Of a stretch of DNA of 64,000 bases, positions 1 through 64,000 are shown piece after piece. The notes under the pieces were generated by a model that did no database searches, was not told the DNA's origin, and worked only from the letters and a program-made list of their open reading frames with translations. This DNA is from an uncultured Bacteroidia bacterium (lineage in GTDB: Bacteria; Bacteroidota; Bacteroidia; Bacteroidales; Prolixibacteraceae). Position 1 is the stretch's first letter. The number at the start of each line of letters is the position of its first letter. The translations under genes were made by a program, and so were the position numbers. The DNA lies in contig CAIXCY010000240.1 of the NCBI GenBank assembly GCA_903918045.1, forward strand, positions 1 through 64,000, read 5' to 3'.

Positions 1-582
1 AATATTTGAAACGTTTTCCATGAGGAATTTAATCTTCTCGCCATAATCACTTGGCAAACAGTAACCTGTTGTATCAGGAATATTTACAACAGTCGCCCCC
101 GCCTTGATCACCGCCTCGATCACCCTTGCCAGGTAGACATTATCGGAACGACCGGCATCTTCGGCATAGAACTCAACATCCTCAACATATCGTTTGGCAT
201 ACTTTACTGCCGCAACTGCCCTCTCCAGTATCTCTTCCGGATTGGAGTTAAGTTTGTATTTGATATGGTACGGCGAGGTGCCAATCCCTGTATGTATGCG
301 GCCATGTTTGGCATATTTCAGCGATTCGGCAGCAACATCAATATCTTTTTCAACGGCACGGGTAAGCGCGCAAATTGTTGGCCAGGTAACTGCCTTTGAG
401 ATTTCCACCACTGACTTAAAGTCACCCGGGCTGGAGATCGGGAAACCGGCTTCAATAACATCAACACCCAATTGCTCCAGAACTTTGGCAACTTCAACTT
501 TTTCGATTGTATTTAACTGACAGCCGGGAACCTGCTCGCCATCCCGTAATGTCGTATCGAAAATAAATACGCGATTATCCAT
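1..582 (-). CDS. leuA: 2-isopropylmalate synthase, N-terminal part (truncated by window edge)
   Basis: Reverse-strand translation from ATG at 582 begins [48 protein letters not shown], the LeuA/HMGL-like N-terminus; follows ilvN on the same strand. Confidence 0.93.
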
Positions 583-612
583 AACTTGTTTTATTAAACT
601 ATTTTATGACAA

Positions 613-1170
613 TTATATCTTTTTCTTCTCTTCCAGTTTTTCAAACAGTGAATCACGCTCCTTGAGGAATTCGCTCAACCGTTCAATTGGAGAACGGGTG
701 ATGGCGATACGTCCCGAACGGATAAACTGTAAGACGCCAAAGGTATTCAATCCTTCGAAAAGAGCCTGAGTCTCCTCCTCGTGTCCGGTTTTTTCGATAA
801 CGGTATATTCACGAGTTATTTCGAGGATCCTGGCATTGTGCAACCGGATCATTTTTTCGATCTGATCACTCTCCATTAAAGCCACAGTGGGAACCTTATA
901 TAAGGCAATTTCCTGAAAAATCATCTCATCATTGGTATTATAAAAAGCTTTCAATACCTCTATCTGCTTGTCGATCTGCTTGACAATATTCACAACACGG
1001 TCCTTTGTCTCATTCACAACGATGGTGAACTTGCTGATACCCTTCAATGCAGACTGGGAAACGGTAAGACTTTCGATATTGACTTTTCGGCGTGTAAATA
1101 TAATGGTAATCCGGTTCAGCAAACCAATATGGTTTTCGCTGTAGGCTGTAATGATAAATTCTTGCTTCAT
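613..1170 (-). CDS. ilvN: Acetolactate synthase small subunit
   Basis: 185 aa ACT-domain protein (MKQEFIITAYSENHIGLLNRITIIFTRRKVNIESLTVS), adjacent to ilvB. Confidence 0.95.
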   Translation of the reverse strand: MKQEFIITAYSENHIGLLNRITIIFTRRKVNIESLTVSQSALKGISKFTIVVNETKDRVVNIVKQIDKQIEVLKAFYNTNDEMIFQEIALYKVPTVALMESDQIEKMIRLHNARILEITREYTVIEKTGHEEETQALFEGLNTFGVLQFIRSGRIAITRSPIERLSEFLKERDSLFEKLEEKKKI

Positions 1171-1193
1171 CTTGTTGAATTTTAAATTTGAAT

Positions 1194-2936
1194 TTATTTC
1201 AATTCATCTGCACTAAGGATGATCTGGGCAACCGATTTCCCCTGCGGTACCATTGGGAAAATATTGTCTTCTTTTTCAATATGTACTTCCAGCAGATATG
1301 GACCATCGGTGTCAAACATCTTCTTCATTTCCCGCTCGAGATCCTCCCGGTGATTCACCGCACTTCCGGGAATACCGTAAGCATCGGCGAGCTTAACAAA
1401 ATCGGGGCTCAATATTTCGGTAAATGAGTATCTTTTCTCAAAGAAAAGTTCCTGCCATTGTCTAACCATTCCGAGGAAATGATTATTCAGAATTACAATT
1501 TTAACCGCCAGTTTCTCCTGGGCAATGGTTCCAAGCTCCTGAAGTGTCATCTGCATCCCTCCGTCTCCGGTGAACACGACAACCTCACGATCCGGGGCGC
1601 CAAGTTTTGCACCCATTGCTGCGGGTAAGCCAAAACCCATCGTTCCAAGTCCTCCGCTGGTGACCCAGCTGCGTGAATCTTCAAACTTCGTATACCGGGC
1701 AGCTGCCATCTGGTTTTGTCCGACATCGGTAACGACAACGGCACGATTGTCTGTGAGATCCGATGCCATCCTGACAACTTCAGCCATTGTCATTCCCGCT
1801 TTTTGAGGAGCCAGGTCATTTTTTATAACCTTCTCTTCTTCAACATCCTTTGCTGCCTTAAATTCGGCAAGCCACTCGGGATGCTGTTTTGCTTGAACCA
1901 GATGTGAAAGCAACCGGAGTGTATGTTTCGCATCACCGATCAGGGCAACATCAGTTTTAACATTTTTATCAATCTCAGCAGGGTCAATCTCAATGTGGAT
2001 TATTTTTGCCTGTTTGGCATAAGTGCCCACTGTTCCGGTGACCCGGTCGTCAAACCGCATACCCACAGCAATCAAAACATCGCACTGGTTGGTTTTGATA
2101 TTTGGACCATAATTTCCGTGCATCCCCAGCATACCCATATTTAACGGATGGTCTGTAGGGATCGAGGATAAGCCAAGCAATGTACCTGCAGCAGGTATAC
2201 CGGACTTGTCGAGAAAACTGATCAACTCTTTTTCTCCACCTGACAACATAACACCCTGACCATATAGAAGATACGGTTTTTTTGCGTTATTGATCAAATC
2301 AGCAGCTTTTCTGAGTAATTCTTTGTCGGCAGGATACTCCGGAACATACGAACGAATCTTGACACATTTCGCGTAGGAATACAATACCTTGGCAAATTGT
2401 GCATCTTTGGTTATGTCCAGGACAACCGGTCCCGGACGTCCTGTTGATGCAATATAAAAGGCTCTTGCAATCGCTTCCGGAATCTCTTCAGCACTGGTAA
2501 TCTGGTAATTCCATTTCGTTACCGGCATTGTAATACCAATTACGTCAGATTCCTGGAACGCGTCTGTCCCCAAAAGTCCGGAAAGAACCTGACCGGTAAT
2601 ACAAACAAGGGGTGTGGAATCAATGAGTGCATCGGCGATACCGGTGATCAGGTTTGTGGCGCCAGGCCCGGAGGTTGCGATGCAGACACCAACCTTCCCG
2701 GAAACGCGTGCATAACCCTGCGCCGCATGAACAGCACCCTGCTCATGACGCGTAAGTACATGTTTAAGGTTATGATGATGATCGTGCAGTGCATCGTAAA
2801 CCGGCATAATTGCACCGCCCGGGTATCCGAAGATTGTATCAACACCTTCGGCAATCAAAGAGCGGATAACCGCTTCGGAACCTGTAATTTCCTCCGGCTC
2901 CTGACCGGGAATATTGTCGTTTGTTAGAGATGTCAT
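1194..2936 (-). CDS. ilvB: Acetolactate synthase large subunit, biosynthetic type
   Basis: 580 aa ThDP enzyme; GSEAVIRSLIAEGVDTIFGYPGGAIMPVYDAL and GDGGMQMTLQELGTIAQEKLAVKIVILNN motifs. Confidence 0.97.
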   Translation of the reverse strand: MTSLTNDNIPGQEPEEITGSEAVIRSLIAEGVDTIFGYPGGAIMPVYDALHDHHHNLKHVLTRHEQGAVHAAQGYARVSGKVGVCIATSGPGATNLITGIADALIDSTPLVCITGQVLSGLLGTDAFQESDVIGITMPVTKWNYQITSAEEIPEAIARAFYIASTGRPGPVVLDITKDAQFAKVLYSYAKCVKIRSYVPEYPADKELLRKAADLINNAKKPYLLYGQGVMLSGGEKELISFLDKSGIPAAGTLLGLSSIPTDHPLNMGMLGMHGNYGPNIKTNQCDVLIAVGMRFDDRVTGTVGTYAKQAKIIHIEIDPAEIDKNVKTDVALIGDAKHTLRLLSHLVQAKQHPEWLAEFKAAKDVEEEKVIKNDLAPQKAGMTMAEVVRMASDLTDNRAVVVTDVGQNQMAAARYTKFEDSRSWVTSGGLGTMGFGLPAAMGAKLGAPDREVVVFTGDGGMQMTLQELGTIAQEKLAVKIVILNNHFLGMVRQWQELFFEKRYSFTEILSPDFVKLADAYGIPGSAVNHREDLEREMKKMFDTDGPYLLEVHIEKEDNIFPMVPQGKSVAQIILSADELK

Positions 2937-2953
2937 AGCTGTATTATTTTAGA

Positions 2954-4786
2954 TTAATCAATTATTCTTACCGCACCCTTATCAGCCGAGGCAACAAGGC
3001 TTGCATATGCTTTTAATGCTTTACTTATAATCCGGTTTCTGGTCTGAGGCTGGTAAGCCATCCTGCCGCGAACCTCCTCTGTCTGTTTGCGTGAATCCAA
3101 CACCGCTTCAGAAACCATAAGTTCGATCCGTCTTTTGGGAATATCGATCTCAATACGATCGCCATTCTGAACCAAAGCAATCGCTCCTCCTGCAGCTGCT
3201 TCAGGCGAAACATGCCCGATAGAAAGGCCGGATGTTCCTCCCGAAAAACGTCCGTCTGTGAGCAGCGCACATTGCTTATCAAGTTTGGAAGCTTTCAGAT
3301 AGGAGGTTGGATAGAGCATCTCCTGCATTCCCGGACCACCTTTGGGCCCCTCGTACCGAATGATCACGACCTCTCCCGCCTGTACTTCGCGTTTAAGAAT
3401 CCCTTCGCAGGCATCGTCCTGCGATTCATAGACGCGTGCAACACCACTAAATTGAAAAACAGAAGGATCGACACCTGCAGTTTTTACAATACAGCCATCA
3501 ATTGCTATATTCCCGTAAAGTATTGCAAGACCACCCTCTTTGGTGTAGGCATTTTCAACATCCCGGATACACCCTTTGACGCGGTCGACATCCAGTTCTG
3601 AATAGTACTTCTCCTGTGAACCGAGCGTAAGGTTCCGTCCGATATTGCCCGGTGCGGAACTGTAGAGTTTACCAGCTTCACTGTCAATATCCGGCCTTTT
3701 AATGTCCCAATTATTGATTGCACCGGCAAGATTCTCATCAGTCACGCGCGATACCGAAGTATTTAATAATCCACCTTTCTCAAGCTCCCCTAAAATTCCC
3801 ATGATTCCTCCAGCCCTGTTAACATCCTGAATATGATAATGGGAGTTGGGAGAAACTTTGCAGATGCATGGAACCTTCCGTGAAAGCGAATCGATATCCT
3901 GCATGGTGAAATCTACCCCCGCTTCGTGCGCCACAGCAAGCAGATGCAATACCGTATTTGTTGAACCACCCATTGCAATATCGAGAGTCATCGCATTCAT
4001 AAATGCTTCTCTTGTAGCAATGTTTCGGGGTAAAACGCGTTCATTTCCGTTTTTATAATAATCCCAGGTAATCTCAACCAACCGTTTAGCCGCCTTTTCG
4101 AACAGTTTTTTACGGTTCAGATGTGTTGCGACTACAGTTCCGTTACCAGGAAGTGAAAGCCCCAGCGCCTCTGTCAGGCAATTCATTGAATTGGCAGTAA
4201 ACATACCCGAGCAGGAGCCACACGTTGGACAGGCATCCTGTTCTACTTTAGCAAGAAGGGTTTCATTAACCGAAGGATCTGCAGCCATAACCATGGCATC
4301 TACAAGATCATATTTTTTACCTTCAACCACCCCGGCTTCCATCGGGCCACCCGAAACAAAGATGCACGGAATATTAAGTCTCATGGCTGCCATTAACATG
4401 CCGGGGGTAATTTTATCACAATTTGAAATGCAGATCATCGCATCGGCTTTGTGTCCGTTGATCATGTATTCGACACTGTCGGCGATAAGATCACGCGAGG
4501 GGAGCGAATATAACATCCCGTCATGCCCCATAGCGATCCCGTCATCGATGGCAATAGTATTAAACTCCGCAGCGAAACAACCCTGCTCCTCAATTAAATG
4601 CTTAACCATCTGGCCGATTTCATGAAGGTGGGCATGCCCAGGCACAAATTGTGTAAATGAGTTAACCACAGCGATTAAAGGTTTGCCAAAATGCTCCTCC
4701 TTCATCCCGTTGGCTCTCCATAAACTTCTCGCTCCTGCCATCCGGCGGCCGCGCGTTGTTGTTTCACTTCTCAATTCAAATTTCAT
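2954..4786 (-). CDS. ilvD: Dihydroxy-acid dehydratase
   Basis: 610 aa; [30 protein letters not shown] and [29 protein letters not shown] motifs. Confidence 0.97.
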
Positions 4787-4872
4787 CCTTATAATTGGTT
4801 TAAAGGTGAGATGTAATCGGCTCCGTTTATATCGGATTTGAATACATCAACTTAAAATTTCGCTTAAAAAAA

Positions 4873-4897
4873 AGCCTTTCTCATTTCGAGAAAGGCT
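4873..4897 (-). terminator. Intrinsic terminator in ilv leader (attenuator terminator)
   Basis: Minus strand AGCCTTTCTC-GAAAT-GAGAAAGGCT followed by T8 (4873-4866); perfect 10 bp stem, 87 nt upstream of ilvD start. Confidence 0.9.
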
Positions 4898-4923
4898 CTT
4901 ATATGTCTTAGCATACAAATAGA

Positions 4924-4998
4924 TCACCTTCCTCTGCCGATATCGACGAGAATAAGAATGACCACGAGTAGAAGGCTATGTGTGAATATATTTTTCAT
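4924..4998 (-). CDS. ilv leader peptide (24 aa, branched-chain rich)
   Basis: Minus-strand ORF MKNIFTHSLLLVVILILVDIGRGR*, with LLLVVILILV run; sits between promoter and attenuator terminator upstream of ilvD. Not in supplied ORF track because it is too short. Confidence 0.88.
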   Translation of the reverse strand: MKNIFTHSLLLVVILILVDIGRGR

Positions 4999-5094
4999 AT
5001 TGACTAAAATGCAAAAGTAATCAATTAACAGTTTGAAATTTATTTTTGTTCATCACAATTAGTTCAAATATGAACTTTTCAATAAACTTCGTGG

Positions 5095-5124
5095 CAAAAC
5101 TACAAATAAAATTAGTAACTCAAA
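5095..5124 (-). promoter_or_regulatory. Bacteroidetes-type promoter for ilv operon
   Basis: Minus strand TTTG (5124-5121), 18 nt spacer, TAGTTTTG (5102-5095) = consensus TTTG / TAnnTTTG. Confidence 0.65.
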
Positions 5125-5373
5125 ATAAAATCGTAAGCAATTTTTAATTTTTTCAGACAATTCGATATTTATTTCAATGTTTTGCTTTTGCTTAAGACTT
5201 TTAAAGCAGATCCGTTTAAAATAAATATAGATAATTAATTGAAAAAAATAGTGTATTTTTACTTGATTAAGCCTATGACAAAGTTTTCCGGAAAAATCAG
5301 AATGCAAATATTAAGGATACTTTACATTGATTATCAAAACATTACCTATAGAATAACCAATCTACTTGAAACC

Positions 5374-7830
5374 ATGGTAAGGAAAGAGAAAAAAACTTCA
5401 AACTTGAACCTACAAGGCCAATTGGCCCCCAGGAAAGATTTCAAATCGTCGCCAAAACACCTCTTATTGTTAATCGCCATCTCCTTTTTAGGTGCCTCGC
5501 TCTATTTTTCAACCTACAACTATGAGTTCAGTGCTGACGACGGGATGTATTCCTATTTTAATTCGGCCACCAAGGAGGGCCTTTATAAAACCGGCGATCT
5601 GTTCAAATATGGGAGCATGCATTTTCTGAATATCAGCCCAATAAATTCAGGGGCTTACCGCCCGTTTACCCTTTTTACATTTGCGCTGGAAAAACAATTA
5701 ACGGGTGAATTTAAACCGGTTTATGGACATCTCTTTAATATCCTTCTCTATTTCCTGGTCCTGTTAAGTATCGGATCTTTACTCTCAGCACTATTTAAAA
5801 CAAAGGGGTATCCTTCGATTATCCCACTCATGATCTTACTTCTATATGCCCTTCATCCACTTCATACCGAAGTAGTTGCAAGCATTAAAAGCCGTGACAC
5901 GCTGCTTTCGGCACTTTTCGCCTTCTGGGCCATTAACCGTTGGCTCCTGAATGCAGGAAAATCGAACAGTCTGGATTTGGGAAAAACAGGAGTCCTCTTT
6001 TTCATTGCCTTGCTATCCAAAGAGGAGGCTTTGACAATGATTGCAGTTGTATTCCTGATCTCCTATTATTTTCTGAACCAAAATGTATACACATCCCTTA
6101 AATCCACCAGCCCCTTTCTGATTGCCGGGGCAAGTTATCTGATAATAAGGCAAATTGTTCTCGATTCCCCAACATCAAACTATGACAACCTATTAAATAA
6201 TGTGATATTCAGTGCAAATGGACCGGAACGTATTGCAACAAATTTATACATCTACCTCTATTATATCAAACTTCTGATTTTCCCCCATCCCCTTTCATGG
6301 GATTACTCGTTTAATCAGGTTCCGGTTAAAACAATAGCTGATGGCTGGGTGCTAATGTCAGCAGTATTCTTTTCTGCGCTTCTTGTGTACACCGTTAGAA
6401 ATTTCAAAAACCGAAAGATTACCGGCTTTGGAATTTTAGTTTATCTAACAACTTTCTCTATATATTCCAATTTTACCCCTTCCATAACGATCGGTTCGAC
6501 AATCGGCGAACGTTTTATGTTCATCCCTTCTCTTGGGTTTTGTACGGTACTGGTCTACGGCATTTATCAGTTTCTAATTAAACTAAATATTATAAAAACA
6601 AACCAGGTGCTTTTGGTGATCAGTTTGGTGATTGGGATTATCTATACTGCAAAAAGCATTAACAGGATCCCGGTATGGCAGGATAATCTCACGCTATGCT
6701 ACTCCGGGATCAGGGATGCACCCAAAAGCTGGAGGACTCATATGCTCCTGGGAGAAGAGCTGCGGCTAAAGGCGCTAAGGCTCAAATCAGACACCGTAAT
6801 TCTGAAGGCCAATAGAGACTCGGCAATTAAAACATTTGAAGCTGCTGTTTATCACTATAAATTAGGCTATTCCATCATTAACAACCAGGTAAAACAACTC
6901 AGTTTCTTACAAGGATTAGGGGAATGCTATTTGAATCTAAAGGATACTGCCTCTGCTAAGGGAGCCTTTTTGCGCGCAGCTCAAAACCCAAAATTATTTT
7001 TTGCGCAGTTTAAGCTTGGGATGCTCTCCTTCAGTGAGCGAAATTACAGTGCGGCTGCAGGCTATTATAAAAATGCACTTAAAGCTGATTTACCCGATTT
7101 CATCTCCACTTATAAAAACCTTGGAGCTTCCTACCTTGCACTTAAGGATTACAGGAAAGCGATTGAAGCCTATGAAAAGGCATTGGAATATGGATCGGGG
7201 GCCGATGTAAAAGCAAATCTGGCAATGTTATATTCAAATATTGGCGATTTCGACAAGGCTGATAAATTAATGACAGAGAATACAAAAATGACCGATAATG
7301 AAAAACTATTTAATAACCTGATGAATGCGGGCATCGGAGCTTACAATCTGGGTAAATATGATGAGGCAATTAAATACTTCAGGGAATGCGACCCTTTATT
7401 CGAAAAATATGGCGGACATTCAAAATTTCCCGATTTTTTAAACAGCTGGGCACGGAGTTGCCTAAATACGAACCAAATTGTCGAAGCCAAAACCATTTTT
7501 CAACGTGTCATATCAACTGATCCGAAAAACTATTATGCCATGATGAATCTTGGAAACATCGCTTTTAATAACGAAAGTAATTATGTCGTTGCAACTTCTT
7601 ACTTTATAAAATGCCTTAAAACAAACTCGCCGGACTTTTTCCTTACCTACAGCAACCTTGGTACGTTGTTTTTGGTCCGTAACCAGCACGACAAGGCAAT
7701 TGAGAATTACGAAAACGCCCTCAAATATGGGTCGTCACAACTGGTAATCCGAAATCTGTTTTTATTGTATAAATCAAAGGGAAACCAGCAGAAAATGGCA
7801 TATTACAAAGCATTAATAACTAATTCGTGA
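5374..7830 (+). CDS. Multi-spanning membrane protein with C-terminal TPR repeats (TMTC/GT-C-like)
   Basis: N-terminal half has about 10 hydrophobic segments (LLLLIAISFLGASLYFSTYNYEFSADDGMYSYFN, HPLHTEVVASIKSRDTLLSALFAFWA); C-terminal half has TPR units (AEYYKNALKAD..., YKNLGASYLALKDYRKAIEAYEKALEYG). ORF track start at 5239 is probably too long; Met at 5374 is preferred. Confidence 0.75.
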   Translation: MVRKEKKTSNLNLQGQLAPRKDFKSSPKHLLLLIAISFLGASLYFSTYNYEFSADDGMYSYFNSATKEGLYKTGDLFKYGSMHFLNISPINSGAYRPFTLFTFALEKQLTGEFKPVYGHLFNILLYFLVLLSIGSLLSALFKTKGYPSIIPLMILLLYALHPLHTEVVASIKSRDTLLSALFAFWAINRWLLNAGKSNSLDLGKTGVLFFIALLSKEEALTMIAVVFLISYYFLNQNVYTSLKSTSPFLIAGASYLIIRQIVLDSPTSNYDNLLNNVIFSANGPERIATNLYIYLYYIKLLIFPHPLSWDYSFNQVPVKTIADGWVLMSAVFFSALLVYTVRNFKNRKITGFGILVYLTTFSIYSNFTPSITIGSTIGERFMFIPSLGFCTVLVYGIYQFLIKLNIIKTNQVLLVISLVIGIIYTAKSINRIPVWQDNLTLCYSGIRDAPKSWRTHMLLGEELRLKALRLKSDTVILKANRDSAIKTFEAAVYHYKLGYSIINNQVKQLSFLQGLGECYLNLKDTASAKGAFLRAAQNPKLFFAQFKLGMLSFSERNYSAAAGYYKNALKADLPDFISTYKNLGASYLALKDYRKAIEAYEKALEYGSGADVKANLAMLYSNIGDFDKADKLMTENTKMTDNEKLFNNLMNAGIGAYNLGKYDEAIKYFRECDPLFEKYGGHSKFPDFLNSWARSCLNTNQIVEAKTIFQRVISTDPKNYYAMMNLGNIAFNNESNYVVATSYFIKCLKTNSPDFFLTYSNLGTLFLVRNQHDKAIENYENALKYGSSQLVIRNLFLLYKSKGNQQKMAYYKALITNS

Positions 7831-7993
7831 ATTACTTTTATGATCTGCGGATGCTGGAGATGAGGGGACAAATGCATTAATGAGTGATTATATCCGGTTA
7901 CAGGAAAAGCTTGTATGGATGTATTCTGCTTTTCTTAACAAATAGCCCAGGTGAATGTGTTTTATAATTGGTTATTATTTCCCAATTATATTT

Positions 7994-8001
7994 TATATTT
8001 G
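7994..8001 (+). promoter_or_regulatory. Putative -7 element upstream of DUF6660/czc locus
   Basis: TATATTTG matches TAnnTTTG, 11 nt upstream of the 8013 ATG; -33 element is weak. Confidence 0.35.
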
Positions 8002-8012
8002 CAAACTGAGCT

Positions 8013-8324
8013 ATGAAAATATTTGCACTTATATTATCCTTTTATATTCTGGCGCTCACTGCACTGCCATGCATTGACTTGCCGGAGGATAATAATTTGC
8101 ATGGTTCTGAATTAGGTCAGCTTCCTGTCAATCAGCATACAAACGAATCTGATGAGTGTTCCCCATTTTGCAGCTGTTCCTGCTGTGTAACTCCAATAAT
8201 TTATCAGAATTGTTCCATAGAATTTAATTGTTATTCATTTTCAGCAAATCATTACGCTGAATCCAAACTTGTTACGATCTTATCACCCTCCCCGTCAATT
8301 TGGCAACCGCCTAAGGTAGTTTAA
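8013..8324 (+). CDS. Small secreted Cys-rich protein, DUF6660-like
   Basis: 103 aa, signal peptide-like N-terminus, CSPFCSCSCC cluster, directly upstream of czcA-type RND gene. Confidence 0.65.
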   Translation: MKIFALILSFYILALTALPCIDLPEDNNLHGSELGQLPVNQHTNESDECSPFCSCSCCVTPIIYQNCSIEFNCYSFSANHYAESKLVTILSPSPSIWQPPKVV

Positions 8325-8415
8325 CACATTGCGCATTCGACCAGCGTTGTTTATCTTTTTCAGATCACTGAAATTGTATAAATAGTAGTATAAACTTGAT
8401 CAAGAACTTATAATT

Positions 8416-11400
8416 ATGATAGAAAATATCATTCAATTCTCAATAAAGAACAAATTTATTGTTGGGTTATTTGTGATGGCATTAATCGGTTGGGGGATCT
8501 ATTCCCTTAACAGTCTTCCAATCGATGCGATCCCCGATATCACCAATAACCAGGTACAAATAATTGCAATTGCCCCTTCATTGGCGGTGCAGGAGGTTGA
8601 AAGTTTCATTACGGCTCCCATCGAAATAGCAGTGGCCAATATCCCGGATATCATAGAATTACGATCAATCTCACGGCTGGGATTATCAGTCATTACTGTT
8701 GTTTTTAAAGACGATGTTGATCTTTATTGGGCAAGGCAACAGCTGAGTGAACGGCTCAAGGAAGCGGAAGATGATATTCCTGCAGGTCTTGCCAAAATTG
8801 AACTTGCTCCCATCTCATCCGGATTGGGCGAGATCTACCAATATCGGCTGGCCGTAAAAAATGGTTTTGAAAAAAAATATAACCCAATGGCGCTTCGGAC
8901 AATCCAGGACTGGATAGTGCGCCGTGAAATGCTTGGTACTCCGGGCGTAGCTGATATAAATAGTTACGGTGGATTTGTGAAACAGTTTGAAATCGCTGTA
9001 AATCCTGAAAGACTGAAAGGGATGAACCTTACCCTAATGGAAATTTTTAATGCCCTGGAGAAAAACAATGAAAATACAGGCAGTGCCTATATCGACAAGA
9101 AACCAACCGCCTATTTTATTCGCGGTATTGGTCTTGTAAAAACCATCGAAGATATTGAGAAGATTGTAGTTAAAAATAATCCTTCGGGATCTCCGGTTTT
9201 GATCCGCGATATTGCTACTGTTCAATTTGGAAGTGCAACGCGTTACGGCGCCCTTGTAATTGATACCTGCGAAGCCGTTGGAGGAGTCGTAATGATGCTC
9301 AAAGGATCCAATGCACACGAGGTTATCCAAAATATTGAAACACGGGTCCGCGCTATTCAAAAATCAATGCCGGAAGGGGTAATTATTGAACCCTTTTTAA
9401 ACAGGTCAGACCTGGTGGACAGGGCAATCGGAACTGTAGTTAAAAATCTTATTGAAGGTGCACTAATTGTAATATTTATCCTTATACTATTATTGGGAAA
9501 CTGGCAGGCCGGGCTTATTGTGGGCTCTGTAATTCCACTCTCCATGCTTTTTGCATTTTCGCTTATGAACCTGTTTGGAGTGTCGGGAAACCTCATGAGC
9601 CTGGGTGCCATAGACTTTGGACTTATTGTAGATGGTGCTGTGATTATTGTAGAGAGTGTTGTACACCACCTGTTTCAAAGCAAACATCACCAGCCTGAAG
9701 GAGAAAAACTGACACAACTTCAAATGGATCAGACAGTGCTTGATTCTGCAAAAAGGATGATGAGTTCTGCCACCTTCGGTCAGATTATAATACTTATTGT
9801 TTATCTTCCAATTATTGCCCTGGTAGGGATTGAAGGTAAAATGTTCCGACCTATGGCCCAGGTTGTCTCCTTTGCATTACTGGGTGCCGCAATACTTTCA
9901 CTTACCTGGGTGCCTGTTGCCTCTGCCTTGTTTTTAGGTAGAAAAATCGGACACAACGCTAATTTTTCCGATCGGATTATGACCTCTATCCATAAAGTAT
10001 TTGACCCCATTATCTCTCTTGCCTTGAACCAAAAAAGGATGTTCACCGTTTCGGCAATTGTATTATTTATTCTTAGCCTTTTCCTCTTTACCCGACTTGG
10101 TGGAGAATTTATCCCTCAACTTGAAGAGGGGGATTTGGCAGCCGGAGTAATTACCCTGCAAGGTGGATCGCTTTCGAATACCGTTGAAATGGTTCAAAAA
10201 GCAAACAAAATCTTACTTGAAAATTTCCCGGAGGTCAAACATACCATTTGTAAAATTGGAGCGGGTGAAATCCCGACCGATCCAACCCCAATGGAAACAG
10301 GAGATTATATTATTACCCTCAACGACAAAAGTACCTGGACAACTGCCAAAACCCGAGAAGAGCTTGTTAAAAAGATGGAGGAAAAACTGGTTGTTCTGGC
10401 TGGGGTTAAATTCGAATTTCAACAACCTATCCAGATGCGATTCAATGAATTACTGTCAGGTTCCAAGCAGGATATTGCGATTAAAATCTTTGGTGACGAC
10501 CTTAATACCCTCGCGGTTAAAGGAGAGGAGGTTAATAAAATCATCCGGAAGCTGACCGGTGTTGAGGATATAAATGTTGAGAAAGTTACAGGACTTGCGC
10601 AAGTCCAGGTGAGCTATAACCGGGATCGTCTGGCACAATACGGACTCTCTGTCAATGAGGTGAATCATGTTCTGCGGGCCGCTTTCGCTGGAAGTCAGGC
10701 AGGGGTAGTCTATGACGGAGAAAAACGATTTGCACTTGTTGTAAGGCTGGATAAAGATTACCGGAAAAGCCTCGAAGATGTAAAAAATCTTTCGGTTGCA
10801 TTGCCCAACGGTGGTCAGATCCCTTTCGAACAGGTAGCGGACATCGAGATAAAATCGGGGCCGGCCCAGGTATCGCGTGAAAATACGAAGCGCCGTATAA
10901 CCATCGGATTTAATGTCCGGGGCCGGGATGTCCAAAGTGTAATTTCAGAAGTAACCAGAAAAATAGACTCGAAAATAACATTACCTGCGGGATATTACCT
11001 AACCTATGGCGGTCAGTTTCAAAATCTTGCAGCAGCCACAGCCAGATTGTCAATTGCCGTACCTGTGGCGCTTCTGCTGATCTTTATTCTACTCTATTTC
11101 ACATTCAATTCAGTAACTCAAAGTTTACTGATTTTTACTGCAGTACCAATGTCTGCCATCGGTGGAATTGTCGCTCTTTGGTTACGGGGGATGAACTTCT
11201 CCATCTCTGCAGGAGTTGGGTTTATTGCACTTTTTGGAGTCGCAGTTCTGAATGGAATTGTACTCATAGCGGAATTCAACCGGCTTGAGAAAGAGGGCAT
11301 TTCTGACATTACGGAGCGGGTGCGTAAGGGTTTAAAGATAAGATTAAGGCCGGTAATCATGACAGCGGCAGTCGCCTCTCTTGGATTTTTGCCCATGGCG

Positions 11401-12804
11401 TTGTCAACATCCGCTGGTGCAGAAGTTCAAAAACCTCTCGCCACAGTGGTTATTGGGGGTTTAATTACTGCCACAATCCTTACACTGGTTATTTTACCAC
11501 TCTTCTATATCATGATCACCACCCGTATGAATCGGTTAAGGATTAAAAAAACAATAGCAAAACCATTAATTATAATGCTTCTTCTTGTGGCAACACCATT
11601 TATAGAAAAAGCAAAAGGGCAACCGCTAAAAATGGTCACGCTAAAGCAGGCATTGGAAATCGCGTTGGGAAATAACCTGGAAATACGTTCCTCTGAATTT
11701 CAGGTCAATGCTCAGAAAGCCCTCAAAAGTGCCTCGTGGGATATTCCCAAAACGACATTTACCGGAGAGTATGGTCAGTTGAACTCCTTTTCCAAAGACA
11801 AAAGCTTTACAGTTTCACAGTCCTTTGCTTTTCCTACGCTTTATATAAATCAGAGCAAACTGGCGCAAGCCAATATCAAAAGCAGTGAATGGCAGTTAAA
11901 AGCTTCGCAACTTGAAATTGCCACTCAGGTCAAACAAACTTACTGGCAATTAGCTTATCTTAATTCGAAAAAAAGACTTTATGCCTATCAGGACAGTTTG
12001 TTTTCCGGATTTCTCAGGGCAGCAGAATTAAGGGCCAGAGTTGGTGAAACAAACCGGCTTGAAATGATCACTGCCCGTTCACAAAGTATGGAGGTAAAGA
12101 ATCAACTCCAACAAATTGGTGCCGATCTTGTTATCTTTAATCAGAAGTTACAAACGATTTTAAACATAGAAACCACGTTATTCCCTGTTGATACGGTGCT
12201 GATCAGAGCAGGGTTTACGCTATTTGCGGATACGACCCAATTAGCTAACAATCCTTCTGTTGGTTATATGAATCAGCAGGTCGATGTTTCAAGATACGAG
12301 AAAAAAGTCGCACAGAGCCACATGTTGCCGGACTTAAGTCTGGGCTTTACAAATCAGTCGATACAAGGCACCCAGACAGTGAATGGAATTCCACGAAATT
12401 TCGGACCGGGAGACCGTTTTAATGCTGTTCAGGCAGCCATTTCAATCCCTTTGTGGTTTGCCCCGTATTCTGCCAAAACAAAAGCGGCCAGAATAAAAGG
12501 GGAGGTGGCACAAACCAATGCCCGATATTATTTGAAATCACTTTCCGGAAATTACAGGTCGCTCATGGGTGAATATGCTAAATATGAAAACAGCCTTAAT
12601 TATTATGAGAAGCAGGCTATTCCGGAGGCAAATATGATTATCGAACAGGCGACCCGTGGCTATAAAGTCGGAGCTATCGATTATCTCGATTATATAATCA
12701 GCCTCAGCCGCGCTTTAACGATTAAGCAAAATTACCTGGATGCGTTAAATAGTTACAATCAAACGATTATCAATATAGATTTTATTACTGGTAAAATCTT
12801 TTAA
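8416..12804 (+). CDS. CusA/CzcA-family heavy-metal RND transporter fused to TolC-like outer-membrane factor
   Basis: 1462 aa; CzcA-type N-terminal about 1040 aa (PIDAIPDITNNQVQI, GAIDFGLIVDGAVIIVE), then a second hydrophobic segment KPLIIMLLLVATPFIEKAKGQP and OMF-like coiled-coil region (LKQALEIALGNNLEI..., RGYKVGAIDYLDYIISLSRAL). Confidence 0.93.
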   Translation: MIENIIQFSIKNKFIVGLFVMALIGWGIYSLNSLPIDAIPDITNNQVQIIAIAPSLAVQEVESFITAPIEIAVANIPDIIELRSISRLGLSVITVVFKDDVDLYWARQQLSERLKEAEDDIPAGLAKIELAPISSGLGEIYQYRLAVKNGFEKKYNPMALRTIQDWIVRREMLGTPGVADINSYGGFVKQFEIAVNPERLKGMNLTLMEIFNALEKNNENTGSAYIDKKPTAYFIRGIGLVKTIEDIEKIVVKNNPSGSPVLIRDIATVQFGSATRYGALVIDTCEAVGGVVMMLKGSNAHEVIQNIETRVRAIQKSMPEGVIIEPFLNRSDLVDRAIGTVVKNLIEGALIVIFILILLLGNWQAGLIVGSVIPLSMLFAFSLMNLFGVSGNLMSLGAIDFGLIVDGAVIIVESVVHHLFQSKHHQPEGEKLTQLQMDQTVLDSAKRMMSSATFGQIIILIVYLPIIALVGIEGKMFRPMAQVVSFALLGAAILSLTWVPVASALFLGRKIGHNANFSDRIMTSIHKVFDPIISLALNQKRMFTVSAIVLFILSLFLFTRLGGEFIPQLEEGDLAAGVITLQGGSLSNTVEMVQKANKILLENFPEVKHTICKIGAGEIPTDPTPMETGDYIITLNDKSTWTTAKTREELVKKMEEKLVVLAGVKFEFQQPIQMRFNELLSGSKQDIAIKIFGDDLNTLAVKGEEVNKIIRKLTGVEDINVEKVTGLAQVQVSYNRDRLAQYGLSVNEVNHVLRAAFAGSQAGVVYDGEKRFALVVRLDKDYRKSLEDVKNLSVALPNGGQIPFEQVADIEIKSGPAQVSRENTKRRITIGFNVRGRDVQSVISEVTRKIDSKITLPAGYYLTYGGQFQNLAAATARLSIAVPVALLLIFILLYFTFNSVTQSLLIFTAVPMSAIGGIVALWLRGMNFSISAGVGFIALFGVAVLNGIVLIAEFNRLEKEGISDITERVRKGLKIRLRPVIMTAAVASLGFLPMALSTSAGAEVQKPLATVVIGGLITATILTLVILPLFYIMITTRMNRLRIKKTIAKPLIIMLLLVATPFIEKAKGQPLKMVTLKQALEIALGNNLEIRSSEFQVNAQKALKSASWDIPKTTFTGEYGQLNSFSKDKSFTVSQSFAFPTLYINQSKLAQANIKSSEWQLKASQLEIATQVKQTYWQLAYLNSKKRLYAYQDSLFSGFLRAAELRARVGETNRLEMITARSQSMEVKNQLQQIGADLVIFNQKLQTILNIETTLFPVDTVLIRAGFTLFADTTQLANNPSVGYMNQQVDVSRYEKKVAQSHMLPDLSLGFTNQSIQGTQTVNGIPRNFGPGDRFNAVQAAISIPLWFAPYSAKTKAARIKGEVAQTNARYYLKSLSGNYRSLMGEYAKYENSLNYYEKQAIPEANMIIEQATRGYKVGAIDYLDYIISLSRALTIKQNYLDALNSYNQTIINIDFITGKIF

Positions 12805-12816
12805 AACTGAAACATT

Positions 12817-14004
12817 ATGATTAAATATAATTTTCTCTCTATACTGGTTAGTCTAATTTTAGTTGTCCTGATCGTTTCATGTAATGGAGCTCATAACCCA
12901 AAATCAGAGACAAAGGAGGCCGAGGTATTACCGGAAGATATCGTGGAATTGCGTGACGATCAGATAAAATTGGCCAATATAGAAACCGGGGTTATTGAAA
13001 CCCGTTCGATGAGTGGCTCCCTTAAAGTTAGCGGAACAGTTACCGTTGCCCCTCAAAACCTGGCAACTGTCTGTATGCCAATGGGAGGTTTCATAAAAAA
13101 CACTACACTTATGCCAGGCATCGGGGTGAAGAAAGGTGAAACGCTGGCTATTCTTGAAAATCAGCAGTTTGTGGAGATTCAACAAGGTTATCTTGAAGCC
13201 AGAAATAAGCTTGATTATGCAGAGGCAGAATTTAACCGGCATACCGAGTTATACAAGGAGGATGTCTATTCGCAAAAAAATGTCCAACAAGTCACGGCTG
13301 AATATAAAACACTCAAGGCACAGGTCAAAGGACTGGAACAAAAACTGGCACTTATCGGTATCGATCCTTTAAAACTAAATGAAGACAATATCAGCAGTTC
13401 TGTCACGCTGGTTTCCCCAATTTCAGGATATGTTAAAACGGTAAATGTTAATATTGGAAAATTCGTTGCCCCGTCCGACATTCTATTTGAGATTGTTAAC
13501 AGCGATAAACTGTACCTAGAACTTGTGCTATTCGACAAGGACGCCGACAAGGTCTCAGCAGGCCAGAATATCCTTTTCTTTATAAACAATGAGAAGGAAC
13601 AACATGAAGCGGTTATTTATCAGACCGGAAAATCGATCAGCGCAGATAAGACCTATAAAGTCTATGCCAGCGTTCCGGGAGTATGTAAAAATGTATTGCC
13701 AGGGATGTATGTAAATGCGGTCATTCAGACAACAAGCAGCAAAGTAACGGCACTCCCTTCAGATGCAGTTGTGACATTTGACGAAAAACAGTATATCTTC
13801 ATTGTTGATAAAACCAAAATAGAGAATAATAACCCATTTACCGAATACCGGATGATCGTTGTTCAAAAAGGAGTTACTGAAGGTGGGTTTACAGAAGTGA
13901 TACTCCCTCCCGATTTTAATATTATAGCTGCAAAAGTTGTCCTTAAGGGGGCCTATAATTTACTTTCGGCCAAAAAAAATGCCGGAGAGATGAGTTGCAG
14001 TTAA
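12817..14004 (+). CDS. RND efflux periplasmic adaptor (CzcB-like lipoprotein)
   Basis: 395 aa with lipobox (LIVSCNG) and HlyD/biotinyl-lipoyl-like segments; co-directional with the RND gene. Confidence 0.92.
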   Translation: MIKYNFLSILVSLILVVLIVSCNGAHNPKSETKEAEVLPEDIVELRDDQIKLANIETGVIETRSMSGSLKVSGTVTVAPQNLATVCMPMGGFIKNTTLMPGIGVKKGETLAILENQQFVEIQQGYLEARNKLDYAEAEFNRHTELYKEDVYSQKNVQQVTAEYKTLKAQVKGLEQKLALIGIDPLKLNEDNISSSVTLVSPISGYVKTVNVNIGKFVAPSDILFEIVNSDKLYLELVLFDKDADKVSAGQNILFFINNEKEQHEAVIYQTGKSISADKTYKVYASVPGVCKNVLPGMYVNAVIQTTSSKVTALPSDAVVTFDEKQYIFIVDKTKIENNNPFTEYRMIVVQKGVTEGGFTEVILPPDFNIIAAKVVLKGAYNLLSAKKNAGEMSCS

Positions 14005-14205
14005 AAATAGTTACCCCATGCTAACACCCTCCCTGAACGCTAAATACTGTAAATTTTTCTTTCTGATGGTATTTTAATGGGATTGATGTTCAATGTTTTG
14101 AAATTAAGTAAAATATTTTATTTTTACAACAAAATGTCTTCCTGTTAAATCGAATTCGAAATTTAAAATATTATGAAATTGAATTAAAATTTAAGTCTGT
14201 TAACC

Positions 14206-16362
14206 ATGAAGAAAATTCTCATCCTTATTCTCAATCTTAGTCTGTATATTACATCCTTTGGTCTGCCCATCTTACCACCGACCAAAACCGTAGAAATTAG
14301 TGATACCTATTTTGGAGTCACCTATAAAGACCCTTACCGATGGCTTGAATCGATCGAAAAGCCAGAGGTATCGACCTGGTTCAAACAGCAGGCCGATTAT
14401 ACAAATTCAGTTCTCAACAACCTCAAAGGGCGTGACGAGCTTATTGCCGAATGGAAGAAACTGGACAAACTTCAGCCACCAAGGTTAAGATCGATCACCT
14501 ATGAAAACGGCAGGATATTTTATCGGAAAACAATGCCCGGTGAAAATGTCGGAAAACTCTATTTCCGGCAGGGGAATAACGGAAAAGAATTACTCCTTTT
14601 TGATCCTAAAACCTACATAAAAGGGAAAACCCTGACGTTGGAATCGGCAATCCCGAGTTATGACGGAAAAAAAATCGCAATTGGTTATTCGGAACAGGGG
14701 GCTGAAGTATCAACGATCAAAGTGATGGATGTCGATACCCGCAAATTTTCAAATGATTCGATCTATCCTACAGCCGGGATAATGAATTGGACCTTCGATA
14801 ACAAAGGGTTCTTTTATATGTGGATTAAATCTGCCGACAATAAAGATCCTGAATCACGCCTCAATTCAAAAACAAAATTGCATCTGGTAGGCAATTCCAC
14901 AACCAGCGATGTTGATTTTTTCAGCAATGGGAGTTATCCCGACCTGAAAATCGACCCGGGTGTCTATCCTTATGTTGCATTAAGTGAAGACTCAAAGAAT
15001 TATATTTTTTCGGGAGTTGGCAGTGTTCAGCCTGAATTGGTCCAATACTATGCGCCAATCGGAGAAGCCGGATCAAAAAAAATAGCATGGAAACCGTTAT
15101 GTACCGCTGCAGATATGCTGGTTCGTGGTTTTATAGTAATTGGAGATGAAGCATTTGCTGTCACTCATAATAATGCTAAAAACTACAAACTTATCTCAAC
15201 CAGTCTGCTTCACCCCGATTGGTCAAAAGCTGGTACCGTTTTAGCCGAGAAGCGTGATCAGACCCTGGAATATTTCATCAATTCCAAAGATTACCTGTTA
15301 ATCGTTCACAGCGACGGGATAAACAATCATTTATCAAAATATAACCTAAAAACAAAAACTACAACTACTGTAAAGCTACCCTATTCTGGGACAATCGATA
15401 TAAGTTGCATAAATACGAAGAGCAATAATTGCAATCTTGGCATTACCTCATGGAACAAGCCCTATACTGAATTTAACTTCAACGCCGCCACAGATTCGCT
15501 TACGCCATCTATTTTCAATAAACCATCGGTTTACCCGGCCGCCTATAAAGACTTGCAGGTACAGGAAGTTGAAGTTAAGGGGCATGACGGCGCAATGATT
15601 CCGCTTTCAATAATCTACAGAAAAGGAATTAAATTGGATGGCAAAAATACATGCCTGCTTGATGGTTATGGAGCCTACGGAATGAGTGCAGTCCCCTATT
15701 TTAGTGCCCGTGAAAATGCCCTTGCTGTAAAAGGGGTGGTTATCGCTATTCCCCATATCCGCGGTGGCAGCGAAAAAGGGGAAGAATGGTACAAGGCCGG
15801 ATACAAGACAACAAAACCAAATACCTGGAAAGATTTTATAAGCTGCGCTGAATACCTGATCGCTAAAGGATATACTTCAAAAGCTAAAATTGCCGGAACA
15901 GGAACCAGTGCCGGCGGGATCCTGATTAGCAGGGCCATCACTGAACGACCCGATTTATTTGCTGCTGCAATCTGCAATGTAGGATGCGCAAATGCATTAA
16001 GACTAGAGTTTGATGCAAACGGACCCGTAAATATCCCGGAATTTGGTACTGTAAAAGATAGCGTGGAATGCAAAGCGCTTTACGAAATGGATGGTGTTCA
16101 ACATGTTGTAAAAGGGACAAAATACCCTGCTGTTATTTGTGTCGGCGGATGGAATGACCCGCGTGTAGTTGCCTGGCAGCCTGGCAAGTTTGCTGCAGCC
16201 CTGCAGAATGCTTCGGCCTCAGGAAAACCTGTATTGATGAAGGTTAACTATGATAACGGACACTTCACTGAAGATAAGAACGTCACCTTTGCTAATTTTG
16301 CAGATCAGTTTGCTTTTGTGTTATGGCAGTGCGGTCATCCTGATTTTCAGCCAAAACAATAG
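14206..16362 (+). CDS. Prolyl oligopeptidase family serine peptidase (S9)
   Basis: 718 aa; YKDPYRWLESIEKPEV, GTSAGGILISRAITERPDLF, DNGHF catalytic regions. Confidence 0.93.
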   Translation: MKKILILILNLSLYITSFGLPILPPTKTVEISDTYFGVTYKDPYRWLESIEKPEVSTWFKQQADYTNSVLNNLKGRDELIAEWKKLDKLQPPRLRSITYENGRIFYRKTMPGENVGKLYFRQGNNGKELLLFDPKTYIKGKTLTLESAIPSYDGKKIAIGYSEQGAEVSTIKVMDVDTRKFSNDSIYPTAGIMNWTFDNKGFFYMWIKSADNKDPESRLNSKTKLHLVGNSTTSDVDFFSNGSYPDLKIDPGVYPYVALSEDSKNYIFSGVGSVQPELVQYYAPIGEAGSKKIAWKPLCTAADMLVRGFIVIGDEAFAVTHNNAKNYKLISTSLLHPDWSKAGTVLAEKRDQTLEYFINSKDYLLIVHSDGINNHLSKYNLKTKTTTTVKLPYSGTIDISCINTKSNNCNLGITSWNKPYTEFNFNAATDSLTPSIFNKPSVYPAAYKDLQVQEVEVKGHDGAMIPLSIIYRKGIKLDGKNTCLLDGYGAYGMSAVPYFSARENALAVKGVVIAIPHIRGGSEKGEEWYKAGYKTTKPNTWKDFISCAEYLIAKGYTSKAKIAGTGTSAGGILISRAITERPDLFAAAICNVGCANALRLEFDANGPVNIPEFGTVKDSVECKALYEMDGVQHVVKGTKYPAVICVGGWNDPRVVAWQPGKFAAALQNASASGKPVLMKVNYDNGHFTEDKNVTFANFADQFAFVLWQCGHPDFQPKQ

Positions 16363-16390
16363 GACAATTACCGATTAAATAATAGATTCA

Positions 16391-16430
16391 CAGGTCCTTT
16401 CAGGAATTTCACGATTTCGGAAAGGACCTG
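16391..16430 (+). terminator. Hairpin downstream of S9 peptidase, possible terminator
   Basis: CAGGTCCTTTC ... GAAAGGACCTG, 11 bp perfect arms; only a weak T-rich tail. Confidence 0.4.
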
Positions 16431-16469
16431 CTCAATTTAGTTATTGAAAATCAAATTAATCATACCCTT

Positions 16470-16898
16470 ATGGAACAGTTGGAGAAAATACAAATTACGG
16501 TCCAAACAACAATTAACGCACCTGTCGAAAAAGTCTGGAAACTCTGGACATCGCCGGAGCACATTACGAAATGGAATAATGCAAGTGAAGATTGGCATAC
16601 ACCCTATGCCGAGAACGACCTTCAAGCAGGAGGAAAGTTCCTCTCAAGAATGGAGGCAAAAGACGGTTCAATGGGTTTTGATTTAATTGGAACCTATGAT
16701 TTTATAACCACGAATGAATCTATGGAATATACCCTTGGAGATGATCGCAAAGTCAGCATTAACTTTACTTCTGCGGGTGCCCAAACCTCCATTATTGAAA
16801 CTTTCGAAGCCGAAACCACCCATCCTATTGAATTTCAAAAAAGTGGATGGCAATCAATTCTTGACAATTATAAAAAGCATGTTGAATCATCCGATTAG
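16470..16898 (+). CDS. SRPBCC (AHSA1-like) domain protein
   Basis: 142 aa; ITVQTTINAPVEKVWKLWTSPEHITKWNNASEDW typical of AHSA1/START-like proteins. Confidence 0.9.
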   Translation: MEQLEKIQITVQTTINAPVEKVWKLWTSPEHITKWNNASEDWHTPYAENDLQAGGKFLSRMEAKDGSMGFDLIGTYDFITTNESMEYTLGDDRKVSINFTSAGAQTSIIETFEAETTHPIEFQKSGWQSILDNYKKHVESSD

Positions 16899-17062
16899 AT
16901 AACAAGTATGTTTTACACATTGGAGGCAAAAACTTAAGATTTATAATTAGAATATTAAATTGATGTTACCTATGAGGGATAACCTTGAACTTATAGGTCC
17001 CCGTGTTGTTCTGAATGAGCTATAATACAGTTAACAGAAAATTTAATTTCTTAAGATATCTA

Positions 17063-17857
17063 ATGAATAAAAAAATAATTCTATTTATCACTTTCTTTAC
17101 CTGCCTTATCCCCATTTTGCTTTGGGGGCAGGAAAATTATGAAATCCAGGTCTATCCTGCCGAAACGATTGCACCAAGTTATACAGGAATAGAATTGCAT
17201 TCCAATATATCTGCTTCCGGAAAACCGATGATCGATCAGGTTCGTCCTACCCAAAATGCATTACGTCAAACATTGGAAATCACACATGGTTTTGCAACTA
17301 ATTTTGAGATTGGATTTTACCAGTTTCTGAATACCCAGAAGGATTTTGGGAGTCAATGGGTGGGAACCCATATCCGGCCCAAAATCACCATTCCTGAACA
17401 GTGGCATTTACCGGTCGGACTAAGCCTCTCTACTGAAATTGGTTACCAGCGAAGAGCCTATTCTGCGGATACATGGACTGCTGAAATCCGCCCAATTATT
17501 GATAAAGATTTCAGGGTATTTTACATTTCCTTGAATCCTGCCTTCGGAAAATCACTGGAAGGTCTGAATAAGAATCAATCGTTTAGTTTTGAGCCAAGTT
17601 GCAAAGTCGCATTTCATATTAATCAGAAAATTGATTTTGGTGCTGAATATTATGGATCAACGGGCCCCCTGTTTAATCGATTAAAAAGCACGGATCAACA
17701 GCACACTCTTTACGCTGCGCTGGATTTAAACCTTAATCCGGACTGGGAATTTAATTGCGGCACCGGGTGGGGAATGACACAATCAACGGACGGATTTATT
17801 GTCAAACTCATCATTGGATATAAATTCGGTGATAAAAATAAATTGAAAAAAAGTTGA
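17063..17857 (+). CDS. Predicted secreted/outer-membrane beta-barrel protein, unknown function
   Basis: Signal peptide MNKKIILFITFFTCLIPILLWGQ and alternating beta-strand-like sequence ending IKLIIGYKFG; start set at internal Met. Confidence 0.55.
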   Translation: MNKKIILFITFFTCLIPILLWGQENYEIQVYPAETIAPSYTGIELHSNISASGKPMIDQVRPTQNALRQTLEITHGFATNFEIGFYQFLNTQKDFGSQWVGTHIRPKITIPEQWHLPVGLSLSTEIGYQRRAYSADTWTAEIRPIIDKDFRVFYISLNPAFGKSLEGLNKNQSFSFEPSCKVAFHINQKIDFGAEYYGSTGPLFNRLKSTDQQHTLYAALDLNLNPDWEFNCGTGWGMTQSTDGFIVKLIIGYKFGDKNKLKKS

Positions 17858-17908
17858 ATAAGAATATATTAAAGAAATGTTTCAGCTACCATTACCAATG
17901 AAATATTA

Positions 17909-18814
17909 ATGATGATCAAAGTTTACGGATTACTTTTAGGTCTGGCAATATTGTCTCAGAACATTTATGCACAGCGAAGGATAATCGATGTCCATTTTCA
18001 CTCCAGGTCAGCGGGCGACTATGGCGAAATCCCGCCGCCCAATCCTGTGACAGGGAAAAAACCAAATGCACTGACTAACGAAGAGATCTGCCAGAGCAAT
18101 ATTGCATTGCTAAAAAAATATAATGTTGTAAAGGTAATCTCATCAGGATCCATCTCAAGAAATGATGATTATGCCAAAGTGGAAGGTCAAAGATTCATCA
18201 GTTCCCTCGAATACCCGGATCACCAGAATAATCCATTACCGGACACAACCACTTTTGTCCGGCTTTTTGAAGCCAAAAAATTTTTCGTTTTTGGGGAACT
18301 TGGACTACAATATGAAGGGAGAACGCTTGATGATCCGAAGCTTGAGCCATACCTCGCCATTTGTGAACGGTTAGAGATTCCGGTAACTATTCATACGGGG
18401 GAAGCGGCTCCGAATACTCCGTATACCTGTTGTCCCAAATTCAGAATCGGATTTGGCAGACCTTTATCCATCGAACCTGTCTTAATCCGGCATCCAAAGC
18501 TAAAGATTCAGCTGATGCACATGGGGTATCCTTTTCTGGAAGAGACCAAAGCGATACTTAATGTCTATCCCCAGGTATATGCCGATCTGTCGGCAATTGA
18601 CTGGTTGGTTCCGGTTGCGGAATTTCACAATTACTTAAAATCGCTGATTACTGCCGGCTTTGAAAACAGGCTTATGTATGGCTCTGATCAAATGATTTGG
18701 GAGGATGCAATACCGTTATCTATAAAAAACATTGAAAATGCACCCTTCCTGACCAATTTGCAGAAAGAGAAAATATTTTATTCAAATGCTGCACGGTTTT
18801 ATAAGATTCATTAA
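17909..18814 (+). CDS. Secreted amidohydrolase (metal-dependent TIM-barrel hydrolase)
   Basis: 301 aa; IIDVHFHSRS metal motif, PVTIHTGEAAP, LMYGSDQMIWEDAI. Confidence 0.85.
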   Translation: MMIKVYGLLLGLAILSQNIYAQRRIIDVHFHSRSAGDYGEIPPPNPVTGKKPNALTNEEICQSNIALLKKYNVVKVISSGSISRNDDYAKVEGQRFISSLEYPDHQNNPLPDTTTFVRLFEAKKFFVFGELGLQYEGRTLDDPKLEPYLAICERLEIPVTIHTGEAAPNTPYTCCPKFRIGFGRPLSIEPVLIRHPKLKIQLMHMGYPFLEETKAILNVYPQVYADLSAIDWLVPVAEFHNYLKSLITAGFENRLMYGSDQMIWEDAIPLSIKNIENAPFLTNLQKEKIFYSNAARFYKIH

Positions 18815-18843
18815 CTTTAGACGACATATATAATTCAATCAAA

Positions 18844-18972
18844 ATGGGTGACAGAATCGCTTATTGTGGTTTCTGTAATGAATATATTTGTGAGAATCTT
18901 AAAGACCATTTCCTAATTGATCAGGAGGCGAAAGTCAGGCTTGAAGAGATTCGGCGGATCGCAGCAATTTAA
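18844..18972 (+). pseudogene. Remnant of a DUF3795-like zinc-binding protein (C-terminal part only)
   Basis: 42-codon ORF MGDRIAYCGFCNEYICENLKDHFLIDQEAKVRLEEIRRIAAI resembles the C-terminal CxYCxxYPCExL...EAKxxLxEIR part of DUF3795; upstream Cys-rich domain is missing. Confidence 0.5.
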
Positions 18973-19019
18973 GGAGAAAGATTACGAAATAACAATCCCA
19001 ATACTTAATAATTTCAAAG

Positions 19020-19480
19020 TGAACTTGAAATTTTCAATCATTATATTGTGTTTCTTCATATCTGGACTGTTTGATTCATGTCGAAGGGTGGAAAGAGACC
19101 AACTCACTAATCAACAGGTTATAATTCAGGCAGGATTTGTTTGTGGTTGGGGATCAGCCACCGATTCACTTATAATAACCAAAACCGAAATCCGGTATGC
19201 CTATTATGTTCCCCGGCTATCCTCAAAACCTCAAATTCAGAAGAAGAGGGGTGTACCGGAAATTGAATGGACACAAATACGCAATTCCATTAATGCTGAT
19301 GAGTTTATTAAGCTCAATTACAACTCCTGTAATGTCTGTTTCGATGGTTGCGATGAATGGATCTCAGTTTTGAATGATCTCAGTTTTCATAAAATAACCT
19401 ACCACAAAGGGCTTAAAATTGATACGATCAGCCAGCTTCAGCTTAAATTAGCGGCATTAAGAGCAGAGTTCAACCCATAA
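19020..19480 (+). CDS. Hypothetical lipoprotein
   Basis: LKFSIIILCFFISGLFDSCRRVER lipobox-like N-terminus; start uncertain (ORF track opens at 18917, overlapping the DUF3795 remnant). Confidence 0.5.
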
Positions 19481-19529
19481 CAAACGATTTAATTTCATAG
19501 GTTATTCAATATAATTCTAAAAAAAATAC

Positions 19530-19988
19530 TTGAAAAATTTAAAAATCATTTCAGAAGGGAAAAATTATTCGGCTCTGGATATTGGAAACCTGGATCAACT
19601 ATCCGGATATTCCCATATAATCCCCCGTGCAAACCTCGAAATAAAAGGGAAAACCTTTATTGGTGAGGTCCTGAAAACCACCGGTGCCGAAATTTCTTTC
19701 CAGGTTCTTCTTCCCGGCGAGTCAATGCCTTTTATTCACAGGCACAGGGAGCATGAGGAAATTTATATATTTATTAAGGGTGAAGGGCAATTTCAGATTG
19801 ATGACACATTGATTCCCGTTAAGGAGGGATCTGTTATCCGGATTGCTCCCGACGGTGCACGGATATGGAAAAATAACTCGCTCATCCCTCTGGTATTTAT
19901 AGTCATACAGGTCCAGTCGGGGTCATTGAAAAACCATTTTACAGCTGACGGATTTATCGTCAAAGGTGAAACCCTCCAGGATAAGTAA
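19530..19988 (+). CDS. Cupin domain protein
   Basis: 152 aa; MPFIHRHREHEEIYIFIKGEGQFQIDDTLIPVKEGSVIRIAPDGAR cupin motifs; TTG start in track. Confidence 0.85.
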   Translation: MKNLKIISEGKNYSALDIGNLDQLSGYSHIIPRANLEIKGKTFIGEVLKTTGAEISFQVLLPGESMPFIHRHREHEEIYIFIKGEGQFQIDDTLIPVKEGSVIRIAPDGARIWKNNSLIPLVFIVIQVQSGSLKNHFTADGFIVKGETLQDK

Positions 19989-20008
19989 TTTCAATTCAGG
20001 AAGAAACT

Positions 20009-21451
20009 CTAATTTTTGTCCGAAACCGGAATATCCGCAAGATATAATTCACTTAAAATTGCTTCGATGGTATGACCCATTGTCAGTTGCGTACCTTCAA
20101 AATTATTGGTCATCACTGCAAAAATAACTTTTTTATCTTTTCTGTTGGTAAAGATTCCCGCGAGACTGCGGACACGTGTCATCGACCCTGTTTTTGCCTG
20201 CAGGTTATTCTCAAGTTTCGTACCCTTAAAAGCAAACTGCAGGGTGCCCTTCCTCCCGGCCAAAGGAAGCGATTTGAAAAAATTATCGCGATTCGGACTC
20301 AGATACATAAAACGGATCACCTCCGCGAGCGTGCGTGAACAAACTCCATTTGAACGCGACAAACCGCTTCCGTCAGTCGGATAAAACCCCTCAATAAAGA
20401 TCTTTTTCTCATTCCAGAAATCTTTTACTGCTTCAAGGCTTTCCGTCAAAGTCGCTGGACCCTTTACTTTACGGCCAATCTCTCTTAAAAGATGTTCGGC
20501 AAAAAGATTGATACTCTCATGATTCAGCGGAATGATCAGCTCATTGAGCGGTGGTGAGGGTTTATCTGTCAGAAGTTCAAAACCTCCCGGATTTAATTTA
20601 TTTACCACAATCACCTTTCCGGTCATTTTCAATCCGACAGATTCCAGCACTTTTTTAAATTCGGCGGCGCAAACCCAGGCAGGATCCGGCATTGCTCCCT
20701 TAACTACAAAATCTGTCCGCCCCTTCGGTATTGACCCTTCAATAACCTGAGAATTGGAACCCGGAGCTCCGTATATTATGGTGAGATCATGGTTTATTTC
20801 TGAACAAACGACCCGATTAACCAATTTAAGGCTGTCGATATCCGGAGAAAAGTAATTAATTATCGTTGGCTGTCCCGACGATTCTGAAGATTTTAAATGA
20901 ATACTATAACAGTTATCCGAATAGGTAAGAGCAGAGACCCCGGCGCCATAGTAATTTCCAATATCCTCCCACAACCATCCTCCGGGCACTGGCTGACCGG
21001 ATAATTGGGCAAGATCCACAACCAGATTCCCTTCGATTACTTTCACCCCCCTTTTCAGGATAACTTTAGCCCAGGCCTCAAATGTTCCCTGGTAATGTTC
21101 TGCAAAATATTCGGAGTAAAATGCAGGGTCACATCCCCCCTTTAGGATCAGATCACCTTTTAGAATCCCAGTTTCTGAATTGATCTTGCCTGTGAATCCG
21201 ATCTGCGTATGAAACCGAAAATCAGGCCCAAGAATCTCAAGCGCAGTTGCAGTAGTTATGAGCTTCATCACCGAAGCAGGAACGAGGCTGACCTGCGGTG
21301 TGGAGTATAAGAGGTTCCCGGTTTCAGCATCTATTGCATAGACCGAATAGCCGGCATTTAATAGTGGCCCCCTCTTAAAAAGAGAATCCATTTGGCCAAA
21401 TACGGATTGAATAAAAACAAATCCGAGGATTAACAGGAAAAATCGTTTCAT
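20009..21451 (-). CDS. dacB: D-alanyl-D-alanine carboxypeptidase/endopeptidase (PBP4 family)
   Basis: 480 aa; PASVMKLITTATALEILGPDFRF (SxxK), YSDNC (SxN), LQAKTGSMTRVRSLAG (KTG). Confidence 0.93.
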   Translation of the reverse strand: MKRFFLLILGFVFIQSVFGQMDSLFKRGPLLNAGYSVYAIDAETGNLLYSTPQVSLVPASVMKLITTATALEILGPDFRFHTQIGFTGKINSETGILKGDLILKGGCDPAFYSEYFAEHYQGTFEAWAKVILKRGVKVIEGNLVVDLAQLSGQPVPGGWLWEDIGNYYGAGVSALTYSDNCYSIHLKSSESSGQPTIINYFSPDIDSLKLVNRVVCSEINHDLTIIYGAPGSNSQVIEGSIPKGRTDFVVKGAMPDPAWVCAAEFKKVLESVGLKMTGKVIVVNKLNPGGFELLTDKPSPPLNELIIPLNHESINLFAEHLLREIGRKVKGPATLTESLEAVKDFWNEKKIFIEGFYPTDGSGLSRSNGVCSRTLAEVIRFMYLSPNRDNFFKSLPLAGRKGTLQFAFKGTKLENNLQAKTGSMTRVRSLAGIFTNRKDKKVIFAVMTNNFEGTQLTMGHTIEAILSELYLADIPVSDKN

Positions 21452-21712
21452 ATAAAGCTCTTAAATCAATTATAAATTAAGATTCGGGATATTTTAAACT
21501 ATTCGGAGCCAAAACACCACCACCTTCCGGATACTGATCACTTATGGTATATTTCCTCTTGCAAAATACCATAAATCCCGAATTTATCAGGAAAATCGTA
21601 TCGCCAAATCAGGAAGTATTCAAATTTCAATATAAATGATCTTTAAATCCGCTGTTTGAATAGGGGTCAATTCACGGGTAACTGTCTATTGAGTATAAAT
21701 TCACACCTTAAA

Positions 21713-23029
21713 ATGGAAGCCATGAAAACACAAAACTTTCAATCGATAAAAAGAGCACTCACCTTATCCGTATTAATCCTGATTTTTATGGGATGCTACC
21801 AAGCAGTGCTGGCCCTTCCTGGTTTGCCAAAGTCGAATCAGCCGGACACATTAACCTACATTCAATTTAAGGGATCAGTGGTTGATCAGGAAACAAGAAA
21901 CCCCCTTGCCTTCGCCTCTTTGTCACTCGACGGGACCAATATATCTACAATCACCAATACCGAGGGTGAATTTTCAATAAAAGTTCCCAAAAACATGAAG
22001 GAAGGCAAAATTACAATCTCATTTCTTGGGTACAAAGAAAAAAGTGTGAATCTTGCATTTTTTAAACCTGAGAAGACCCGGATAGAGCTTGAGATGTTGG
22101 TTGTTGCCTTAAATGAAGTCCAGGTATTTCCCAAAGACCCCGAGCTGCTAATCCGCGCGGTAATGAATAAGCGGGGGGAGAATTATTTCAGTGATCCTAC
22201 CTCAATGACCGCATTCTACCGTGAGACAATCAAAAAAAGAAGGACCTATGTCTCACTATCAGAGGCTGTTGTTGAAATTTTCAAACAACCATATACGTCA
22301 AATAAAATTGACATTGCGCAGCTTTATAAAGCAAGGAAGAGCACCGATTATACCAAACTCGATACGTTAACCTTTAAGCTTCAGGGAGGACCTTATAACA
22401 CCCTATTCCTGGATATCATGAAGAATCCGGAGATGATATTCACTGAAGATATGCTGGGCAATTACGAATTCAAACTGGAGAACATTACCAAAATCAATGA
22501 CCGGCTTATTTATATTCTTGAATTTAAACAACGTCCATTTGTGACTGAACCGCTCTATTTCGGGAGACTGTATATAGACACCGAAAGCCTCGCAATTACA
22601 AGCGCAACCTTCAACCTGAATGTATCCAATAAAGTCCTGAGTTCCGAGATGTTTATCAAAAAGAAACCGGTCAGTGCTAAAGTTTACCCGACAATGGCCG
22701 CCTACCGTATCGATTATCGCGAAAAAAATGGCAAATGGTACTATAGCTATTCAAGAGGTCAGATTATTTTCAAGATTGAATGGAAAAAACGACTATTTAA
22801 CACGATATACGAATCAACCATCGAAATGGCCGTCACCGATTGGGAGAAAACCACTGAAAAACCTGTGAAATTTAGCGAACGAATGAAACCTAACATCGTG
22901 ATGACCGATGAGATATCCGGATTTTCTGACCGGGAATTCTGGGGCGAATATAATGTCATAGAACCCGAGAAACCAATTGAATCAGCTATAAAAAAGATCC
23001 AAAAAAGACTTGAAAAGGAGAAGCAATAA
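21713..23029 (+). CDS. Carboxypeptidase-like regulatory domain protein (CarboxypepD_reg-like)
   Basis: FKGSVVDQETRNPLAFASLSLDGTNISTITNTEGEFSIKVP; start moved to internal Met at 21713. Confidence 0.8.
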   Translation: MEAMKTQNFQSIKRALTLSVLILIFMGCYQAVLALPGLPKSNQPDTLTYIQFKGSVVDQETRNPLAFASLSLDGTNISTITNTEGEFSIKVPKNMKEGKITISFLGYKEKSVNLAFFKPEKTRIELEMLVVALNEVQVFPKDPELLIRAVMNKRGENYFSDPTSMTAFYRETIKKRRTYVSLSEAVVEIFKQPYTSNKIDIAQLYKARKSTDYTKLDTLTFKLQGGPYNTLFLDIMKNPEMIFTEDMLGNYEFKLENITKINDRLIYILEFKQRPFVTEPLYFGRLYIDTESLAITSATFNLNVSNKVLSSEMFIKKKPVSAKVYPTMAAYRIDYREKNGKWYYSYSRGQIIFKIEWKKRLFNTIYESTIEMAVTDWEKTTEKPVKFSERMKPNIVMTDEISGFSDREFWGEYNVIEPEKPIESAIKKIQKRLEKEKQ

Positions 23030-23165
23030 ATTTAACCTCTTGTTAACAGTAGCCCGCTTATTTTATTTCAATTCAAAGGATGAATGATTATCTTTGTCGG
23101 GTTTAAAGTATATGCATCAGTATCATGTAAATCACTGTCAGCCTGACAGCAATATTATTGTTTAA

Positions 23166-24488
<1,323 letters not shown>

Positions 24489-24509
24489 TTTATTTCAGCT
24501 ATATATTAA

Positions 24510-24545
24510 GAGAGGCGCTCAATTGGGCGCCTCTCCTATTTTATA
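24510..24545 (+). terminator. Rho-independent terminator after eno
   Basis: GAGAGGCGC-TCAATTGG-GCGCCTCTC then CTATTTTAT; may also serve the convergent que operon. Confidence 0.7.
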
Positions 24546-24598
24546 ACAGAAATGAAAAAATTTAAAATGCAAGAATTAAGGTGTATTTAGAATAATAA

Positions 24599-25069
24599 CT
24601 AGCGGTTATCAATCTTCTCGGGAGAAAGGTCATGGTTCAATAACCGATACTCAGCCATGGCTTCAAACTTTGTTCCCGGTTTGCCATAATTGCAATAGGG
24701 ATCAATACTGATTCCACCACGCGGGGTGAATTTACCCCATACCTCGATATACCTGGGTTCCATTAGTTTAATAAGGTCCTTCATGATCAGATTCACACAA
24801 TCCTCATGAAATCCACCGTGATTCCGGAAACTAAACAGGTAAAGCTTCAGACTCTTGCTTTCAACCATCTTAACATCAGGAATATAGCTGATATAAATGG
24901 CTGCAAAGTCAGGTTGACCAGTGATGGGGCATAATGACGTAAATTCGGGACAGTTAAATTTTACGCGATAGTCGTTACTCTGGTGACGGTTCTCAAAAGT
25001 TTCCAGAATAGCGGGATTATAGCTGAATTCATATTCTGAGGACTTCCCCAGACTCTTTAAGTCATCCAT
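24599..25069 (-). CDS. queF: NADPH-dependent 7-cyano-7-deazaguanine reductase
   Basis: 156 aa; [28 protein letters not shown] (catalytic Cys) and [11 protein letters not shown]. Confidence 0.95.
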
Positions 25070-25718
25070 TATTTTTTGATTTTAAATAGTTAATCAACCC
25101 CCTGTTTCTAAGCTTGCACGACGGGCATACCCCACACCCTGCACCGGGGATGCCATGATAACAGGTTATGGTCTGATCCCGAACAATTTCGAATGCCCCG
25201 AGTTCATCGGCCATCTTCCAGATCTCCGATTTATCGAGCCACATCAGCGGGGTGTGAATCGTGTATTCAAAATCCATCGAAAGATTCAGCGTCTGATTCA
25301 ATGAAAGGATAAACTCATTTCGGCAGTCCGGGTAGCCGCTGTAATCAGCCTGACCAACTCCGGTGATGATGTTGTTGATTCCATTGGCTTTTGCGAAAAT
25401 AGCGGCATAGGTCAGAAAAAGCATATTCCGGCCTTCGACCAAAGTATTCGGTGGTCGATGATCGGGCTGATCGGTCTCCACCTCCATCTGAGAATCAGTT
25501 AACGAATTATGAGAGACTGCACTTAACAGATCAATACTAAAAACATTGAGAGGGACACCAGCCTGGTCAGCAATTTGTTTTGCGGCAGTAAGTTCGGAAA
25601 CATGTCGCTGCCCGTAGTTAAATGCGATTGCCACAACAGTATTAAAATTCTTTTTTGCCCAGAATAGACAGGTGGTTGAATCCTGTCCCCCTGAATAAAC
25701 GACTAATGCTTTCGACAT
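25062..25718 (-). CDS. queC: 7-cyano-7-deazaguanine synthase
   Basis: 218 aa; [18 protein letters not shown]-loop and [13 protein letters not shown] zinc motif. Confidence 0.97.
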
Positions 25719-25723
25719 CGATC

Positions 25724-26404
25724 CTAGATTTGGTTGATTAAAAACGGATTATAGGAGATTGATTCATCAAAGGAGTCCACACCTTCAACCTTCTTAACCC
25801 ACTTAACTACGATAATTGTAAAAGGTAAAACCAAAATTTCGTATACCGTTTTTAAACACGCCTGGGTGAGGATCATTCCAATCAAAATATTCAGAGGAAG
25901 GTTACCCGCAAATGCGATTGTAATAAAAATCAGGGAGTCAGCCGTTTCTCCTACCAGGGTAGACAGGATTGCGCGAACCGAAAAATCTTTCCCTTTCATC
26001 ATGATTTTCACCTTACTCATGACGAAAGCATTCAGGAATGAGCCTACAAGATATGCCATCAGACTTGCCAGGATAATGCGCGGCGTACTCCCTAAGATAG
26101 TGGAAAAAGCATTCTGATTCTGCCAGAATGGGGCGGCAGGCACAACAATCGAGAGCGAAAAAAAGAGGACTGCCAGAATGTTAACAGCAAATCCCGACCA
26201 GATTATTAATCGCGCTTTACGGTATCCCCAAACCTCAACGATAACATCATTTATAATATAGGCAATGGGGAAAATCAGCACTCCTGCCGGGGCTGCCCAG
26301 GGGCCAATAAGGATGATTTTAGTAGCTAAAATATTAGCTATCAACAAACAAATTGCAAACAGGATGCCTGCAAACATAAACAATACAGAAACGCTCTTAT
26401 TCAT
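25724..26404 (-). CDS. Queuosine precursor transporter (YhhQ/QPTR family)
   Basis: 226 aa, multiple TM; VLIFPIAYIINDVIVEVWGYRKARLIIWSGF typical of YhhQ; operonic with queC-queF. Confidence 0.93.
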   Translation of the reverse strand: MNKSVSVLFMFAGILFAICLLIANILATKIILIGPWAAPAGVLIFPIAYIINDVIVEVWGYRKARLIIWSGFAVNILAVLFFSLSIVVPAAPFWQNQNAFSTILGSTPRIILASLMAYLVGSFLNAFVMSKVKIMMKGKDFSVRAILSTLVGETADSLIFITIAFAGNLPLNILIGMILTQACLKTVYEILVLPFTIIVVKWVKKVEGVDSFDESISYNPFLINQI

Positions 26405-26408
26405 TTAA

Positions 26409-26438
26409 CTTGTTTTTTACGTGGTGTTCAAGCACACG
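26409..26438 (-). ncRNA. Candidate preQ1-I riboswitch aptamer upstream of que operon
   Basis: Minus strand CGTG-TG-CTTG-AACAC-CACG-TAAAAAA-CAAG: H-type pseudoknot with P1 CGUG/CACG, P2 CUUG/CAAG, A-rich L3, ACACC in L2; ends 4 nt before ATG of the transporter. Confidence 0.7.
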
Positions 26439-26461
26439 GAGTTTAACCTCAATTATTTCGG

Positions 26462-26490
26462 CAAAGGTAATAACAAATCGTATAAATCAA
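26462..26490 (-). promoter_or_regulatory. Bacteroidetes-type promoter for que operon
   Basis: Minus strand TTG (26490-26488), 18 nt spacer, TACCTTTG (26469-26462). Confidence 0.6.
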
Positions 26491-26586
26491 TAATCAGTTT
26501 AAATAACGATGTTCAGCCATTTTTCCTTTACTTTTGGGAAGAAGAGAAAATAAAGAAATAAGTAGAAATTAATAGCAACTTAAGGG

Positions 26587-27717
26587 ATGGATCAGAATAT
26601 TTCAGAATTAATTGCTGTCTCAAGACAGTATGGAGCGGATAAAAGTTTTGTGATTGCGGGTGGAGGAAACACATCGTTTAAGGATGATAAATCTATTTGG
26701 ATTAAGGCTAGCGGAGCTGCGCTGGAGACCATTGATGAAAATGGATTTGTCTGCCTCTCGCGTGAAAAGCTTAAAATTGTCTCATCAAAAACCTATAGTC
26801 AGGATTCAGCACAACGTGAAGCGGAGGTAAAGGCAGATCTGGCTGCGGCTATTGAATCTACAGGGAATAACCGCCCTTCCGTCGAAACATCAATGCACGA
26901 GATAATCGATTATCCCTATGTTGTGCATACCCATCCAACACTTGTCAATGCGCTGATGTGCTCAAATAATGCCAGACCGGATTGTCTGGGAATATTTGGA
27001 GACCAGGCTTTGTTCATCCCTTATACCGATCCTGGCTATATCCTGTTCAAGAAAGTTGAAACAGAAATTGCCCGTTATACCTCTAAATTTGGGAAAGCGC
27101 CTCAACTCATTTTTCTTGAAAACCACGGTATCTTTGTTGCCGCCAATACTGTCGCAGAGATTGACGAAATTTACGCCGCTGTAATGGATAAGATTTATCA
27201 GAAAATCGGCGAACCCCTACTTTCTGATAAACCTAAACCGTTTAGTTCGTCGGTAATCGAAAATATTGAGCGGCTAAATAGCGGCTTTCAAAATTTCACA
27301 GCCATAGGAAGTGAGAGCGAACTAATCCATTACTTTTCGAAAAATTCGAGCAGTTTTTTAAAGGCTGATACCGCATTTACCCCCGATGATATCGTCTATT
27401 GCAAGGCATATTATTTGTTTATTCCCTCCATTGCAAATGATCAGGATCAAATCGAAACGGCCAAAACACTTATTGCAGCGTATCTGAATATTTATGGTTA
27501 CCTTCCCAAAGTATTGGTACTTGAAGGTCAAGGGGTAATTGCCGTTGAGGAGAATATCAAATCGGCTTTAAACGTACTTGAAGTTTATACCAATATCCTT
27601 AAAATAAGTTTTCTGTCAGAAAACTTCGGGGGTCCGAAATTTATGAATAAGGGACAGATAGAATTTATAGACAACTGGGAGGTTGAGAATTACCGCCGTA
27701 AAATGGCAAAATCTTAA
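26587..27717 (+). CDS. Class II aldolase/adducin-like protein (RhaE-like aldolase portion)
   Basis: 376 aa; GGGNTSFKDDKSIWIKASGAALE, VVHTHPTLVNALMCS, FLENHGIFVAANT. Confidence 0.85.
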   Translation: MDQNISELIAVSRQYGADKSFVIAGGGNTSFKDDKSIWIKASGAALETIDENGFVCLSREKLKIVSSKTYSQDSAQREAEVKADLAAAIESTGNNRPSVETSMHEIIDYPYVVHTHPTLVNALMCSNNARPDCLGIFGDQALFIPYTDPGYILFKKVETEIARYTSKFGKAPQLIFLENHGIFVAANTVAEIDEIYAAVMDKIYQKIGEPLLSDKPKPFSSSVIENIERLNSGFQNFTAIGSESELIHYFSKNSSSFLKADTAFTPDDIVYCKAYYLFIPSIANDQDQIETAKTLIAAYLNIYGYLPKVLVLEGQGVIAVEENIKSALNVLEVYTNILKISFLSENFGGPKFMNKGQIEFIDNWEVENYRRKMAKS

Positions 27718-27730
27718 AAAATTAAATCGT

Positions 27731-29026
27731 ATGCACCTACTCGATATTGACCTTATGCATCCCCGTGATCAGATTGTACTGATCATCGGCAGGATTTACC
27801 GCAACGGCATGACAACGACATCCGGCGGGAATATTTCAATTATTGATGGTCAGAATGATATCTGGATCACCCCGTCAGGCATAGATAAAGGTTCGCTTGG
27901 GCCGGATGATATCAATTGCATCAAGGCTGACGGTACAATCCTTGGAAAACACAAACCCTCATCGGAGTTCCCCTTTCACAGGGCAATTTATAAGATTCGT
28001 CCCGATCTGAAGGCAATCATTCATGCCCATCCACCGGCGCTGGTCTCCTTCAGTATAGCACATGTAATACCGGATACCAATGTAATACCCCAGGCAAAGT
28101 ATGTTTGTGGCCCAATTGGTTATGCACCGTATGCAATTCCAGGAAGTGAAGAGCTGGGCGAGAAGATAGCCGCCGAATTTGCAAAGGATTTCAACGCTGT
28201 GATCATGGAGAACCATGGAACGGTGGTTGGAGGAACTGACATGAAGGATGTCTACCAACGGTTCGAAACCCTCGAATTTTGCGCAAAAACGATCATCAAT
28301 GCCAAAACAATCGGAAAGGTAAATTCACTCAGGGATGAGCAGATTGATGCGTTTGAAGCTCAAATTCCAAGGCTTCTTCCCGAAATGGAGCAGGTAACTC
28401 ACCCATCGGATGAGCGTGCCTGTCGCGAAGAGATTACCCGAATTGTCAGGAGGGCCTGTGACCAGGGGTTGATGATAAGCTCGTATGGCACCGTTTCTGT
28501 TCGCTGGCGTGAAGACGATTTCCTGATCACCCCCACCAATGTATTAAGATGGAATATTATGCTTGAGGATATCGTTCAGATCAAAAACGGCAAGCGTGAA
28601 CCGGGGAAGATTCCAAGCAGGGCAACCTGGCTTCATCAGGAGATCTACCGTCGAAACCCGCATATCAATTCAATCATCCTCACACAATCTCCATATCTAA
28701 TGGCATTTAGTGTTACGAGTCAAAAATTTGATGTGCGGACAATTCCCGAAAGCTGGATATTCCTTCAGGACGTCCCAAATGTACCTTTTGGCAGTCATTT
28801 CAAAGGCGTTGATACGATTCTAAATCTGATCGCCATGGATACCGCAGCTGTTATTGTTGAAAACGACTCCATAATAATCACAGGAGATAAACTGCTTCAA
28901 ACTTTTGACAGGCTTGAGGTTGCCGAATTCAGCGCCAAATCGCTCACCATGGGTGTTCCTATTGGTGAGTTGAAACCGATCGGAGATGAAGAGATTGAAG
29001 CGCTCAGGAAGAAATTTTTAAGTTAA
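27731..29026 (+). CDS. Class II aldolase/adducin-like protein with duplicated domain
   Basis: N-terminal domain GMTTTSGGNISI, AIIHAHPPALVSFS, VIMENHGTVVGG; C-terminal repeat of the fold with motif residues lost. Start set to Met at 27731. Confidence 0.85.
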   Translation: MHLLDIDLMHPRDQIVLIIGRIYRNGMTTTSGGNISIIDGQNDIWITPSGIDKGSLGPDDINCIKADGTILGKHKPSSEFPFHRAIYKIRPDLKAIIHAHPPALVSFSIAHVIPDTNVIPQAKYVCGPIGYAPYAIPGSEELGEKIAAEFAKDFNAVIMENHGTVVGGTDMKDVYQRFETLEFCAKTIINAKTIGKVNSLRDEQIDAFEAQIPRLLPEMEQVTHPSDERACREEITRIVRRACDQGLMISSYGTVSVRWREDDFLITPTNVLRWNIMLEDIVQIKNGKREPGKIPSRATWLHQEIYRRNPHINSIILTQSPYLMAFSVTSQKFDVRTIPESWIFLQDVPNVPFGSHFKGVDTILNLIAMDTAAVIVENDSIIITGDKLLQTFDRLEVAEFSAKSLTMGVPIGELKPIGDEEIEALRKKFLS

Positions 29027-29085
29027 TCCGGAGACTAAATCGTAGCTTTAGACCTTAAATCGAATAGTACTGTTAATCAAAATAG

Positions 29086-29151
29086 ACGTGCAAGGAACAC
29101 AAGGTTCGCTAAATTTTCAATAAAACTTTGCGAACTTTGCGTCCCTTGCGT
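29086..29151. repeat. Imperfect palindromic repeat, copy 1
   Basis: ACGTGCAAGGAACACAAGGTTCGCTAAA ... TTTGCGAACTTTGCGTCCCTTGCGT; related in sequence to the 36945-37004 element. Confidence 0.65.
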
Positions 29152-29172
29152 GATATTACCCGGTCTCTCAAT

Positions 29173-30201
29173 ATGATAAAACAACTTGCAAATACATTTT
29201 CAAAGGTCGGTCTGAACGCTTTTTTCTTTCTTATGATTGGTGCGATTTTTTTGGCATGGCTCTACCCGACAGTTGGAATTGCAGAGAGTGCTTTTCATCT
29301 TCCGGCAATTGCCGGGTTTGGCGTTTCGGTGATCTTCTTCTTTTATGGCGCTAAGTTAAGCCCCGAAAGTCTGCTTCACGGATTAAGTAAATGGCGCCTT
29401 CATTTGGTGGTTCAGCTCTCAACTTTTGTCCTTTTTCCATTAACCATCCTGGCTGCGCGATTAGTCTTTCCCAATTATTTCGCAACCAATCTCGGACTTG
29501 GAATTTTTTATCTCGCAGCTCTACCTTCAACCGTTTCCTCCTCTGTCGTTATGGTTTCCATAGCCAGGGGAAATATCGCGGCAGCAATATTTAATGCAAG
29601 CGTTTCGAGTATCCTTGGGATATTCATTACTCCGCTTCTGATGAGTGGCATTCTAGAAAAATCACAGCCCGATTTTGATATCACCCATACCATTTTGCTT
29701 CTTTGTTTACAGGTATTATTACCGGTCATACTTGGACTACTTCTTCACCGAAAACTAGGGCCGTGGGTATCAGTTTATAAAAATACGCTTAGGAATTTTG
29801 ATCAGCTGATTATCCTTCTCATCGTATACACCTCTTTTTGTGAGTCCTTTTCTGACAATCAATTTCAAAGTTTTTCAATCGCCGAGATATTTAAATTAGC
29901 TGTGATGATGTTAATTTTCTTCCTCGTAGTTTTCGCATTGATGAACCAGATTTCACTTTGGCTGGGATTCAAACGTGAGGAGCGTATTACCGTGATTTTC
30001 TGCGGTTCAAAGAAATCTTTGGTACAGGGCGCTGTCATGGGTAAGGTGTTATTTCCCGACCAGGCAGTCCTTGGTGTGGTTTTGCTTCCATTGATGCTTT
30101 ACCATGCCCTTCAGCTTATGGCCGGAAGTACTATTGCCAAGGCGATGGGAAAGATCAAAGATGAAGGGGAGAAAATGATGGAGAAAGAGAAAGTTGTGTG
30201 A
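29173..30201 (+). CDS. Bile acid:sodium symporter-like (SBF-like) transporter
   Basis: Multi-TM protein; ITVIFCGSKKSLVQGAVMGKVLFPDQAVLGVVLLPLMLYHALQL typical of SBF-like (YfeH-type) family; start set to Met at 29173. Confidence 0.85.
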   Translation: MIKQLANTFSKVGLNAFFFLMIGAIFLAWLYPTVGIAESAFHLPAIAGFGVSVIFFFYGAKLSPESLLHGLSKWRLHLVVQLSTFVLFPLTILAARLVFPNYFATNLGLGIFYLAALPSTVSSSVVMVSIARGNIAAAIFNASVSSILGIFITPLLMSGILEKSQPDFDITHTILLLCLQVLLPVILGLLLHRKLGPWVSVYKNTLRNFDQLIILLIVYTSFCESFSDNQFQSFSIAEIFKLAVMMLIFFLVVFALMNQISLWLGFKREERITVIFCGSKKSLVQGAVMGKVLFPDQAVLGVVLLPLMLYHALQLMAGSTIAKAMGKIKDEGEKMMEKEKVV

Positions 30202-30380
30202 TAAAAATGAAGAGGCGATGGGGTGATGAGGATTAAGGGCGAGGCCGACGACGACATCTGAAAATGAATATTAATGATCAAAACCTTAACTTTATAAAGA
30301 TTTGATGTTTTCATAATCGTTTAAAGCAATAATCTTGGTAATTTCGTAAATCAATTTAAATCAGATAAAATCAATAATTT

Positions 30381-31829
30381 ATGCGACCAATTAAATTATT
30401 ATTTGCAATCCTTACCGTCATTGGATTTACGGGCTGTCAGACAGGTCCCGAAAAAGGGGAGATAACAAAAATTGATGCTTCAAACATCGAAAATTATTGT
30501 TTGCTTCATGATGTAACAGTTTCAGATGATGGATTACTGCTGAAAAATCCGGCATCATCGATGACCTCCCAATTCAATGTAAGGAATTTTGAACTGACAG
30601 TCAAACTGAAAACGACGGCGGGTGCAGAGGGATTACTAATCTTTGCTGCAACAAATGCTGCAAGTACGGCAGATGGTTATGAAGTAAGAATAAACAACAG
30701 CGACTATCGGACAGGTAATCTGCAGAAGACAGGAAGCCTTTCCAGGGTCAGAAACAACTTTGTACGAACAGCAGTTGACGATCAATGGTTTACTCTTGGA
30801 GTTACGGTTGAGGCCAATCACATTAAAGTGGTTGTCAATGATAAAACAATAAGTGAATATGATGAGCCCACCAATGTGATTCGCGCAAGTGATATTTCGG
30901 GCAGAATACTTACCCAGGGTAGAGTTGTGATCCGCCGGTCAAACGGAGACGGAGAGATCTTAGTTCAGGAGATTACGATTAAACCCCTTGATGATCTGCC
31001 CGGTGTACAGACAGGTCTGGCCGCAGCGGATAGCCTTACTAAAGTCGTTGATCTTTTAAATGAACAGGAGTTTCCTCTGATTGATTTCCACACACACCTC
31101 AAAGGTGGACTCACAATGGATCAGGCAGTTAAACATGCCCAGCTCATTGGATGTAACTATGGAGTAGCTGCAAATTGCGGACTTAAATTCCCGGTCACCA
31201 ACGATTCAACATTAAATGCATATTACAACAACATAAGCAAAGAGCCCGTTTTTAAGGCGATGCAATGTGAGGGACGTGAATGGGTAACCCTGTTCTCTCC
31301 AAAAGCGATTGCACAATTCGACTATATCTTTACAGATGCAATGACCTGGACCGATTTAAAAGGGCGACGTATGAGACTCTGGATCCCCGAGGAGACATTT
31401 GTTGACGACGAACAGAAGTTTATGGATATGCTTGTTGGAAAAATTGAATCCGAACTTAGTCAGGAACCGGTAGATATTCATGCCAATCCGACCTATCTCC
31501 CTGCCAAACTTGCCCCTGATTATGACCGTCTTTGGACGCCGGAGCGGATGGATCGGGTCATTAAAGTGTTAAAAGATTATGATGTTGCTCTCGAGATCAA
31601 TGCCCGGTTTAAAATTCCAAGCATTGCATTTATCCAGCGGGCCAGGGCTGCAGGGGTCAAATTCTCTCTCGGAACAAATAATGGATCCAATAACGACCTT
31701 GGAAGACTCGAATATTGCCTGAAAGCGATTAAGGAGGCTGGCTTAACTAAAACTGATATGTTTATTCCTCGTCCGGCAAACGACAAGAAAGTAATAAAAT
31801 CGGGACTACCAGCAAAAATTACCGGTTAA
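30381..31829 (+). CDS. Lipoprotein with DUF1080-like (LamG-like) domain fused to PHP-like metal hydrolase domain
   Basis: Lipobox GFTGCQ; N-terminal beta-sandwich-like region; C-terminal FPLIDFHTHLKGGLTMDQAVKHAQLIGCNYGVAANCG (HxH) typical of PHP-like hydrolases. Confidence 0.75.
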   Translation: MRPIKLLFAILTVIGFTGCQTGPEKGEITKIDASNIENYCLLHDVTVSDDGLLLKNPASSMTSQFNVRNFELTVKLKTTAGAEGLLIFAATNAASTADGYEVRINNSDYRTGNLQKTGSLSRVRNNFVRTAVDDQWFTLGVTVEANHIKVVVNDKTISEYDEPTNVIRASDISGRILTQGRVVIRRSNGDGEILVQEITIKPLDDLPGVQTGLAAADSLTKVVDLLNEQEFPLIDFHTHLKGGLTMDQAVKHAQLIGCNYGVAANCGLKFPVTNDSTLNAYYNNISKEPVFKAMQCEGREWVTLFSPKAIAQFDYIFTDAMTWTDLKGRRMRLWIPEETFVDDEQKFMDMLVGKIESELSQEPVDIHANPTYLPAKLAPDYDRLWTPERMDRVIKVLKDYDVALEINARFKIPSIAFIQRARAAGVKFSLGTNNGSNNDLGRLEYCLKAIKEAGLTKTDMFIPRPANDKKVIKSGLPAKITG

Positions 31830-31893
31830 CAGACCAATCAGAACGATCTGATCATCAAGCTCCAAAACAAGAAAACTAACTAAATCAAAGTAA

Positions 31894-33282
31894 ATGTTCA
31901 ACAAGCATATTTATTCAGCCCGCAGAAAACAACTTCGCGAAAAGGTGGGAAGCGGTATCATTTTAATCCCGGGGAATGGCGAGTCGCCGATGAATTATAC
32001 CGATAACGCTTATCATTTCAGGCAGGACAGTACATTTTTGTATCTCTTTGGGCTCGATATTCCGGGGTTATTTGGAATTATTGATGCTGATTCAGGAAAT
32101 GATACCCTCTTTGGTGACGATATCACCATGGAGGATATCATCTGGATGGGGATAAAGCCATCAGTTCAGGATCTGGCCGCCTCAGTTGGTGTAACTCATA
32201 CATCGACGGTTAAGGATCTTTTCACCGAAGTGGTCAATCTGAAAAACAAGGGAGTTAAAATTCACTTTCTTCCGCCATATCGGGCAGAAAATAAGTTAAT
32301 ACTCCAGGAATTAACTGCAATTCAGGCTTCACAGCTAACTTCACAGGCCTCAATTGAATTGATACGGAGCCTGGTCGAAATGAGATCTGTCAAAGATTCC
32401 TACGAAATTGCAGAAATAGAAAAGGCTTGCGAAACCGGGTATAAAATGCATGTTACCGCTATGAAAATGGCAAAACCGGGCATGATGGAACATGAGATTG
32501 CAGGCACCATTGAGGGTATTGCTCTGTCTCATGGCGCCGGAACATCCTTTCCAACCATCCTATCCCAAAACGGGCAAACCCTTCATAATCATGATCACTC
32601 CTTTAAACTGGAGCAAGGGAGACTGATGATTACCGATGCAGGAGCAGAATCAAACCTGCATTATGCCTCCGATTTTACCCGGGTGGTCCCTGTTGGTGGT
32701 CAGTTCACCCAAAAACAGCTTGAGATTTATAATATTGTACTGAAGGCCAATAATACAGCCACTTCACTCATGAAACCCGGAGAAACCTATTTAAGTATCC
32801 ATCTTAAAGTTGCAGAGGTGATCGCGACAGGTTTAAAGGAACTTGGATTAATGAAGGGTGATATTCAGGAGGCGGTTGCCAATGGTGCACATGCCCTGTT
32901 CTTCCCTCATGGGTTAGGACACATGATGGGTCTTGACGTTCACGATATGGAAGATTACGGGCAGATCCATGTGGGTTATGATGATGAAATCCGGCCGGTT
33001 AAGCAATTCGGTACAGCCTACCTGAGGTTCGGCCGCCGGCTTCAGAAAGATTTCGTAATCACCAATGAACCTGGCATTTACTTTATTCCTGCATTAATTG
33101 AACAATGGGCCGCTGAAAAAACGAATCATTCGTATATAAATTTTGATCAGGTGAATAAATACCTCGATTTTGGGGGGATCAGGCTCGAAGATGATATCCT
33201 GATTACGGAAACCGGATCCAGAATACTTGGAAACCGGATACCTATCAATCCGGATGAGGTAGGATTACTTCAGTTTAAATAG
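31894..33282 (+). CDS. pepP: Xaa-Pro aminopeptidase (M24B)
   Basis: 462 aa; TDAGAESNLHYASDFTRVVPV, FFPHGLGHMMGLDVHD, NEPGIYFIP. Confidence 0.94.
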   Translation: MFNKHIYSARRKQLREKVGSGIILIPGNGESPMNYTDNAYHFRQDSTFLYLFGLDIPGLFGIIDADSGNDTLFGDDITMEDIIWMGIKPSVQDLAASVGVTHTSTVKDLFTEVVNLKNKGVKIHFLPPYRAENKLILQELTAIQASQLTSQASIELIRSLVEMRSVKDSYEIAEIEKACETGYKMHVTAMKMAKPGMMEHEIAGTIEGIALSHGAGTSFPTILSQNGQTLHNHDHSFKLEQGRLMITDAGAESNLHYASDFTRVVPVGGQFTQKQLEIYNIVLKANNTATSLMKPGETYLSIHLKVAEVIATGLKELGLMKGDIQEAVANGAHALFFPHGLGHMMGLDVHDMEDYGQIHVGYDDEIRPVKQFGTAYLRFGRRLQKDFVITNEPGIYFIPALIEQWAAEKTNHSYINFDQVNKYLDFGGIRLEDDILITETGSRILGNRIPINPDEVGLLQFK

Positions 33283-33294
33283 TATTTATTTTGA

Positions 33295-33326
33295 CCTGAC
33301 AGGGTTCGGATCACTGTCAGGGTTTT
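33295..33326. terminator. Hairpin between convergent genes, likely terminator of pepP
   Basis: CCTGACAG...CTGTCAGG followed by GTTTTTC; overlaps 3' end of the minus-strand CDS at 33317. Confidence 0.6.
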
Positions 33327-33838
33327 TCATTTCTTATCTTTATACTATTTCCCTCCAGATAAGTATTGAAATTCGCCCCATCTCTTGAAATCTCAAATTT
33401 AGTGTTTACTTTTTGATCCTCCAGCAACGTGTAGGTCAACCTAAAGAGAGGAACATTCGGAACTTTTTCACTTGTTAAAATGATTGACTTATCTGAAAAG
33501 GTAATCGAATAGTTAATGATGTGACCTTCATTATCAAAATAGATAGCCTTGGAACCATTTCCTGAATGATCGGGATAAACAATCAGAAGGTCATTATGAG
33601 TAATTTCAGGCTTACTTCCTACAGCTGGGTATTCCGAATGACTTTTTCGAACCAGAATTTTTTGATCAAGGTCGGCTTTAAAGGTGAAGGTGCCACCCCC
33701 CTGCCCTGGTTGACCGCTTCCCTCTCCTGCCCAATCACCAATTAACCAGTTCCATTTTTCCCATGTCGGATTTGGCTGGCTGAAAACGGTTAGAAATACT
33801 CCAAGAAAAGCAATGGTTAACGCGATTTTAGTCCGCAT
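33317..33838 (-). CDS. Hypothetical secreted protein (THAP4/DUF1794-like heme-binding beta-barrel-type)
   Basis: 173 aa with signal peptide; WNWLIGDWAGEGSGQPGQGGGTFTFKADLDQKILVRKSHSEYP. Family assignment is tentative. Confidence 0.5.
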   Translation of the reverse strand: MRTKIALTIAFLGVFLTVFSQPNPTWEKWNWLIGDWAGEGSGQPGQGGGTFTFKADLDQKILVRKSHSEYPAVGSKPEITHNDLLIVYPDHSGNGSKAIYFDNEGHIINYSITFSDKSIILTSEKVPNVPLFRLTYTLLEDQKVNTKFEISRDGANFNTYLEGNSIKIRNEKP

Positions 33839-33996
33839 ATAATTCGTCGTTCGTTAGAAGTTGCAAGGATACAAACAAAAACAAGATGTTAAAACTTTCA
33901 TTTGTATGTTTTTACATTTTTTAAAACAACTAAGTTCTGTCATGTTTGAATTCAACAAAAAAAGATATTTTTAGCGCTCGCAAATTTTTATAAATT

Positions 33997-36036
33997 ATGA
34001 AAAGTAGATCACTCTTAATTTCACTATTCCTGATCGTAATGACAATTGGAACTCTTGTTGCCTGGACTGATGATGCACCACTCAATACGCCACCTGCAAT
34101 TAGTCTTGCAGATCTGAACACGACAGTTGATCCAGGTGTTGATTTTAATGAATATGCCAATGGAGGCTGGAAAAAGCTCAATCCTTTGCCTGCCGATCGG
34201 GCCCGTTTTGGATCATTTGATAAGCTGGCTGAATTAGCTGAAAAGCAATTAAATGAATTAGTAAAAGAGACCGCTTCAAAGAAAAATGAGAAAGGGTCGA
34301 TTGCCGACAAAACTGCCACGTTGTTTAATCTTGGTATGGACTCAGTGAAACTTGAGAAACAAGGATTCACCCCACTGGCACCCTATTTCAAGGAGGTGGA
34401 GGCAATAAAGACAATTGACGATGTTGAATTGGAGATTGCCAAATTTCACACCTACGGATTTTCGGCTCTCTTCGGATTTTACGGTTCTGCTGATGCAAAG
34501 AACAGTTCAAAGGTCATTGCACAACTCAGCCAGGGTGGAATCAGCATGCCTGACCGTGATTATTATATCAATGATGATGCGCGGTCAAAAGAGTTAAGGA
34601 CAAAATACGAGGTTTATATCGGAAAGATATTAAATCTGCTTGGTGACAATGAAGCTACTGCAAAGAAATCGATTCAGACGATCATGAGTCTTGAAACCCG
34701 CCTGGCAAAAGCTTCGATGACACGTCTTGAACAACGCGATCCTCATAAAACTTACAATAAGATGACCACCAGGGAACTGGCGGCTCTCTCCCCTTCGTTT
34801 AACTGGAATCGCTATTTTGTAGCTCAGGGTGTTGGTGATCCGGGTGAGATTAACCTTGGTCAGCCTCAGTTTATAAAAGAAATAAGTGCAGTTATCAAAG
34901 AGGTTCCGGTAGAAGACTGGAAAGTTTACCTGCGCTGGAACCTGATTAATCAATCAGCCTCCTATTTGTCAGGTGATTTTGCAAATACAAAATTTGATTT
35001 TTATGGCAAAGTGATGTCCGGTGTTGAGAAGATGAGACCTCGTTGGAAACGGGTTCTTGGTGTTACCTCCGGAGCGATGAGTGAGGCAATCGGTCAGCTT
35101 TATGTAGCCAAATATTTCCCTGCAGAGGCAAAACAACGGATGATTAAATTGGTTGAAAACCTCCGCATATCACTTGGAGAACGGATTAAAAATCTCGAAT
35201 GGATGGGGGCTGAGACAAAACTAAAAGCCCTTGAAAAACTTCAGGCAGTAAATGTTAAAATCGGTTATCCGGACAAATGGAGAGACTATTCAGCTCTTGA
35301 GATTTTCGACGATTCGTATGTTCAGAACGTAATTCGTTCCAACCAGTTCGAAACTGCCTTTAATTACGCCAAGATCAATAAACCGGTCGACAAAACACAA
35401 TGGTATATGTCTCCGCAGACTGTTAATGCCTATTATTCACCCGACATGAACGAAATTGTATTCCCTGCAGCCATTTTACAACCTCCTTTCTTTTTTCTAA
35501 ACGGAGATGACGCAGTTAATTATGGCGCAATCGGGGTTGTGATCGGTCATGAGCTATCCCACGGATTTGACGATCAGGGTCGCAAATATGACAAAGTTGG
35601 CAATCTTACAGAATGGTGGACAGCTGAAGATTCAAAACAATTCGACGAACGGACAAAAGTATTGGCTGACCAGTTCAGTAGTTATATTGTAATTGATTCA
35701 ATTCATGCTGATGGAAAGTTAAGCCTCGGTGAGAATATCGCCGACCTGGGTGGTTTAAATATCTCCTATCAGGCATTCAAGATTGCCAGTAAGGAAACCA
35801 GTAAAATAGATGGATTCACACCTGACCAACGGTTTTACCTTGCCTACTCCCATGTCTGGGCCCAGAATATCCGGGATAAGGAGATTATTCGCCGCACCAA
35901 AGAAGATCCACACTCTTTGGGAAATTTACGTGTAATTGGTCCGTTAAAAAACATTCCCGAATTTTATGCAGCTTTCAATATTAAACCGGGACAGCCGATG
36001 TTCCTCGAAGCGGCTAAACGGGTGAAAATCTGGTAA
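33997..36036 (+). CDS. pepO: M13 family metallopeptidase (neprilysin-like)
   Basis: 679 aa; VIGHELSHGFDDQGRKYDKVGNLTEWWT, SLGENIADLGGL. Confidence 0.96.
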   Translation: MKSRSLLISLFLIVMTIGTLVAWTDDAPLNTPPAISLADLNTTVDPGVDFNEYANGGWKKLNPLPADRARFGSFDKLAELAEKQLNELVKETASKKNEKGSIADKTATLFNLGMDSVKLEKQGFTPLAPYFKEVEAIKTIDDVELEIAKFHTYGFSALFGFYGSADAKNSSKVIAQLSQGGISMPDRDYYINDDARSKELRTKYEVYIGKILNLLGDNEATAKKSIQTIMSLETRLAKASMTRLEQRDPHKTYNKMTTRELAALSPSFNWNRYFVAQGVGDPGEINLGQPQFIKEISAVIKEVPVEDWKVYLRWNLINQSASYLSGDFANTKFDFYGKVMSGVEKMRPRWKRVLGVTSGAMSEAIGQLYVAKYFPAEAKQRMIKLVENLRISLGERIKNLEWMGAETKLKALEKLQAVNVKIGYPDKWRDYSALEIFDDSYVQNVIRSNQFETAFNYAKINKPVDKTQWYMSPQTVNAYYSPDMNEIVFPAAILQPPFFFLNGDDAVNYGAIGVVIGHELSHGFDDQGRKYDKVGNLTEWWTAEDSKQFDERTKVLADQFSSYIVIDSIHADGKLSLGENIADLGGLNISYQAFKIASKETSKIDGFTPDQRFYLAYSHVWAQNIRDKEIIRRTKEDPHSLGNLRVIGPLKNIPEFYAAFNIKPGQPMFLEAAKRVKIW

Positions 36037-36055
36037 ACTAGATTATCCGATTGAG

Positions 36056-36088
36056 AAAACCGGTTCATTATTGGACCGGTTTTTTTTC
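36056..36088 (+). terminator. Rho-independent terminator after pepO
   Basis: AAAACCGGT-TCATTATTGG-ACCGGTTTTTTTT. Confidence 0.85.
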
Positions 36089-36252
36089 GTTATCCGAGAT
36101 CATCATTTCAGAAGAGGCGTTAAACGAAAAATCGTCATCAAAATCAGGAAAAAAAATTCGATTGCAAATATTTCCTGCCATTTTAATAAGAATTTAGAAT
36201 TTAAATACGATCTTTAATCCATATTTACATCAAACTAAAACATACGTCTGCA

Positions 36253-36918
36253 ATGCTCGAAAACCTGAAACACCAGGTCTATAAGGCTAGTTTAAAGCTA
36301 GTGGAACAAGGACTTGTGATCTATACCTGGGGAAACGTAAGCACAATTGACCGTCAGAGCGGCCTGGTGGTAATTAAGCCATCCGGGGTTTCGTATGAAG
36401 AGATGATTCCTGCAGATATGGTAGTGATGGATTTGAATGGAAAAATCGTTGAAGGAACACTTAAACCATCCACCGACACCAATACCCATCTCGAATTATA
36501 CAAAAATTTCACCCAAATAGGAGCCATCCTCCATTCCCATTCCGAGTATGCCACCTGTTGGGCTCAGGCTGGCAGGGGAATTCCCCCTTTAGGAATTACC
36601 CATGCCAATTTTTTTAACGGAGAGATCCCTTGTACTCTCCCACTTACAATTGAGCAGGTGGAAGACAATCTTGAATTGGAGACTGGGAAAATGATTGTAA
36701 ATACCTTCCGAAACCTCAATCTTGATCCGATGCGAATTCCCGGAGTTCTCGTATATGGGCATGGTCCCTTCTGTTGGGGAAAAGATGTAAGCAGCGCCTT
36801 TGACCACACTGTTGTTATAGAAAAGGTAGCAAGGATGGCCTATCGTACCTTAGCCCTGAATAAGGTAAACCCAGTTGAGAAAAAATTGCTGGACCATCAT
36901 TTCCTGAACCAGGTATAA
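36253..36918 (+). CDS. araD: L-ribulose-5-phosphate 4-epimerase
   Basis: 221 aa; YTWGNVSTIDRQSGLVVIKPSGVSYEEM, GAILHSHSEYATCWAQAG, VYGHGPFCWGKD. Confidence 0.93.
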   Translation: MLENLKHQVYKASLKLVEQGLVIYTWGNVSTIDRQSGLVVIKPSGVSYEEMIPADMVVMDLNGKIVEGTLKPSTDTNTHLELYKNFTQIGAILHSHSEYATCWAQAGRGIPPLGITHANFFNGEIPCTLPLTIEQVEDNLELETGKMIVNTFRNLNLDPMRIPGVLVYGHGPFCWGKDVSSAFDHTVVIEKVARMAYRTLALNKVNPVEKKLLDHHFLNQV

Positions 36919-36944
36919 AAATAGCAGAAGATAGAGAGCTTGTT

Positions 36945-37004
36945 AAAAATCGCAAAGCCGCAAGGAAAGAATCTTTGCAGCTTTGAGACTTTGCGTGATT
37001 TTTT
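36945..37004. repeat. Imperfect palindromic repeat, copy 2
   Basis: AAAAATCGCAAAGCCGCAAGGAAAGA...TCTTTGCAGCTTTGAGACTTTGCGTGATTTTT; shares CGCAAAG/CTTTGCGTGA units with copy 1. Confidence 0.6.
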
Positions 37005-37134
37005 ATTGTTATCTGTTTTGATGTTGGAGTTTCACAACTCCGGATTACTTTGAGTGAACTTATGTTTTATTTGTTCACCAATTGCAGATAAAGCTTTTTC
37101 GATGGTGAAGCCACTATGGCTTAAGTGATTCAGA

Positions 37135-37968
37135 TTACCAACCCAAATATTTGTCAGCGTTCCACAACGATTCAGGATTCAGATTATCCTTCTCAATATC
37201 TTTGAAATAGCGATAGGTTCCAACTTTTAGTTCAACCGTAGCGGCTTCGTCGCACACAATCAACCCATGAGGATGAAGCTGAAGTGCAGAAATTGTCCAC
37301 ATATGATTAATACCCTCTTCTACAGCCTGACGTAATGCCCTTGATTTATTATGACCAGTAACCAGAATAAGAACCTCGCGTGAATCCATTACTGTTCCAA
37401 CCCCAACTGTCAATGCTGACTTTGGAACCTGGTTCACATCATTATCAAAAAATCGGCTGTTAACCAGTATTGTATCCTCATTAAGTGCTTTATCGCGAGT
37501 TCGGGACGACAGACTCGAACCCGGTTCGTTGAAAGCAATATGTCCGTCTTCGCCAATACCTCCCATAAACAGGTCAATGCCCCCGACAGCTGCAATTCTT
37601 GCCTCGTAGTCCGCACATTCATCTTTCAGATTTGGCGCATTACCATTAAGAATATTAACATTTGCCGGCAGAATATCGATATGGCTGAAAAAATTATCCC
37701 ACATAAAAGTGTAGTAACTCTGCGGATGATTTTTAGGAATTCCAACGTATTCATCCATATTAAAAGTGACTACATTTTTGAACGATACTTTCCCCGCACG
37801 ATAAATGGCAATTAACTCAGCATAGGTGCCCAGTGGAGTGCTTCCTGTTGGAAGTCCAAGAACGAAAGGTTTTGCAGATGAATCAGCAGATTCATTTATT
37901 CTCCGGGCGATATAGGTAGCAGACCATTTTGCAACTCCAACAGCCTCTGACTGAACAATAAGACGCAT
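37135..37968 (-). CDS. nagB: Glucosamine-6-phosphate deaminase
   Basis: 277 aa; [44 protein letters not shown]. Confidence 0.95.
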
Positions 37969-38162
37969 ATTTTATTTTTTAAGTATGAATCTTCAAATTT
38001 GCGATTTTTTTTTCAAATAAATCATAAATTTCTCAGGCTAACTTTGCTTTCAGCTTGTGGATTTATAAATCTGTCCGTATCTAATCAAATCATATTTCGT
38101 CAAAACTATAAATAATTATATCTTTAAAATCTATCAAAACTCTTAAAGACATAACATCTGAC

Positions 38163-38507
38163 ATGCTTACACGTATATTAATCAGCACGATATCAATTAT
38201 GGTAGTAGGATACCTCCTCCCTGGTGTTGTGGTTTCATCCGTATTTTCAGCCTTTGTTGTTGCAGTGGTCCTTGCATTACTAAATTCAATCATAAGACCT
38301 GTTTTAATTATTCTGACCCTGCCGGTAACCATTATTACGCTTGGACTCTTTCTCCTGGTAATCAATGGCTTTATTGTACTGATTGCCAATCATTTCGTCA
38401 GGGGATTTTCGGTCTCCGGCCTATTTACAGCAATAATCTTCAGTATTTTAGTTTCATTGATTAACGCAGTTTTAGGCATTAACAGCTCTAAGAAGAGCAG
38501 GAAATAA
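38163..38507 (+). CDS. Small 4-TM membrane protein (phage-holin-4_2/YvlD-like family)
   Basis: 114 aa; YLLPGVVVSSVFSAFVVAVVLALLNSIIRPVLIILTLPVTIITLGLFLLVINGF. Confidence 0.85.
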   Translation: MLTRILISTISIMVVGYLLPGVVVSSVFSAFVVAVVLALLNSIIRPVLIILTLPVTIITLGLFLLVINGFIVLIANHFVRGFSVSGLFTAIIFSILVSLINAVLGINSSKKSRK

Positions 38508-38597
38508 TCCGGTTTTATTTAAATCTGTCAAATTTGTTACCGTCTGAGCTGATAAGTGAATCGGTATAATTACCTTTGCCTGCAATTTATAAAGTTC

Positions 38598-39497
38598 ATG
38601 CAAATAAGTCATCCGGGCGAAATAGCAGGCATAATTACAGCAATCTGCTGGACTGCATCGGCGTTATCTTTTTCCCTTGCCACACGAAGAGCAGGCTCAC
38701 TGGCGGTAAATATTACCAGGTTAGTCCTTGCAATGGGAATGTTTTTAGTCTGGTCAAAAATAATGCGAGGACTTTGGACCCCAATGGATGCTTCACCGGA
38801 GGCATGGAAATGGTTGTCGATATCGGGATTCATCGGTTTTGTCGCCGGCGATTATTGCCTTTTTAAATCCTATTCTTACCAGTCTGCCAAATTATCGATG
38901 TTGATTATGTCGCTCGCACCACCCGTGGCAGCTCTTTCCGGGGCGCTGATTCTGCACGAGAGGTTAACCTGGCTAAACGGATTGGGGATGCTACTGGTTT
39001 TAGGGGGAATAGCGATCGTAATTTTGAAACGTCCGGAATCTGAAACCAATAAATCACGATTGAATTATCCGGTTAAAGGGTTATTACTTGCACTTGGTGG
39101 AGCGGTTGGTCAGGGTATTGGTGCTGTATTTTCAAAACTTGGAATGGGAAACTATGATCCTTTTGCCTCATCTCAGATTAGGGTAATTACAGGAATCTTG
39201 GGATTTATCGTAATTATTACTCTGGCAAAACAATGGCGTCCGGTAAGTTTCTCATTACGAAATAATAAAGCAATGGGTCCCCTTCTTATTGGCTCTTTCT
39301 TCGGGCCATTTCTTGGAGTCTCACTAAGTCTTTTCGCTTTTCAATACACATCCGTTGGAATTGCATCCACACTGATTGCAACAGTACCTGTCTTTATTCT
39401 AATTCCTTCGGTATTAATATTTCACGAAAAACTAAACTGGAAAGAGATTGCAGGCGCCTTTCTGGCAGTATCCGGGATGGCCATATTTTTCCTTTGA
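38598..39497 (+). CDS. EamA/DMT family transporter
   Basis: About 10 TM with two EamA repeats; start set to Met at 38598 (MQISHPGEIAGII). Confidence 0.9.
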   Translation: MQISHPGEIAGIITAICWTASALSFSLATRRAGSLAVNITRLVLAMGMFLVWSKIMRGLWTPMDASPEAWKWLSISGFIGFVAGDYCLFKSYSYQSAKLSMLIMSLAPPVAALSGALILHERLTWLNGLGMLLVLGGIAIVILKRPESETNKSRLNYPVKGLLLALGGAVGQGIGAVFSKLGMGNYDPFASSQIRVITGILGFIVIITLAKQWRPVSFSLRNNKAMGPLLIGSFFGPFLGVSLSLFAFQYTSVGIASTLIATVPVFILIPSVLIFHEKLNWKEIAGAFLAVSGMAIFFL

Positions 39498-39662
39498 AAA
39501 CATCTGACAGATTGAGATAGATTGGAACTAATGTTACCTCTTGTTCATTGTTTGCACCAAAACCGTTTAATAATGGCTTTTTTCAGGTTTTGTTTTCAAA
39601 ATAAATGTAATTTTACGAGTTTTTAAGACCCAGCGAAATTTTAATAGATTAATTGAATTATT

Positions 39663-40856
39663 ATGGCAGGTACCGAGCTATTCGGAAATGAAGAACGAAA
39701 GGAAGTTATGGATGTACTCGAAACCGGAGTACTATTTAGATATGGTCATGATTCACAACGCAATGGAATCTGGAAGGCCAAAACTTTCGAACAGGAATTC
39801 AGCACCTATCTTGGGGCAAAACACACCCATTTCTGCGCAAGCGGAACAGCTGCAGACTCACTCTCACTGGCATGTTGCGGGATTGGTTATGGAGACGAAG
39901 TAATCGTCCCTCCCTATACCTTTATTGCCCCAATTGAGGCTGTTCTGGTAGCCGGAGCAATTCCGGTGTTTGCAGAGCTGGATGAAACATTATGCTTAAG
40001 TCCGGAAGGGATTGAGAAAGCAATAACACCACGCACCAAAGCAGTTTTAATAATACAGGTTTTTGGATCGATGGGGAGAATGGATGAAATCCTTGCAGTC
40101 TGTGAAAAACATAACCTCATCTTAATCGAAGATGCAGCACCGGCACTGGGAGGTAGTTACAAGGGGAAAATGCTCGGTAATTTCGGAAAAATGTCAGCAT
40201 TCTCATTCGATTATTATAAAATCATCACTGCCGGTGAAGGGGGCGCTATCGCAACAAACGACGACGAACTATACGACCGGGCGCATAAATATTCAGATCA
40301 CGGCCACGATCATCTGGGAAATGCCAGAGGTGCAGAACAACATCCTATTTTAGGCTATAACTTCCGGGGATCCGAACTTGGAGCCGCTGTAGTCCTGGCT
40401 CAGCTTAGGAAGTTACCCTATATGATCGAAAAACAAAGGGCTCATCAGAATGTGCTAAAAAAAGTACTTCAGGAGTTTCCCGAAATCAGGTTGCGTAATG
40501 TCCCTGATGAGGCAGGAGATTCGGCAACATTCCTCTCCTTCTTCCTCCCTAACCCCGAAAAAGCGGTAAAAGTTTTTGATGAATTTCAAAAAGAAGAGCT
40601 CAGTGCCTCTTACTGGTACCGGAATAATTTTCATTACCATCGTCAGTGGGGCCATTTAAAAGAGATGAAATCGATATTTAATCTTCCGGTAATGAAGATG
40701 GCCAACGCGCCTGATTACAGAAACCTGGAAGTTCCTCAATCAGATGAAATCATGCAACGGCTCATGATGACCCAGATCATGGTGACCTGGAGCGAAGAGG
40801 AGTTAAACACACTGGCCTCCAAAATGAGGTCGGCAATAAAAAAAGCACTTAAATAA
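39663..40856 (+). CDS. kdnA: 8-amino-3,8-dideoxy-manno-octulosonate transaminase (DegT/DnrJ/EryC1/StrS)
   Basis: 397 aa; MAGTELFGNEERKEVMDVLETGVLFRYG, PLP region FSFDYYKIITAGEGGAIATND; adjacent to kdnB and kdsA. Confidence 0.88.
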   Translation: MAGTELFGNEERKEVMDVLETGVLFRYGHDSQRNGIWKAKTFEQEFSTYLGAKHTHFCASGTAADSLSLACCGIGYGDEVIVPPYTFIAPIEAVLVAGAIPVFAELDETLCLSPEGIEKAITPRTKAVLIIQVFGSMGRMDEILAVCEKHNLILIEDAAPALGGSYKGKMLGNFGKMSAFSFDYYKIITAGEGGAIATNDDELYDRAHKYSDHGHDHLGNARGAEQHPILGYNFRGSELGAAVVLAQLRKLPYMIEKQRAHQNVLKKVLQEFPEIRLRNVPDEAGDSATFLSFFLPNPEKAVKVFDEFQKEELSASYWYRNNFHYHRQWGHLKEMKSIFNLPVMKMANAPDYRNLEVPQSDEIMQRLMMTQIMVTWSEEELNTLASKMRSAIKKALK

Positions 40857-40863
40857 AAAGCGT

Positions 40864-41940
40864 ATGTTCAGAAATTTGAAGCCAGTCGGCAGGATTTTAT
40901 ATGGTCGGAATAGTTTTGACCAACTCGGAGATGTTTTAGGCGAATTGCGTATCGAAAACGATTCTTATGTACTTTTTCTTGTGGACGAGTATTTCGACGG
41001 AAAGGATTTTCTTAAACGGATTCCTCTTCAACCACAGGATATTCTAAAAATCATCGATGTTACCGATGAACCAAAAACAAAGACCGTTGATGAAATGGTT
41101 GCAGAGATCAAGGCTCTCGGCAAAGGTAACCCTGTGTCTGTGGTTGGTATCGGTGGTGGTATTGTGATGGATTATGGAAAAGCGATCCGTCTGATGTTCA
41201 CTAATGAAGGTTCTTCGGCACTCTACCAGGGACTCGATTTCATTAAAAATAAAGGTGTTCATTGTACGGTTATCCCAACCATTTCGGGAACAGGCGCAGA
41301 GGTATCGATGACCACCGTTTTAACAGGTCCACTGAAAAAACTTGGAATTAAAGGGAATTTCACCGCTGCCGATCAACTGGTTATGGATCCGGAATTGATT
41401 ACCAGTGTTCCGGAACCAATCAGATTCTACACCGCAATGGATTGCTATATTCATAATATTGAAGCACTGAATGGCCACAGAAGATCCGTAATGGGTGACT
41501 CTTTAGGTATTGAATCACTTCGTATTTTCAGAGAAATCTATCTAAGCGAAGACAGCCGTACTCCCGAAAATGAAGAGAAGCTTATGGTCGCCTCTTATCT
41601 TGGGGGATTGTCACTAACCTATTCTGAGGTGGGCGCCTGCCATGCTATGTCTTATGGCCTGGCTACAGTAACAGATATTCATCATGGTGTTGGCAACTGT
41701 ATCGTATTCAATCAGCTGGAAGAATTTTATCCTGAGGCGGTAAAAGAATTCAGGGAAATGATGCGACTTAATAATATTGAAATCCCTCAGGGAGTAGTTG
41801 CCCGCTTAACACCAGAGGCGATCGAAAAGATGATTGATGTCTCCCTCACCCTGGTCTTTATGTGGGCACACGTGTGTGGTCCTGAGTGGGAGAAAATTAT
41901 TACCCGCGATAAACTCCGCGGATTGTACCTGAAAATGTAA
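40864..41940 (+). CDS. kdnB: 3-deoxy-manno-octulosonate 8-oxidase (iron-containing ADH family)
   Basis: 358 aa; VVGIGGGIVMDYGKAIRLMFTNEGSSALYQGLDFIKNKGVHCTVIPTISGTGAEVS; follows kdnA by 7 nt. Confidence 0.88.
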   Translation: MFRNLKPVGRILYGRNSFDQLGDVLGELRIENDSYVLFLVDEYFDGKDFLKRIPLQPQDILKIIDVTDEPKTKTVDEMVAEIKALGKGNPVSVVGIGGGIVMDYGKAIRLMFTNEGSSALYQGLDFIKNKGVHCTVIPTISGTGAEVSMTTVLTGPLKKLGIKGNFTAADQLVMDPELITSVPEPIRFYTAMDCYIHNIEALNGHRRSVMGDSLGIESLRIFREIYLSEDSRTPENEEKLMVASYLGGLSLTYSEVGACHAMSYGLATVTDIHHGVGNCIVFNQLEEFYPEAVKEFREMMRLNNIEIPQGVVARLTPEAIEKMIDVSLTLVFMWAHVCGPEWEKIITRDKLRGLYLKM

Positions 41941-41950
41941 TCTAATTAAA

Positions 41951-42787
41951 ATGACAAAAATAGTTAAAGTTGGAAATATTGAATGCGGAGCGGAGAAGCT
42001 GTTCCTGATTGCAGGACCTTGCGTGGTTGAGGATGAAAAAACAATGATGGATACTGCCGAATTTCTGGTTGAATTATCTCATAAACTCGATCTTCCGTTA
42101 ATCTTTAAATCCTCATTTCAAAAAGACAACCGTAGTTCATCCGATTTTTATTCCGGTCCAGGGATCGAAAAAGGGCTTGAAATACTTCAAAAAATAAAGG
42201 ATCAGTTTAATGTTCCGTTAATTACAGATATTCATTATCCCGATCAGATTGCTGCCGCAGCAGCTGTAGTGGATGTGATTCAGATACCTGCGTACCTGGT
42301 AATGCAGACTACCCTTGTGGTTGAAGCTGCGAAAACAGGGAAAGTTCTTAATCTTAAACATGCTCAGTATCTCTCCCCCGAGAATATGATCAAACCACTT
42401 AAGAAGGCAGAACAAGCCGGAAACTTTGAACTTATGGTTACAGAACGGGGATACGCGTTTGGATATAATGACCTGATCGTTGACCCTCGAAGCTTTTACC
42501 ATCTGCGCCAAACCGGGTACCCTGTGATTTTCGACGTTACTCACTCCATCCGTAAATATGGAATTCCGAGTTCAGATCCTCGTGGCGGTTCAAGGGAGTT
42601 TATCCCAACCTTGGCACGCGCCGGTGTGGCCGCAGGTATTGATGGATTATTCCTTGAGGTTCATCCAGACCCTTCGCGCGCCCTTTGTGATGCAGCAAGC
42701 CAAATGTGTATCGATGATGTTACTGAGTTCCTCAAACCATTGATCGACATTCATAATATTGAAGTAAAATACAGATCTAAAAATTAA
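41951..42787 (+). CDS. kdsA: 3-deoxy-8-phosphooctulonate synthase
   Basis: 278 aa; FLIAGPCVVEDEKTMMDTAEFL, FKSSFQKDNRSSSDFYSGPGIEKGLEIL, FDVTHSIRKYG. Confidence 0.96.
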   Translation: MTKIVKVGNIECGAEKLFLIAGPCVVEDEKTMMDTAEFLVELSHKLDLPLIFKSSFQKDNRSSSDFYSGPGIEKGLEILQKIKDQFNVPLITDIHYPDQIAAAAAVVDVIQIPAYLVMQTTLVVEAAKTGKVLNLKHAQYLSPENMIKPLKKAEQAGNFELMVTERGYAFGYNDLIVDPRSFYHLRQTGYPVIFDVTHSIRKYGIPSSDPRGGSREFIPTLARAGVAAGIDGLFLEVHPDPSRALCDAASQMCIDDVTEFLKPLIDIHNIEVKYRSKN

Positions 42788-42801
42788 TTAAAATAATTAA
42801 C

Positions 42802-43827
42802 ATGGAATTTTTTCTTGACTCGGCGAACCTAGCTGAAATTGAAGAAGCCCTGAAACTGGGGATCATTGATGGTGTTACCACTACGCCAACCTTTATGCAC
42901 AAAAATGGGATTACCGACATCGACGGAGCGATCGTCAAATTATCAAAGATGGTCCCTGTTCTGATGATTGAAGCATTAGGCGAAACATCAGAACAGATCG
43001 TTGCTGAAGCTCATCGCTTGCTAAGCCTTGGACTTGACAAGAAAAAGACGGTCTTCAAAATTCCGGTCAATTTCGAAGGGGTAAAGGCATGCAAAAAGCT
43101 CCATGACGAAGGTTTTCTGATCAACCTACACCTTGTTTACAACATTCAGCAGGCTTACATGGCTCTAACAGCCGGAGCCAACTATGTCTGTGTATTGGTA
43201 GGCAGAATGCAGGATCAGGGACATGATGCCTTAGGACTTGTAAAACAAATTGCAGATGTTATTAAAGAATACAAATACGATTGTAAGGTGATGTTTTCCT
43301 CTGTGAGATATCCTGAACATGTCAAAGATGCACTTACACTTGGAGCTCATAATATTACCCTTCCCTGGAGTATCATGAAAAAACTGGCCGATAACCACCT
43401 TACAAAATTAGGTACCGATCAGTTCTTTCAGCATACACGTCTGATGACCGTTCAGGTTAAGAGTGTAATATCCGATTCAAACCCTGTTGTGGATATCGAC
43501 TGTAAAGTTCCCGATGCGCTGATGAAAATGACCGATTCAGGAATGGGTGCAGTATCCGTAGTTTCTAAAGATGGTAAACTTGCCGGTATCTTTACCGACG
43601 GTGACCTTCGTCGTCAATTACGCAAGTTAGGCGATCACATTAATACAGCCCTTGTTGGAGAGTGTATGACCGCAAATCCGATTTCAATCGAAGGGGATTC
43701 CGTTTTGCAGAAAGCTGCGGATATCTTCAACGCCAACCAGGTGGACAATATTATCGTGACCGAAAACGGCCTTCCAATCGGAATGCTCGATATTCAGGAT
43801 ATGGTGAAACTTGATTTGATGAATTAA
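42802..43827 (+). CDS. TalC/FSA-like transaldolase-family domain fused to tandem CBS domains (KdsD-type)
   Basis: N-terminus MEFFLDSANLAEIEEALKLGIIDGVTTTPTF, TVFKIPVNFEG (Schiff-base Lys context), CVLVGRMQDQGHD; C-terminus GAVSVVSKDGKLAGIFTDGDLRRQLRKLGDHINTALVGECMTANPISI resembling KdsD CBS pair. Confidence 0.9.
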   Translation: MEFFLDSANLAEIEEALKLGIIDGVTTTPTFMHKNGITDIDGAIVKLSKMVPVLMIEALGETSEQIVAEAHRLLSLGLDKKKTVFKIPVNFEGVKACKKLHDEGFLINLHLVYNIQQAYMALTAGANYVCVLVGRMQDQGHDALGLVKQIADVIKEYKYDCKVMFSSVRYPEHVKDALTLGAHNITLPWSIMKKLADNHLTKLGTDQFFQHTRLMTVQVKSVISDSNPVVDIDCKVPDALMKMTDSGMGAVSVVSKDGKLAGIFTDGDLRRQLRKLGDHINTALVGECMTANPISIEGDSVLQKAADIFNANQVDNIIVTENGLPIGMLDIQDMVKLDLMN

Positions 43828-43847
43828 TTTTCCAGCCATAAAAGTAC

Positions 43848-43877
43848 AGGCGGAGCAGTAATGTTCCGCCTTTTTTG
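43848..43877 (+). terminator. Rho-independent terminator closing the kdn-kds operon
   Basis: AGGCGGA-GCAGTAATGT-TCCGCCTTTTTT. Confidence 0.85.
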
Positions 43878-43924
43878 TTTAAGAATGTGTAAATTTACGT
43901 ATCCGCCGACTAAAAAAATATACA

Positions 43925-44464
43925 ATGGATTTCAACTCTCTAGTATTGACCAGACAAAGCGACCGCAGCTATCTTGATCGCCAGGTTGAAGAGGATAAGC
44001 TCCAACGAATTCTGGAGTGCGCCCGAATGGCACCCTCTGCATGCAATGCCCAACCCTGGCACATCATCGTCGTTGAAGAAGGTCTTATAAAGGATCAGAT
44101 TGCCGAAGCGACATCAGAAAAAATATTGGGAATGAACCATTTTACAAAACAGGCTCCCATTCATTTGGTTCTGGTTGAAGAACCCGCAAATTTTACCTCA
44201 AGCTTCGGAAGCTGGATAAAACGGAAACACTATCCGCTGATTGATATAGGAATTATTGCAGAACATATTTGTCTTGCCGCAGCCTCTGAAGGGCTGGGCA
44301 GCTGCATGATTGGCTGGTTCGACGAACCCAAAGTGAAAAAAATATGTGCAATACCCTCGTCAAAAAGGGTACAACTAATTATTACCCTTGGTTATTCCTC
44401 ATCGAAAACACGGGTGAAAACGCGTAAGCCCATAGATCAGATTGTTTCCTACAACCATTATTGA
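43925..44464 (+). CDS. Nitroreductase family protein
   Basis: 179 aa; LTRQSDRSYLDRQVEEDKLQRILECARMAPSACNAQPWHIIVV. Confidence 0.93.
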   Translation: MDFNSLVLTRQSDRSYLDRQVEEDKLQRILECARMAPSACNAQPWHIIVVEEGLIKDQIAEATSEKILGMNHFTKQAPIHLVLVEEPANFTSSFGSWIKRKHYPLIDIGIIAEHICLAAASEGLGSCMIGWFDEPKVKKICAIPSSKRVQLIITLGYSSSKTRVKTRKPIDQIVSYNHY

Positions 44465-44544
44465 GGGTGCAGTCCACAAAATTTTTCAGGGTCTGCTGAA
44501 AACTATTTTCCAGAATCAGAGGATTCCAATTTATTCTAGATCCT

Positions 44545-46185
44545 CTAATGTTTCATTATCTCCTCAATAACATTCCCTGTTACAGCTGAAGGGGGAGCAA
44601 TTCCAAGAAATGCAGCGATTGTAGGTACAATATCTGTTGCATCGGTTCGGCGCATCGTGGTTCCTTTTTTAATACCGGCGCCATACCATACCAACGGAAC
44701 CTGGCTGTTTTCGGTATAATCAAGGGGACTGAATTTATCTTTAGGTTGCCAACCATTCTCATATTTAATCAGCACATCGCCAGATCGCTTTATGTGAAAA
44801 TTATTCTGAAAAGGTGCGAGCGCTCCACCCGGAAAATTATTCGCCTCAAGTTCAAGCGCCTCCTTTGCATAGGCAATCCCTTCAAACTGATTTAAAAACA
44901 AAGCCACAGCAGACTGCATCTCATGAATGCTAAGTTTCTTTTTTTCAATCAATTCATGATTCAGGTAAATCTGCTGGTTGGCAAAAAGTTCAATCCAGCT
45001 ACCCTCACCATATTTGATATTCAGGTACGATTTTAACAACGCAATCGAGCTTTCAGGATTAAAAGTGCCGGCAGTCATGTGATAACGCTCTTTCATAAAA
45101 TCAGCAGGATATGAAATACTGGTTAATCCGGTAAGGTAAATCAGGATATCCTCCGTCCCAAAACCACTCTCAATGTATTTCAGCAACTCCGCAATATCCT
45201 TGTCAAGACGCAGGTAAGTATCCTCCATTTCCACAGAGAGAGCCCCAAAAGAGTAGCGTTCATAATCCATCGAGGAGAAGACCACTGTCAGCAAATCAGG
45301 AACCAGATCAATTCCAAGCTGCTCTTTTGGAATCATCTGAAGTGCAAAATCTTTGACCATTGAGTTCCCCATTGGCGTAGTTTTAAGGATCTTAAAACTA
45401 CCGCCCGATTCCTTCTTTAGTTTATTCAGGTCATAGGGAAAGGTTCTGTATTTTCCAAAATATCCCGATTCGTTGGGAGAATCTCCGGAAATGCTCTCGG
45501 AATAGGAATTTTGATCTTTTAAAGTTGTCCAATTCGTTGAAAGGTACTTCTCTGCCAGTCTGTTGCCATTGAAATCAAATGCCCATTGTGGAAATGTTTC
45601 GACATAATAGGAGGAGGAGATCATTTTCCCGGATGTTTCATCGAGCCAGTAGGCGCCATTTGCAGCATGACCGGCAGCCATCACCGCAGCAATGTCATTC
45701 AATGCAACACTAAAAACCCTCGATCTCCCTTTGGTTACAAGTTTCAGCTGATCTCCGAGCGTTGGAGTCATAAGGTTCATTGCCGACCGCTCACCCTCCT
45801 TCGAGTCGGATCCCACAGTGGTGTAAAAATCATCCTTAATGGCATTTACCTCCTTGTTTTTCAAACGGTTGATCCAGTTGTCGCTGATTATGCCATGATG
45901 TGATGGAGAGGTTCCTGTGGAAAGGGTTGCCATATTTACCGATGGCCGCTGTATTAAATTGCCATAATGATGATTGCCACATATAAAACCGGCCCGGTAA
46001 AGCCGTTGAAATCCACCCTCCCCAAATTTATCCCAGAATCGCTCCACATAATCAGGGTTAAAATCCTCAATGACAATCCCCACTACCAATCGGGGAGTAT
46101 TGGCAGAAATTGTGGTGTGTCCTTGCGCAAAGACCAGGAATGGGAGAAATAAGATGGGAAACAGCGTCCAAAACTTTTTAAACAT
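44545..46185 (-). CDS. Alkaline phosphatase family protein (type I phosphodiesterase/nucleotide pyrophosphatase superfamily)
   Basis: 546 aa, signal peptide; VVGIVIEDFNPDYVERFW, TLSTGTSPSHHGIISDNW, DIVPTIAAFLGIAPPSAVTG. Confidence 0.85.
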   Translation of the reverse strand: MFKKFWTLFPILFLPFLVFAQGHTTISANTPRLVVGIVIEDFNPDYVERFWDKFGEGGFQRLYRAGFICGNHHYGNLIQRPSVNMATLSTGTSPSHHGIISDNWINRLKNKEVNAIKDDFYTTVGSDSKEGERSAMNLMTPTLGDQLKLVTKGRSRVFSVALNDIAAVMAAGHAANGAYWLDETSGKMISSSYYVETFPQWAFDFNGNRLAEKYLSTNWTTLKDQNSYSESISGDSPNESGYFGKYRTFPYDLNKLKKESGGSFKILKTTPMGNSMVKDFALQMIPKEQLGIDLVPDLLTVVFSSMDYERYSFGALSVEMEDTYLRLDKDIAELLKYIESGFGTEDILIYLTGLTSISYPADFMKERYHMTAGTFNPESSIALLKSYLNIKYGEGSWIELFANQQIYLNHELIEKKKLSIHEMQSAVALFLNQFEGIAYAKEALELEANNFPGGALAPFQNNFHIKRSGDVLIKYENGWQPKDKFSPLDYTENSQVPLVWYGAGIKKGTTMRRTDATDIVPTIAAFLGIAPPSAVTGNVIEEIMKH

Positions 46186-46258
46186 TCTATTAAAATTATA
46201 ACTATGTATTTTATTGTATGATGTTTACTTTGAAAATCGTAGAATTGGATCGAACCGA

Positions 46259-46720
46259 CTACCAACTCCGAAATGGCCTCACAGAAAGCTGTGAATTGAA
46301 ATATCGCAGATCTCCGGTTACCTCCTGGCCGATCCAGGTGGGGATATCGAATGACTCATCTTCAGAAGTTAACTCAATTTCAGCCAATATCAACCCTTTA
46401 TTATCCCCTTCAAATTCATCGATCTCCCAGATCTTGCCTTTGTAATCAATTTTTGTTCTAAATTTTTGAATGACGGGGATAGCGCATAACCGGAGCATCT
46501 CCAAAGCATCTAAGACAGGAATTGGATATTCAAACTCCAGGCGGCTAATTCCATTTGAACCACCTTTGATTGTAATAAAACCCTCCTCCCCTGCTATTCG
46601 TATCCTTACTGTCCGAATACCATTGGCAGTAAGGTAACCCTGAGCATAGTTTACCGGTGTACCCAGAGTGCGCCAATCATTATTCAGGACCAAAAATTTC
46701 CGTTCGATCTCAACTCCCAT
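46259..46720 (-). CDS. CYTH domain protein
   Basis: 153 aa; MGVEIERKFLVLNNDWR (ExExK), YAQGYLTANGIRTVRIRIAGEEGFITIKG. Confidence 0.93.
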   Translation of the reverse strand: MGVEIERKFLVLNNDWRTLGTPVNYAQGYLTANGIRTVRIRIAGEEGFITIKGGSNGISRLEFEYPIPVLDALEMLRLCAIPVIQKFRTKIDYKGKIWEIDEFEGDNKGLILAEIELTSEDESFDIPTWIGQEVTGDLRYFNSQLSVRPFRSW

Positions 46721-46729
46721 CCGCTAAAT

Positions 46730-47152
46730 TTAAAAAGTTTTAAAATCGATCTCCTGAAACCGGGAAACTTCCTTCTTCCAGCGGTTTTCAACAAACCCAA
46801 GATGATCGGGGTGATTACTGTATGCTTCGTAATCGGCCTTACAGCCAAATACCATCGAAAACCCATAGGTGAAATCATTCTTAACGCTCACCTGTTTAAA
46901 AACCTGAAAGTTCTTCACTCCCGATATATTACTCAGGATCTTTTGACCATCATTTAAAAATTTAAGCGCCAATTCGGATCCTTTTTCATACTGAAGATCA
47001 AAAATGACCATATGCTGAACCTGTTCTTTCTTCAGCGCACCCCGCCTTTTATTCCGCTTTGAAGTTTTCAACGTATTGGCCATCAAAGGTGCTGAAGCCA
47101 GGAGTGCAATTGCAGTAGCTCCCAAACGGGTAAAAAACCTTCGTCGTTCCAT
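46730..47152 (-). CDS. Dabb (stress-responsive A/B barrel) protein with Tat-like signal
   Basis: MERRRFFTRLGATAIALLASAPLMA leader; VQHMVIFDLQYEKG...GFSMVFGCKADYEAYSNHPDHLGFVE. Confidence 0.8.
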   Translation of the reverse strand: MERRRFFTRLGATAIALLASAPLMANTLKTSKRNKRRGALKKEQVQHMVIFDLQYEKGSELALKFLNDGQKILSNISGVKNFQVFKQVSVKNDFTYGFSMVFGCKADYEAYSNHPDHLGFVENRWKKEVSRFQEIDFKTF

Positions 47153-47282
47153 ATCTGAGAAATTAATCGGTTAAAATTATTCAATTTTTTGATACAAAAA
47201 AGCCGATAACCTGCTTCACTATTTATGGTCATGCAAGGTTATGATTTTCTTTTATTCCTATTTTTGTAGAAAATCGAAAAAT

Positions 47283-47903
47283 ATGAATCCGGTAAAAGAA
47301 GTATGTGTTGAATCATTCCAGGAGACAATCGCTGCTGTAGCGGCAGGCGCCACAAGAATTGAGTTATGTGAACATTTAGTCTGTGGAGGTACCACTCCCT
47401 CCTATGGTACAATCAAACAAGTATTGACCAAATTCAACGTTCCGGTGATGGTCATGATCCGTCCGCGCGGCGGTGATTTTTGCTATTCTGCGGATGAATT
47501 TGAGATCATGTGCCAGGATATCGAAGTTTGCAAAGAACTTAAAGCGACCGGAGTCGTTTTCGGACTGCTAAACAAGGACCATTCCATTGATGTTGAAAGA
47601 ACAGCGCAACTCGTTCAGTTCGCCAAACCTATGCAGGTTACCTTCCACAAGGCAATCGATGAATCAACCGATTTACTGCTTGCTGTCAGCCAATTAAAAG
47701 AGATCGGCGTAAACCGGATTCTCACTTCGGGTGGAAAGGCAACCGCCATTGAAGGATCGGAGATGCTCCTCGATATGCTAAAAATCGCCGGAAATACCCT
47801 GAAAATCATCGTCGCCGGAAAGGTAACCTGGGAAAATTTTGATCTTATCAGGCAACTCATCCCCTCTTCCGATTATCATGGCCGGAGATTGGTGGAATTC
47901 TAA
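47283..47903 (+). CDS. cutC: Copper homeostasis protein CutC
   Basis: EVCVESFQETIAAVAAGATRIELCEHLVCGGTTPSYG, MVMIRPRGGDFCYS, RILTSGG; start set at Met 47283. Confidence 0.95.
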   Translation: MNPVKEVCVESFQETIAAVAAGATRIELCEHLVCGGTTPSYGTIKQVLTKFNVPVMVMIRPRGGDFCYSADEFEIMCQDIEVCKELKATGVVFGLLNKDHSIDVERTAQLVQFAKPMQVTFHKAIDESTDLLLAVSQLKEIGVNRILTSGGKATAIEGSEMLLDMLKIAGNTLKIIVAGKVTWENFDLIRQLIPSSDYHGRRLVEF

Positions 47904-47914
47904 TTGGCATTGAA

Positions 47915-49171
47915 TCATACACTCTCCTTTAACGCCAGCTGCCTGAGTGTTGGTGACTTCCACGCTGTAACTGAGACGATCAGCAACGTCATCACCCCTC
48001 CGAAAACAACTGAGGGAATAAGACCCATAAAACGGGCGGCGACCCCCGATTCAAAAGCCCCAAGTTCGTTTGATGATCCTATAAAAATACTGTTTACGGC
48101 AGCTACCCTCCCCTTCATCTCATCAGCTGTATAGAGCTGGAGTATACTTGCCCTGATGATAACACTTACATTATCAAAGACGCCACTCATAAAAAGGCAA
48201 GCAGCCGAAAGGAGAAAACTTTTTGACAAAGCAAAGATGATCATGCAGACTCCGAAACCAAAAACGCTGTACAGCATTTGAGTTCCGGAACGCGAAACCG
48301 GAGGTTTGAAAGTGAGAATTACAGACATCAGAATTGCTCCGAATGCGGGGCAGGCCCGCAGGAAACCAAGCCCCTCAGGGCCTACTTTCAAAATATCTGA
48401 GGCAAAGACCGGAAGCATTGCTACTGCCCCCCCAAAAAGCACTGCAAACATGTCCAACGCAAAGGCATTTAGCAAAACCTTCCTTTGAAAAACATACCTT
48501 ATTCCTTCCTGAATACGCTCAAATATACCTTCTGCAGCACCCTTAACGAGCGCAACTTTACCTGGACTTTTAACAAAGAATACAATGAGCAGACAAGCAA
48601 GGTAAAAGGCAAATACCAGGGTATAGGCAGGAATAATTCCGAAAAAACCATAGACCACACCCCCTAATGCAGGCCCCAAAACAGCCGAAATATGCCACAC
48701 CGTGCTACCCCAGGTAGAAGCCAATGTCAACTTCTCCCGCGGAACAAGCTGACCTAATAGGGCAGTATGGGCAGGCATTAAAATTCCCCGCACCAAACCG
48801 GTAATAAATATTGTTACAAAGATAGGGGTAACACCATAGAACTGCTGCATCTTGAAATCAGGCAAAGAGTAAGCCACAAGTATACCCGAGCCAATCAGGA
48901 GCAGGAAGGTCGTATAAAAAATAATCCGCTTCCGATCCCATATATCGACAAAATGGCCGGCAAACAGAGCAATACAAACCTGTGGAATAACTTCGGTTAA
49001 TCCAATCAGTCCAAGAGAAAGGACATTTTTAGTGATGTTATACAATTGCCATCCTACAATAACCGACTGCATCAGCGTAGCGATCGTTGAAAGGAATCGG
49101 TAAGCCATGAAAAGAGTGAAACTTCTGTTATGAACCAGGTCAAAAGCATCACCTGAAAAAAACTTCTTCAT
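47915..49171 (-). CDS. MFS transporter
   Basis: 418 aa, 12 hydrophobic segments; SFTLFMAYRFLSTIATLMQSVIVGWQLYNIT, LTLASTWGSTVWHISAVLGPALGGVVYG. Confidence 0.93.
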   Translation of the reverse strand: MKKFFSGDAFDLVHNRSFTLFMAYRFLSTIATLMQSVIVGWQLYNITKNVLSLGLIGLTEVIPQVCIALFAGHFVDIWDRKRIIFYTTFLLLIGSGILVAYSLPDFKMQQFYGVTPIFVTIFITGLVRGILMPAHTALLGQLVPREKLTLASTWGSTVWHISAVLGPALGGVVYGFFGIIPAYTLVFAFYLACLLIVFFVKSPGKVALVKGAAEGIFERIQEGIRYVFQRKVLLNAFALDMFAVLFGGAVAMLPVFASDILKVGPEGLGFLRACPAFGAILMSVILTFKPPVSRSGTQMLYSVFGFGVCMIIFALSKSFLLSAACLFMSGVFDNVSVIIRASILQLYTADEMKGRVAAVNSIFIGSSNELGAFESGVAARFMGLIPSVVFGGVMTLLIVSVTAWKSPTLRQLALKESV

Positions 49172-49186
49172 ATTTGAGTTAACGTA

Positions 49187-49870
49187 TTATTTTACAGCGT
49201 AATTATCGCTGTATATTTGGAATATCTGATCATGGTTTACTCCCTGGAATGTATCCAACAGGAAATCAGCTTTTTGAAGTTCAGCAACATTTACATGATC
49301 TGTGCGAACAGCAACACAAAACATACCGGCATTTTTACCCGCAGAAAGACCATTCGGAGAGTCTTCAAAAACCAGGCAATGCTCAGGCGAAACTCCAATC
49401 TTTTGAGCGGCCATAAGGTAGACTTCAGGGAACGGCTTGCTTTTACCTGCCTCTGAGGTGGTAACAACTGCGTCGAAAAAAGGGAGGATGCCACATCTAT
49501 CCAGGAGAACATTTGCAAGTTTAACCGAAGATGAGGTTGCAACTGCCAGTTTAATTCCGGTTAACTTTAGTTCCTCAATAAGGTTTAGAACACCCTCATT
49601 GAGTACAATACCATCCAATCTCTTAAAATAATCACACCGGAACAAGTCATCAAATTCGAGAAGTTCTTCTATCGACTGAGACAATCCGAACCGTGCTTTG
49701 ACATCGCCATACATATAATCACCAGCAGTTCCAAGATAGGTTGCGTGAATTTCATGAGATACCTTAAGTCCCAGTTTTGTAAACAACTCTCTTTCTATTA
49801 TATAATGAATAGGCTCACTATCAATCAACACGCCATCCATATCAAAGATTACGGCTTCCGGTTTTATCAT
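49187..49870 (-). CDS. HAD-family hydrolase (beta-phosphoglucomutase-like)
   Basis: 227 aa; VIFDMDGVLIDSEPIHY, LAVATSSSVKLANVLL, CLVFEDSPNGLSAGKNAGM. Confidence 0.93.
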   Translation of the reverse strand: MIKPEAVIFDMDGVLIDSEPIHYIIERELFTKLGLKVSHEIHATYLGTAGDYMYGDVKARFGLSQSIEELLEFDDLFRCDYFKRLDGIVLNEGVLNLIEELKLTGIKLAVATSSSVKLANVLLDRCGILPFFDAVVTTSEAGKSKPFPEVYLMAAQKIGVSPEHCLVFEDSPNGLSAGKNAGMFCVAVRTDHVNVAELQKADFLLDTFQGVNHDQIFQIYSDNYAVK

Positions 49871-50101
49871 AAATCAATTAAATACTATTTGAAATAAAAG
49901 GATTAAAAATATAACCGCCAATTTAGCATATTAGTTCTGAATTTTTCCATTAAATAATAACTTTGCCTTTAGTAAACCGTTAACAAATCATTAACAAAGG
50001 TTCAGAATAAACTAGTGTTAAAACAATTTGAATCAGGAATTAAATTATTAAGGCATTGACCATTTAATGCATTGTAAACATATAAGATCATCCAATTTTA
50101 T

Positions 50102-52126
50102 TTGAAATTATATTACTCCTTGATTATCCGTCTGGCTAAATATGGACTCTTCACCATCCTGATGGTATTCGTTTCCGGCTATATTGCATCTGCGAAAGTC
50201 ACAGTGGCAATAGCTACCGGATATTTATCTTTGGTGGAAAATAACCGAATTCAAAATAACAAACAAAATCCATATTCACCTGATAGCCTGCTCGCCTATG
50301 CCGCACCCTATACCGAATTCATCACACCACGTTACACCTGTTTAAAAACGAAGGAGATTACCGGCGATACAATCAGAAAATCAAGTGACAGAAACCTCGA
50401 CCTTTTATACACAAATGGTCTGACAAATCTTAAAAGCAAGGGTGGAAATAATTTTTTGACCCGCAATTTTTTTTCGTTGATTGTCAGGGACAACCACCCC
50501 TCCAAAGGACAAATGGGTGTTAGCAGCACCCGTTATTTTGCCCCTTTTGCCGGCAAGGAAATCGGGAATATTCGGATTCTTCAACTTAATGTTTTTGGCC
50601 CCACGTTACTCGACACCCTAAGAGCTGCATCGGGATGGTTTGAAAAATCCGGCAATGCTATGCATATGAAAACTGTCGAACGAAAGCTTCGTAATCAATT
50701 GCTTTTCAATCCGGGAGAATGTATTAATCCCCAACTAATGGCAGAAAATGAAAAATTCATCCGGGATTTACCTTATATACAGGATGTTGCCATCACCCTT
50801 TCGAATCAAAAAGCAGATGAAGGGAGTGTTGATGTTGTTGTAATTATCAAAGAACGGTTTGAATACGGCATCAGTGGGAATGTAAATACAAACTCAACTG
50901 ACTGGGAAATATCCAATCAGAATATGTTTGGTTTAGGACACCAATTCTCTGCCCTGCTAAACTACAATCCAACGGAACAAAACAGGTGGGGAGGCGGTTT
51001 TAAGTATCAAATCAGCGATCTGGACCGTAAGTTCATTAGCACAGGCATAGGATACACAAACGATTATCGAAAAAAAGGGTGGAATAGTTTCATTGAGAAG
51101 CGTTTTATTGCCTCCAAAGAAGACTGGGCTGGTGGGGTGGCCATCGAAAGAGCGTTATCGGACCATTACCTAACTCCATATTCCTATACCAGGTTAGATA
51201 GTGCCGTTTCCTATTTAAATTCGGATATCTGGTATGGTGAGCGGTTAAAAAATAATATCAGCTACTCCTCATTGGGAAATATAATTATTGCAGGGAGATA
51301 TTTTCATCAGAATTATTTCCACAATCAAGGCAATCAATTCGCCAACAGCCTATTTCGAAATCACGATTTTGTTATGGGCGCCATTGGAATAAGCAAACGG
51401 GATCTGTTCAAGAATAATCAGATCTACGGATACGGAATCACCGAGGATATTCCATACGGAAGATACGCTGAAATGGCAGCAGGAGTTGATATGGAGTCAA
51501 ACCGATCGAGACCCTATTTCCATTTTAACTATTCAAAAGCCAATATTCTCCCGGGAGGCGCCTACTTTAAGTGGCAGTTTGGACTTGGCGGATACTTATC
51601 GGATTCCAGGCTTGAACAAGGCGCTTTAGTCATCCGGAGTAATTACTTTTCAAATTTTGTTTACCTCAACAGACATCCCTATCGGTTTTTTGTCAATATG
51701 GAACTTCTGAGCGGTATAAATCGTTTTCAGGAGGAGTATCTGATGGCTAACAACAGATTTGGGGTTCGAGACTACTTCTCATTGAAAACAATGGGGACTA
51801 ACCGTTTCAAAATCAATATCGAATCAGTTCGGTTTTGGGGATGGGAAAAATCAGGTTTCCGTTTCGCTCACTACTTCTTTGCTGATGCAGCATGCCTTTC
51901 GGATAATATAAGTAAAATCATGAATGACAAATTCATAGGTGGAATTGGAGCTGGAATTCGCATTCACAATGAGTCGCTCGTGTTTAATGTTCTGGAAATC
52001 CGGTTAAGCTGGATTCCAATAGCACCACACAACAGTACGCCCACCATCTTTAATGTTTTCGGACAACCAAAAGCCAGGTTTGATGATTTACTGGGAGGAA
52101 AACCGCAGGAAATACCTTATCAATAG
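50102..52126 (+). CDS. BamA/TamA-like outer-membrane protein
   Basis: 674 aa with N-terminal hydrophobic leader, POTRA-like NQLLFNPGECINPQLMAENEKFIRDLPYIQDVAITL, then beta-barrel-like repeats. Start codon in track is TTG; true start uncertain. Confidence 0.75.
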   Translation: MKLYYSLIIRLAKYGLFTILMVFVSGYIASAKVTVAIATGYLSLVENNRIQNNKQNPYSPDSLLAYAAPYTEFITPRYTCLKTKEITGDTIRKSSDRNLDLLYTNGLTNLKSKGGNNFLTRNFFSLIVRDNHPSKGQMGVSSTRYFAPFAGKEIGNIRILQLNVFGPTLLDTLRAASGWFEKSGNAMHMKTVERKLRNQLLFNPGECINPQLMAENEKFIRDLPYIQDVAITLSNQKADEGSVDVVVIIKERFEYGISGNVNTNSTDWEISNQNMFGLGHQFSALLNYNPTEQNRWGGGFKYQISDLDRKFISTGIGYTNDYRKKGWNSFIEKRFIASKEDWAGGVAIERALSDHYLTPYSYTRLDSAVSYLNSDIWYGERLKNNISYSSLGNIIIAGRYFHQNYFHNQGNQFANSLFRNHDFVMGAIGISKRDLFKNNQIYGYGITEDIPYGRYAEMAAGVDMESNRSRPYFHFNYSKANILPGGAYFKWQFGLGGYLSDSRLEQGALVIRSNYFSNFVYLNRHPYRFFVNMELLSGINRFQEEYLMANNRFGVRDYFSLKTMGTNRFKINIESVRFWGWEKSGFRFAHYFFADAACLSDNISKIMNDKFIGGIGAGIRIHNESLVFNVLEIRLSWIPIAPHNSTPTIFNVFGQPKARFDDLLGGKPQEIPYQ

Positions 52127-52139
52127 GTTTATAAAGGAT

Positions 52140-53303
52140 CTAAACCAACCGTTTCTTTATAATCACTGCCTGTTTGTGCGAACCCTGGAACAATTCATAG
52201 CATCGGTAACTACAAGCTAATGCACCGTTAAAAAGATCTATTTTTTTAGCCGGCTTTAAGCCAACACTCTTCAGACCATCCAGTGAGCTGGAGATAATCC
52301 ACGCTTCATAGCCTGTAAATTTATTTTTGAGTGTATTTCCGATCGCAGTGTATAATTCAATGATAGACTGAGGTTTCATCCGTTCTCCATACGGTGGATT
52401 TGTAATAATAATACCACTTGAAGAAGGGGCTTCCAGTTGAATAATATCCTCTACTTTCAGATCGATAACCTTAGTCAGGCTGGCGCTCTTTATATTTGCC
52501 TTTGCAATGGTAATGTCTTTTATTGAAATATCTGAACCGATAATTTTACACCCGATCTCCTTCTCATATTCGCCATTACATATCTCGGTAAACAGGGACT
52601 CGTTAAAATCAGGCCAAAGTTCAAAGCCAAATGATTTGCGGTACATTCCGGGGGGTATTCCTTTCGCAATCAGCGCCGCTTCAATCAATAAGGTACCAGA
52701 TCCGCACATCGGGTCGATAAAATCCTTTTCGCCATGCCAACCAGTCAGCAGGATCATTCCTGCAGCAAGGACCTCATTAATCGGTGCATCCCCTTGCCCG
52801 ATCCGGTAACCACGCTTATGAAGCGACTCTCCGGAACTGTCCAGGGAGAGGATACAATGGTTCCCCATCAGGTAAATATTAATCCGCACATCGGGATTTT
52901 CAGCATTAACCGAAGGACGCTTTCCGGTAGCTTCACGAAACTGATCAACAATGGCATCTTTTACCTTTAGCGAAGCATACATTGTGTTGACAAACATTTC
53001 GGACTGTACGGTGCTATCGATAGCAAAAGACTTTCCCAATGCCAGGTATTTGTTCCAGGCTACCTTTTTCGCCTGATCATAAAGTTCATCCCTTTTGGTA
53101 ACCTCAAACTCTGCAATCGGCTTAAGAACTTTCAAGGCTGTCCGAAGATGAAAATTAGCCTTGTACATTAGCGCCTGATCCCCGACAAAGGATACCGCAC
53201 GTCTTTCAACGGTAACCGATTCACCACCTAATGCCTTTATCTCTTCTGCCAGAACGTTTTCCAGTCCTGCGAATGTTTTGGCAACTATTTTAAACTTACT
53301 CAC
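52140..53303 (-). CDS. THUMP-domain class I SAM-dependent RNA methyltransferase (RlmL/TrmN-like)
   Basis: 387 aa; DFIDPMCGSGTLLIEAALIAKGIPPG, IIITNPPYGERM. Confidence 0.94.
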   Translation of the reverse strand: MSKFKIVAKTFAGLENVLAEEIKALGGESVTVERRAVSFVGDQALMYKANFHLRTALKVLKPIAEFEVTKRDELYDQAKKVAWNKYLALGKSFAIDSTVQSEMFVNTMYASLKVKDAIVDQFREATGKRPSVNAENPDVRINIYLMGNHCILSLDSSGESLHKRGYRIGQGDAPINEVLAAGMILLTGWHGEKDFIDPMCGSGTLLIEAALIAKGIPPGMYRKSFGFELWPDFNESLFTEICNGEYEKEIGCKIIGSDISIKDITIAKANIKSASLTKVIDLKVEDIIQLEAPSSSGIIITNPPYGERMKPQSIIELYTAIGNTLKNKFTGYEAWIISSSLDGLKSVGLKPAKKIDLFNGALACSYRCYELFQGSHKQAVIIKKRLV

Positions 53304-53429
53304 AAATACTACTTTTACTTAATTGATTTAAGACAACGATGGTCGTTGCCGGTCAGCAAATTTTGCTCCCTGTGAGATTAAAACTTGCGACAACAAAAGT
53401 AGTTCTATTCTGCGGATTAAAATAGCCGA

Positions 53430-54377
53430 TTAGATCCCCCCTCCATGAAAAAAATCGGTGCTCCTGTTCTTTGTCTGAACAACTCTCGAATATGGTGCAA
53501 GATTACTGGTCACCCAAATATTTCCTCCGATGACAGAATCGTGGCCGATCGTTATCCGTCCAAGGATTGTTGCATTGGAATAGATGATCACGTTATTCTC
53601 CACGATGGGGTGTCTTGGAATCCCTTTGACCGGATTCCCATTCTCATCGAGTGGAAAACTTTTTGCACCAAGAGTAACCCCCTGAAAGAGTTTGACATTA
53701 TTACCAATCACACTTGTCGATCCGATTACAACCCCTGTACCATGATCTATTGTAAAATATTCACCAATTACAGCTTCCGGATTGATATCTATCCCTGTTT
53801 CGGAGTGAGCCATTTCAGTGATTATACGTGGAATCAGAGGGACTCCTAACGCAAACAGGCTGTGTGCAATCCTGTAGCTCGAAATAGCCCGGATGGCAGG
53901 ATAACAGAAGATAACCTCTCCCACACTATTTGCAGCTGGATCACCAAGATAAGCCGCATTCACATCGGTAATCAGTAATCGCCGAAGTTCCGACAATCCA
54001 TTAACGAAATCGAATGCAATTTTTTCTGCTCTCTCCCTCTTGCCTCCAAGATCACGATCAGCTTCACCTTCACAAATAAAACATAATCCTGAAAAAATCT
54101 GATCAGCCATCATCTCATAGACTTCATCGACAAGCACACCCATATAATAGGATAGTGTATCAGATTTGAGATTTATCTCCCCAAAAAAACCGGGGAAAAT
54201 AATCTGTCGCACCCGCTCGACAATGGTCCTTAATTTCTTTGTTGATGGCATCGACTCACCCGTCCGGTGCCTGTGGACCAGAATATCAAATGAGCTGGAA
54301 TCAACCAGCGACCTGACCGTAGAGGCGGTCCAGGCATCCTGATCTAAAATCTCGTTATTATTCATTGTCATAAGCAA
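53430..54377 (-). CDS. Serine O-acetyltransferase (EpsC/CysE)
   Basis: 315 aa; [49 protein letters not shown] left-handed beta-helix. Confidence 0.93.
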
Positions 54378-55290
54378 ATAATGGAGTACTCAGATAACGT
54401 TCACCGGTATCACAAATTATGGTAACGATCATTTTTCCCTTGTTTTCATCTCTTTTTGCCATCTGAAGTGCAGCAAAAACATTTCCACCAGCAGAAATCC
54501 CACAAAAAATGCCTTCCATACTGGCGAGTTTACGCACTGTTTCAAATGCATCAGCGGCAGAAACCTGTATAATTTCATCATAACAGGCAGTATTTAAAAC
54601 CTGCGGAATAAACCCTGCACCAATTCCCTGAATCTTGTGCGGACCCGCCGTGCCGCCTGACAAAACAGGAGAATCCGCAGGCTCAACAACTACGGAAAAG
54701 AATGAAGGCTTCATCGCTTTAATCACCTCTGATACGCCGGTTATTGTTCCTCCGGTTCCCGCACCTGCAACAAAAATATCTACTTTACCATCAGTATCTT
54801 CCCAGATTTCAAGTGCAGTTGTCTTACGGTGAATTTCAGGATTAGCAAGGTTATTAAACTGCATGGGAATAAAACTTCCTGGAATACTCGATTTTAGTTC
54901 TTCCGCTTTTGCGATCGCACCCTTCATCCCCTCTTTTCCTGGTGTAAGAATTACTTCTCCCCCATAAGCCTGAACGATCATTCTCCGCTCAACACTGACA
55001 GAATCAGGCATTACAATCTTAAGCTGGTAGCCTTTTGCCGCACAAACAAATGCGAGCCCTACACCGGTATTCCCACTTGTCGGTTCGATAATAACAGTGT
55101 CCCTATTTATCAGCCCTCTCTTTTCTGCATCTTCAATCATCGCAAATCCAATTCTGTCTTTTACGGATCCTGCAGGATTCTGAGATTCAAGCTTTACGAT
55201 AATCTCGCAATTCAGCCCCTCTGTCATCCGGTTTAACCGAACCATAGGGGTGCGCCCAACCAATTCAAGTATGCTATTTAAAATTTTCAT
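54358..55290 (-). CDS. cysK: Cysteine synthase
   Basis: [69 protein letters not shown]. Start set at 55290; overlaps serine acetyltransferase gene by 20 nt. Confidence 0.95.
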
Positions 55291-55337
55291 TGCTATATTT
55301 AATTGTAGTACATGAATTAAGCTAATATACAAAATTA

Positions 55338-55898
55338 TTAAACAACCTGAACAGATGGAAGGTTCATTCCATGGGCAGATAATGCCTTTATTGCATTTTC
55401 CGTCCGGATACTGCCTATCCCTCCAATAATTTCAAACTTAAAACCGAATGAACCGATCTCCCGGCAATAAATTTCCAACAGTTCCTCCCTTTTCTCTCCC
55501 CCATTTTCCCTTACCTGATCTGCAATCCAGGGCAAATCGGTACTGCAGACTAGAAAAAGGTCAATTTTCGAGGAGCGGAGGTGGGTGGAGATCCATTCGG
55601 GACATTTCCCAAAAACCACTTCGAACCAAACTTTTGTTATAATAAGCCATGTATCAAAAAATAATATCCCGCCAGGACGAACCTTCAATGCCATTGTTTC
55701 CTCCTGCCGGATCTGATGTTTGGCAATCTGAACAACATCGTCATAATTGTAAGGGCGATCCAGGTTTTGAACATACTCCCGTGCATACTCAGGAATCCAT
55801 TGTGTATTATATTTTTCAGCCAGTGCCTGAGCCAAAACACTCTTTCCGGTTGACTCCGGCCCTGTGATTACCACACGTCTGATAGTTTGATCTAACAT
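55338..55898 (-). CDS. NadR-like AAA ATPase/nicotinamide-riboside kinase
   Basis: 186 aa; [37 protein letters not shown]; downstream of pnuC. Confidence 0.88.
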
Positions 55899-56512
55899 TG
55901 CACCTTAACCGGCTCCTTTTGCCATTCATAATAACCAATCACAGCCATCAAAGTATAAATTAAAAATAGAAAAACTGTAAAATATAGTGCCTGATACATA
56001 TACAAACCAATTGAGATCAGATCTGCAACGATCCAAATAATCCAATTCTCAAGCTTCTTTCGGGCCAGCATCCAGGTTGCAATAATACTTAGTGAAGTTG
56101 TAAGAGCATCCCCGAATGGGACAGTAGAATCTGTGTATTTTCTTAAAATAGCATACATCAGGGCGGTGAGAAATGTATTTAATATTAAAAGCCTGATCCA
56201 CAGCACAACCGGGGAGTTACTAACCCTAAGCATATCCCCTTCACCATCATTATTAGCGCCATGTTTCCAGCTCCACCAACCATAACAACTAATGAATACA
56301 TAATAAAACTGAAGAGCCATTCCTGCATATAGTCTTGTGCAGAAAAAGACATAACAATAAAGAACAGAAGTGATTATTCCGGCTGGCCAGGTATTTAAAC
56401 TCTGACGAACTGAAAACCATATATATATTAACCCGAAAACTGTTCCGGCTAATTCTATTTTATTTGAAAGGGCCCAATCAAGAAAACTCTTCATAGTTAA
56501 TAAATTAGGCAC
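55892..56512 (-). CDS. pnuC: Nicotinamide riboside/mononucleotide transporter PnuC
   Basis: 206 aa multi-TM; IYIWFSVRQSLNTWPAGIITSVLYCYVFF, GWWSWKHG, ENWIIWIVADLISIGLYMYQALYFT. Confidence 0.93.
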   Translation of the reverse strand: MPNLLTMKSFLDWALSNKIELAGTVFGLIYIWFSVRQSLNTWPAGIITSVLYCYVFFCTRLYAGMALQFYYVFISCYGWWSWKHGANNDGEGDMLRVSNSPVVLWIRLLILNTFLTALMYAILRKYTDSTVPFGDALTTSLSIIATWMLARKKLENWIIWIVADLISIGLYMYQALYFTVFLFLIYTLMAVIGYYEWQKEPVKVQC

Positions 56513-56537
56513 ATCTCCAGTTCAAACAAAAGAAGGA

Positions 56538-58151
56538 TTATTTATTTAAGTAGCGATTGAATGCATGCTGGTCAGCCAGTATTTCAAGGGCTTTTTCAAC
56601 CTCCTTGTCCTCTTCTGTCATAATTTGATAGAAGGCGCCGGTTTCAAAGATCTCCCTTGCAACAAATGCTCTGATTTGTCTGGCAATAATGATTCCCGAA
56701 ATTTTCAGACTTTCATTATCTCGTTTTATCTTTTCAGCTTCTCCGGCTTTAATCAAATCTTCCATCATTTGATCAGTAACATGGAAATTTTGCTTAAAAT
56801 CATCGAATGTTTTATATTTTGCCTTGAGCTGGTCACGATTTTTATCAATGAACCCGACAACATAAGGGAATAAGACATTTTTTCGGATCAGATTATTAAA
56901 ATACCGGTAATACATCGAAGTATCCATCGGAATAAAAATATCGGGCATAATGCCTCCACCTGCATAAACTTTACGCTTGGTAACCAAGGTTTTAACCATC
57001 ATTGAATCAGGGAAGGATATACTGTCTTTGCTATACATCTCTCCACGCTCAAGTCGGGTCAGGTAATCATTCCTGTAATTCTTAATATCGTCCTTATAAG
57101 GTTTTTGAATATTTCTGCCGGATGGGGTATAATAATGGGCAGTTGTCAGTCTGATAATGGATCCATCGTTGAGTGGAAATGGTTGCTGAACGAGCCCTTT
57201 CCCAAACGAACGCCTTCCGATGAGCACACCTCTGTCCCAATCCTGAATAGCGCCTGATACAATTTCAGATGCTGAGGCCGACCCTTCATCGATAAGTATA
57301 ATAAGATTCCCCTGAATAAAATCACCGCGTGTAGCTGAAATATAGTCTCTTCGCGGGCTATGGGTACCTTCTGTATAGACAATCAGCTTCTTCTCCTCCA
57401 AAAATTGGTTAGCCAGATCATAGGCTGCCCCAAGGAATCCTCCGCCATTGCCGCGCAAATCGAGAACGAGATTTTTAACTTTAGCCTTACTATTTAGAGA
57501 TTTCATCGCGTCTTTATATTCGGCGATTGTTGTTGCTGCAAATTTATTGAGCTTGATGTAGGCGGTTTCCTTATTGAGAAGAAAAGCGGCATCAACGCTG
57601 AAAATTGGTATTTTATCCCTTATGATTGTAAAATCGAGTGGCCCCTTTTCCCTCTTGCGGATAATTACAAGATTTACCTTTGTCCCTTTGTCTCCCCTCA
57701 ATAGTTTAAAAACATCCTGGTTTTTAAGACCAATACCTACAATATTCTTCTCGTTTACCTTGACAATCCTGTCTCCGGGCCTAAGACCTACGAGCTCGGA
57801 GGGGCCTCCTGGTATTGTTGTCATTACCATTAAAGTGTCCTGAAAAATATTAAAGGAGATCCCAATACCTTCAAAGTTCCCTTCGAGCGGTTGATTCATC
57901 TCAGCAACCTCATCCTTTGAAATATAGACAGAATGAGGATCCAGTGACGAAAGAACCTCTGTAATAGCATGTTCCGTCAACTTATTTATATTTGTCGTAT
58001 CTACATAAAAATTATCAATTAAATTCAGTACACGACCAAACTTAATAGCTTGCGATTGAACATCCTGTGCAGTGGAGGCGATCTGCACGAATACGAAAAG
58101 AAACAAGAACAGGAAAATTCTTTTTAATCCTAAACTTAAATAATTCATCAC
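56538..58151 (-). CDS. S41 family C-terminal processing peptidase
   Basis: 537 aa; PDZ region LEGNFEGIGISFN, LVLDLRGNGGGFLGAAYDLANQFL, LIDEGSASASEIVSGAIQDWDRGVLIGRRSFGKGLVQ. Confidence 0.95.
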   Translation of the reverse strand: MMNYLSLGLKRIFLFLFLFVFVQIASTAQDVQSQAIKFGRVLNLIDNFYVDTTNINKLTEHAITEVLSSLDPHSVYISKDEVAEMNQPLEGNFEGIGISFNIFQDTLMVMTTIPGGPSELVGLRPGDRIVKVNEKNIVGIGLKNQDVFKLLRGDKGTKVNLVIIRKREKGPLDFTIIRDKIPIFSVDAAFLLNKETAYIKLNKFAATTIAEYKDAMKSLNSKAKVKNLVLDLRGNGGGFLGAAYDLANQFLEEKKLIVYTEGTHSPRRDYISATRGDFIQGNLIILIDEGSASASEIVSGAIQDWDRGVLIGRRSFGKGLVQQPFPLNDGSIIRLTTAHYYTPSGRNIQKPYKDDIKNYRNDYLTRLERGEMYSKDSISFPDSMMVKTLVTKRKVYAGGGIMPDIFIPMDTSMYYRYFNNLIRKNVLFPYVVGFIDKNRDQLKAKYKTFDDFKQNFHVTDQMMEDLIKAGEAEKIKRDNESLKISGIIIARQIRAFVAREIFETGAFYQIMTEEDKEVEKALEILADQHAFNRYLNK

Positions 58152-58267
58152 TTTTTTTTAAGGTACATTTGAGCTTTTACCTTTTCACTATGCTCATAAA
58201 TGAAAGCTGTGTAAATGGTTTAAAAGCTAATATTATTGGAAATCTGAAAATATAAAGGTCAAAAATA

Positions 58268-58298
58268 AAAAAAAAGATGAACAGTTTAGCTGCTCACC
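58268..58298 (-). terminator. Terminator after the NMO-like gene
   Basis: Minus strand GGTGAGCAG-CTAAA-CTGTTCATC followed by T-rich tract (with G-U pairs). Confidence 0.7.
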
Positions 58299-58329
58299 TT
58301 TTATAATGCAATTTGAGGTAATGATTTTT

Positions 58330-59421
58330 CTAGGCCAACACCAGGCTAAGTTTGCTCTTATATTCATTAAATTCCTCGAGCAATGTCGCAAACAATTCCT
58401 TAACTGTAATAATTTTATCAGTACGCCATACATTGCTCCCGGCAAAAGCATAGCCATGTTTGAAGTTCCCTTTAAGTGCCGCAGAAAGCGAAGCAATTAT
58501 ACAATAGGGTGCAGTACTAATATCGCAGGTTTTGATACAATTTACAGGACAAAATTTTGGTTGTTTGGTGCCGGCCTCAACCTCATCCAAAAAAGAACTT
58601 GAAATAGCTCTTCCAGGCATTCCAACCGGACTTTTAATAATTCGAACATCGTGCTTGCCCGCTGAGATATAAGCCTGTTTAAATTTATCGGAGGCGTCAC
58701 ATTCAACTGTTGTAACAAATCGGGTGCCCATCTGAACGCCAGCAGCCCCCATTTCAAGAAATTTATCAATATCTTCACCAGTATATATTCCGCCTGCGGC
58801 AATAACCGGTATAATACAACCATGCTTTTGGCCGATTTCATTGGCTACAGCTAAAACTTCCGGAATGAGTTTTTCAAGCCGGTAGTCTTCGTCTTCCAGC
58901 TGTTCTACCTTAAATCCCAGATGCCCCCCGGCTTTAGGCCCTTCAACAACAATTGCATCAGGAAGATAATCGTAGTTTGCTTTCCACTTGTTACAGATTA
59001 ATGCCGCACCACGCGCAGAGGAGACGATCGGCACCAGCCTTGTTTTGGAACCTTCTGTAAGATATTTAGGCAAATCAAGTGGTAGGCCTGCCCCTGAAAA
59101 GATGATATCTACACCTTCTTTTATGGAAGTCTTAACCAAATCGACATAATTGGAGAGGGCAACCATAATATTAACTCCAATAATACCTTTACTGTTAGCT
59201 CTGGTTTTCCTGATCTCTTCAGTCAAACCATAGATGCAATTCTCAAGGTAATCGGCTGAATGCTGCTTATAGAGGAAGCCAATCCCGGCAGGGGAGATAA
59301 CACCTACACCGCCTTCATTAGCAACTGCCGAGGCGAGCCCGGATAAAGATATTCCTACTCCCATTCCCCCTTGAATAATAGGGAGGGTAATATTCAAACC
59401 TCCAATATTCAGATTTTTCAT
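58330..59421 (-). CDS. NAD(P)H-dependent flavin oxidoreductase (nitronate monooxygenase family)
   Basis: 363 aa; LPIIQGGMGVGISLSGLASAVANEGGVGVISPAGIG, PVIAAGGIYTGEDIDKFLEMGAAGVQMGTRFV. Confidence 0.93.
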   Translation of the reverse strand: MKNLNIGGLNITLPIIQGGMGVGISLSGLASAVANEGGVGVISPAGIGFLYKQHSADYLENCIYGLTEEIRKTRANSKGIIGVNIMVALSNYVDLVKTSIKEGVDIIFSGAGLPLDLPKYLTEGSKTRLVPIVSSARGAALICNKWKANYDYLPDAIVVEGPKAGGHLGFKVEQLEDEDYRLEKLIPEVLAVANEIGQKHGCIIPVIAAGGIYTGEDIDKFLEMGAAGVQMGTRFVTTVECDASDKFKQAYISAGKHDVRIIKSPVGMPGRAISSSFLDEVEAGTKQPKFCPVNCIKTCDISTAPYCIIASLSAALKGNFKHGYAFAGSNVWRTDKIITVKELFATLLEEFNEYKSKLSLVLA

Positions 59422-59645
59422 TTTATTGCCCCGATTTTAAATTTATAATCAAAAATTGAAAAACAGGGTTCTCCCCCCATTCTAATTTTAAAAACAGCAC
59501 AATGATAATCACTAATGGTATTCAAAATTAAAAAATGGTTTATTCTGCATAAAAAGGGCACAAATACTCGATTTTGGGACGAAATGCATTTGCACCAGGG
59601 ACGAACTGCGAAGTTGAAACGAAAATATCTCAGTCGTGTTGCAGA

Positions 59646-60509
59646 TTAAGACATTCTCTTTTCCATCAAACTTCGAAATGTCGAGATGTTATTCCGGGAG
59701 ATGGGTATACTAAATCCAAGTTTATTTATCTCGAGAAAATAACCTTTGGAATTCCCGGTTAAGGCTTCGATTTTTTCAAGATTAACGATCCAGCAACGAT
59801 GACATTTAATAAATCCAGGTTTCTCACTCATGTATTGTTCCACTACTGCGAAAGATTGCCGAAACAGCTTCTTCCTGCAAACATCTTTTTCAACAATGAA
59901 AATCTCAACATAATTGCCGGAAGAGTGAAACACAAGAATATTATCAAGAAGAGCAGAAAACACATCCTTCCCATTCTCTGCAGTAATGTGCAGATCAGGT
60001 TTTTTTGTCAATTCAGGTTTTTCATCCCCAAACCAGTGTCGGCGGCTATTGTCAAGAACACTTACCATTTTATCCTTAAGGGAGTGATTATAGTTAATCA
60101 GGTTTAGAAGGACAAGCGGAAGAAGTGCCAGTGCACCAGTTCGGAAAACGGGCAAATCGGTAAACTGAATTTCATTCACAAACCAGGCCATCAAAGTGAG
60201 AATGGTAAACAAATTACTGAAAAGCCAGACATTCCAGATCATCTCTTTCCCGATAGTCCAATGAGTCGAGTCAAATGCTTTAGGCATAATACCTGGTAGA
60301 AATAATGTATTTGCAAAAAGGCTTCCCACACACATGATCCCTGCACCAAGAACAAAGTAACCGTCGTGTTCTGATTTTAGGAAATTAATACCAAAGGGCT
60401 GAAAATAGAGAACCAGCAACACAAAACCCATCCCGACAAGGCCAATAGTTCTGGCATTGTGTTTAAAATTATTATTAAACGGATAGGGTTGATTCAGATT
60501 TTCAAACAT
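59646..60509 (-). CDS. Membrane-anchored LytTR-family transcriptional regulator
   Basis: 287 aa; four N-terminal TM segments, C-terminal GNYVEIFIVEKDVCRKKLFRQSFAVVEQYMSEKPGFIKCHRCWIVNLEKIEALTGNSKGYFLEI LytTR motif. Confidence 0.9.
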   Translation of the reverse strand: MFENLNQPYPFNNNFKHNARTIGLVGMGFVLLVLYFQPFGINFLKSEHDGYFVLGAGIMCVGSLFANTLFLPGIMPKAFDSTHWTIGKEMIWNVWLFSNLFTILTLMAWFVNEIQFTDLPVFRTGALALLPLVLLNLINYNHSLKDKMVSVLDNSRRHWFGDEKPELTKKPDLHITAENGKDVFSALLDNILVFHSSGNYVEIFIVEKDVCRKKLFRQSFAVVEQYMSEKPGFIKCHRCWIVNLEKIEALTGNSKGYFLEINKLGFSIPISRNNISTFRSLMEKRMS

Positions 60510-60629
60510 AGACCAGATTTATCGTTGCTAAGATAACAAAAATCAAACTTGTGAAACAAATAGTTTAGTTCCTAAAACAATTGGATTATTCGCCCAATAA
60601 AGTGATCCAGGAACCCGATTATAAAAAAC

Positions 60630-60658
60630 ACAAAAGCCTCAGAATCTCTTCCGAAGCT
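60630..60658 (-). terminator. Terminator downstream of tRNA-Asp pair
   Basis: Minus strand AGCTTCGGAA-GAGA-TTCTGAGGCT then TTTTGTGTTTTTT. Confidence 0.7.
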
Positions 60659-60661
60659 TTG

Positions 60662-60735
60662 CGGTCTGGACGGGACTCGAACCCGCGACCCCATGCGTGA
60701 CAGGCATGTATTCTAACCAACTGAACTACCAAACC
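60662..60735 (-). tRNA. tRNA-Asp (anticodon GTC)
   Basis: Minus strand GGTTTGGTAGTTCAGTTGGTTAGAATACATGCCTGTCACGCATGGGGTCGCGGGTTCGAGTCCCGTCCAGACCG; complete cloverleaf, CCA not encoded. Confidence 0.97.
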
Positions 60736-60763
60736 AAATAAAAATACTTAAATCGAAAATTGG

Positions 60764-60837
60764 CGGTCTGGACGGGACTCGAACCCGCGACCCCATGCGT
60801 GACAGGCATGTATTCTAACCAACTGAACTACCAAACC
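60764..60837 (-). tRNA. tRNA-Asp (anticodon GTC), second identical copy
   Basis: Same 74 nt sequence as the copy at 60662, separated by a 28 nt spacer. Confidence 0.97.
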
Positions 60838-60966
60838 AATATTCAAAACAACGGTGCAAATATACTCCATTTTTCGTTACTACAAATGTATCTCAAATAA
60901 ATAGATAAATAATTGATCAAAATTTCACGCACTACATTAATTATCACCTATTTAAAATTTGTATTC

Positions 60967-61509
60967 TCAAATTACCCTGGAAAAAAAGGAGAAATGAACA
61001 CTTCCGTATTTCCTCAGTTCCCGGAATAAAGGATGTGATGAAAAATCGTTGGTCTTCCCATGCTCCAGAATCAATAGCCCCTGATTATGAAGAAGATTGC
61101 TGTTAAGAATCCGGTCAGGAATTTCAGCAAGCTGTGCCAGTTCATAGGGAGGATCTGCAAAAATAAGATCATACATACCCGGTGAGCGATCAATGAATTT
61201 AAAAGCATCCAGATTGAGCGACTTCATTTCCCGCTTAATATCGAGTTTTTCAATCACTGAGCAGATAAACTGATAGTGGAACCGGTCAAGCTCAACACAG
61301 GTAACATCAGGACAACCACGTGAGACAAATTCAAACGAGATACTGCCAGTTCCGCTAAAAAGATCAAGAACCTTCTTGTTCCCAAACTCATACCTGTTCT
61401 CAAGGATATTAAAAAGGTTCTCCCGTGCAAAGTCAGTGGTAGGTCTGGCTTTAAAATTTTTTGCAGGTCTGAAAATCCGGCTCTTAAAAGCCCCTCCGAT
61501 TATTCGCAT
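60967..61509 (-). CDS. rsmD: 16S rRNA (guanine(966)-N(2))-methyltransferase
   Basis: 180 aa; MRIIGGAFKSRIFRPAKNFKARPTTDFARENLFNILENR, LDLFSGTGSISFEFVSRG, LIFADPPYEL. Confidence 0.95.
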   Translation of the reverse strand: MRIIGGAFKSRIFRPAKNFKARPTTDFARENLFNILENRYEFGNKKVLDLFSGTGSISFEFVSRGCPDVTCVELDRFHYQFICSVIEKLDIKREMKSLNLDAFKFIDRSPGMYDLIFADPPYELAQLAEIPDRILNSNLLHNQGLLILEHGKTNDFSSHPLFRELRKYGSVHFSFFSRVI

Positions 61510-62351
61510 TTATAAACGCTTAAGAGTGATGTGTAATAATGCTCCGGGAGCTGACTAAATGTATAGCTGTATTGAAAGGTGGAGTCAAGCCTGGCAAAGG
61601 AGGTAAGCTTCACATATTTTTTGAATAAATGGTATACCGGCGATACCTGTGGAATCTGCCCATGAAGAATTAACTCTGTTTGCTCCTGCGAAAGCTTAAG
61701 TTGATTAAAATTAAAAAGCACATGATAGAGAATATCCCGTTCAGTTTTAAAATGGAATACATTGCTATATATTAATTTTGAACCATTTACCACAACCATT
61801 TCAAAGCTGTCACGGAAAAAATTCAGATGAACCTGAACCCTTTGAGCAAAAGCAAAATTCCGTTTAAGGACACCCTCCACCAGGGGGAAAAGGGTATGCT
61901 TGATTTCACATTTTGGAAACTTCACCGACAAAAATTCATTCAGGTTTTGAGGAATATCAAAGATGCAGACACACCCTGCCTTTGGAAAAACATTTTTTAA
62001 AACACTAAATCCGCGCTCCTGAACGTTATTAAACCACAAATATTTGTCCAGCGACCCCCGCTGGTAAAATGCCTGAGGTACAAGGGTGAACTTCCGGGTT
62101 GAATAAAGTATTTCTACGCTTTTAAAACCGGATGAAAGTACTTCTTCAGAATCGATCACCTCACTCACATGTTTTAACAACAAGCGCGGCCGTTTTAAAA
62201 AGAAATGGTGCCCATTCAATACGACATATTTTCCTTTGGAAATATCCAGTATTGTGAAATAGAGTCCATCCAGACTAATCTGAATGGACAAATGGTATGT
62301 ATTTGTTTGTGTGTTATCGAAAGTTTTGTCAATAAAACAGATATCACGCAT
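61500..62351 (-). CDS. DUF3822 family protein
   Basis: 283 aa, overlapping rsmD start; Bacteroidetes-typical neighbour of rsmD. Confidence 0.8.
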   Translation of the reverse strand: MRDICFIDKTFDNTQTNTYHLSIQISLDGLYFTILDISKGKYVVLNGHHFFLKRPRLLLKHVSEVIDSEEVLSSGFKSVEILYSTRKFTLVPQAFYQRGSLDKYLWFNNVQERGFSVLKNVFPKAGCVCIFDIPQNLNEFLSVKFPKCEIKHTLFPLVEGVLKRNFAFAQRVQVHLNFFRDSFEMVVVNGSKLIYSNVFHFKTERDILYHVLFNFNQLKLSQEQTELILHGQIPQVSPVYHLFKKYVKLTSFARLDSTFQYSYTFSQLPEHYYTSLLSVYKCE

Positions 62352-62438
62352 TTTTATTTGGAATGAATTTGTTCGTGTGGCTACAAATTTAAAAAAAATG
62401 ACAAACCTTTGCTAACGAATCAGGTGAAAAGCGCAGCT

Positions 62439-63866
62439 ATGTTAAAAAGTTACATTTCAAAACAGATTATTGAAGAGATTAAATTTGCCCCAACCGACTG
62501 CCAGACAGAAATGGCCGATAAGGTAGCGGAGTTTATCACCCTGGACCACAATCATCTGGTATTTCTGCTCAAAGGGTATGCAGGTACAGGAAAAACTACG
62601 GCCTTAAGCGCGTTGGTGAGGGTTTTGGATCATTTAAAGATGAAGGCTGTCCTGCTTGCCCCTACCGGTCGGGCTTCAAAGGTGCTTTCCCGATATTCAG
62701 GAAAACAGGCAACCACAATACACAAAAAGATCTACCGCCAGCAATCTGCAAATGGATACGGCAAATTTTCACTCGACAGAAACCTCCATAAGAATACAAT
62801 CTTCATTATTGATGAGGCCTCCATGATTTCTAATCACCCTCAAGATAACATAATTTTCGGTTCAGGGTATTTACTCTCGGATGTGATTGAATATGTAATG
62901 TCGGGAGAGAATTGCCGGCTTATTTTAACAGGAGATACTGCTCAGCTCCCCCCGGTAGGATTCAGTGTAAGTCCTGCCCTCGAAGAAGAGGAACTAAAAT
63001 ATTTCGACCTCGAGGTGATCAAATGTGAGCTCACCGAAGTTGTAAGGCAAGCCTCCAAATCTGGCATTCTGGAAAATGCGACTATGATTCGAAATCTGCT
63101 CACCAATGAACATTTTGAGGGCTACTGGAAAATAAAAACAGAGGGATACAAAGATATTTTACGTATCGGAGGTGCCGACCTGATTGAGGATATATCAAGC
63201 TGTTACCACAAATTTGGGATTGATGAGACCATTGTAGTAACCCGTTCCAATAAACGGGCCAATAAATTCAACGAAGGGATCAGGCGGGCTGTATTATACC
63301 GCGAGGAACAGATTTCGACAGGAGACCTTGTGATGAGTGTAAAGAATAATTATTACTGGGCCAAACAATCGGAAGAACTCGGCTTTATAGCCAATGGGGA
63401 TATCGCAGAAGTGGTTAAGATCAGGAAGTTTGAGGAGAAATATGGTTTTCATTTTGTGAATGTTACGTTGAAGTTTATTGATTTTAAGGATGTCGAGATC
63501 GACTGTAAAATCATTCTGGACACATTAACCATCGAGGCTCCATCACTTACCCAAACAGACCAGAAAAGGCTGTTTGACGAAATCGCCCAGGATTATCCCG
63601 AAATCCGCAACAAGCGGACTTTATGGGAGAAGATGCGCGAAAATGAGTATTTCAACGCCTTACAGGTAAAGTTCTCCTATGCCCTGACCTGTCATAAATC
63701 GCAGGGCGGTCAATGGAAGGCGGTCTTTCTGGATCATGGATATCTCACAGAGGATATGATCGACAGGGAGTATTTGCGATGGATCTATACTGCATTTACC
63801 CGACCTACCGAACAACTTTATCTTGTAAACTTCAACAAGGAGTTTTTTGAGAAGGAGAGAGAATAG
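62439..63866 (+). CDS. ATP-dependent helicase, RecD/Dda-like (AAA/UvrD_C_2)
   Basis: LLKGYAGTGKTTALSALVRVL (Walker A), FIIDEASMI, LILTGDTAQLPPVG, FSYALTCHKSQGGQWKAVFLDHG; start set at Met 62439. Confidence 0.93.
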   Translation: MLKSYISKQIIEEIKFAPTDCQTEMADKVAEFITLDHNHLVFLLKGYAGTGKTTALSALVRVLDHLKMKAVLLAPTGRASKVLSRYSGKQATTIHKKIYRQQSANGYGKFSLDRNLHKNTIFIIDEASMISNHPQDNIIFGSGYLLSDVIEYVMSGENCRLILTGDTAQLPPVGFSVSPALEEEELKYFDLEVIKCELTEVVRQASKSGILENATMIRNLLTNEHFEGYWKIKTEGYKDILRIGGADLIEDISSCYHKFGIDETIVVTRSNKRANKFNEGIRRAVLYREEQISTGDLVMSVKNNYYWAKQSEELGFIANGDIAEVVKIRKFEEKYGFHFVNVTLKFIDFKDVEIDCKIILDTLTIEAPSLTQTDQKRLFDEIAQDYPEIRNKRTLWEKMRENEYFNALQVKFSYALTCHKSQGGQWKAVFLDHGYLTEDMIDREYLRWIYTAFTRPTEQLYLVNFNKEFFEKERE

Positions 63867-63892
63867 AAATAAGTGGAAATCGATATGCTGAT

Positions 63893-64000
63893 TCAAAGAT
63901 CGAATCTAGACCCGTCATTGGCCGCGAACGTATTCGGAAAAATAGCCCGTGCTTCATCGACAAGAGGTTTTTCATTTTTATACCGGCTCGAAAAATGACC
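63893..64000 (-). CDS. C-terminal end of an unidentified CDS (continues beyond window)
   Basis: Open minus-strand frame GHFSSRYKNEKPLVDEARAIFPNTFAANDGSRFDL* running to the window edge. Confidence 0.35.
   Translation of the reverse strand, partial: GHFSSRYKNEKPLVDEARAIFPNTFAANDGSRFDL

Follow-up and report, generated by a model that had tools for sequence, protein, structure and literature searches.

A transaldolase-type aldolase fused to KdsD-like CBS domains as a probable source of arabinose-5-phosphate in Bacteroidota that lack KdsD

Kdo is a key building block of outer-membrane lipopolysaccharide, and nearly all Gram-negative bacteria need it. The first committed step in its synthesis, formation of D-arabinose-5-phosphate (A5P), is attributed to the SIS-type isomerases KdsD, KpsF and GutQ. 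In the window (the whole stretch of 64,000 nucleotides analysed here, from an uncultured bacterium of the Prolixibacteraceae), the gene of the A5P-consuming synthase KdsA is followed by a gene that joins a CBS pair of the KdsD kind to an aldolase. The question raised by this locus is whether the fusion takes the place of KdsD and, if so, by what chemistry. Our best reading is that it is a non-orthologous, CBS-regulated KdsD replacement, for which the role is well supported and the chemistry is what we infer.

Four genes of the forward strand are separated by gaps of 7, 10 and 14 bp: kdnA (39663..40856), encoding the transaminase for 8-amino-3,8-dideoxy-octulosonate (Kdo8N); kdnB (40864..41940), encoding Kdo 8-oxidase; kdsA (41951..42787), encoding Kdo-8-phosphate synthase; and, as fourth and last, the fusion gene (42802..43827; 341 aa). 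The best solved relatives of KdnA and KdnB are the Kdo8N enzymes 5k8b (E 2.5e-134) and 5k8c (E 3.9e-107). KdsA scores 320 bits with TIGR01362, whose cut-off is 314, and belongs to the fusion-linked KDNRS subtype described below. Gene order, short gaps, and structure and profile matches bear out a previous sequence-only reading, which had placed the fusion fourth in a kdnA-kdnB-kdsA operon. The Shewanella Kdo8N pathway (5k8b, 5k8c) also has kdnA and kdnB; compared with the arrangement that we assume for Shewanella, the window has both genes in a single operon that also includes kdsA and the fusion gene. Downstream of the fusion, a stem-loop followed by a T run (43848..43871, forward strand) resembles a terminator by consensus match only, and terminator-like sites in the region are not above the shuffle count. 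A gene for a PafA-like alkaline phosphatase (492.7 bits, under the cut-off of 650) lies at 44545-46185 on the minus strand.

The aldolase domain of the fusion (residues 1-213; 42802..43440) matches Pfam TAL_FSA (PF00923) over residues 3-203, with E 1.7e-37 and 129.8 bits against a cut-off of 27. TalC transaldolases, represented by 1vpx (E 4e-36), match it more closely than does E. coli FSA (1l6w, E 6e-17). The AlphaFold model of the fusion (mean pLDDT 90.6) lies 1.4-1.9 A from TalC 1vpx, with a Foldseek TM (by target) of 0.90-0.94. The score with the equivalog model fsa_talC_mipB (TIGR00875) is, however, 166.1 bits, below the curated cut-off of 245.95. A CBS pair follows (residues 219-335; 43456..43806), detected by Pfam as two CBS domains (E 1.3e-16) and bearing the FTDGDLRR motif common to KdsD; the NCBIfam models that match it are kpsF, KdsD and GutQ. 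No SIS domain was found in the fusion, and TIGR00393 (KdsD/KpsF) reaches the CBS part only (59.6 bits against 203.7). The architecture first described from the letters of the window, with a TalC/FSA-like N-terminal domain, a KdsD-like CBS pair and no SIS domain, is thus confirmed by Pfam, NCBIfam and structure matches. An assembly artefact was considered and ruled out, since the fusion is found in about 20 independent Prolixibacteraceae-type assemblies at 86-97% identity.

The closest solved CBS pair belongs to an arabinose-5-phosphate isomerase (4o9k, E 7.6e-18), and two other arabinose-5-phosphate isomerases, 3k2v and 3fna, are among the next matches; 4o9k and 3k2v were presumably solved with CMP-Kdo. 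The motif TDGDLRR occurs in the 18 KdsD CBS pairs compared (as TDGDIRR in one), and in the fusions this motif is invariant save at one position. When a tree of CBS pairs was built, those of the fusions formed one group and those of KdsD another; with moderate support (86/67), the two groups are jointly separated from IMPDH and others. Either direction of transfer of the pair between fusion and KdsD agrees with this tree. Compared with KdsD, KpsF and GutQ, which combine SIS and CBS domains, the fusion has a CBS pair with the same motif (FTDGDLRR/ITDGDLRR), a KdsA-adjacent genomic role and a similar length, whereas the place of the catalytic SIS domain is taken by a TIM-barrel aldolase of unrelated fold, which has a catalytic lysine. 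Judging from the homology of the pair, feedback control of the fusion is plausible, and the effector would be a product of the pathway, for example CMP-Kdo or the 8-amino counterpart.

The genome of the window (5.36 Mb, 98.8% complete) was searched for KdsD with TIGR00393, which gave CBS matches only and no SIS-type relative. As far as their sequences can be read, SIS domains occur in this genome only in GlmS, in MurQ, in a 350-residue protein with two such domains and in a GmhA-like protein of 218 residues. A whole-genome search for an SIS-CBS kdsD had been proposed as a check on the fusion, and its negative outcome favours an alternative A5P supply. A separate transaldolase-type gene sits on another contig of this genome.

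Among 119 genomes drawn from the order, KdsD was found in 98 (65 with an SIS-CBS protein above cut-off, 33 with an SIS-only protein) and the fusion in six, from six families; none of the 119 has both. KdsA is present in 104: 95 of these have KdsD, six have the fusion (that is, all the fusion genomes) and three have neither, so that 101 of the 104 have one or the other. Twelve of the 15 KdsA-less genomes also lack both KdsD and the fusion. The exclusion among KdsA-bearing genomes has a Fisher p of 5.5e-8 with kinship ignored. At the level of the phylum, four of 218 genomes with completeness of at least 95% carry the fusion, and all four are KdsD-negative and KdsA-positive; the three besides that of the window are rated 100% complete. 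Fifteen other KdsD-negative genomes of the phylum sample were tested, and 14 lack KdsA; the exception, G140, has it.

A further sample was made of 50 named genomes from the 80 fusion loci described below; it overlaps the order and phylum samples in at least two genomes (G033 = G368, G263 = G369), and the counts are not additive. KdsD is absent from 48 of the 50. KdsA exceeds the cut-off in 48 as well, and in the other two kdsA is cut or broken beside the fusion. Hence, the co-occurrence of fusion and kdsA across Bacteroidetes, which had also been suggested as a check, holds in the order, phylum and named genomes. The two KdsD-positive genomes are those of Prolixibacter denitrificans and of a Sphingobacteriales MAG; both encode a canonical KdsA (365-377 bits) together with a KdsA of the fusion type (335-338 bits).

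The order genomes with KdsA but neither KdsD nor the fusion are G010, G046 and G011, the last one only 61% complete. G010, G046 and, in the phylum, G140 (kdsA loci L150, L151 and L174, respectively) may be incomplete assemblies or have yet another A5P source; they count against the replacement of KdsD by the fusion, because with KdsA but neither KdsD nor fusion they suggest that an A5P source may be missed elsewhere too. The SIS-only, A5P isomerase-like proteins of other Bacteroidales represent another version of the step, and in some genomes their gene lies directly before kdsA (L148:3011-4391, L149:3345-4783). They differ from the fusion in having the isomerase fold and no CBS domains. Among the A5P sources of Bacteroidota, the fusion would stand as the third, beside this SIS-only protein.

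Gene linkage was examined in relatives. A scan of GTDB species detected at least 539 relatives of the fusion, and 80 loci were kept. All but one of the 80 are labelled Bacteroidota or groups within, and carriers include Prolixibacter, Labilibacter, Plebeiobacterium, Thermonema, Cytophagales, Chitinophaga, Crocinitomicaceae and Flavobacteriales, among others. One locus (L116) with a kdsA-fusion-HAD cassette and 59% identity comes from a MAG labelled Deltaproteobacteria, and is either a mislabelled bin or a transfer. In 64 of the 80 loci, a same-strand kdsA lies upstream of the fusion at a distance of no more than 3 kb, and in 50 this distance is 250 bp or less. When only loci with 3 kb on both sides were considered (n = 54), kdsA was found in 43 and kdnA plus kdnB in 34. 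A HAD phosphatase gene lies within 1.5 kb downstream of the fusion in 38/80 loci (examples are L121:715-1413, L012:827-1498 and L013:2534-3232). Tested against the KdsC model, it reached 54.6 bits (cut-off 208), which makes it a distant relative and a possible KdsC. The window lacks this gene, and the KdsC-like gene of the window genome is on contig C152 (L155:1450-1980). In Labilibacter marinus Y11, the fusion gene is present twice at full length (L067:8001-9020 and L079:8001-9020): one copy lies beside kdsA-kdnA-kdnB and the other elsewhere, with a further TAL-like gene nearby. Chance linkage or a local oddity is ruled out by the 80 loci together with the whole-genome exclusion. The operon context emphasized in the sequence-only reading stands, although that reading overlooked two traits of these loci: a co-diverged KdsA and the frequent HAD phosphatase downstream.

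The lack of KdsD, the mutual exclusion, the constant presence of KdsA and the operon linkage strongly support the core idea put forward at the start, an alternative A5P supply for KdsA. We thus consider it likely that the fusion replaces KdsD and supplies A5P to KdsA for Kdo/Kdo8N synthesis in KdsD-less Bacteroidota.

The chemistry was approached by comparing the active sites of 50 fusions and 25 stand-alone enzymes. D6, E57, K86, N108, R135, S167 and R169 are kept in the 50 fusions, and nearly all stand-alone enzymes agree; K86 (codon 43057-43059) is the Schiff-base lysine in the barrel. Conservation of the Asp, the Schiff-base Lys, the Arg and the Ser (D6, K86, R135 and S167), previously read in the window, therefore extends to every fusion compared. 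The replacement of the Asn of TTNPS by Thr, noticed at the same time, is real and equally fixed. Five changes are found in 50/50 fusions: N28T, T110H, F132L, A165F and A166S (in the window, T28 is at 42883, H110 at 43129 and L132 at 43195, forward strand). Further fixed differences are Y113 and Q137, which are F and D, respectively, in stand-alone enzymes. Where FSA/TalC enzymes have the donor contact Asn28 and the water site Gln/Glu59-Thr109-Tyr/Phe131, the 50 fusions have T28, E57, H110 and L132, which leaves agreement at the acidic/amide position alone. Catalysis in E. coli FSA is covalent and uses Lys85, with Asp6 and Asn28 as donor contacts; the catalytic water is held by Gln59-Thr109-Tyr131, and Tyr131 is the main proton shuttle (PMC13259622). 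Because K86 is kept while donor and water residues are replaced, imine chemistry should be retained, and donor recognition and proton transfer should be altered. Since none of N28, T109 and Y131/F132 of FSA/TAL is retained, homology does not allow the activity of FSA to be assumed for the fusion. In short, the fusion shares with TalC-type transaldolases (1vpx, 3r8r) and E. coli FsaA (1l6w) the fold, the lysine, Asp6, E57, Arg135 and Ser167, and differs from them in the five fixed changes, the added CBS pair and the kdsA linkage.

Between two ways of making A5P, we slightly favour 2-epimerisation of ribose-5-phosphate (R5P) over addition of glycolaldehyde to glyceraldehyde-3-phosphate. The reasons are that R5P is abundant and glycolaldehyde is not, and that the invariant new His beside the kept Glu might provide a second acid/base. 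The imine would join Lys86 to C1 of the aldose phosphate. Epimerisation might then proceed by retro-aldol cleavage and re-addition, since R5P would split into the same two pieces, glycolaldehyde and glyceraldehyde-3-phosphate; alternatively, E57 and the newly acquired H110 would act as the acid and base that transfer a proton at C2. Aldolase folds turned epimerase are known, as in AraD, the L-ribulose-5-phosphate 4-epimerase; we know of no precedent, however, for a Lys-imine R5P epimerase. Formation of A5P from ribulose-5-phosphate through a lysine imine was set aside on the reasoning that, after imine formation at C2, the sugar would stay attached to the enzyme as an amine. The F178Y variant of TalB gives R5P as a by-product of A5P (PMC9947464), which indicates that the fold can handle both epimers. 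The complete proposal, in which a transaldolase scaffold would use a lysine imine to interconvert R5P and A5P at C2 as a new route to the Kdo precursor, controlled by a CBS pair of the kind also present in the unrelated KdsD, is offered tentatively.

Also within A5P supply, the fusion might be a plain aldolase that joins glycolaldehyde to glyceraldehyde-3-phosphate, as originally proposed. This is how E. coli FsaA makes A5P, both in vitro and in engineered cells of E. coli (PMC9947464), and the lysine, Asp6 and the phosphate-side Arg and Ser are kept. Besides, N28 is a donor contact in FSA (PMC13259622), and its change suits a donor smaller than dihydroxyacetone. On the other hand, Leu and His stand in for Tyr131, the proton shuttle of FSA, and Thr109, respectively, and the operon has no glycolaldehyde-making gene. 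To our knowledge, folate synthesis is the only common source of glycolaldehyde, and it seems too small for lipopolysaccharide. The reaction is possible for the fusion, even with three FSA residues that serve it replaced, and we take this route as a serious contender that falls short of probable.

Examination of KdsA provided an observation that A5P supply alone does not predict and that counts against it: changes are fixed beside the A5P site. In a tree, the KdsAs of fusion loci form one separate clade (23 rows; support 100/100). All 73 fusion-linked KdsAs have KDNRS, against KANRS or KANRT in 28/28 others (A59D), and R118M, Q201R (in the L7 loop), P203Y and S246C are also fixed. KdsA with KDNRS, M118, R201 and Y203 was seen at L041, L051, L058 and other fusion loci, and the KDNRS subtype also accompanies canonical KdsA in the two genomes with both A5P sources. 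Arg at position 118 and the Gln of the L7 loop are, we assume, contacts of the A5P phosphate in Aquifex KdsA. The swap at 118 and 201 may thus rewire the same phosphate contact, or the aldose may differ.

If the aldose differed, A5P would not be the aldose phosphate that the fusion and its KdsA use, and their product would be a different Kdo-like sugar. The separate clade is in agreement with this possibility, and so is the presence of both KdsA types where both A5P sources occur, which would fit a dedicated synthase for each source. However, joint inheritance of the cassette also accounts for the pairing. In addition, the main substrate contacts of Neisseria KdsA (K50, K55, R58, K133 and R163; PMC6650799) are retained in the window KdsA as K53, K58, R61, K136 and R166, fusion-linked KdsAs exceed the TIGR01362 cut-off, and KdnA and KdnB of the operon strongly match Kdo enzymes. 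A different aldose is therefore rather unlikely. A K137H change in KdsA was considered as loss of the PEP lysine and rejected, since by residue numbering PEP is served by K136, and this lysine is retained.

A conventional transaldolase or fructose-6-phosphate aldolase with incidental CBS domains would have the TalC fold and the lysine observed. This explanation is very improbable, and was rejected because 44/50 fusion genomes have another TAL_FSA protein; furthermore, active-site residues kept in all 25 stand-alone enzymes are altered in the fusion, and the kdsA linkage and the exclusion of KdsD would be left unexplained. Least credible of all is that the fusion senses or removes A5P, as had also been suggested: CBS domains bind ligands and aldolases are reversible, but genomes with KdsA would be left without a known A5P source.

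No published account of the fusion was found in searches on the fusion itself, on KdsD loss in Bacteroidetes and on Kdo8N; most subscription papers were outside these searches, and priority is not established. If replacement of KdsD by the fusion is true, a large part of the Bacteroidota makes A5P with an unrelated fold, and the fusion gene fills a hole in the annotation of their Kdo pathway. Inhibitors of KdsD would then be ineffective on fusion-bearing Bacteroidota. The fusion would, moreover, offer a clear example of a catalytic domain exchanged while the regulatory domain stays, and the transaldolase family would probably gain a new reaction.
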